31,668 nt of DNA from a virus. The notes under the pieces were generated by a model, which saw only the letters and a program-made list of their open reading frames with translations, was not told the DNA's origin and searched no databases. This document shows, one piece after another, positions 1-31,668 of this stretch. The stretch's first letter is position 1. The number at the start of each line of letters is the position of its first letter. The stretch spans positions 1 to 31,668 of IMG/VR virus record IMGVR_UViG_3300045930_000011. One strand, 5' to 3'. A program made the position numbers and the translations under genes.

Positions 1-62
1 GTCGAAATTTTGTGCGCGCGAGTTTGAAAACGGCTAGGGGTGCCACTAAACGCGGTGAGTAC

Positions 63-344
63 ATGATCAAAGCGCTGAAACAATGGTGGCACTCTCGATA
101 CTTACGCGCTAAGCGGAAGGCCGCGGAGCGAACCGGCGGCCAGTATTACGGCTCCGGTGGAACCATTCACCAGACCGGCCATGTCGACGTAGAGACAGAG
201 AACGGACAAGTCGTCGCTGTCTGGTTTAGGTGCTGTCCGCTCCCCTTTGAGCAGAGCGAAGTTAATCCGTCGCGAGCTGAAGATATGCGGAGAATGTATC
301 CGCGACCATATCGTCTGGTCGGCGTCGAGACGAAGGCGGAATGA
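63..344 (+). CDS. Small conserved phage protein, function unknown
   Basis: A 93-residue basic protein. I chose the ATG at 63 because GGTGAG lies just upstream at 54-59. A GTG at 12 would add 17 residues but has no visible ribosome site. The N-terminus is Lys/Arg-rich. The C-terminal half contains WFRCCPLPF followed by RAEDMRRMY, a pattern I recall from small phage proteins of unknown role. No catalytic motif is visible. It opens the late block just before the terminase genes, and its stop overlaps the next start (ATGA at 341-344). The function is not assigned. Confidence 0.6.
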   Translation: MIKALKQWWHSRYLRAKRKAAERTGGQYYGSGGTIHQTGHVDVETENGQVVAVWFRCCPLPFEQSEVNPSRAEDMRRMYPRPYRLVGVETKAE

Positions 345-532
345 TGCGAAAAGCGGGGCCCGGCGAGCTTGTGATGGCCAAAGTTATCAGCCCGGATGGC
401 AAGACGCGGTTACTCCTACAGATCGAGGACCTGGAGCAGATCCCGCTTGCACATATGGAGTTAACGAAGGCAGAAGCCGAATTACTCCAGGAAAATCTAG
501 CCTCGGCAATCCGAAAGATCTGGGGGGAATAA
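341..532 (+). CDS. Small hypothetical protein between leader gene and terminase
   Basis: A 63-residue protein whose ATG overlaps the preceding stop by four bases. A second in-frame ATG at 374 is a possible alternative start. The sequence is acidic and mostly helical after a short beta-like stretch (residues 12-30), with Leu/Ala-rich helix residues 38-60. Its TAA shares a base with the ATG of the terminase small subunit (TAATG at 530-534), so it is probably translationally coupled to packaging genes. I do not recognise the family. Confidence 0.55.
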   Translation: MMRKAGPGELVMAKVISPDGKTRLLLQIEDLEQIPLAHMELTKAEAELLQENLASAIRKIWGE

Positions 533-1020
533 TGGGAACGCGAGGACCAGTCCGACAGTCGAGGGACCTCCAGGCGGTGAAGGGCAACCCGCGGAAGCAG
601 AAGCAGGGGCCGCCACCGGCGAAGCTCGAGGCCGGCGTCCCGGTCATGCCGAAGACGCTGTCGAAGGAAGCAAAAAAGCAATGGGAGGAGCTGTCACCGG
701 CTCTGGTGGCGGCAGGTTTACTGACCCCCCTCGACGGAGTTCTCTTCGCCGAATTGTGCGAAGCGGGCGGTCGCGTCGCGGAGCTTCGAGCCTATATCAA
801 GCGGTACGGCCGGCACATTCAAAACCGGAACCGGACGAAGACGCTCCGCTCGGAGGTCAAGGAACTCCGCGAGGAACTGAAGCAGTATCAGAAGCTCTCC
901 GATCTATTCTGCTTGACACCGACAGCCCGCGCGCGTCTTAATGTTGTCGTGAAACAGCCCAGGACAGCCGATGACGACCGAAGTCGCGAAAAGTTCTCAA
1001 TTTTACATCCAGGGGCTTGA
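532..1020 (+). CDS. terS: Terminase small subunit, P27-like
   Basis: A 162-residue protein. The N-terminus MGTRGPVRQ is typical of P27-family (Terminase_4) small subunits, which recognise packaging sites and recruit the large subunit. After a basic, Pro-rich leader (residues 1-45) there is a helical region of the kind that holds the oligomerisation core (LSKEAKKQWEEL, LDGVLFAELCEAGGRVAEL), then a charged helix (SEVKELREELKQYQKL). The C-terminal LTPTARARLNV motif is also characteristic of the family. The start at 532 overlaps the previous TAA and has a G-rich tract upstream. Its 3' end overlaps the large-subunit gene by 50 bases. Assignment rests on N-terminal and C-terminal family motifs plus position. 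Confidence 0.88.
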   Translation: MGTRGPVRQSRDLQAVKGNPRKQKQGPPPAKLEAGVPVMPKTLSKEAKKQWEELSPALVAAGLLTPLDGVLFAELCEAGGRVAELRAYIKRYGRHIQNRNRTKTLRSEVKELREELKQYQKLSDLFCLTPTARARLNVVVKQPRTADDDRSREKFSILHPGA

Positions 1021-2665
1021 AACATACGAACTCCGGAAGGCTCACTCTCTCAAGCTCCGCGAGTTCTATTACAAACCGGAAGAGGCCGAGCGCTGGGTTA
1101 AGTGGTTCGAGCGCTTCCTGACGCATACACAAGGGGAGACGGTCGGAGAGCCGCTCCTCCTGGCTCGGTGGCAGAAGCGAGTCATCCGGAAGCTCTTCGG
1201 CTGGCGTCGCGTGAAGGACGACACGCGAAGGTATAAGACGGTCTTCTGGTACATTCCCAGGAAGAATGGGAAGACTTTGTTGATGGCAGGGATCGCGCTC
1301 GGGCTGATCGCGATCGACGGACAGAAGCGCGCGTCGGTTTACGTGGCGGCGGCGACAGAGAAGCAGGCCGGCGAACTCTTCGGGATGGCTCGCGACATGA
1401 TCAAGCAGAACGAGGATCTCTCGGAGATGTTCGAGATCGTCGAGTCGACTAACACGATAGTTCATAAGGAGAGCGAGTCCTTCCTCCAGGTGCTCACCAG
1501 CACACCGAAGGGTAAGGCCGGCTCGAATCCATATGCCGGCATCATCGACGAGTATCAGGATCAGCCTAACGTGAAGCTCCGGAACGTCATCAGAACGGGG
1601 ATGGTCGCGCGTAAAGAGCACTTGATGATCTACATTTTGACCGCGGGAGACGACAAGTTCAAACCGTGGTTTTATGAGCTTCAAAAAGCGAAGAAGATCC
1701 GGAAGAAGATCATCAGGAACGAGAGCTATCTTCCGCTGATCTTCGAGGCAGACCTGGACCGCTTCGAGTGGGATTCGATGGAAGCGGCGCAGCAGGCTAA
1801 TCCTGGATTCGGGATCTCTGTGCTCGAGGAGAACCTCCAGGAGCTAATCGAAGATGCGCGACTATCGGAAGCGGATAAGAAAGCGTATCTACAATATAAC
1901 CTCAATGTCACCACTCAGCGCGAAGCGAGATATATAAAGGAGAAGGACTGGTCTAAGTGCTTCGAGGATTACACCGAAGACGACCTCGCGGGGCTGCCGT
2001 GCTTCGGCGGGATGGACCTCGCGAAGGTCTCCGATCTCTGCGCGCTTGGATTAATTTTTCCATTTTACCGATGGGAGGAGCGGCTTCGTCCGGACGGAAA
2101 GGGGATGGAAGTGGTGACGCTCGTCCGTTACAAGACGCTCGGCTGGACCTGGCTCCCGGAGGATGCGATCGAGCATGGCGAGATGGAAGGTTATCCATAT
2201 CTCGACTGGAAGGCGAAGAAGTTCGTCGAGGTCACTCGCGGCAATTGCACTGATTACGGGGTTATCCGGAATCGCATCGTCGAGCTGGGGAAGAAGTTCA
2301 AGATCCAGCAGCTCGGTTATGACCCGTATCTCGCGACGGAGATCGTCCAGAACTTGCAGGACGACGACGGCTTTAAGATGGTCGAAGTCCGACAAGGATC
2401 ACTGACGATGTCACCGGCGGTGTACCGCTTCGAGCATCTGGTCTTAAGTCAAGAAATTCGCCATAATAACCACGAGATCATGAACTGGCACGTCTATAAC
2501 GCGGTCGTTATAGAGGAGAAGAAAAACTTGCGAAGTGTAAGCAAAGAAGCGAACGAAGAGAAGATCGACTTACTTACGTCGCAACTGATCGCGCTGAAAT
2601 TGGCAATGGTGGCACCGAAGCCTAAACGGAGCATTTACGAAGATCGCGGTCTGCTGTCAGCCTAG
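971..2665 (+). CDS. terL: Terminase large subunit (packaging ATPase-nuclease)
   Basis: A 564-residue Terminase_1-type large subunit that translocates DNA into the prohead and cuts it. The ATPase shows a Walker A variant PRKNGKT (residues 96-102) and Walker B IIDEYQ with D193/E194. The C-terminal RNase H-like nuclease shows GGMDLAKVSDL (D349) and GYDPYLA (D451), both expected metal-binding Asp positions. The upstream motif LLLARWQKRVIRKLFGW is typical of the family. Length is in the usual range. The ATG at 971 lies inside terS and has AGGA at 961-964, so the two genes are likely translated in tandem. The portal gene starts 11 bases after its stop. Confidence 0.96.
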   Translation: MTTEVAKSSQFYIQGLETYELRKAHSLKLREFYYKPEEAERWVKWFERFLTHTQGETVGEPLLLARWQKRVIRKLFGWRRVKDDTRRYKTVFWYIPRKNGKTLLMAGIALGLIAIDGQKRASVYVAAATEKQAGELFGMARDMIKQNEDLSEMFEIVESTNTIVHKESESFLQVLTSTPKGKAGSNPYAGIIDEYQDQPNVKLRNVIRTGMVARKEHLMIYILTAGDDKFKPWFYELQKAKKIRKKIIRNESYLPLIFEADLDRFEWDSMEAAQQANPGFGISVLEENLQELIEDARLSEADKKAYLQYNLNVTTQREARYIKEKDWSKCFEDYTEDDLAGLPCFGGMDLAKVSDLCALGLIFPFYRWEERLRPDGKGMEVVTLVRYKTLGWTWLPEDAIEHGEMEGYPYLDWKAKKFVEVTRGNCTDYGVIRNRIVELGKKFKIQQLGYDPYLATEIVQNLQDDDGFKMVEVRQGSLTMSPAVYRFEHLVLSQEIRHNNHEIMNWHVYNAVVIEEKKNLRSVSKEANEEKIDLLTSQLIALKLAMVAPKPKRSIYEDRGLLSA

Positions 2666-2676
2666 AAGGGTCAAGG

Positions 2677-4416
2677 ATGATTAAATTTTTTCAGGCGCTC
2701 CTTAAACCCTTTCAGCGACGAAGCTCTCTCTCTAATCCTGACGGCTGGTTTATCAACATGGCGGGCGGTCAGCCGACATTCACGGGACGGCCCGTCACTG
2801 CCGCGACGGCGATGCAGTCGATCGCGGTTTATGCCTGCGTGAAGATTCTCGCGGAGTCGGTCGCGTCGTCGCCGCTCTTCGTCTACAAGCGCATCGGAGC
2901 AGGGAAGGAGAAGGCCCGCAACTTCTACCTTTACCCGGTGCTCCATGGTTCGCCGAATGATCAGCAGACCTCGTATGAGTTTAAGAGCCTGGTGATAGCT
3001 CATTGGGCGCTCAGGGGTAATCACTACTCAGAGAAGTTAATGGACCAGGGAGGTCGCGTCCGCGGGCTGTCTCCGCTCGATCCGGATCGCATGTCGATCA
3101 AGTGGGGTCCGGGCGGCGATCTGATTTACGAGTATCGCTTCCGGAACGGCGGGCAGAAGGAATTCACTCCTGACCAGATCTTCCACTTCCGCGGGCTGTC
3201 GACCGATGGCATATGCGGACTGAGTCCGATCGCTCAATTCCGGCAGGCCATCGGCGTCGCTCAGGCTCAAGAGGAATATGCCGGCCGAATGTATGGGAAC
3301 GGGATGCGCCCGAGCGGTGTCTTCGAGCATCCCGAAGTCATGTCCCAGGAAGCGCACGAGCGTCTTCAAGAGTCGATTAAGGAGCGATACGTCGGGCTCG
3401 AGAATGCTGGTAATCCGGTCATTCTTGAAGAGGGCATGAAGTGGCATTCGATCAGTATGACTGCTGAGGATGCTCAATTCCTGGAGAGCCGGAACTTCCA
3501 GGTCGCGGAGATCGCGCGGATCTTCCGCATCCCGCTCCATATGCTAAACGAGCTTACTCATGCGACCTTCAGCAATGTCGAGCACTTAGGGATCGACTTC
3601 GTCGTCCATACGCTTCGACCGATCCTCGTCTCCCTGGAGGAGAGTCTCGCCTTCCAGCTCTTAACACCGGCAGAGCGAGAAGACTATTCGATAGAGTTCC
3701 TGGTCGACGCACTGCTTCGGGGGGATACAGAGAGTAGATTCAAGGCATATTCGATAGCGAGAGTTAATGGATGGATGTCTGCGAACGAGATCCGAGAGAG
3801 GGAGAATATGAACCCGCTCCCTCCGGAAGTCGGCGACGTCTACCTGACGCCGGTCAATATGGCACCGGCTGATCAGCAGACGGACCAGGGCGACGGGAAG
3901 AAGCCGGCACCGCCCGAACCGAAGCCGAAGCGCTTCCTCGAGTTCGATCACTCCGGATACATTGTCGAGGGATCGCCGCTCCATTCGGCCCTGGACATTC
4001 TCCTCCGCGATGCCTTTCACCGGATGATCACGAAGGAGATCAAGGCCATCGACGCGAAGATCCGGAAGGTCGCGCAGGACGGATCCGTCGACGATATGCA
4101 AGCCTGGTTATTAGACTTCTATGCTGAGCAGAGGTCGTATTACCTGAAGACGGTCGGACCGACCGTCACCGCGATAAGCGATCTGGTAGGCGACGAATGC
4201 GAGCCGATAGACCTCGACTCATGGGCGGATGCATATATCACGAAGCATCGGAGAGCGATCGAGAGCGCGCTCCGCAGGGGAGACGGATCAGAGATACTCC
4301 GGGATTGGGCGGGGACAGCGATCCAGTGGAAGACCGGCGGGGATGCGCGCGAAGCGGTCCAGACCGCGAGACTCATGGTCAGGGAAAGGAGCAAGGACAA
4401 TGAACGAAAAAATTGA
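2677..4416 (+). CDS. Portal protein, HK97 type, with long C-terminal extension
   Basis: A 579-residue portal that forms the dodecameric DNA gate at one capsid vertex. The core (about residues 25-400) carries family features: TAATAMQSIAVYACVKILAE, a YEFKSLVIAHWALRGNHYS segment, and the clip/stem region EIARIFRIPLHML followed by LRPILVSLEESL. After a Pro-rich linker (about residues 395-415) comes a roughly 160-residue helical, charged extension not needed for the core fold. Similar extensions occur in some HK97-type portals, with unclear role. The gene follows terL after 11 bases, and its 3' end overlaps the protease gene by 17 bases. Confidence 0.94.
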   Translation: MIKFFQALLKPFQRRSSLSNPDGWFINMAGGQPTFTGRPVTAATAMQSIAVYACVKILAESVASSPLFVYKRIGAGKEKARNFYLYPVLHGSPNDQQTSYEFKSLVIAHWALRGNHYSEKLMDQGGRVRGLSPLDPDRMSIKWGPGGDLIYEYRFRNGGQKEFTPDQIFHFRGLSTDGICGLSPIAQFRQAIGVAQAQEEYAGRMYGNGMRPSGVFEHPEVMSQEAHERLQESIKERYVGLENAGNPVILEEGMKWHSISMTAEDAQFLESRNFQVAEIARIFRIPLHMLNELTHATFSNVEHLGIDFVVHTLRPILVSLEESLAFQLLTPAEREDYSIEFLVDALLRGDTESRFKAYSIARVNGWMSANEIRERENMNPLPPEVGDVYLTPVNMAPADQQTDQGDGKKPAPPEPKPKRFLEFDHSGYIVEGSPLHSALDILLRDAFHRMITKEIKAIDAKIRKVAQDGSVDDMQAWLLDFYAEQRSYYLKTVGPTVTAISDLVGDECEPIDLDSWADAYITKHRRAIESALRRGDGSEILRDWAGTAIQWKTGGDAREAVQTARLMVRERSKDNERKN

Positions 4417-5023
4417 GCGCCGCTACATGCCGGCGGCCGAGCTTCGAATCGAAGAGGTCGAAGAGAACGGGACGAAGAAGAAGAAGATCGCCGGATACGC
4501 TTCGGTGTTTAACTCCCCGAGCGTCGACCTGGGCGGCTTCCGCGAGATCGTCAAGCCTGGTGCCTTCGACCGCAACTTCGGACCGAACGGGCCGACGGCC
4601 GACGTCCGAGCCCTGGTCGATCACGATCCCAGTAAGATCCTCGGAAGGACGAAGTCGGGAACGCTGTCCCTGAGCGTCAGATCGAAGGGCCTTTATGTGG
4701 AGATCGATCCTCCAGACACTCAAGTCGCGCGAGATTTAATGAAAACGATCGAACGCGGTGACGTCGACGCGATGTCCTTCGGCTTCCGGACGCATGGCGA
4801 CAAGTGGGGAAAGAAGGACGGGGAGACGATTCGGGAGCTTACAGACGTTGAACTCTTCGACGTCTCGGCGGTGACATTCCCAGCTTACCCGGATACACAA
4901 GTCGCACTTAGATCACTTGATCTATTCCAGAAGGAAAATCCAGAAGATCCGGCACCGCAGGCACCAGAGCCAGGCGTCCAGGTTTCAGTCCGTCGTCGTC
5001 AGCTCGATCTCCTCGACGCTTGA
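4400..5023 (+). CDS. Prohead protease, HK97 (S78/U35) family
   Basis: A 207-residue serine protease that cleaves capsid scaffold (delta) domains during maturation. The family features are GYASVFNSPS near residues 32-41, FREIVKPGAF, catalytic His in LVDHDPSKILGRT (H75) and catalytic Ser in DAMSFGF (S126), then ELFDVSAVTFPAYP. I take the ATG at 4400, with AGGA/AAGGA upstream and 17 bases of overlap with the portal. The open frame continues upstream but only as an extra-frame shadow of the portal. The C-terminal 25 residues are Pro/Glu-rich and basic. A 220-base noncoding gap separates it from its capsid substrate gene. Confidence 0.95.
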   Translation: MNEKIERRYMPAAELRIEEVEENGTKKKKIAGYASVFNSPSVDLGGFREIVKPGAFDRNFGPNGPTADVRALVDHDPSKILGRTKSGTLSLSVRSKGLYVEIDPPDTQVARDLMKTIERGDVDAMSFGFRTHGDKWGKKDGETIRELTDVELFDVSAVTFPAYPDTQVALRSLDLFQKENPEDPAPQAPEPGVQVSVRRRQLDLLDA

Positions 5024-5141
5024 CACTCTGAAAAATGTCCGGTAATCTTCGGGTCATAAATTCGGCGACGCCGAGGTATCCGGAGCCAGAGTAGCTGCCC
5101 TGCCGAAAGCGTCAAACAACCCGCCCGACTAGCAGAGTTTT

Positions 5142-5195
5142 AGTCGCGAAGTTGCAAACAAACCGTTTATTCGGTATGTGCAACTCGCGACTTTT
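5142..5195 (+). terminator. Large hairpin upstream of the capsid gene, possible terminator or attenuator
   Basis: Arms AGTCGCGAAGTTGCA (5142-5156) and TGCAACTCGCGACT (5179-5192) pair over 14 base pairs with one bulged A. A smaller ACCG/CGGT stem lies in the loop (5162-5165 with 5172-5175). TTTT follows directly at 5192-5195. The rest of the 5024-5243 gap holds no convincing ORF; the longest ATG frame I found there is 19 codons. CGGTATG at 5172-5178 can alternatively pair with CATACCG at 5213-5219, and a second GCGACT at 5205-5210 could compete for the left arm. The element may end, attenuate or process the transcript between the low-copy protease and high-copy capsid genes (inference). Confidence 0.45.
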
Positions 5196-5243
5196 GATAT
5201 TTAAGCGACTGCCATACCGCACACCAAAATAAGGGGTGTACAG

Positions 5244-6530
5244 ATGGAAGGATCAGCGCAGGAATTACGACAGGAGCGGGCCCAGGTTTGCGAGCAGCTC
5301 CGCACGCTTAACGACACCGTCGAAGCGCGCGGCGACGGATACACGGGCGAAGAAGACGCGAATTATAAGAAGCTCTTCGCAAAGCAAGAAGAATTGAAGT
5401 CCGAGATCGAGAAGATCGAGACCCGGAAGCAGGCGGACGATCAGCGTAAGTCGGATCTCGCGGCTCTTACTGGCGAGATGGCGAAAGTTAATCCTCCGTC
5501 CGAGCGACTCGGTCCGAATGGTGGACAGAAGGCAGCGCTCGATCCTAACGAGTCCCGATCGGCGCGCGCTCGCAAGTCCGACGAATATCGCGACCAGTGG
5601 AGACACTGGCTATTGACGGGCGCCGGGCAGCCCGAGCTTGAGGAGCGGTCTTTCCAAGCCGACCTGGGAACGCAGGCCGGTTATCTGGTCATGCCGATGG
5701 AGACAGCCAATCAGCTCATTAAGTTTATCGACGATAACACCTACATTCGGCAGCTCGCGACGAAGTTCACGGTCGAGCGCGCGGTCTCCCTGGGCGCTCC
5801 TCAGTTAACGACCGATCCAGCCGATTCCGACTGGACGACAGAGCTGGCGACGGGCTCGGAAGATACGGCGATGGACGTCGGGCTCCGTGAGTTGATTCCT
5901 CACCCATGCGCGAAGCAGTTCAACATCTCGAACAAATTGCTCCGCATGGCAGCCATGAACGTCGAGCAATTCGTCCTCCAGCGTCTCGCCTATAAGTTGG
6001 CGATAACGCATGAGAAGGCATTCCTTCTCGGAAGCGGCGCTCAGCAACCGCTTGGAGTCTTCACGGCGTCAAGCAACGGCATCCCGACATCGCGCGACGT
6101 CTCGACCGGCAACTCGACGACAGAGCCCCAGTTCGACGGCTTGATAGCTTGCAAATACGCGATCAAGGACCAATACAGACCGCGGCTCCGCTGGTTATTC
6201 CATCGCAATTGCCTGGAACTTATCGCGAAGAAGAAAGACGGTAATGGCAACTACATCTGGCGGGAATCGGTCCGCGCAGGGGAGCCGGACAGCGTCCTCG
6301 GCATTCCAGTTCTGTCGTCTGAATACGTTCCGAACACATTCACGACCGGGCTGTATGTCGGAATTCTCGGAGACTTCTCCAACTACTGGATCGCCGATGC
6401 GCTGGACTTCCAAGTCCAGAGACTCGTCGAGCTAAACGCGAAGAAGAATCAGACTCTCTTCATAATCAGAGCGGAATCTGACGGCGCTCCCGTTCTTGCG
6501 GAAGCATTCGCCCGCGTCAAGCTGGCGTAA
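5244..6530 (+). CDS. Major capsid protein, HK97 fold
   Basis: A 428-residue HK97-type shell protein. Residues 1-80 form a charged coiled coil (ELRQERAQVCEQL, EELKSEIEKIETRK), the expected delta/scaffold domain removed by the protease, followed by a disordered linker (about 80-130). The mature shell domain starts near the QADLGTQAGYLVMP motif and shows the typical P-loop/A-domain features ISNKLLRMAAMNVEQFV, AFLLGSGAQQPLGVF, and DSVLGIPVLSSEYVP with GDFSNYWIADA. The start has AAGGGG about eight bases upstream. It sits in canonical order after portal and protease. Confidence 0.96.
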   Translation: MEGSAQELRQERAQVCEQLRTLNDTVEARGDGYTGEEDANYKKLFAKQEELKSEIEKIETRKQADDQRKSDLAALTGEMAKVNPPSERLGPNGGQKAALDPNESRSARARKSDEYRDQWRHWLLTGAGQPELEERSFQADLGTQAGYLVMPMETANQLIKFIDDNTYIRQLATKFTVERAVSLGAPQLTTDPADSDWTTELATGSEDTAMDVGLRELIPHPCAKQFNISNKLLRMAAMNVEQFVLQRLAYKLAITHEKAFLLGSGAQQPLGVFTASSNGIPTSRDVSTGNSTTEPQFDGLIACKYAIKDQYRPRLRWLFHRNCLELIAKKKDGNGNYIWRESVRAGEPDSVLGIPVLSSEYVPNTFTTGLYVGILGDFSNYWIADALDFQVQRLVELNAKKNQTLFIIRAESDGAPVLAEAFARVKLA

Positions 6531-6575
6531 TTTCCCCGGTCCGCGATAGCAGCTTAGAACAAGGAGCTAAGACAG

Positions 6576-7022
6576 ATGCCAAATTTAAACCTCTTGAAGG
6601 AGATCAAGGTCACTCGCGTATTGAACGCGGTCGCGGCCGGCACCACGAACCAGACAAGCTCGACGATCGATATGGAGAGCTGGGACGGGGTGATGTTTGT
6701 CGCGTCCTTCGGCACGCTCACAGGTGGCGCGGTGACAAATATCTATGCGCGACAGGGACAGCAGTCGGGCATGGGCGACGCGGCCGACCTCGCGGGGACG
6801 AAGGTATCGATCCCGGACACGGACAGTAACAAGGTCCTGGTCCTCGATGTTTTCAGACCTGCGGAACGATATGTCAACTGCATTGTTGGCAGAGCGACCG
6901 CGAACGCCGTGATCGACGGAGTCGTCGCGATCCAGTATAAGGGTCGCGTAACTCCATCTGTTCAACCGGCCACCGTGTCGGCGAGCAAGCTCTCGGTATC
7001 ACCAGACGAAGGCACGCCATAA
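6576..7022 (+). CDS. Putative virion protein, possible capsid decoration protein
   Basis: A 148-residue protein predicted to be beta-rich, with no catalytic motif. Residues 30-125 alternate hydrophobic strands and Gly/Asp turns (MESWDGVMFVASFGTL, VLVLDVFRPAERYVNCIV). The last 25 residues are a Ser/Thr/Pro tail. It lies directly after the major capsid gene with AAGGAG before its ATG, where decoration or accessory head proteins are often encoded. That role is inferred from position and fold style, not from a recognised domain. A strong hairpin follows its stop. Confidence 0.6.
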   Translation: MPNLNLLKEIKVTRVLNAVAAGTTNQTSSTIDMESWDGVMFVASFGTLTGGAVTNIYARQGQQSGMGDAADLAGTKVSIPDTDSNKVLVLDVFRPAERYVNCIVGRATANAVIDGVVAIQYKGRVTPSVQPATVSASKLSVSPDEGTP

Positions 7023-7027
7023 AACGC

Positions 7028-7073
7028 TCTTCTGGCGGGCTCCGTCGTGGGGACTTCGGAGCCTGCCAGAAGA
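7028..7073 (+). terminator. Strong 17-bp hairpin after the capsid accessory gene
   Basis: TCTTCTGGCGGGCTCCG (7028-7044) pairs with CGGAGCCTGCCAGAAGA (7057-7073) across a 12-base loop, giving 17 pairs with one G-T wobble. It begins six bases after a stop codon. No T-run follows (the next bases are TAAACC), so it fits an mRNA-stabilising 3' structure or partial terminator better than a classical rho-independent terminator. The next gene keeps its own ribosome site, AAAGGAG, further downstream. Confidence 0.55.
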
Positions 7074-7103
7074 TAAACCGACGCAGCAAAGGAGCGATCA
7101 AAC

Positions 7104-7580
7104 ATGCCGGATCTTACGGTTCAGAACAAAAATTATATTAAGCAGGGCGGGAACGATCAGGTCATCGCTTCCGGCGGACGGATTCTCTGTGAATCGGGCG
7201 GTACGATCGAGACTCCCGAGATCGGGAATCAAAATGTCGTGGGATATTCCCCGGTAGTACACCGGGTAACGGTCGCCGACGGCGCAACCGCTGACGTTGA
7301 CACCGTTCTGACTTATAAGACGCGAATCCTCGACGTCTTGGTCATTAAGACCGTGGCAGCCGGCGGCGCGTCGGACACGATCACCGTCAAGAATGCCGGC
7401 AACGCGATAAGCAACGCGATAAGCATCAACATCGCCGACCAGACGACGGCGAGAGCTACCACGATCGATGATGCGAACTACGAGATCGCGGCCGGCGGGA
7501 CGCTGCGCGTTACCAGGACGAAGGTCAGCGGCAATAACGTCGCCTGCGAGGTCGTTATCTACGGGATAAGGGTCGCCTAA
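7104..7580 (+). CDS. Putative beta-rich virion structural protein
   Basis: A 158-residue protein with repeated short beta strands and Gly/Thr/Val-rich composition. An N-terminal QGGNDQVIASGGRIL segment is followed by strands such as VHRVTVADGATADVDTVLTY and TITVKNAGNAISNAISI. It has no signal peptide, membrane segment or enzyme motif. Strong AAAGGAGCGATC precedes the ATG. It lies in the head-accessory cluster between the capsid gene and the head-tail connectors, so a head fibre or decoration role is plausible but not shown. Confidence 0.6.
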   Translation: MPDLTVQNKNYIKQGGNDQVIASGGRILCESGGTIETPEIGNQNVVGYSPVVHRVTVADGATADVDTVLTYKTRILDVLVIKTVAAGGASDTITVKNAGNAISNAISINIADQTTARATTIDDANYEIAAGGTLRVTRTKVSGNNVACEVVIYGIRVA

Positions 7581-7581
7581 C

Positions 7582-7959
7582 ATGCAAGTCCAGAGATACG
7601 ACGTAACAGTAACGACGGATGGATCGGGCAACGCGACAGTCTTCAGCCCGATACTTACCGGGCGGATTATAAACATCATCTACACCGCCGACGGCTCAAC
7701 GCCGTATGCCGGCACGGTCGATTTTACGATCACGCTCGAAGCCACCGGTCAAGGTCTCTGGACAGAGTTAAACATCGCGGGATCGAAGACGGTCTCGCCT
7801 CAGCAACCGACGCATGACCAGGTCGGCGCGGCGGCTCTCTACGCTGCTGGCGGTACGGCGGTCAGAGACTTTGTCTTTGCGGCCAATGACCGCGTCAAGA
7901 TCGCGCTCGCACAGGGCGGCGCGACGACCAAGGGACTCTTTCAGATCATAGTGGGGTAA
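7582..7959 (+). CDS. Conserved phage structural-region protein, function unknown
   Basis: A 125-residue beta-rich protein. The signature YDVTVTTDGSGNATVFSP and the later PTHDQVGAAALYAAGG with NDRVKIALAQGG match a small protein I recall in many phage head regions. To my knowledge its role has not been established. It starts one base after the previous stop, suggesting translational coupling with the other head-accessory genes. No enzyme residues or membrane segments are visible. Confidence 0.62.
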   Translation: MQVQRYDVTVTTDGSGNATVFSPILTGRIINIIYTADGSTPYAGTVDFTITLEATGQGLWTELNIAGSKTVSPQQPTHDQVGAAALYAAGGTAVRDFVFAANDRVKIALAQGGATTKGLFQIIVG

Positions 7960-7961
7960 AT

Positions 7962-8222
7962 ATGAAAGTCCGAATGTTGACGATCCTCGCAAGTCCTGAT
8001 CATCGGTGCGACGCCGGGAAAGAGATCGATCTTCCCGACGACTTCGCTCTAGCGCTTGTCGAGGGCGGCTATGCGATCCGCGTCGATCTGCCGGCAGTCG
8101 AGCCGGTCGCGGAAGAAGCGGAAGACGCGGCCGAGGACGAATTTGGGCTCGTCGAGTCGGCGGCTCTTGAGTCCGAAGAGACGGCCGCTCTTCCACCAAC
8201 GAAGGGCAAGCGGAGGTCATAA
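7962..8222 (+). CDS. Small acidic head-region protein
   Basis: An 86-residue protein. The N-terminal 50 residues follow a pattern common in small phage head-region proteins: a short strand, DAGKEIDLPDDFALALVEGGYAI, then variable sequence. The second half is strongly acidic and ends in a basic tail (KGKRRS). It starts two bases after the preceding gene and carries, near its end, the GGAGGT (8212-8217) that serves the connector gene. The role is unknown. It may be an assembly or connector accessory protein. Confidence 0.55.
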   Translation: MKVRMLTILASPDHRCDAGKEIDLPDDFALALVEGGYAIRVDLPAVEPVAEEAEDAAEDEFGLVESAALESEETAALPPTKGKRRS

Positions 8223-8226
8223 GTGA

Positions 8227-8850
8227 GTGGGTTACTTCCGGACTGTCGCGCCCGCGAGCGAGCCTCTGACATTGTCGGAGGCGAAGCTACATTTACGCGT
8301 GGATCAGTCGTCGGAAGACACTCTGATCAATACGTTAATTGGAGCGGCTCGCTGGCACGCGGAGACCTACACGCGGCGGGGCTTCATCAACCAGACCTGG
8401 GAGCTTTACCTGGACGGATTCCCCTCGTCCTGCCAGGCAGCTCCCTCTTACACGGCCGGACGAGCCGGAATTATCCGGCTGGAGAAGGCGACGGTGTCGG
8501 CGGTCAACTCGATCATCTACGTGGACACCAACGGCACGCCCCAGACGCTCCCGACGAACGACTATCAAGTCGACCTGAAGAGCAGTATTCACCCCAGGAT
8601 CGCGCCCGCTTACGGGAAGAGCTGGCCGTCGACGCGAGCCATCATGAACGCGGTCACGGTGAACTTCACGGTCGGCTATGGAGCTTCTGGGACCGCGGTG
8701 CCGGAGCCTATCAAACAGGCAATGCTATTGCTAATCGGCGGTTGGTATCAGAATCGCGAAGCGATCGTTCCCGGCGTGTCGGTCGCCGAGCTTCCGCGAC
8801 CGCTCGCGGTGGACGCGATTCTCTGGCAGCACCGCGCGGTATTTATCTAA
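8227..8850 (+). CDS. Head-tail connector (gp6-like / phiE125 gp8 family)
   Basis: A 207-residue protein of the adaptor family that docks under the portal. The N-terminus EPLTLSEAKLHLRVDQS followed by IGAARWHAETYTRRGFINQTW is characteristic of phiE125-gp8/gp6-like connectors. The C-terminus PEPIKQAMLLLIGGWYQNRE is also family-typical. The start is a GTG at 8227, nine bases after GGAGGT. A GTG at 8223 opens a different frame and is rejected. Its TAA overlaps the ATG of the closure protein (8848-8852). Confidence 0.88.
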   Translation: MGYFRTVAPASEPLTLSEAKLHLRVDQSSEDTLINTLIGAARWHAETYTRRGFINQTWELYLDGFPSSCQAAPSYTAGRAGIIRLEKATVSAVNSIIYVDTNGTPQTLPTNDYQVDLKSSIHPRIAPAYGKSWPSTRAIMNAVTVNFTVGYGASGTAVPEPIKQAMLLLIGGWYQNREAIVPGVSVAELPRPLAVDAILWQHRAVFI

Positions 8851-9185
8851 TGCGCGCCGGCGATATGGACAGACGCATTGACATCATGACCCCTAACACG
8901 GGCCGAGAGCCTGTCTATGGGTCAACTGTAAAGACGCCAACTTTATATCTAACTTGCTGGGCGCGCGCTAAATACATGCGCGGCGAGGAGAAGTTCGTCG
9001 CCGCTCGAGAGATCCAGTCAGGAATCGACGCGATCTTTCAGATCCGCTATGACGCTGGCGTCAAGCCGATCATGCACATTCGATACAACGGCGCGGATTA
9101 CGACATCGTCTCGATCCAGGAGATCGGTCGTCGCGAAGGGCTGGAGATCGTCGCGAGACGTCGCGGAGGCTCCGGCAATGGCTAA
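8850..9185 (+). CDS. Head closure / head-tail adaptor protein
   Basis: A 111-residue protein of the Phage_H_T_join (SPP1 gp16-like) type. Diagnostic features are an N-terminal MDRRIDIM strand, a central CWARAKYMRGEEKFVAAREI and a C-terminal IRYNGADYDIVSIQEIGRREGLEIVAR. It binds below the connector and seals the head after packaging. Start at 8850 is fixed by the TAATG overlap. The same frame is open back to 8223, but that part is a shadow of the connector gene. It overlaps the next gene by eight bases. Confidence 0.87.
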   Translation: MRAGDMDRRIDIMTPNTGREPVYGSTVKTPTLYLTCWARAKYMRGEEKFVAAREIQSGIDAIFQIRYDAGVKPIMHIRYNGADYDIVSIQEIGRREGLEIVARRRGGSGNG

Positions 9186-9714
9186 ATTTGTCCGCGGGCT
9201 TGAAGACGTCGCGAAAAGGCTGAAGACATTTGCCCCGGAGCTGGCTCGCCGTCATTTACTGCGTGCGACTCTCGCCGGCTCGAACCTGATTAAGTCGGCT
9301 GTCGAAGGGAAAGCGCCCGAAATGACAGGACTCCTCAAGAAGTCCATCGTCATCGCGGCGCCGTTCCGTAAGCGACCGCTTTCAGTCACCGACATTATTC
9401 GAATCACCGATAAATACTGGTCCCCTGGTGACGTCGGCGGTCCGGGTCATCAGAAGGCTTTCACGGTCACGCGCGGCAAGAATAAAGGGAAGAAGGTCTC
9501 ATTCTTCGCCCGTTCGAAGGAGACGCCTCCGAGCGGATATGCCTACATTCTCGAGCGCGGATTCGTGAAGCGCGGACGCCGTGGCAGAGTCCGGGCGCGG
9601 CGATTCTTCAGGGATGCCTTCTATAGCAAGCGCGAGAAAGCGGTCGACGCGATCGCCGCAGCGCTGCGCCTCGGCGTGGAAGACACCGCGAAGCGGCTGG
9701 GCGGTGGCAGATGA
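9178..9714 (+). CDS. HK97 gp10-like head-tail/tail protein
   Basis: A 178-residue basic protein with the layout of the HK97 gp10 family: an N-terminal GLEDVAKRLKTFAPELAR helix, TGLLKKSI, a central loop and ARRFFRDAFYSKREKAVDAI near the C-terminus. These proteins act in head-tail joining or tail completion. The middle (residues 85-130) is unusually rich in Lys/Gly. The start at 9178 overlaps the adaptor gene, and the stop overlaps the next start (ATGA at 9711-9714). Confidence 0.82.
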   Translation: MAKFVRGLEDVAKRLKTFAPELARRHLLRATLAGSNLIKSAVEGKAPEMTGLLKKSIVIAAPFRKRPLSVTDIIRITDKYWSPGDVGGPGHQKAFTVTRGKNKGKKVSFFARSKETPPSGYAYILERGFVKRGRRGRVRARRFFRDAFYSKREKAVDAIAAALRLGVEDTAKRLGGGR

Positions 9715-10115
9715 GCATAAGAGCCGCGATCCTTGAACTACTGGAGACGCACCAGCCGATCACCGATATCGTCGGCAATCGGATCTATCCCGTCAAGATG
9801 GCCGACAACGATCCGGTTCCCGGCTTGATTTATGGTGTCACCGGCGGCGCTCAGGAGATGGACCTTAAGCAAGCCGATCCCCTGGTCGTCGGGACATTCG
9901 AAATCGACTGCATAGTCGACGACGGTCAATATCCGAAGCTCGTCAGCCTGAACAAGGCTGTCGTCGACCGGCTGTCCGGCTTCGCCGGCAGCGCGTCCGG
10001 CGTCGAAATCCAACTAATCAAGCTCGATGACGATCAGGATATGTTCGACTTCCAGAGTCTGAAGTATGTCTCAACGCTCGAGTTTACTGTCTGGTACACC
10101 AGAGGAGGAACCTAA
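9711..10115 (+). CDS. Tail completion protein, DUF3168-like (gp17 type)
   Basis: A 134-residue protein matching the DUF3168 pattern: an N-terminal helix (RAAILELLETHQPITDIVG), NRIYPVKMADNDPVPGLIYG, a central EIDCIVDDGQYPKLVSLNKAV and a final strand LEFTVWY. Family members cap or complete the tail's head-proximal end. It is coupled by a 4-base overlap to the gp10-like gene and by TAATG to the signal-peptide gene that follows. AGAGGAGGAA near its end (10101-10110) is the ribosome site for that gene. Confidence 0.85.
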   Translation: MSIRAAILELLETHQPITDIVGNRIYPVKMADNDPVPGLIYGVTGGAQEMDLKQADPLVVGTFEIDCIVDDGQYPKLVSLNKAVVDRLSGFAGSASGVEIQLIKLDDDQDMFDFQSLKYVSTLEFTVWYTRGGT

Positions 10116-10540
10116 TGAATCGCCGCATTTACAGCGTACTAGCAGCGCTTTTAACGCTACTGTCCATAGCACCGGCAGCGCTCGCGGTGAGGACAACCCT
10201 AACACCGGTCAATCCTCCATCGCTTAAGGCGACCATCGCCGCCAACTCTGCCGACTATACCGAAGTCGGCGGTGACTCGGCTAATGGTTATATGTTCACG
10301 GCAACCGGCCGCGAACTAATTCTCGTCCACAACACCGACGCCGGCTCTCAGAACTGCACCGTCGTATCAACCGCGATCGAAGGCAGAACCGGCGACATAG
10401 CGGCTTACAACCTGTCAGCCGGCGAGTTCGCCGTCTTCGGACCGTTCCCGCTCCTCGGCTGGCAGCAGTCATCCGACGGGATGATCTATATCAACGCGTC
10501 CCACAACAACGTGAAATTTACGATCGTTAGGCTCCCCTAA
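10115..10540 (+). CDS. Signal-peptide protein embedded in the tail gene cluster
   Basis: A 141-residue protein. Residues 1-24 look like a classical Sec signal: basic MNRR, a hydrophobic core SVLAALLTLLSIAPA, and an AXA-like cleavage site ALA before VRT. The remainder is beta-rich (ELILVHNTDAGSQNCTVVS, GRTGDIAAYNLSAGEFAVFG) and resembles a small phage structural-region family that I recall without a signal peptide. The start is firm: AGGAGG and a TAATG overlap. Export of a product from the tail module is unusual. It could be a periplasmic factor such as an exclusion protein, or a virion protein with a membrane-like N-terminus. A weak hairpin (10541-10555) follows. Confidence 0.7.
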   Translation: MNRRIYSVLAALLTLLSIAPAALAVRTTLTPVNPPSLKATIAANSADYTEVGGDSANGYMFTATGRELILVHNTDAGSQNCTVVSTAIEGRTGDIAAYNLSAGEFAVFGPFPLLGWQQSSDGMIYINASHNNVKFTIVRLP

Positions 10541-10586
10541 GACTGCTCGTCAGTCCGCATTCGCCACCAAGGAAAGGAAATAGATA

Positions 10587-11015
10587 ATGGCAATTTTAGG
10601 AAGAATCGGACACGGCGCTAAGCTCTCGCGGGGCGACGTGGCAACGCCGACGAACTTCGTCGAAATTCTCGGCGCGACAAACATCCAGGGGCTATATCCG
10701 GAACTCGACACGCTCGAAGCTACGGAGATGCACCAGACAGACTTCAGGAAGCGGTACATCCCCGGCATGATCGACCTCAACCCGGTAACTGCTCAGGTGA
10801 ACTTCAAGGTCGAAGACACGACCACTAAGAACCTCAGAGCGGACATTCTCGCTCGCGCGGCGCGCTATTTCCGGATTACCTATCCGAACGGCTCTACGGT
10901 GGACTTTACCGCTTTCGTGGTATCGCTTCCGCACGAAATCCCGAACCAGTCGACGATGACCGGGACGCTGACTCTCCGTCCGGACGGCGAAAACCTGACG
11001 TTCACCGACGCTTAA
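10587..11015 (+). CDS. Major tail tube protein
   Basis: A 142-residue protein placed between tail completion and tail chaperone genes, the canonical spot for the tube subunit that polymerises around the tape measure. It shows an N-terminal GRIGHGAKLSRGD, EILGATNIQGLYPELDTLEATEMHQTDFRKRY and a final TMTGTLTLRPDGENLTF, matching the compact single-domain tube proteins of lambda-like siphoviruses. A strong AAGGAAAGGAA lies upstream, as expected for a highly expressed structural gene. No immunoglobulin-like extension is present. Confidence 0.83.
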   Translation: MAILGRIGHGAKLSRGDVATPTNFVEILGATNIQGLYPELDTLEATEMHQTDFRKRYIPGMIDLNPVTAQVNFKVEDTTTKNLRADILARAARYFRITYPNGSTVDFTAFVVSLPHEIPNQSTMTGTLTLRPDGENLTFTDA

Positions 11016-11057
11016 TCCTGAGGGATCGAGCGGAACTCATCACGAGGGGATCTAATC

Positions 11058-11525
11058 ATGACCAATTCAGACATACCGGCCGTCACGCCAGAGATGCTTC
11101 TGGCCGTATCAAGGCGGAAGGAGAAGCGCGTCGAAGTCGACGGGCTCGCATCAGCCCTGGTGCTGAAAGAACTCAGCGTTAAGGAACGGCTCGAGCTGGA
11201 CAAGGTAAGCAGGAACGAAGACGGCGAGCGCCCCTGGCTGGAATTCCAAGCATGGCTGATCGTCGCCTGTCTCCATGACGAGAACGGCGTCCGCATCTTC
11301 CCCATGACCGAAGACAGTCTCGGTCATGTCAGCTCGCTATGTTCCGACGTCTTCGACAAGCTCTCGCGGGCGGTCCTTCGCGTCAATGGATTTATTCCCG
11401 AAGAAGGCGAGGGCGCAGGAAAAAACTCCGAGACTCCCCCGAGCGACGATTCGTCCTCGAGCTTAGCCTCGAATACGGAATCCCTCCGGGGGAGATCAGA
11501 GAGCGGCTTAATAGCAGCGATCTAG
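11058..11525 (+). CDS. Tail assembly chaperone, short form (G-like)
   Basis: A 155-residue protein whose core (residues 1-115) looks like a gpG-type chaperone: EMLLAVSRRKEKRVEVDG, then LVLKELSVKERLELDKVS and helical C-terminal segments. It coats the tape measure during tail assembly. The final 30 residues (after GAGKNSETPP) are a low-complexity Ser-rich tail made only when ribosomes do not slip. It carries the slippery site at 11420-11426. GAGGGGAT precedes the ATG. It lies between the tube and tape-measure genes. Confidence 0.85.
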   Translation: MTNSDIPAVTPEMLLAVSRRKEKRVEVDGLASALVLKELSVKERLELDKVSRNEDGERPWLEFQAWLIVACLHDENGVRIFPMTEDSLGHVSSLCSDVFDKLSRAVLRVNGFIPEEGEGAGKNSETPPSDDSSSSLASNTESLRGRSESGLIAAI

Positions 11526-11791
11526 AGGAGCTAAGGCAATTTTGGCAGCTACACAGATACGGAGTCGTCGAACGGAATCGGCAGCATGCTCAGTTGATGC
11601 AAGCTCTATACAACTTCATTTTGCCGCGGGAGGGCGCCCCCTGGCAGCTCTGGGAACTCACTCCCGGAGCCGAGCCTCCGAAGCCGAAGGAAGTCGACGA
11701 GAACGCATGGATCGCGCAGCACGATCACATGAGATCAGTATGTGAGGCACTAGGGACGGTGGTAAAACGTGGCGAAGATCGGATCGCTTGA
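11058..11791 (+). CDS. Tail assembly chaperone, -1 frameshift fusion (GT-like)
   Basis: Slipping -1 at A AAA AAC joins the first 123 codons of the short form to 121 codons of the overlapping frame ending at 11791, giving about 244 residues. The T-like part reads RDSPERRFVLELSLEYGIPP, ERLNSSDLEELRQFWQLHRYG, and further helices. It has no plausible independent start with a ribosome site. In lambda and relatives, a set G:GT ratio is needed for tail assembly. The T frame runs 23 bases into the tape-measure gene, the usual arrangement. Confidence 0.85.
11420..11426 (+). promoter_or_regulatory. Programmed -1 ribosomal frameshift site
   Basis: The heptamer A AAA AAC is in the correct zero-frame phase (GGA AAA AAC) and re-pairs perfectly as AAA AAA after a -1 slip. 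Nine bases later CCCCCG (11436-11441) can pair with CGGGGG (11487-11492). A nested TCGAG/CTCGA hairpin (11457-11461 with 11468-11472) lies between. This is a reasonable stimulatory structure, judged by eye. Confidence 0.88.
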
Positions 11792-14700
11792 GTTAGAAGT
11801 AAAGGCATCGCTCGCGAAGTTCGAGAGCGATATGAAGCGCGTCTCGACCACGACCACACAAACCGCGAAGACAATGGAGTCCGCGATCGGCGGGTTCCAG
11901 AAGGCGATCATCGGATTAGGCGCCGGCTTCTCCGCAATCCAGATAATCAAGAGCGCGGATCAGTTCAACACGCTACAGCAACGGATCAAGACGGCGACGG
12001 CGGCGACCGGCGATTACACGAAGGTCTCCCAGCAACTCTTCCAGATATCCCAGCGGACCGGCGCGTCCTTGAAGGACAGCGTCGACGTCTTCCAATCGCT
12101 CGCGCGAAGCAGTAATGAACTGGGCGCGACGAATGCCGACATTCTCAAGCTGACCCAGACGGTCCAGGAACTCGGCACCATTGGCGGGTCGACTGGGCAG
12201 CAGATGTCTAACGCTCTAATGCAGTTCTCGCAGGCAATGGCCGGCGGGACCGTCCACGCGGAAGAGATGAACTCGATCCTGGAAAACATGCCCGAGCTGG
12301 CGAACCGGATCGCGAAGGGAATGGGCATGACCCAGGGCGAGCTTCGGAAGGCTATTGCGAGCGGCAAGATCCTTAGTAAGGACGTCTTCGAATCGCTGAT
12401 CAAGCAATCCGGCGAGATTCACGCGCAATTCGAGAAGATCCCCATGTCGCTCGACAAGTCCCTCCAGGTGCTCCAGAACTCGGCGGTCGACTTTGTGGGA
12501 CAGCTCGATCAAGCGAGTGGATTCACAACTACCATGGCTAAGGGCTTTCAGGAGATGGCCCTGACCGTGCCTGAAGTGGCATCAGCACTTAAACAAATTG
12601 GCGATGTATGGGAACGTAAGCTCGCCAACATGAAGATTGATCAGCGCGGACTGCTCGGCGTCGGCACTGGTGGCGCCGCATTGCAGAACCCGGACTTCGT
12701 CCGCGGCGTCATGGGCAACATCCCGAACATGCTCGACGTAATCAACGCTGCCGGCGCTAAGAAGCCGCTGGCGTCGACGGGCGGGCGCTCCGGTGCCGGT
12801 CCGACGAAGGAAGAGCTTAAGGGACTCGCCAGTTTTAAGGACTTCATCGCGGATCTGAAAGAGCAAAATAAGGAACTCGAAGCGCAGGCTAAACACGAGA
12901 AGGAAATCGGGGCTGGAGTCTCGGCGGAAGTCGAGCAGCTCAAGAATAAACACCGACTCTATGAGCTAATCAAGAATCCAACGGACGCGCAACTGAAGGC
13001 AGTCCGCGATATTACGGCGCAACATTCGAAGCTCGAAGTGCAACTCGAAGCGATCAAGAAGAAGAAGGAAGAAGAGAAGAAGCTCGAGGAAGAGAAGCTC
13101 GAGCTATTGAAGAAACAGGCCGAGGAATACTTCGAGATGCAGGAGAAGACTCAGAAGCGCATCGACGACGCGCGAGAAGAGAACGACCTCCTCCAGATGT
13201 CGCTCGACATGACGAAGAAGCAAGCGGAGCTGGAGCGGCAAATTGCCGAAGCCAAGAAAGAGAATCCTTTCCTGTCCCCCGATCAGGAATTCGAGATCCG
13301 GGAGAACTTCGAAGAGAAGCAAGCAATCGAGGTCTCCGCGCGCTCCCGCGATTACATGGAGACGCTCAAGAAGCAGACCGAAGAACTTGAGCACCAGAAC
13401 GAGATCGCAGAGATTTCTAAACAATATGGAGAGTATGCCGCCGAATATGCCAAGCAAGAATACGAGATGCGGAAGGCGATTAACGGCGAACTCACAGAGC
13501 AGGACGCACAGTATCGTGATCTGAATGATACTGAGCGCGAGTTCCTCCAGATGGCCACTCAGCGCGCGCAGCTCGCGAAGGAAGAGAACGAAGCACGCGC
13601 GAAGGCGAAGACGATCATCGAAGGACTGAAGTCCGAGCAGGATAAATATAACGACAGCCTCGGCGAACTCGCGGAACTCTATCACCGCGGGCTGATCTCA
13701 TTCGATCAGTATGCACAGGCAGCGAAGAATATGGACCCGCACTTCAAGCAAATGTCAGAGACCGCGAAGGACATGACGAAGTCCCTGTCGAACGCCTTCA
13801 ATAAAGCCATTGACGACGGCAAAAAATTTAAGGACATCGTCAAGGATCTAGGCAAGGAGATGATCAAAATCGTCGCGAATCGCTTCGTCTTCCCGCTTGT
13901 CGAGCGCGGTCTTAGCGGACTCCTGAATAGGATCTTCCCCGGCAGCGGTGGCAGCGCTAATCCTGGGAAGAATGCCTTCCCTGGTTATCCGAATGTCAAC
14001 CCGTCGCCTGGGCAACTTTACGACCCGTTCGCGATGGCGAACAACGTCCCCGGCTATGCCTTCGGCGGTCCAGTCTCGCCCTGGTCTCCGGTTATGGTTG
14101 GCGAGCGGGGACCAGAATTGTTTATGCCCCGGATGGGCGGGACGATTGTCCCCTTCGGCAATACCACGATGAGCGATCCGATCCAGGGAATGATCGACGC
14201 CTGGCTCCGAGAAGGGACTCAGCCGAATCGCTTCGTCTCGTCCGGCAATCCTCAGGGACTTTGGAATATCGCCTCGGCAACTAACGCCGAATGGGGCGGC
14301 GTCTTCCGACAACTCGAGCAGAACCGGATCGAGAACTGGATGAGGCAGGAAGGCGACATCGGGCGGAATCCGAACAACTGGGGCGCCGGTCTTCTGGCTC
14401 AGCAATACGCCGGTCGCGCGATGGGACAATTCGGCAGCGCTGGGCTGGGCTCTTACTTCCCCGAAGGGACGCAGCGGGAAGCGATGCTTCGGCAAGCTGG
14501 CGTGCAAAATATCGAACAACTCGCATGGGCGCGATATTGGGATCAGCAATACGGCAGCCGGTACGGGCAGGGCATCCCATTCTCTCCGATGAGCATGGGA
14601 CCGAGCGGCGGCGCATGGCGTCAAGGTCCGCTCGGAATGGTAGACACGCCCTGGAATGTGTATCAGAAGCCATACCAGGGGGCGCGATTCCCGAATTCCA

Positions 14701-15422
14701 GCGTCGGATCAGACCCAATGCGCGGCATTAGGAGCTGGCCGGGTAACTCAGCGACTCCAGGCGTCCAGGAATATGAGTGGATTCCACGCGCCGGAAGCGG
14801 CGGCGTCGTCCCGATGCCTTCGACCGGATACAACACGCGACAAGTTCCTATGCACCAGTTTATGACGCCGATCCCGACGTCGTTCACGACGCCGTGGGAG
14901 ACGCAGATGTCCAAGTTTACTGGAAGCCTGATGGAGAAGGCTCTCCAGAGCGTCTCCATGGACGGATTTATTGCCAACAAGTTCGCGGACTTGTACCGAC
15001 AGGCGCTCGGTCCGAATTACTACACGACAGGCGGCAATCCCGCGGTAGGAATGTCCGCTTCGCTCTTCGGAATGGGGATGGGTCGGCTTCGTGGCTTCGC
15101 CCATGGTGGCGATCTCGCTGCCGGCAGATGGGCGGTAGTTGGCGAGCAGGGTCCAGAACTTCTGATGTCGCGGAACGGCGGGCGCATCGTCTCAAATAGC
15201 GATATGCGTCGCATGGGCGGCGGTGGCAACGTGACTATCAATGTTAACGCGAACTTCGCCCTCGAGATGGGCGGCGAGCAAGGTGGCAACGCGAAGGCTG
15301 GTACTGATATCTCCCAGGCGATCCGGCAGGTTGTCGCGCAGGACATACACCAGGGCGGACCGATCGCCAAGTCGATCGAGCGTAATTACAACGCGCGACG
15401 CGGCGCTCGAGTGGCGAGGTAA
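11769..15422 (+). CDS. Tail tape measure protein
   Basis: A 1217-residue protein that sets tail length and is ejected with DNA. The N-terminal part (about 1-260) has the family layout with LEVKASLAKFESDMKRVS, a hydrophobic AIIGLGAGFSAIQII, and RTGASLKDSVDVFQSLARSS. Residues about 350-640 are highly charged coiled coil. Residues about 660-735 resemble the lambda tape-measure C-terminal domain (MTKSLSNAFNKAIDDGKKF). A Gly-rich VGERGPELFMP closing motif appears near 765-800 and again near 1110-1150 (VGEQGPELLMS), separated by about 310 residues rich in Gly, Trp, Pro and Gln. The start is a GTG inside the chaperone frame. By the usual helical scaling the tail could approach 180 nm; that is inference. 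Confidence 0.94.
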   Translation: MAKIGSLELEVKASLAKFESDMKRVSTTTTQTAKTMESAIGGFQKAIIGLGAGFSAIQIIKSADQFNTLQQRIKTATAATGDYTKVSQQLFQISQRTGASLKDSVDVFQSLARSSNELGATNADILKLTQTVQELGTIGGSTGQQMSNALMQFSQAMAGGTVHAEEMNSILENMPELANRIAKGMGMTQGELRKAIASGKILSKDVFESLIKQSGEIHAQFEKIPMSLDKSLQVLQNSAVDFVGQLDQASGFTTTMAKGFQEMALTVPEVASALKQIGDVWERKLANMKIDQRGLLGVGTGGAALQNPDFVRGVMGNIPNMLDVINAAGAKKPLASTGGRSGAGPTKEELKGLASFKDFIADLKEQNKELEAQAKHEKEIGAGVSAEVEQLKNKHRLYELIKNPTDAQLKAVRDITAQHSKLEVQLEAIKKKKEEEKKLEEEKLELLKKQAEEYFEMQEKTQKRIDDAREENDLLQMSLDMTKKQAELERQIAEAKKENPFLSPDQEFEIRENFEEKQAIEVSARSRDYMETLKKQTEELEHQNEIAEISKQYGEYAAEYAKQEYEMRKAINGELTEQDAQYRDLNDTEREFLQMATQRAQLAKEENEARAKAKTIIEGLKSEQDKYNDSLGELAELYHRGLISFDQYAQAAKNMDPHFKQMSETAKDMTKSLSNAFNKAIDDGKKFKDIVKDLGKEMIKIVANRFVFPLVERGLSGLLNRIFPGSGGSANPGKNAFPGYPNVNPSPGQLYDPFAMANNVPGYAFGGPVSPWSPVMVGERGPELFMPRMGGTIVPFGNTTMSDPIQGMIDAWLREGTQPNRFVSSGNPQGLWNIASATNAEWGGVFRQLEQNRIENWMRQEGDIGRNPNNWGAGLLAQQYAGRAMGQFGSAGLGSYFPEGTQREAMLRQAGVQNIEQLAWARYWDQQYGSRYGQGIPFSPMSMGPSGGAWRQGPLGMVDTPWNVYQKPYQGARFPNSSVGSDPMRGIRSWPGNSATPGVQEYEWIPRAGSGGVVPMPSTGYNTRQVPMHQFMTPIPTSFTTPWETQMSKFTGSLMEKALQSVSMDGFIANKFADLYRQALGPNYYTTGGNPAVGMSASLFGMGMGRLRGFAHGGDLAAGRWAVVGEQGPELLMSRNGGRIVSNSDMRRMGGGGNVTINVNANFALEMGGEQGGNAKAGTDISQAIRQVVAQDIHQGGPIAKSIERNYNARRGARVAR

Positions 15423-15427
15423 ACACC

Positions 15428-15778
15428 GTGCCGAATGTATGGCCGCCGTCATTGCCGAACATGCTCCAGGGGCTCCAGGAGACCATTCTGGAGAACGTAA
15501 TACAGACTCAGATGGAAGTCGGACCGTCGAAGCGTCGACTTCGCTCGAGCGCGGCGACGCGAACGTTCGAACTCGAAGTTAAGACCGACCTGACAGGCTA
15601 TAACGCGTTTATCGCATTCTACGAGACCACGCTTAAATTCGGGACCGATAAATTCGACTGGATCAATCCGTCGACGAATATCGCGTCATCTAATTGCTAC
15701 ATCGAATCACCCACTTATGAGTGGTTCACCGCGAAGAATGTCTCGATTAAGTTCCGGCTTCTTATTCGACCGTATTAG
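15428..15778 (+). CDS. Minor tail protein, lambda M-like
   Basis: A 116-residue protein directly after the tape measure. The pattern VWPPSLPNM near the start, VGPSKRRLRSS, a central FIAFYETTLKFGTDKFDW and final strands fits the small Phage_min_tail/gpM-like family of tip-assembly proteins. Start at GTG 15428 lies six bases after the tape-measure stop. An ATG at 15436 is in another frame. Family identity is moderate, supported by gene order. Confidence 0.72.
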   Translation: MPNVWPPSLPNMLQGLQETILENVIQTQMEVGPSKRRLRSSAATRTFELEVKTDLTGYNAFIAFYETTLKFGTDKFDWINPSTNIASSNCYIESPTYEWFTAKNVSIKFRLLIRPY

Positions 15779-15786
15779 GAGGGCAT

Positions 15787-16644
15787 ATGCCAGGTTTCGC
15801 CTCAATGGACGATCTGATCGCAGAGATCACGGTAAACGGTAAGTTCCGCTCTGCTGAATTCAGCAAAATAAGCTCGAATGGTGCCACGTCGGCCGCGGGT
15901 CGCTGGCATGAGTTCTTTACTGCGACGGGCATCCCCGCGGCTGGATCGTTCTCCGGCTCGGCCGGTGTAGCTACTCAGTTAAACAGATCGAGCGCTGGCT
16001 CGATGGACATCGGCGCGAATGTCTCGACCGATATCCGCTCGCTACTGTCTGGAAATATTTGTACCCCCAGCTCTGTGATTACTCCAGCGGTGGCGGTCCT
16101 GGTGGACATGCTTCTTTATTATCCGTCCGTCGTAGTTACGGGCGGACCGACCTCGCTCAATAATTCGGTCACTCTTCCGCGTTACACTGACGGACAAGGG
16201 GTCATGGCTTTCTGTGCTGTCCAAACAGCTCTCGGAGCGGCGTCTCCTTCGCTTACGCTCACTTATACCGATCAGGATGGAAATAGTGCGGCGTCTCCGA
16301 TCGCTCTGGTATCGCCGGTAAACTCTGCGCCAGTAAGTACACTCTTCACGGCCAGCGGTGGCCCGTGGCTTCCGCTCAACACGTCAGACACCGGCGTTAA
16401 GAAGATCGATTCTTACACGATCGCGTCGGGAACTACCGGAACGGTCGCTTTGGTCCTTTGCAAGCCGCTGACCAGGATTCCCTTGTTAGCTCAATACGTC
16501 GCGAGCGAGCGAGACTTCCTGTATCAAATACCCAGCATGCCGCGAGTCTATGACGACGCCTGTCTCGCGTGGCTGATATTGATCGGCGGCGCGATGACGA
16601 CGTCTCAAGTAATCATGGGGTCCGTCGCGGTCGGATGGGGTTAA
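15787..16644 (+). CDS. Conserved phage virion protein with LPRYTDG signature
   Basis: A 285-residue protein. A central LPRYTDGQGVMAFCAVQTALG, a pLPLNTSDTGVKKIDS-type segment and a C-terminal half with CKPLTRIPLLA, ASERDFLYQIPSMPRVYDDACLAWL match a protein I recall in several siphovirus and Mu-like tail regions. Its biochemical role is not known to me. It is beta-rich with no enzyme motif and no signal peptide. AGGAGGGCAT precedes the ATG. It sits among minor tail genes, so it is probably a tail-tip or tail-associated component. Confidence 0.68.
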   Translation: MPGFASMDDLIAEITVNGKFRSAEFSKISSNGATSAAGRWHEFFTATGIPAAGSFSGSAGVATQLNRSSAGSMDIGANVSTDIRSLLSGNICTPSSVITPAVAVLVDMLLYYPSVVVTGGPTSLNNSVTLPRYTDGQGVMAFCAVQTALGAASPSLTLTYTDQDGNSAASPIALVSPVNSAPVSTLFTASGGPWLPLNTSDTGVKKIDSYTIASGTTGTVALVLCKPLTRIPLLAQYVASERDFLYQIPSMPRVYDDACLAWLILIGGAMTTSQVIMGSVAVGWG

Positions 16645-16648
16645 TAAC

Positions 16649-17329
16649 GTGCTAGTCGTTCAGGGACACTTCGGCTCAAGCGGCACCGTTCGGTGTCTCG
16701 GCGGCGCCTCCGGCGGTGTCAACGTCGCCGCGAGCCGACTCGCGGTCGTCTATCCCTGGACAATGCTCGAATTCCGCGGCACGAAGCCAGCCTCGATTCC
16801 CTCCGGCTATAAGGGCGGCGTCGCTTATGTGCTGGCTCAATCAGTTATCCCTGCTCTCACAGATGCACAGAAGGCGATCATTCTGAAGACGAGCGTCGGC
16901 GACGCCGCCTTCCGTCTGTGCGAGATCAATCACTCGTCATTCTCGTCGCCTTATCGCTTCGCCTCCGACGTCCAGGACGTGATTCACGATGGCAACGTTT
17001 ACAGCGCTCTCGCCTTCGCCGTCTCTCTGCCGGCTCAGCGGCTCGACCAGGTGTCTCGCGTTACACTGACGCTCGATAACTCTCAGCGCGTCATGATCGC
17101 TCCGCTCCGGACCGTTCCCGATGAACCGACCGTAACTCTTCGACTGGTTCTCCTGTCCGATCCTGCCAACACGGTCGGCGCCGTTATGACCTTCAAAATG
17201 GAGAACTTCCGATATGTCGCGGAAGGGATCGAATGTTCGCTTCTCTTCGATCGCATTCTAGAGGAGCCATTCCCTGGTAACTATTTCACGCCCGACAAAT
17301 TCCCCGGCTTATTCGGGGGTAATAGCTAA
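16649..17329 (+). CDS. Minor tail protein, DUF1833-like, with N-terminal extension
   Basis: A 226-residue protein. Residues about 70-226 follow the DUF1833 pattern: LCEINHSSFSSPYRFASDVQ, a long central beta region and the typical final YFTPDKFPGLFGG. The family is found next to J-like tip genes and likely belongs to the tip complex. The first 60 residues are Gly/Val-rich and not part of that pattern. They are in normal phage codon use, so I keep GTG 16649. A GTG at 16829 is an alternative start that would give a standard-length protein. The TAA overlaps the next ATG (17327-17331). Confidence 0.75.
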   Translation: MLVVQGHFGSSGTVRCLGGASGGVNVAASRLAVVYPWTMLEFRGTKPASIPSGYKGGVAYVLAQSVIPALTDAQKAIILKTSVGDAAFRLCEINHSSFSSPYRFASDVQDVIHDGNVYSALAFAVSLPAQRLDQVSRVTLTLDNSQRVMIAPLRTVPDEPTVTLRLVLLSDPANTVGAVMTFKMENFRYVAEGIECSLLFDRILEEPFPGNYFTPDKFPGLFGGNS

Positions 17330-20300
17330 TGCCCGGCGGATCGATAGTCCCTCAACTTCAATTCGGCTGGAACCCTGGCTTCTCTCTGATTCCAGGGCTG
17401 AGTCTCAGCTTCAATCTATACCCGCAAAGCGGCGGCATCGCGCAGCAACCGACGATCGCGACACCGCCCCCGATACTCCCCCCAGCGCCGCCGCCGCCGA
17501 CGCCGCTCCCGACAATGGTCCAGCCGCGCAGGTCGAAGCTCCGGCCGCACATAACGGGCATAGCCAACACTGAGAACCAGGACGGACCGATCCCGCTGAT
17601 TCTCGGCGATACGGTTATCAGACCGACGCTGGCGGCTCGACAGGTGACGGAAATCGTCGGCAAGAATCAATTCTTGATGGCCTTATTTTGTTTAGGGCAT
17701 GGTCGCCTGGACGTCTCAGAGATTAAGATCGGCGACAAGCTGATCACGGAATTCGAAGAGGTAACAACCGAGATCCGCGAAGGCACCGCCGCGGACGCCG
17801 CTCTGACGATCTTCACGCGAGACATCGAGGAGACAGCGCTCGGCGATGAACTGAAGAAGGATGTCACCATTACGAAGCAGGCGGGACAGCCGGCGGACCG
17901 GCTCAGCGTCGACTTAGCTTTCCCCGATGGGCTATATAACGTCAATGCTCAGGGCGTCCGAAGTCAGGCGACCGTCACCGTCAAGATCGAATACAGACTC
18001 GCAGCCTCGTCCGACAGCTGGACGAATGTCGGCAATCTGGTTAAAACCGACAATACAACGAGCTTCGCGCGAGCAAGCAAGACCTGGAACGTCACCAGGG
18101 CACTTTACGAGATCCGGCTGACGCGACTCACGAACGACGCGACGAGCACGAATATAAGCCGCTCGCTATGGTCGATTGTCCGCGCATTCGACAGCACGAC
18201 TCCGGCGATCGTCGCGATCAAGGACGATGCCGGCACCGCGATACCGCTTTCCTTTATCGCGGTCCGAATCAGAGCCACTGATCAGATCCAGGGGCAGATA
18301 GATCAGCTTAACTGCAGGGTCAAGTCTTATCTGCCGGTGTATAACGGCTCGACCTGGAGCTATTCGATTACAAGTAATCCGGCCTGGGCTCTGGCGCACG
18401 TCCTGACATGCGGAGCGAATCGCGCGAAGATTACGCTCGCACAACTGGACGCGGACCAGTTCTTAGCATTCGCGAACTTTTGCGCGTCGAAAGGTTTCAC
18501 ATACAACCGCTCGATCGACGACGACTCGACCGTCCTCGACGTCATGAATTCGATCTGTGCAATGTCGCGAGCGAGCTGGAGCCGTTCCGGCTTCGATGGG
18601 AAATACTCGGTTGTCATTGACGACACGAAATCCGTCGTCGCTCAGTGGTTCTCAGCGCGGAACGCATATAACTTCAGCGGCGGCCGGACCTTTACCAAAT
18701 TTCCGCACGCGCTCCGATGCAAGTTCTTAAACAAAGATGCCAAATATGAGCCCGACACGCGGATCGTCTATGACGACGGATACGACTCGACTAATGCTTT
18801 CAGATTCGAGTCCGTCGAATTACTCGGCGTCACCGACAAGGATCACGCATGGAAGATCGGCCGTTATCTGATCGCAGCGGCACGGCTCCGGTCGGAGAAA
18901 TTCCAGTTTACGACGGACTGGGAGGGACTCGCTTGTACCCGCGGCGACAAGATTAAACTGGCTCATGACGTCGCTCAGATCGGACAGGTCCAGGCGAGAA
19001 TCGTCTCACTTACCACTAACGGCGGCGGCGACATCACGGCGGTTACGCTCGACGATACAGTCACGATCGCCCCAGGTAATAACTATCTAGCCGAGTTCCG
19101 ACTCAAGAATCTGACCGAGCGGTCCGAGAGCATCGTTAACACTCCCGGCAACACGTCGACGATTCTATTGACGACACCGATCCCGGCAGCGACGAACCCG
19201 AAGCCGGAAGTCGGCGACCTACTCTTCTTCGGAATCACTCCTTCGCTAGAATGCCTGATCGAGTCCGTTGAATACATCGAGGACGAAGGAGCAACGATAA
19301 CCTGCGTCCCTTATGCTCCCGGAGTCTTCACCGCTGACAGTGGCAGCATTCCGCCGCACACGCCGGTAATTGAATTCCGTCCGGTCATTATGGAGCCTGT
19401 CGCGGTGCCGTCGATCTTGTCGATTCGTTCCGATGAGTCGGTCCTGGTCCGCGACGTGGACGGAGCGCTCCGGACGCGCATCCAAATAGTTTGCGACGTC
19501 CCCGATCTAAAAGTCACCGTCTTCGAGCATCAATTCCGCGCGACAGACTCGGAAGAATGGAGCCCGTCGACGCGGACCTTCGTCTCTGACGGCGAGGTCA
19601 GTGTATTCGGCGTCGAGGACGGGCTGACATACATCGTCCGGCTTCGATCTGTCACATTCCAGGGACAGGCTTCAGACTGGACAACGACCGAGCCCCACTT
19701 CGTGATCGGCAAGACGACGCCGCCTCCCGATGTCCCCGACTTGCACCGCGAAGGGGACACGCTGATCGTTCGATATGACACGGGCGTCGGCGTCACGGTC
19801 CCGCGAGACTTTGCCGGCTTCAGGTGGAAGTATATCCAAGGCCAGAATACCAACTGGGCGAATGGATTCATGATCTCCGATCTCACGCTGTCGAACCAGC
19901 TCTCGCTCGAGCCGCTGCCGGTCGGACTCGTCACGTACATGGTCAAGGCTGTCGATGTCGCGAACAATGAGAGCGCTAACGCAGCTTTCTTGGTTCTCAA
20001 CCTGGGCGACCCGGTCCTGAACAATATCGTCCTACAGACGGCGCATCATCCGACCTTTACTCTGGGCACGATCACGAATGGCACCGTGACCGGTGGCGTC
20101 CTGAAAGCTAATGACGCCGGCGGGCTCTTCTGGAGCGGGAACAATAACGCGCCCTTCTGGTCCGGCAATAACGCGGCGCTCTTCTGGGGCGGCGGCTGGC
20201 TGGAGCTAACCTATAGATTTTTTGTCACGGTCGCGAAGTCGATCCGTCTTCCTTGTCGGATGACTCTCGATTATGACATCGTCGCCGAAGGCTTTAAGAT

Positions 20301-20778
20301 CGAATATCGAACGCTGGGCCAGACGCTATTCTGGGACAACTCTCCCGGCGGCGACTCGCTTCCTTTCTGGGATGGCAGCGACGCCGATCTCTTCTGGGGT
20401 GATGACGAGACGCAGTTTTCCCCCTGGCCCGGCGAGATATTCGTCGAGTATGAGACTTACGAGTTCCTGATCACATGCCCGGCATCGACGCTCGTCCAGG
20501 CTGTCATTAGTACGCTGACCGTCCTCCTGGATGTCGAGGACCAGGTCGAGTATGTGAATTCTCAAACCATCTCCAGCGGCGGGACTCGCCTCACGCTGAC
20601 GAAGTCGTTCGCGGTCATTAAGAACGTCAATCTTACAGTCGAATTCAACGCCGGTTTTCCGAACGCATTTACCGCACAGAAGATCGACGAAAACATACTC
20701 GGCCCGCTAGTGAAGGTCTTCGACACGGCAGGAGTCGCTACATCTGGCATTGTCGATGCCATCGTCCAGGGGTATTAG
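17329..20778 (+). CDS. Tail tip / central fibre protein, lambda J-like
   Basis: A 1149-residue tip protein, the likely host-contact hub. After a short leader there is a Pro-rich linker (about residues 44-62), then the RRSKLRPHITGIANTENQ and GPIPLILGDTVIRP segment and GHGRLDVSEIKIGDKLI typical of J-like proteins. The central CNRVKSYLP-like and WSRSGFDGKYSVVIDDTKS region matches the Phage-tail_3 fold. Fibronectin-III-like beta domains follow (about 700-890). The C-terminal part carries two clusters of three Phe-Trp motifs, at residues 933-955 and 1000-1025. It lies immediately before the paired fibre-like genes. Confidence 0.87.
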   Translation: MPGGSIVPQLQFGWNPGFSLIPGLSLSFNLYPQSGGIAQQPTIATPPPILPPAPPPPTPLPTMVQPRRSKLRPHITGIANTENQDGPIPLILGDTVIRPTLAARQVTEIVGKNQFLMALFCLGHGRLDVSEIKIGDKLITEFEEVTTEIREGTAADAALTIFTRDIEETALGDELKKDVTITKQAGQPADRLSVDLAFPDGLYNVNAQGVRSQATVTVKIEYRLAASSDSWTNVGNLVKTDNTTSFARASKTWNVTRALYEIRLTRLTNDATSTNISRSLWSIVRAFDSTTPAIVAIKDDAGTAIPLSFIAVRIRATDQIQGQIDQLNCRVKSYLPVYNGSTWSYSITSNPAWALAHVLTCGANRAKITLAQLDADQFLAFANFCASKGFTYNRSIDDDSTVLDVMNSICAMSRASWSRSGFDGKYSVVIDDTKSVVAQWFSARNAYNFSGGRTFTKFPHALRCKFLNKDAKYEPDTRIVYDDGYDSTNAFRFESVELLGVTDKDHAWKIGRYLIAAARLRSEKFQFTTDWEGLACTRGDKIKLAHDVAQIGQVQARIVSLTTNGGGDITAVTLDDTVTIAPGNNYLAEFRLKNLTERSESIVNTPGNTSTILLTTPIPAATNPKPEVGDLLFFGITPSLECLIESVEYIEDEGATITCVPYAPGVFTADSGSIPPHTPVIEFRPVIMEPVAVPSILSIRSDESVLVRDVDGALRTRIQIVCDVPDLKVTVFEHQFRATDSEEWSPSTRTFVSDGEVSVFGVEDGLTYIVRLRSVTFQGQASDWTTTEPHFVIGKTTPPPDVPDLHREGDTLIVRYDTGVGVTVPRDFAGFRWKYIQGQNTNWANGFMISDLTLSNQLSLEPLPVGLVTYMVKAVDVANNESANAAFLVLNLGDPVLNNIVLQTAHHPTFTLGTITNGTVTGGVLKANDAGGLFWSGNNNAPFWSGNNAALFWGGGWLELTYRFFVTVAKSIRLPCRMTLDYDIVAEGFKIEYRTLGQTLFWDNSPGGDSLPFWDGSDADLFWGDDETQFSPWPGEIFVEYETYEFLITCPASTLVQAVISTLTVLLDVEDQVEYVNSQTISSGGTRLTLTKSFAVIKNVNLTVEFNAGFPNAFTAQKIDENILGPLVKVFDTAGVATSGIVDAIVQGY

Positions 20779-20781
20779 GTA

Positions 20782-22263
20782 ATGACGAATCCAATTGCAG
20801 CAAATTACGCGAATAATAACGCCCGCACTGAGGGCGACATGAAGCAGGTCTTCGAAGACGTTATCAACCTGCTGAAGGAGCAACCCGGCGGCATCAGCAA
20901 GACTTCTAAAACGCTGTCCAGCGATTCCTTCGCAGTCGACAATGGCGGCTCTTATTACGTCATGACTGGACAGGGGGGGCTTGCCGACGACCTCGTCACC
21001 GTCACCGGTGGCGTCAATGGACATCACATAATCGTCAGATCGGCCGATGCCGCGCAGATCATCACCCTGAAGCATGGCACCGGCGCGAACAAAGTCCGGA
21101 CTAAGAACGCGCTCGATATCCCGTTGAAGGATGGAATGTACGCCATGCTGCGATTCGATTCCGCTCTCGGCGCCGGGGAATGGGAGACGCTGTATGTCTA
21201 TTATGCGACGCAGCTCGCCGACGAGCGATCGGCTATGGGGCTTGGTACTGCGTCGACCGCCAACACCGGGACCGGTGCTACGGATGTCCCGACTATAACG
21301 AACGCTGACGGCCGTTATGCGAAGCTCGCGGGACTCTCGACTCAAACGTTCGATTGCGCGACTCCGACGCAGGCTCAGCACGCGACGCGAAAGGACTACG
21401 TCGATACGGCCGTCGCCTCCGCGGGCGGTGGCGCTATCGCCGGGATCTGTCAGTTCAGGCTCTCCACCGAGAGCGGCGTCCCGGTGTCCAGCTCCGACCG
21501 GACGGCTCAGTCGACGATCTACTTAACGCCCATGTACGGCAACGCGATCGGGCTCAAGATATCCGGGACTTGGACAATGAAAACCACGGCCGAGATCAGC
21601 CTCGCGCTTTCCGGGCTGACGAGCGGCAAGAATTACGACGTCTGGGCCTATTGGACAGGATCGGTCGTCGCGCTTGAGGTCCTCGTCTGGTCGGACGACC
21701 TGAATCGGGCGACTGCTCTGGCGCGCGATAACGGAGCCTGGGTCAAGAGCGGAGACGCGACGCGGCTCTATGTTGGCACCATTCGCACGACCGGCACGAC
21801 GACGACGGAGGACTCGGCCGCGAAGCGGTTCGTCGTCAATATATTTAATCGGGAGCTTGTGCAATGCAGGGCGACGACTCCGACAGGAGGACATACCTAT
21901 GGTACGGAATCGTGGCGCGCGTGGAACAATAGCACGACAGTGGGAGAGACGCGCGTCGAATTCCTTATTCCCGTCGCCGGCGGCATGACCGATCTATTTG
22001 CTAACGGCACCGCCCGTAATATAACCAGTTCGAAGGTCAGGATCGGAATCGGAGTCGACCAGACCACGGCGAACGACGGAGTCAGCGGCGGCGCCGACAA
22101 TTCGAACGTCATCGCCTTGATCTCCTCGCACAAGGCAATACTGGCGGCCGGCTATCACAACGCCACGATCCTGGAATTCGGCCAGGCAGCGGCTCCCACT
22201 TTCGAGGGGACGAGCGCCTCGAACGGATATGCAACGTCTCTACTCGCGAATATCTGGAGATAA
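20782..22263 (+). CDS. Tail fibre-like protein 1
   Basis: A 493-residue protein. Residues 1-140 form an anchor module shared with the next gene (MKQVFEDVINLLKEQPGG, LVTVTGGVNG, SADAAQIITLKHGTGANK, LGAGEWE). Residues about 170-215 include NADGRYAKLAG and a QHATRKDYVDTAV motif common in phage fibres. The C-terminal half has a widespread fibre domain: TIYLTPMYGNAIGL, YDVWAYW, AKRFVVNIFNREL. It probably attaches to the tip and binds the host surface. The start lies three bases after the tip gene. Confidence 0.78.
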   Translation: MTNPIAANYANNNARTEGDMKQVFEDVINLLKEQPGGISKTSKTLSSDSFAVDNGGSYYVMTGQGGLADDLVTVTGGVNGHHIIVRSADAAQIITLKHGTGANKVRTKNALDIPLKDGMYAMLRFDSALGAGEWETLYVYYATQLADERSAMGLGTASTANTGTGATDVPTITNADGRYAKLAGLSTQTFDCATPTQAQHATRKDYVDTAVASAGGGAIAGICQFRLSTESGVPVSSSDRTAQSTIYLTPMYGNAIGLKISGTWTMKTTAEISLALSGLTSGKNYDVWAYWTGSVVALEVLVWSDDLNRATALARDNGAWVKSGDATRLYVGTIRTTGTTTTEDSAAKRFVVNIFNRELVQCRATTPTGGHTYGTESWRAWNNSTTVGETRVEFLIPVAGGMTDLFANGTARNITSSKVRIGIGVDQTTANDGVSGGADNSNVIALISSHKAILAAGYHNATILEFGQAAAPTFEGTSASNGYATSLLANIWR

Positions 22264-22266
22264 GCA

Positions 22267-23520
22267 ATGACGACAGCACCAGCAAGCGGATATAGCTCGA
22301 ACGCGAGCCGTACCAAAGGGCAGATGAAGCAGATCTTCGAGGACCTCGTCAGCTTGCATAAGGAGCAGGCAGGCGGCTCGCCGAAGAAGGCGAAGACGCT
22401 CGCCTCCGACACCTTCAACGCTGACAACGACTCGAGCTATTTTGTCCTGACCGGAGAAGGGAGCGTCGCGGACAACCTTGCCACCGTGACCGGGGGCGTC
22501 GACGGTCGCGAGCTGCGCGTCCGCTCAGCCGACCCAGCGCAGCTAATCACGCTGAAACACAATACCGGCGCGAATAAGATCAGGACACAAACCGGGAGCG
22601 ACATCCTTCTCGCCGACAAAGTCGTCATAACCATTCGCTTCGACGCAGGTCTCGGCGCCGGTGAATGGGAGGTCGTCGATATGTTCGGGATCGTCGGCGT
22701 GGCGGGCAGCACGACACAAGTCATGTTCAACGACGCTGGCGCGCTGGCTGGAGATGCCGGCATGGTGTACGACAAGACGACTGACAAATTAACGCTCGCC
22801 GGCGCTCTTAAATCGGTCACGCAAGTCGAAGACGTCAATTCTAATGAGGTCCTGAAATTTTCCAGCACGGCGAGCGCGGTCAATGAGATCACCGTCACTA
22901 ATAAAGCTACGGGAGCGGGTCCGACTCTGGAGCCAACCGGCGGCGATACTAATATCGATCTGATATTGAGGTCTAAAGGAACCGGATCAGTCACTCTCGC
23001 TGACTCGTCTGGCAACGAAGTCATTAAGACGGCAGCTACGGCGAGCGCAGTAAATGAGATCACCGTCACTAATAAGGCCACTGGCGCTAATCCAACTATT
23101 GAGCCAACGGGCAATGATACCAACATCGGCTTAAATCTCAAGAAGAAGGGCACAGGGACGGTTCAATATGAAGGGACCGAAATTAGGAAAATCGGCCCAG
23201 AATTCACAAGCTCAGACCAGACCATTACGAGCGCCGGCAGCCTGACCATCGCGCACGGACTGGGAGTCGTGCCGACGCATGTATACGCTGCGCTAGTATG
23301 TCAGACGGCAGAGGCGAACTACAGCGCCAACGACGTCGTCTTCTACCAGCAAGATGACAGCGCCGCGAGCCGCGGCTATACCTGCGTCGTGGACTCTACA
23401 AATTTGAATATACGCTTCGGCTCAGCCGGTAGTGCATTCAGTCTATTAAACAAGAATACGGGATCATCGGCAGCGCTAACCAACGGTAACTGGAAGATCC
23501 GCTTCTATGCGAACCGCTAG
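22267..23520 (+). CDS. Tail fibre-like protein 2, paralogous anchor
   Basis: A 417-residue protein. Its first 140 residues closely mirror fibre 1 (MKQIFEDLVSLHKEQAGG, LATVTGGVDG, SADPAQLITLKHNTGANK, LGAGEWE), showing gene duplication. The middle holds two tandem 57-residue beta repeats (residues 193-249 and 250-306). The C-terminus is a compact beta domain (SLTIAHGLGVVPTHVYAALV) unrelated to fibre 1. It starts three bases after fibre 1. The architecture suggests a shared virion-binding module with two different distal domains. Confidence 0.77.
   Translation: MTTAPASGYSSNASRTKGQMKQIFEDLVSLHKEQAGGSPKKAKTLASDTFNADNDSSYFVLTGEGSVADNLATVTGGVDGRELRVRSADPAQLITLKHNTGANKIRTQTGSDILLADKVVITIRFDAGLGAGEWEVVDMFGIVGVAGSTTQVMFNDAGALAGDAGMVYDKTTDKLTLAGALKSVTQVEDVNSNEVLKFSSTASAVNEITVTNKATGAGPTLEPTGGDTNIDLILRSKGTGSVTLADSSGNEVIKTAATASAVNEITVTNKATGANPTIEPTGNDTNIGLNLKKKGTGTVQYEGTEIRKIGPEFTSSDQTITSAGSLTIAHGLGVVPTHVYAALVCQTAEANYSANDVVFYQQDDSAASRGYTCVVDSTNLNIRFGSAGSAFSLLNKNTGSSAALTNGNWKIRFYANR
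22843..23184 (+). repeat. Two tandem 171-bp coding repeats in fibre 2
   Basis: Units at 22843-23013 and 23014-23184 are each 57 codons. The best match is around SAVNEITVTNKATGA, nearly identical in DNA (GAGATCACCGTCACTAATAA at both). The flanks NEV, EPTG-DTNI and KGTG also repeat. This is a protein-level beta-repeat within the fibre shaft, not a mobile element. Confidence 0.85.
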
Positions 23521-23555
23521 ACAGCGGCGGGCAAATCGCTAGAATAGACACGAAG

Positions 23556-23573
23556 TCCCCGCTTTGCGAGGGA
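23556..23573 (+). promoter_or_regulatory. Hairpin that can cover the ribosome site of the next gene
   Basis: TCCCCGC (23556-23562) pairs with GCGAGGGA (23566-23573) across a TTT loop, with one bulged base. The right arm contains the GAGGG ribosome-binding sequence six bases before the ATG at 23579. Folding would hide the ribosome site and lower translation of the small gene downstream. It lies in the 58-base gap after the fibre genes. Confidence 0.4.
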
Positions 23574-23578
23574 TTATC

Positions 23579-23845
23579 ATGTCATTAATTCAAGGTTTCA
23601 TCGAAGGTCAGGCGAAGAAGTTCCTGTCGGAGCTGCGTGTCAAGCTGGACAAATGGTTGACAGAGAACGACCTGGACGGCGACGGTCTCAAAGATAAGGA
23701 GCAGGCGCTCGCCGACTTCGATCGCATCTCTGCCGGCGTCCGCGCGGCGATCAATCTCGCCGGTCTTCTCGCGGCCTATTGGTCCAAGTTCGGCCCGAAG
23801 CAGCTCGCCGAGGCGCCGGACGACCAGGAGTCTCAGACGGTTTAG
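23579..23845 (+). CDS. Small protein with Asp-rich calcium-loop-like motif
   Basis: An 88-residue protein. ATG 23579 is preferred over an in-frame TTG at 23564 because GAGGG lies correctly spaced upstream. An N-terminal helical half (GQAKKFLSELRVKLDKWL) is followed by ENDLDGDGLKDKE, which fits the DxDGDGxxD calcium loop seen in EF-hand/dockerin-like and thrombospondin-type repeats. Then comes a hydrophobic helix (AGVRAAINLAGLLAAYW) and an acidic tail. It lies between the fibres and lysis genes. A calcium role is inferred from the motif only. Confidence 0.62.
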   Translation: MSLIQGFIEGQAKKFLSELRVKLDKWLTENDLDGDGLKDKEQALADFDRISAGVRAAINLAGLLAAYWSKFGPKQLAEAPDDQESQTV

Positions 23846-23856
23846 GTAGATGAAAG

Positions 23857-24231
23857 GTGGACCATGTTGATAACAATGGGATGCGTGACTCTGGGCTCCC
23901 TTCTATTGGCGGCCCTGATTGTTTCCTCGGTTCCCACGCTGAATGTAACGCCGCCGACTGTGAGGTCCGCGCACTTGAAGCGCGGCTCGAGAGAGTCTCA
24001 GAGGTCCAGGTCGAACTAACTCGCGTCGGGGGGTATGCCGCGATCTTCATCAGTTCGCTAACGCTGCCGGCACTCCTGGCGATGGACTACACGTCACACC
24101 AGAAGGGCAACCCGTGGCCGATTCCCTGGGAAGCCTGGATCGTCGTGCTGTCGGTTCTCTGTGCGCCCTTCGGCGTGAAGGTTATCCTCGAGCTGCGTCG
24201 CGTCATTCCCTGGCTCGGTAACGGCAAATGA
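23857..24231 (+). CDS. Putative lysis-cassette membrane protein (holin-like)
   Basis: A 124-residue frame with two hydrophobic segments, GGYAAIFISSLTLPALLAM (about residues 58-76) and WIVVLSVLCAPFGVKVIL (about 93-110), preceded by an amphipathic helix EVRALEARLERVSEVQVEL and ended by a basic tail. It overlaps the endolysin start by four bases (ATGA at 24228-24231). Position and two membrane spans suggest a holin or pinholin, but no family is recognised. Possible starts are GTG 23857 (AGGTAG upstream) or ATG 23881. The first 35 residues look less protein-like and overlap another ORF, so the true N-terminus is uncertain. Confidence 0.6.
   Translation: MDHVDNNGMRDSGLPSIGGPDCFLGSHAECNAADCEVRALEARLERVSEVQVELTRVGGYAAIFISSLTLPALLAMDYTSHQKGNPWPIPWEAWIVVLSVLCAPFGVKVILELRRVIPWLGNGK
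23864..24019 (+). CDS. Small overlapping membrane peptide in lysis cassette
   Basis: A 51-residue frame nested inside the holin-like ORF in another reading frame. ATG 23864 has AAAGG six bases upstream. Residues about 8-26 (VTLGSLLLAALIVSSVPTL) form a convincing membrane segment or signal, followed by a Pro-containing, Arg/Ser-rich tail. Nested membrane genes are common in lysis cassettes (Rz1-type or antiholin), but no lipoprotein Cys follows the hydrophobic stretch. It could also be the true N-terminus of the neighbouring frame, joined by a frameshift. Confidence 0.45.
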   Translation: MLITMGCVTLGSLLLAALIVSSVPTLNVTPPTVRSAHLKRGSRESQRSRSN

Positions 24232-24785
24232 CGACGCTCATATTCAAGCCGACAGCGGAGCAGGTCCAGAAGATCACCGGGAAGCCTCTGGCAAATATCA
24301 AGGTGAATCTGCCGGTTATATACGAAGCGCTCGAAGCGCGTCTCATGATCGCGACGCCGACAGTCGTGGCGACACTAGCGACGGTGGCGACTGAGTGTCC
24401 ATTCGCGCCGATTAACGAATACGGCGGTCCGAGCTACTGGAAGCGATACGAAGGTCGAGCGGACCTGGGCAATACTCAACCTGGGGACGGCGTCCGTTTT
24501 CACGGTCGCGGATTCGTGCAACTCACCGGACGCGCGAATTATTCGAAATACGGGAAGCTCATCGGCGCCGACTTGATCGGCTCGCCGGACCTCGCGCTTC
24601 AGCCGGCAGTCGCGGCCCGGATTCTAATCGACTACGTCCGGAGTCACGGCATCGACGTCTGGGCGGCGCGCGGCGATTGGCTTAAGGTGCGGAAGCTCGT
24701 CAACGGGGGGACGAATGGCTGGGAATACTTCGGCGGTCCGAAGGGCGTCGTCTGGAAATTCCTCGAGCTGGCTTACGCGAAATAA
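24228..24785 (+). CDS. Endolysin, GH19 chitinase/lysozyme-like
   Basis: A 185-residue muralytic enzyme. The GH19-like signature is clear: ATVATECPFAPINEYGG with a probable catalytic Glu (E56), YEGRADLGNTQPGDG with a second acidic residue (E75), and HGRGFVQLTGRANYSKYG, the substrate-cleft motif. The C-terminus KLVNGGTNGWEYF is also typical. No signal peptide is seen, so release depends on the membrane proteins encoded just upstream. No separate wall-binding domain is present, as expected for Gram-negative-type phages. It is the last plus-strand gene of the late block. Confidence 0.9.
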   Translation: MTTLIFKPTAEQVQKITGKPLANIKVNLPVIYEALEARLMIATPTVVATLATVATECPFAPINEYGGPSYWKRYEGRADLGNTQPGDGVRFHGRGFVQLTGRANYSKYGKLIGADLIGSPDLALQPAVAARILIDYVRSHGIDVWAARGDWLKVRKLVNGGTNGWEYFGGPKGVVWKFLELAYAK

Positions 24786-24825
24786 GTGGGACTGGTATTT
24801 TCCGGTACTGCTTAACTACCCTTGC

Positions 24826-24862
24826 TAAACACGCTCAGTCTCCCGGTTACGGCGTGAGTTTA
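24826..24862. terminator. Possible terminator in the convergent intergenic gap
   Basis: TAAACACGC (24826-24834) pairs with GCGTGAGTTTA (24852-24862), nine pairs with a two-base bulge, around a 17-base loop; CCCTTTTG follows. It lies in the 139-base gap (24786-24924) between the plus-strand endolysin and the minus-strand operon end, where a two-way terminator is expected. A second partial GGAAG/CTTCC inverted repeat follows at about 24883-24906. No ORF was found in the gap. Confidence 0.38.
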
Positions 24863-24924
24863 CCCTTTTGGGCGGAGCAGGGGGAAGGCTTGACCATCAG
24901 GCTTCCGATTCCGCTCGCGCGGCG

Positions 24925-25164
24925 TTATTTTGCCCCGGTGGTCATTTTACCAGAAGCCTCCAGCGCTGCCTTCGCATAGCACGGGTAGCAATACTCGTCT
25001 AGCTTGTCGTAATGCTCCGCGCACTTGCCGAGAGCTGCCCACGCATCGCACGGCTGACGCGCTATGTATTCGAGCGCCGGGAGGGCGCGGACAGCGCGCC
25101 GCATCCAGCGGAGAGCCTGCTCCGAGATGATCGCGGGATAAGCTGCTTCAGGCACTTCGGGCAT
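24925..25164 (-). CDS. Small four-Cys protein, last gene of the minus operon
   Basis: A 79-residue protein. ATG 25164 is chosen because it overlaps the upstream stop as TAATG. A longer frame exists but shadows the neighbour. Residues 1-35 are helical, and C39, C48, C59 and C62 (with H51) form a possible metal-binding cluster, including CYPC. A short Lys-rich tail ends it. No family is recognised. As the last coupled gene of the replication operon it may be a DNA-binding or regulatory accessory. Confidence 0.55.
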   Translation of the reverse strand: MPEVPEAAYPAIISEQALRWMRRAVRALPALEYIARQPCDAWAALGKCAEHYDKLDEYCYPCYAKAALEASGKMTTGAK

Positions 25165-25484
25165 TAGATCATCCCCGCTGCTTGGAGCATGGCGACATAG
25201 TCTTCGTCTGGTGTCGGCGGCGGTGGCGGGAGGATTGCCTTTTGCCACATATCGAACAAGACAGCCATGTCTACGTAATAGAGCCCGTCACGGTCCGTCT
25301 TATTCTTGACGAAGGGGAAGATCAGCGACAGGTCTCGAAGAGAACGCTCGACCGCTTTGTATTCCTCCTTCGGATAGCAGAGCTTCTGAGGATTCACGGC
25401 ATACCAGACAGCGCCCGGCCCCCAGTAGCGGCGGCGCTCATTGGTCAGGAGGACATCCAGAACGGCTAGGTCGAGGTCGGTCAC
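25164..25484 (-). CDS. Small hypothetical protein, possibly winged-helix-like
   Basis: A 106-residue protein starting at GTG 25484, which overlaps the upstream TGA by four bases (GTGA). Helices TDLDLAVLDVLLTNER and YKAVERSLRDLSLIFPFV separated by a YWGPGAVWYAVNP turn, then DGLYYVDMAVLFDMWQKAI, suggest a small helix-turn-helix-like fold, but this is a weak inference. A five-Pro run (ILPPPPPTP) precedes an acidic tail. No catalytic residues are evident. Confidence 0.55.
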   Translation of the reverse strand: MTDLDLAVLDVLLTNERRRYWGPGAVWYAVNPQKLCYPKEEYKAVERSLRDLSLIFPFVKNKTDRDGLYYVDMAVLFDMWQKAILPPPPPTPDEDYVAMLQAAGMI

Positions 25485-25888
25485 TTCCCCTTCTCCTTCA
25501 TCTTCTCGATCGCGTCCATTAGCGGATCTGGCTCCGCGCAACCGCCCTCGATGAAGCACCTAAACTCTTCCTTGACGAGTCGGCACTCAGCCCGCGCCTG
25601 GTCTATTGCACGCGCCACCATCGGCGCGATACGTTCGCCTTCGGTGTAATCAATGCCACGATCTTCAAAGACGCTTTCTATCTCACCTATAGCCTCTTGA
25701 AGATTGGCGACATCAGCCCGCGCCTCGTCGCGCTCTTTTGCGAGTATGTCGATATTGTCGAGTAGGATTGTCAGCTCGGCTTCGGCGTGAGTGAAGTCGA
25801 GCGCGCGTCCGGCGTCGATCGCTGGCGAGCGCTCCAGCTTCCGCAGCTTATAAATGGCTTTCTCGAGCGCGTTCCTGAATTCGCTCAT
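25481..25888 (-). CDS. Coiled-coil hypothetical protein
   Basis: A 135-residue, charged, mostly helical protein. ATG 25888 is fixed by an ATGA overlap with the preceding gene; a longer frame upstream is discarded. Residues about 1-70 have heptad character (FRNALEKAIYKLRKLERS, LTILLDNIDILAKERDEAR). Cys residues near the C-terminus (CRLVKEEFRCFIEGGC) are of unknown use. No membrane segment or known domain is visible. Confidence 0.6.
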   Translation of the reverse strand: MSEFRNALEKAIYKLRKLERSPAIDAGRALDFTHAEAELTILLDNIDILAKERDEARADVANLQEAIGEIESVFEDRGIDYTEGERIAPMVARAIDQARAECRLVKEEFRCFIEGGCAEPDPLMDAIEKMKEKGK

Positions 25889-26073
25889 TTGTCCGCCTTC
25901 TTCGCGTGGAACTTCGCGATCTCGCGCTGCATGCCGGCGACCTTCCGCTCGAGTTGCGCGACCTTGTAGTCTAAGATGCTCAGCCTCCGCTCGACCGGCG
26001 CTTCCGGCTTCGCCATCACGCCCAGCGCGCCGAATCCGAGGATCATTAATGCTCCGAATATCATTGATTTCAT
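25885..26073 (-). CDS. Small signal-anchor coiled-coil protein
   Basis: A 62-residue protein. Residues 1-21 (MKSMIFGALMILGFGALGVMA) are a signal or membrane anchor, and residues about 27-58 form a basic amphipathic helix (LDYKVAQLERKVAGMQREI). AAAGGAG is correctly placed before the ATG. The design resembles a small spanin-like i-protein, but it lies in the early operon away from the endolysin, so a membrane role early in infection is equally possible. It is coupled to the next gene by ATGA. Confidence 0.62.
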   Translation of the reverse strand: MKSMIFGALMILGFGALGVMAKPEAPVERRLSILDYKVAQLERKVAGMQREIAKFHAKKADK

Positions 26074-26084
26074 TGTTCGCTCCT

Positions 26085-26300
26085 TTACCAGTAGGTACAG
26101 TCTTTAGCAAGTCCCGAGCCGTGACAGCACGGGCACTTGCCGACCTCGCCGGCATCGACTCCCATGCTCCAGTCACAGTTATTAACCGGGTCGTCGAGGT
26201 CGATGTCTACTCCGGCGATCAGATAGCCGTCGCCGCCACATTGCCAGCACTGATCGCGCTCGTCGTCGCTGCAATAGTCGAAGTCGTCGTCGGTCTCCAT
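26085..26300 (-). CDS. Acidic Cys-rich protein with two CXXCXGXG motifs
   Basis: A 71-residue, very acidic protein. It contains CWQCGGDG and CPCCHGSG, both exact CXXCXGXG motifs of the DnaJ zinc-binding module, at about residues 18-25 and 56-63, plus C10, C42 and C68. A two-motif set normally binds one zinc ion. No J domain is present. It may be a stand-alone zinc module acting on protein partners. GGAG precedes the ATG. Confidence 0.65.
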   Translation of the reverse strand: METDDDFDYCSDDERDQCWQCGGDGYLIAGVDIDLDDPVNNCDWSMGVDAGEVGKCPCCHGSGLAKDCTYW

Positions 26301-26339
26301 CTCAAGTGCTCCACAATCGCAGGGTAATTGCTAACACGC

Positions 26340-26708
26340 TCATTTGCTGTATTGATTCCTTTTCGGCTGCTTCCTTTTCCCCGTCTTCCAGTGGTGTCGC
26401 GAGTGGCAACTTGCGCAAAGCGTTTGGAGATTGGACAGGTTGCCGTTTGTGTAATCTCCATCCATGTGATGTACATGCAGCTTCTCGACAGCACCGCAAT
26501 GCTCGCATGCGGGTCCTCGGTAGTGCTGTGCGCGATGCTTGTGTGCAGAATACGAGGCGTCAGGCTTGCGCCTTGCAAAGCGTGAGCACTTGTCTGAACA
26601 AAAGCGACGACGCTTATAAAAATACGGCACCAACTTCCGGCGGGGTATTAGTTCGCCGCAAGATTCGCAGTAGCGCGGAGACACAGGCTGGAGCGGCCTC
26701 TGCTTCAT
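26340..26708 (-). CDS. HNH endonuclease
   Basis: A 122-residue nuclease. The HNH core is CEHCGAVEKLHVHHMDGDYTNG followed by NLSNLQTLCASCHSRHH, giving H80-H81, N93 and H102 with structural CXXC pairs at C68/C71 and C98/C101. An N-terminal second zinc-like cluster (CESC ... CSDKC) precedes it. ATG 26708 overlaps the upstream TGA (ATGA); an ATG 30 bases upstream would enter the neighbour. HNH proteins serve in phage packaging, homing or DNA metabolism. Being in the replication operon, not next to terminase, it leaves the role open. Confidence 0.85.
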   Translation of the reverse strand: MKQRPLQPVSPRYCESCGELIPRRKLVPYFYKRRRFCSDKCSRFARRKPDASYSAHKHRAQHYRGPACEHCGAVEKLHVHHMDGDYTNGNLSNLQTLCASCHSRHHWKTGKRKQPKRNQYSK

Positions 26709-26899
26709 GGCTTTCTCCAGCCATTTGCGTCTTTGCACGTCGCGAAGTGCGAGACGTGCCGCTTGTGATCGAAGTGCAAGTCGTCGCCAAGTTCTACCGT
26801 CTCGGCGTTAACGGGAACGTTCTTGCCCGTGCTGCTCTTCATCCACAAAATTTGATACCCGCAACTGCGGCATTGTGACGGCGTTAATTTTTCGGTCAT
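26705..26899 (-). CDS. Small zinc-ribbon-like protein
   Basis: A 64-residue protein with CRSCGYQILWM near the N-terminus (C10, C13) and H51/C55 near the C-terminus. It follows the pattern of small phage proteins that read C..C....W....GK..PV....H...C. GAGGAGGGGAG before the ATG is one of the strongest ribosome sites in the operon. ATG 26899 overlaps the upstream stop. Function unknown; metal binding is inferred from spacing. Confidence 0.62.
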   Translation of the reverse strand: MTEKLTPSQCRSCGYQILWMKSSTGKNVPVNAETVELGDDLHFDHKRHVSHFATCKDANGWRKP

Positions 26900-27099
26900 C
26901 TCCCCTCCTCTGCAAACAGCGCATTGCAAGCGCCGTTAAGCGCGAACCCCGGCGCCTTCTCCGAGCGCCCTTGATACTTCCGGTCAATGACGCAGTACCA
27001 GCGCGTCAACGATTCCTTGAACTCGACGGAGTGACCGCGCATTCGAAGGAATGCCACCGTCTCGCGGTGCGAGAGGCTCAGCTCCTTTGGGTCGCTCAT
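26896..27099 (-). CDS. Small basic hypothetical protein
   Basis: A 67-residue protein coupled at both ends by ATGA overlaps, directly after the helicase-methyltransferase gene. LSLSHRETVAFLRMRGHSVEF and LTRWYCVIDRKYQG suggest a helix plus small beta segment. No motif identifies it. Its position next to the fusion gene makes a shared DNA-processing role possible, without direct evidence. Confidence 0.5.
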   Translation of the reverse strand: MSDPKELSLSHRETVAFLRMRGHSVEFKESLTRWYCVIDRKYQGRSEKAPGFALNGACNALFAEEGR

Positions 27100-29324
27100 G
27101 CGCTCTCACCTTCGCCCTCGGCTACAGGGAAGATACTCAACTGCCCGCCGCTCTCGGCGGCTCGCTGAAGGTGCCCGCATGCCACCTTCCAGTAACTGTC
27201 CTTCAGTTCGATTCCGACGAACTGACGCCCCTCGCGCAGAGCGACATATCCTTCCGAGCCGATGCCAGCGAACGGAGATAACACGAGGTCCTTGGGATTC
27301 GTCCAGAGCTTCAGAGCCCGCTCAATCACTCCAAGCTGTAACGGGCAGATATGCTTTTCGTCGTCATCGTCGCGCGCCTCTCGGAATTCGAGCGTATCCG
27401 ATGCGTTGATGTCGAACCAGACAGGCGACGCGTATCGCTGCCAGAGTGCCACGGGAAAGGTCTCATTCGTATGTGTAATGCGATCTGGATTGTCACCGGG
27501 CGCCCGCATCGTGACCAGGTAATCTGGTATCCCCTGCCGACACATAGCGCTGTCCTTCTTTAGCTGCTTGTGTAGCAAACCGAGCGCCTTCGTGCGATGG
27601 ACTGCCGTAACTGGATCTTTCCAGATGACCACCTCCGAGTGATATATCCAGCCAGCGGCCATAAACATCTGGATCAGGAGCCCCCGGAAGTCCGTCAAGC
27701 CTATGACGCCGTCTCGCATCTTAGAGGTTGGCAGATTCATGCAATGGAACGACAGTAGCCGTCCCGGCTTCGTCACGCGCAGCAATTCCGGGACCAGGAA
27801 CTTGAAATGTTCGTAGAATTCGCTATGCGTGCGCGCATTCCCCATATCGCGCTCTGAATTCGAGTAAGCATACAGATTCGCGAATGGTGGCGAAAAAATG
27901 GTGTAGTCAATCGAGTGGCTTGGTATCGTCTGGATGACCTCAACGCAGTCGCCTAGATTCATCGTCCAGCCGCGCCCGGTCGCCGTCCTCTCTTCATACG
28001 CGCAGTCATCCCGCTGGGCGCCTGACACGTTCTCTATCATGTTTTCTTTCATGCTCTCCACCATTGCCGCTGCCATGCGCTTCGCGTCCTCCTCTTTCCG
28101 TTCTATGTTCCTGAGTACCGCGCGCTCCGTGTCACTGATAACGACGTAGCAGTTAACCGGCTTCGTCTGCCCGAAGCGCCAGCATCGCCGCAAAGCTTGA
28201 TAGAACTGCTCGTAAGAATCCGAGAGTCCGAAGAAGACGACGTTATTGCAGTGCTGCCAATTCATGCCCCACCCGCAGATCGACGGCTTACTTATCATGC
28301 GCTTGAACTCGCCGGCAGCGAATCCGAGCATCCGACCTTTCTTATCTTCAAGAGAATCAGAGCCAGCTATTTGAACGGCATCCGGGAGCAACTCCTCAAT
28401 GAGATCGCCCTCGGCGTTAAGATTGCACCAAATAAGCCACGGCTCTTGGCTCTTCTTCACGAGATCGGCGACCGCCTGGGCGCGTAATTCAATGGTAGCC
28501 TTACGTGCGTCCCGACGTTCCGCGAGTGTCTGCGCCTCTAGATTGAACAGGAGTCCCCGCTCATGCGCTGCCTCATTGTCGGACTCAACGACAATATGCT
28601 TGATGCGTAGGTCCGGCAGTATGAAGTTCTCGTCAGAGAATCCGAGATCGCTCGGCTTTTGAATCATCACCGCCCATGATGCGACCCACTTCCAGAAGGC
28701 TCCGGCGCCGTGTCCTTTGAGCGCCCATTGCTGCGTCTCGCCTCCGTCATGCACGAAGAAGGTAGCTAACATCTCGGTTCGAGTCATGATGCCCAAGAAC
28801 TCGGCATGATTCCCTAATTCCATATAGTCATTTGGCGCCGGCGTAGCGGTGCAAGCGAGCCGGTATGGCGTCTCCTGGAAGGCTTCAATTAGTCGCGTGC
28901 GCGTCTTTCCGTCGAATGCTTTCAATATGCTGGATTCGTCCAGCACGACGCCGGCGAAGTCAGCGGGATTGAAGTGCTCGAGCATCTCGTAATTAGTGAT
29001 GACTATCCGGTCCGGAGCATGTCCGGTCCGGTCATACACGAGCGGAATGTCGAAGCGGGCGCCCTCCATCACGGTCTGCTCTGCGACCGCAAGCGGAGCG
29101 AGGATCAGCACGCGCCCCAGTATATGGCGCGCCCATTCCAATTGCATAAGCGTCTTACCCATGCCACAGTCGGCGAAGATAGCAGCGCGTCCGCGCCTTA
29201 ACGCCCATCGGACGATTACGTTCTGGAAATCAAACAGTTGGGATTGCAGAGCTTCCGCTGGCTCAATGCCGGTCGGAGGCTGGACGATAGCTTTACCCGC
29301 TAGGAAGTCTTGATATGTTCTCAC
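27096..29324 (-). CDS. SF2 helicase fused to a DNA methyltransferase
   Basis: A 742-residue two-domain protein. Residues about 25-400 are an SF2 (SNF2-like) helicase: Walker A ADCGMGKT (51-58), motif II LDESS (128-132), motif III TATP (159-162), and motif VI QALRRCWRFGQ (376-386). Residues about 455-720 are an amino-methyltransferase with motif order IV then I: catalytic SPPF (478-481), and AdoMet loop FAGIGS (685-690) followed by VGIEL. The SPP form suggests N4-cytosine or N6-adenine methylation; the base and site cannot be read. The start is a GTG overlapping the upstream TGA (GTGA). No nuclease domain is visible. A likely role is protective or regulatory modification coupled to translocation or unwinding. 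Confidence 0.88.
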   Translation of the reverse strand: MRTYQDFLAGKAIVQPPTGIEPAEALQSQLFDFQNVIVRWALRRGRAAIFADCGMGKTLMQLEWARHILGRVLILAPLAVAEQTVMEGARFDIPLVYDRTGHAPDRIVITNYEMLEHFNPADFAGVVLDESSILKAFDGKTRTRLIEAFQETPYRLACTATPAPNDYMELGNHAEFLGIMTRTEMLATFFVHDGGETQQWALKGHGAGAFWKWVASWAVMIQKPSDLGFSDENFILPDLRIKHIVVESDNEAAHERGLLFNLEAQTLAERRDARKATIELRAQAVADLVKKSQEPWLIWCNLNAEGDLIEELLPDAVQIAGSDSLEDKKGRMLGFAAGEFKRMISKPSICGWGMNWQHCNNVVFFGLSDSYEQFYQALRRCWRFGQTKPVNCYVVISDTERAVLRNIERKEEDAKRMAAAMVESMKENMIENVSGAQRDDCAYEERTATGRGWTMNLGDCVEVIQTIPSHSIDYTIFSPPFANLYAYSNSERDMGNARTHSEFYEHFKFLVPELLRVTKPGRLLSFHCMNLPTSKMRDGVIGLTDFRGLLIQMFMAAGWIYHSEVVIWKDPVTAVHRTKALGLLHKQLKKDSAMCRQGIPDYLVTMRAPGDNPDRITHTNETFPVALWQRYASPVWFDINASDTLEFREARDDDDEKHICPLQLGVIERALKLWTNPKDLVLSPFAGIGSEGYVALREGRQFVGIELKDSYWKVACGHLQRAAESGGQLSIFPVAEGEGESA

Positions 29325-29515
29325 TGCTTATACCCCAGTTGCCGAAGCAGCCAGCCCCGCTCTTCCCAGTCCTTCGGTGACGGATTCCACTCGTCCATAC
29401 CGAGCGAGCGGACGAAGCGCCGCGACTCCGGGCTCGGCACCGCCTCCGGCATCGTCGCGATCGCTAGGCAGATCGCGGAGACCGCTAACAATACTTGGAT
29501 CTTTCGCGCGCTCAT
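29321..29515 (-). CDS. Small signal-peptide/anchor protein
   Basis: A 64-residue protein. The N-terminus (about 5-22, KIQVLLAVSAICLAIA) is a signal or anchor, followed by a charged, Trp-containing tail (RSLGMDEWNPSPKDWEERGW). It is locked between the ribbon-helix-helix gene and the fusion gene by 4-base overlaps on both sides. No family is recognised. Its envelope targeting is visible; its function is not. Confidence 0.58.
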   Translation of the reverse strand: MSARKIQVLLAVSAICLAIATMPEAVPSPESRRFVRSLGMDEWNPSPKDWEERGWLLRQLGYKQ

Positions 29516-29724
29516 TCCGTCACCCCAGTCGGATCGAACGTGTAGTCGGTTGGCGGCGACTGCGCGATGGGCGGGCGCACTGGATGATTCCGGGTGAAAT
29601 TCTCGATATAGCGACGGATCGCTTCTCGCACGAGATCGGACCTCGTCCGGTGCTCAGCCTGGGCGATCTCATCCATGCGCTCGAGCATGGGTGAAGGTAT
29701 GGCGATCAGAATCTTTCGTGGCAT
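29512..29724 (-). CDS. Ribbon-helix-helix DNA-binding protein
   Basis: A 70-residue protein. Residues about 3-42 match the Arc/CopG-type fold: a short beta strand (KILIAIPSPML), helix 1 (ERMDEIAQAEH), the TRSDLVREAI turn and helix 2 (RRYIENF), then a disordered Pro-rich tail. Such proteins dimerise and bind operator DNA, often repressing their own operon or acting as antitoxin-like regulators. It lies 15 bases after the helicase gene. I saw no clear operator palindrome beside it. Confidence 0.8.
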   Translation of the reverse strand: MPRKILIAIPSPMLERMDEIAQAEHRTRSDLVREAIRRYIENFTRNHPVRPPIAQSPPTDYTFDPTGVTE

Positions 29725-29739
29725 TGTCCTAACTCCCCT

Positions 29740-31137
29740 CTAGTCTTCTGGTGCATATCCGCTCTCGCCGCGCTTATATTTGCTTGGCTTCGCGGGCTCG
29801 GCCGGTGGCCGAAAGTTGTATTCGAGATCGAAGAATCCCGCATACTCTGGAACGAACTTTATGTAGGCCGTGTCTTTCGGACCGTTCCGCTGCTTCAAGA
29901 TGATCGCCTCGGCGACTTCCTTCGGCCAGGTCTCGTCATACTCCGCATGCTGATGGAGACCGATCACGAGGTCGGCGTCTTCTTCGATCGCGCCGGACTC
30001 CTTCAGGTCGAACAAAGTCGGGCGCTTATTCGGCCGCCTGCCGGTCTCTCTATTGAGCTGCGAAAGGGCGACGACTGGAACCCCCCAGCGCTTCGCGCAG
30101 CGCTTAAGCGCTTTCGTACATTCCGACAAGAACTCGTGCCGTTTTTGTGTCTCTGGTCCGCTCATCAATTGCAAGTAGTCGACGAAGACCGCGGCTACCT
30201 TCTTCCCCTGCGCGAAGAGCTTATCGACAGCCGCCTCGATGCGAGCGACCGACATGCCACTATCGTCGAAGATATCGATCGGAAGTCGCGAGAACTTGTC
30301 CGTCGTCACGACCAGGGCGTCCGCCTCTTCCTTCGTCAACTTCCCGGACCGGAGCGAATTCCCGTTGATACGTCCTATGCGGGCCATGAATCGCTCGCCG
30401 ATCTCCCGGCTCGTCATCTCCAAACTAAAGAACGCGACGCGCTGGCGTAGCACGCTTGCTATATGCTCCGCCACTCCGACCGCGAAGCCGGTCTTCCCGA
30501 CGCTCGGTCTCGCCGCGATAATGATCAAGTTCCCTGGATGGAATCCATACGTCAAGGATTGCACCGCCCCCAGCCCGATCGGGATGCCGCTCGGACCTTT
30601 CTCCGTGCGGTCGAGAATATCGTTAAACACTGAATGAGCTAACTCCTCAGTGGAGAGATGCCCATCGCCGAGCGCACGCTTCGCGAGTTCCTGGAGCTTC
30701 ATCCCGGCAATGGTCAGCACCTCTTCGGAGCCGTCCGCTTCGAGTTCGCCCTGGTGTAACTCTTTCCCGAGCGTCCGGATTCCGCGACGGACAGCCATCT
30801 CCTTGATCTCTCTCGCATAAAACGGGATCAGGGACGGCGGTCCGCCAACGGTGCAAAGTTCGGTCAGATACGCGCGACCGCCGACAAGATCCAATTGCTC
30901 CGCGCCGCGTAAATACTGCGAGACTGTGCTCGGATGGATCGGGTCGTCAACTGATCGAAGGTCTATCATCGCTTGATAAATGAGTCCGTGAGTCTTCCGA
31001 TAAAAGTCGCTAATTTCCAAGTCGCCGGCAATTGCCGACAGCGCGTCCGGGTCTGTAAATAGGGCGCCTAAGAGCAACTGCTCGCAGTCCGTCGCCTCTG
31101 GTGGCAGGGGTTGGCCGTTCCCGTTGTCGTCTGACAC
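29740..31137 (-). CDS. dnaB: Replicative DNA helicase, DnaB-like
   Basis: A 465-residue hexameric helicase that unwinds the replication fork and probably recruits host primase and polymerase, since neither is encoded here. The N-terminal primase-interaction domain (about 12-120: CEQLLLGALFTDPDAL) is followed by the RecA-like core: Walker A ARPSVGKT (209-216), catalytic E240 in SLEM, Walker B VFVDYLQLM (D320), motif 3 QLNRE (360-364) and motif 4 region DLKESGAIEEDADLV. The start is GTG 31137, with AAGGA about ten bases upstream. It is the largest undisputed replication gene in the window. Confidence 0.95.
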   Translation of the reverse strand: MSDDNGNGQPLPPEATDCEQLLLGALFTDPDALSAIAGDLEISDFYRKTHGLIYQAMIDLRSVDDPIHPSTVSQYLRGAEQLDLVGGRAYLTELCTVGGPPSLIPFYAREIKEMAVRRGIRTLGKELHQGELEADGSEEVLTIAGMKLQELAKRALGDGHLSTEELAHSVFNDILDRTEKGPSGIPIGLGAVQSLTYGFHPGNLIIIAARPSVGKTGFAVGVAEHIASVLRQRVAFFSLEMTSREIGERFMARIGRINGNSLRSGKLTKEEADALVVTTDKFSRLPIDIFDDSGMSVARIEAAVDKLFAQGKKVAAVFVDYLQLMSGPETQKRHEFLSECTKALKRCAKRWGVPVVALSQLNRETGRRPNKRPTLFDLKESGAIEEDADLVIGLHQHAEYDETWPKEVAEAIILKQRNGPKDTAYIKFVPEYAGFFDLEYNFRPPAEPAKPSKYKRGESGYAPED

Positions 31138-31150
31138 CGCTCATCAATCC

Positions 31151-31252
31151 TTATCCCTCGAAGTCCCCGCCCGGTGCTATGTAATCGTCGATCCAGCTCG
31201 CGAGCGCAACCACGATCGCGATGACAACGGCCGCTAATAACCACGTCGTCAT
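31151..31252 (-). CDS. 33-residue single-span membrane peptide
   Basis: A very short gene. ATG 31252 has AAGGAAGG upstream; an in-frame ATG six codons earlier lacks one. Residues 3-20 (TWLLAAVVIAIVVALASW) form one membrane span, followed by an acidic tail (DDYIAPGGDFEG). It is coupled by ATGA to the next-upstream gene and ends 13 bases before dnaB. No function is assigned. Confidence 0.5.
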   Translation of the reverse strand: MTTWLLAAVVIAIVVALASWIDDYIAPGGDFEG

Positions 31253-31383
31253 GATTCGCCTTCCTTCCATGTGTCGCGGATCGCGTCATAAGTGGCGTCA
31301 TATACTGCGCTCTTAATCAGCCAATAAACACTCGCGACGAACAAGCATCCAGCGGAAATACAAAGCACGAAGTCTTGAATCAT
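31249..31383 (-). CDS. 44-residue membrane peptide
   Basis: ATG 31383 has TGGAG about nine bases upstream. Residues 3-24 (QDFVLCISAGCLFVASVYWL) form one membrane span, then a charged helix (YDATYDAIRDTWKEG). It overlaps the downstream peptide gene by ATGA, and may be the first reliable gene of the minus operon, or second if the 31380-31592 frame is real. Function unknown. Confidence 0.5.
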   Translation of the reverse strand: MIQDFVLCISAGCLFVASVYWLIKSAVYDATYDAIRDTWKEGES

Positions 31384-31592
31384 TCGTCTGACTCCAGGAA
31401 CTCAACAATTAATAACCAGGGCGCGCCGACAGCCAGGCAGACGGGAATAACATCTGTGATGAGCGAAGCAATGCGAGTGAGTGACGTGTTAGCCCGCCTC
31501 GGCAGAGCGATCGAAAGGATCGAAGCCGAGCAAAAAATTAGACACCGCTTGATCGACGAGATGATCGTCGCCAGTTTAAACATTGGACTCAC
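31380..31592 (-). CDS. Possible 70-residue membrane protein, conflicts with an opposite-strand ORF
   Basis: The frame ends with the ATGA overlap typical of this operon, and its last 30 residues (VIPVCLAVGAPWLLIVEFL then ESDE) look like a genuine membrane span and tail. The N-terminal half lies opposite a plausible plus-strand gene and may be its shadow. No convincing ribosome site was found for its start. If real, the operon begins at or beyond 31592. Confidence 0.38.
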   Translation of the reverse strand: MSPMFKLATIISSIKRCLIFCSASILSIALPRRANTSLTRIASLITDVIPVCLAVGAPWLLIVEFLESDE

Positions 31593-31650
31593 CGCTCTCG
31601 CTACTTCGGAACCCGCTCCCCGCCCTCGTCGGCGAAGCGATCGGCTGTGA
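31459..31650 (+). CDS. Possible 63-residue helical protein at the window edge
   Basis: Frame from ATG 31459 (a second ATG at 31471) reads VSDVLARLGRAIERIEAEQK and RHRLIDEMIVASLNIGL, an amphipathic helical protein with an Arg-rich tail. Codon use matches the phage's other genes. It has no strong ribosome site and overlaps the opposite-strand frame at 31380-31592, so only one is likely real. If real it would be the first gene of a rightward, divergent transcript. Confidence 0.42.
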   Translation: MSEAMRVSDVLARLGRAIERIEAEQKIRHRLIDEMIVASLNIGLTALATSEPAPRPRRRSDRL

Positions 31651-31668
31651 CTTCAACCCATTTTTAAT

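Follow-up and report, generated by a model that had tools for sequence, protein, structure and literature searches.

A phage-encoded fusion of a predicted SNF2-type motor and an amino-methyltransferase: near-obligate pairing of the two parts among its relatives

The window, the whole stretch of 31,668 bases of virus DNA analyzed here, encodes a single chain of 742 residues, in which a motor of predicted SNF2 type is followed by a beta-class amino-methyltransferase (Table 1). The two domains carry intact catalytic motifs, the chain is without a nuclease domain, and the pairing of motor and methylase is near-obligate among the relatives of this protein. On the whole evidence, we consider it probable (about 0.6) that the protein is a nuclease-free DNA modification machine of the phage, composed of an SNF2 translocase and a methylase and expressed from a replication operon, and that the methylation shields phage DNA from restriction.

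Table 1. Positions of the fusion gene, its two domains and the neighboring genes within the window
Feature	Position	Strand	Basis
Fusion of predicted SNF2 translocase and beta-class amino-DNA-methyltransferase, 742 aa, GTG start	27096..29324	-	Pfam, phrog_16, AlphaFold model
SNF2-type motor (by predicted fold), residues 22-430	28035..29261	-	Motifs in 100 relatives; PDB fold matches INO80/ISW1/SNF2h, Z about 29-32
Beta-class methyltransferase, residues 457-722	27159..27956	-	PF01555; alignment to M.PvuII SPPF and TTHA0409; fold match 2zie, Z 26.4
Ribbon-helix-helix protein (CopG family), 70 aa	29512..29724	-	PF01402, E 1.9e-9; overlaps the next gene by 4 bases
Small protein with hydrophobic N-terminus, 64 aa	29321..29515	-	GTGA overlap with fusion; no family match
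Small protein, function not assigned, 67 aa	26896..27099	-	ATGA overlap with fusion; no family match
Zinc-ribbon-like protein, 64 aa	26705..26899	-	phrog_5984 (matched with a longer 74-aa ORF); ATGA overlaps on both sides
HNH endonuclease with N-terminal cysteine-rich, zinc-finger-like part, 122 aa	26340..26708	-	PF01844, phrog_1271; ATGA overlap; last gene of the run
DnaB-like replicative helicase (replication module)	29740..31137	-	PF03796, E 5.9e-74; just upstream of the run

The 742-residue open reading frame is real and complete. In the motor half, the motifs of Walker A (DCGMGKT, residues 52-58), LDESS (128-132), TATP (159-162) and QALRRCWRFGQ (376-386) were identified, while the methylase half shows the motif order characteristic of the beta class, with motif IV (SPPF, 478-481) ahead of motif I (SPFAGIGS, 683-690). 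The Pfam matches were N6_N4_Mtase at residues 472-714 (PF01555, 53.2 bits against a cut-off of 26.7), Helicase_C at 284-385; SNF2-rel was matched as well, at 103-178, but below its curated cut-off. The profile of phrog_16 ('DNA helicase') was aligned through its positions 270-928 of 986 with residues 27-738 of the fusion (E 2e-70). The presence of a motor and an amino-methyltransferase in one chain, as claimed in a preliminary description of this DNA, is thus borne out by the SF2/SNF2 motifs, Pfam and phrog_16.

The AlphaFold2 model of the fusion, built with 50 aligned relatives, reached a mean pLDDT of 85.9 and a pTM of 0.78. The linker between the two halves is poorly conserved, and residues 435-440 within it were modeled with low confidence. 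The best PDB matches of the first 430 residues or so were INO80 (Z 32.4 over 368 residues, 3.1 A), ISW1 (Z 31.4) and SNF2h (Z 29.4), and that of the C-terminal part was TTHA0409 (2zie; Z 26.4 over 222 residues, 2.3 A). By its predicted fold, the motor would be an SNF2-type translocase and not a generic helicase; the 'complete SF2 helicase motor' of the preliminary description therefore keeps its SF2 motifs but not the designation as a helicase (INO80, Z 32). Since SNF2 proteins generally move on double-stranded DNA without strand separation (PMC5512222), calling this protein a 'helicase' is probably incorrect. No nuclease domain was matched by family searches within the 742 residues, of which about 20 precede the motor, and the nuclease domain found in the motor subunit or chain of type III and type ISP systems is absent from the fusion. 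The matches from PADLOC and NCBIfam were to type II methyltransferases in general and, weakly, to ZorD/DpdE for the motor, and no defence system was among them.

Relatives of the fusion are widespread. With tblastn, 805 phage records were matched, with 80% or more of the length covered in 305, and the hosts of these phages include Synechococcus, Flavobacterium, Mycobacterium, Gordonia, Arthrobacter, Pseudomonas and Alteromonas; one matching virus is assigned to Methanosarcinales. In IMG/VR, 264 relatives were detected, of which the closest has 64% identity; bacterial genome contigs contributed 20 further relatives, and 39 plasmid records were matched (8 over at least 80%). Full-length relatives with identity of up to 64% exclude the fusion being a product of chance or an artefact. 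Some relatives have been annotated, as 'DNA helicase/methylase' in mycobacteriophages and as 'DNA methylase' in Synechococcus phage S-CBS3. With hundreds of phage relatives, some of them annotated, the fusion therefore belongs to a known family: it is one more well-formed example from a family that is widespread and annotated, though apparently uncharacterised, and is not something new. Outside the fusion, no relative of the genome at the nucleotide level was found among phage records. The coupling of SNF2 motor and methylase in phages has already been noted (PMC5512222). In the open-access literature searched, no family member was found to have been assayed for methylation, ATPase activity or anti-restriction, and the open-licence literature yielded no tested phage helicase-methyltransferase or phage methylome with the fusion gene.

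For the analysis of pairing, each half alone was used as the query in viral contigs, with query patterns taken from the window; the analysis covers relatives of roughly 42% identity or more, and the two sets of loci thus obtained share contigs. Methylase was present in 79 of the 80 motor-anchored loci, the remaining one being cut off at a contig end. Motor was present in all 79 methylase-anchored loci, upstream in 67 and downstream, that is, in reversed gene order, in 12. A gap of 300 bases or more separated the two in 7 of these 79 loci (6 upstream and 1 downstream cases). The partner was present in all testable loci, whether the two parts were fused, split, interrupted or reversed in order. 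Of the 100 sequences that were aligned, 80 are fused and 20 split; in the FastTree tree of these sequences, at least 11 changes between the fused and split states are required, 9 being forced by well-supported branches. Reversed order was also seen in an annotated genome, that of Alteromonas phage XX1924.

Several individual loci deserve description. The relatives with methylase first and motor second are L211, L215, L216, L224, L228, L229, L231, L233, L234, L235, L252 and L258. In a plasmid of Rhodoplanes serenus (L117, positions 2992-6180), a cytosine methyltransferase gene is located between the motor and amino-methyltransferase genes, all overlapping. One sequence counted as split (L082) is interrupted at residues 386/390, and because this break falls within the motor, the split probably reflects faulty sequencing or a defective gene.

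Based on the alignment with known enzymes, we can also predict the chemistry of the methylase. The SPPF of the fusion is identical to motif IV of M.PvuII (cytosine-N4), TTHA0409 carries SPPY at this position, and the adenine enzymes CcrMI and MboIIA carry DPPY. The identity with M.PvuII makes N4-methylcytosine the likely, though not proven, product of the fusion; motif IV does not settle m4C versus m6A, because type III m4C enzymes carry DPPY (PMC8259958). The catalytic residues, on whose presence in relatives the preliminary description had made its proposal depend, are intact in almost all of the 100 relatives, including Walker A, LDESS, TATP, QxxRRxxRFGQ, SPPF and F(A/T/G)GIGS. In four relatives (L106, L112, L116 and L092), SPPF is replaced by SIPF, and three of the four make up a long-branch clade (Violac, Phrank15 and BR197a).

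In beta-class enzymes, target recognition is assigned to the segment that follows motif VIII and comes before the C-terminal motifs; in the fusion this segment comprises residues 572-655, presumably its recognition region. In every distance bin of the 100 sequences, this segment and the catalytic parts diverged at similar rates, with a ratio of 0.90-1.14. In restriction systems the recognition region is usually the fastest-varying part, a generality against which no control set was compared. Since this putative recognition region shows the same degree of conservation as the catalytic parts, it is plausible that the target of the methylase is fixed, short or relaxed, and target specificity may be similar across the family.

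The fusion gene is a member of a run of genes connected by overlaps of exactly 4 bases, ATGA between the ribbon-helix-helix and 64-aa genes, GTGA between the 64-aa and fusion genes and ATGA between the fusion and 67-aa genes. The overlaps reported earlier for the fusion and its two small neighbors are exact, but the chain, then counted as four genes, extends beyond the 67-aa gene by further ATGA overlaps, through the zinc-ribbon-like gene (ATG at 26899) and into the HNH gene (ATG at 26708). A nuclease gene is therefore located in the same coupled run as the fusion. The earlier statement that no nuclease or restriction partner was visible holds within the chain, but it overlooked this HNH gene, for which a 132-aa version of the ORF matched PF01844 (E 2.6e-5) and phrog_1271 (E 1.1e-16). 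The DnaB-like gene is separated by 15 bases from the ribbon-helix-helix gene. The plus strand of the contig carries genes for terminase, portal, protease, capsid, tape measure and tail fibre. In the tail gene region, two direct repeats of 91 bases, 80% identical and with 171-base spacing (22867-23128), are located inside an ORF of 417 aa (22267-23520).

The small genes of this run are not shared. In about 100 related loci, no relatives were found of the ribbon-helix-helix, 64-aa, 67-aa, zinc-ribbon or 71-aa proteins of the window, and a separate pattern scan of IMG/VR for the 67-aa protein was also empty. The proposal that the four genes form a unit with a conserved neighborhood is ruled out by the lack of relatives of the ribbon-helix-helix, 64-aa and 67-aa proteins in these loci. 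The gene group had been described as one not recognised from earlier descriptions, which is correct for the surrounding small genes but not for the protein itself, with its hundreds of annotated relatives. The commonest cluster of neighbors, detected in 22 of 100 loci, is a protein of about 467 aa and contains DnaB-type helicases such as that of L007. The neighbors of annotated relatives are genes for SSB, RecA, Cas4, RdgC or sliding clamp.

For the nuclease-free modification machine, we propose the following mode of action. The fusion would be made alongside phage replication proteins, from the replication (early) operon. The SNF2 motor would use ATP and move on double-stranded phage DNA, as SNF2 proteins do, and this movement may place or activate the attached methylase. 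The methylase would then modify cytosines, most likely to N4-methylcytosine, and the methylated phage DNA would escape cutting by host restriction enzymes (counter-restriction). The gene context lends support, with DnaB adjoining the run and SSB, RecA, Cas4, RdgC or sliding clamp near relatives, and there is a precedent in DarB of P1, which combines a methylase with an SNF2 motor and shields DNA against type I restriction (PMC5512222). A role in DNA modification or protection, as put forward in the preliminary description, is supported as likely. The unbroken pairing, together with the finding that methylation by two type III m4C systems needed both subunits, Mod and Res (PMC8259958), suggests by analogy that the motor may be required for methylation. 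In a stronger form, which we advance only tentatively, the protein would be an obligate two-part machine, with the motor needed for methylating a fixed, short or relaxed target; protection would be broad, ATP-driven and untied to the specificity of host restriction, and selection would have kept the pair together across repeated fission, insertion and order reversal.

The conserved recognition region speaks against counter-restriction in one respect, for it also fits a fixed regulatory target. The methylase could accordingly be imagined as a Dam-like enzyme marking phage DNA for control of replication, repair or packaging, with the motor coupling it to newly replicated DNA. Specificity that tracks host restriction enzymes would be expected to make the recognition region less conserved, an expectation for which there is no control set, while in fact, among phages whose hosts differ greatly, the region and the catalytic parts are conserved to a similar degree; the location of the fusion in replication modules, beside DnaB, SSB, RecA, clamp or Cas4 genes, points in the same direction. 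There is, however, no conserved replication partner, DnaB-type genes being near just about a fifth of loci, and the gene is dispensable among close relatives, the DNA methylase being present in S-LBS1 and S-CBS3 but absent from S-CBS1 (PMC6157547). We regard the Dam-like role as unlikely, although less so than the two readings that follow. Independent action of the two parts, the motor serving for instance as a recombination or remodelling ATPase and being joined to the methylase for co-expression only, is difficult to reconcile with the observation that no family locus with enough flanking sequence misses the partner, even after fission, insertion or order inversion. Many phages do have SNF2 motors without the methylase of this family, seen as short, partial matches in phages of Escherichia and Salmonella, and the split forms indicate that fusion is not needed, but the probability of this explanation appears low.

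Least probable of all, in our estimate, is that the fusion represents the modification half of a phage-carried system resembling restriction-modification, in which HNH cuts competing phages or host DNA. This reading starts from the HNH gene in the ATGA-linked run and from a count in 40 long records, in which 10 of 16 HNH matches were located within 3.5 kb of the fusion against 2.6 expected for uniform placement, a control that ignores the clustering of HNH genes in early regions. Phage genomes in general often carry HNH genes, and any HNH match was detected in just 11 of the 40 records. Near relatives, HNH genes are placed upstream in some cases and downstream in others, and they encode mostly dissimilar proteins, which are not orthologous to the HNH of the window, so that HNH as a dedicated restriction partner is unsupported. 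DnaB was also tried as a control anchor for HNH proximity, and no relatives of it were found.

The pair of motor and methylase is carried by hundreds of phages across bacterial hosts, and by a virus assigned to Methanosarcinales. Since the two were never seen apart in the family, even when split or reversed, a clear prediction follows, that methylation should depend on the motor, and it can be put to a culturable phage of Synechococcus, Gordonia or Mycobacterium carrying the pair. The copy in the window itself adds little beyond one further member of the family, and the coupling result raises its interest slightly.

Among known systems, P1 DarB and the 'DNA methylase-helicase dyad' of polyvalent proteins, for which an anti-restriction role has been proposed or shown, likewise combine an SNF2 ATPase and an amino-methyltransferase in one phage chain (PMC5512222). 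Proteins of the DarB type, however, carry a gamma-class NPP(Y/F) methylase N-terminal to the motor and an LPD36 domain, and are virion proteins (PMC5512222), whereas in the fusion of 742 aa the motor comes first, the C-terminal methylase is of the beta class with SPPF and the gene belongs to a replication operon. As neither the domain order nor the methylase class that defines DarB was found, the fusion may at most work like DarB and would not be classified as one. In type III restriction-modification (Mod and Res), an SF2 motor also works with a beta-class amino-methyltransferase (PMC8259958), but the fusion is without the PD-(D/E)XK nuclease, its motif IV is SPPF and not DPPY, and its motor is of predicted SNF2 type. 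M.PvuII and TTHA0409 (2zie) share with the fusion the beta-class fold and motif order, and M.PvuII also SPPF, but they are stand-alone methylases with no motor. The phage helicase-methylase family of phrog_16 agrees with the fusion in architecture and motifs, the proteins of S-CBS3 and vir525 being 56-57% identical to it along nearly the whole chain, and differs in nothing important, just in the flanking small genes.
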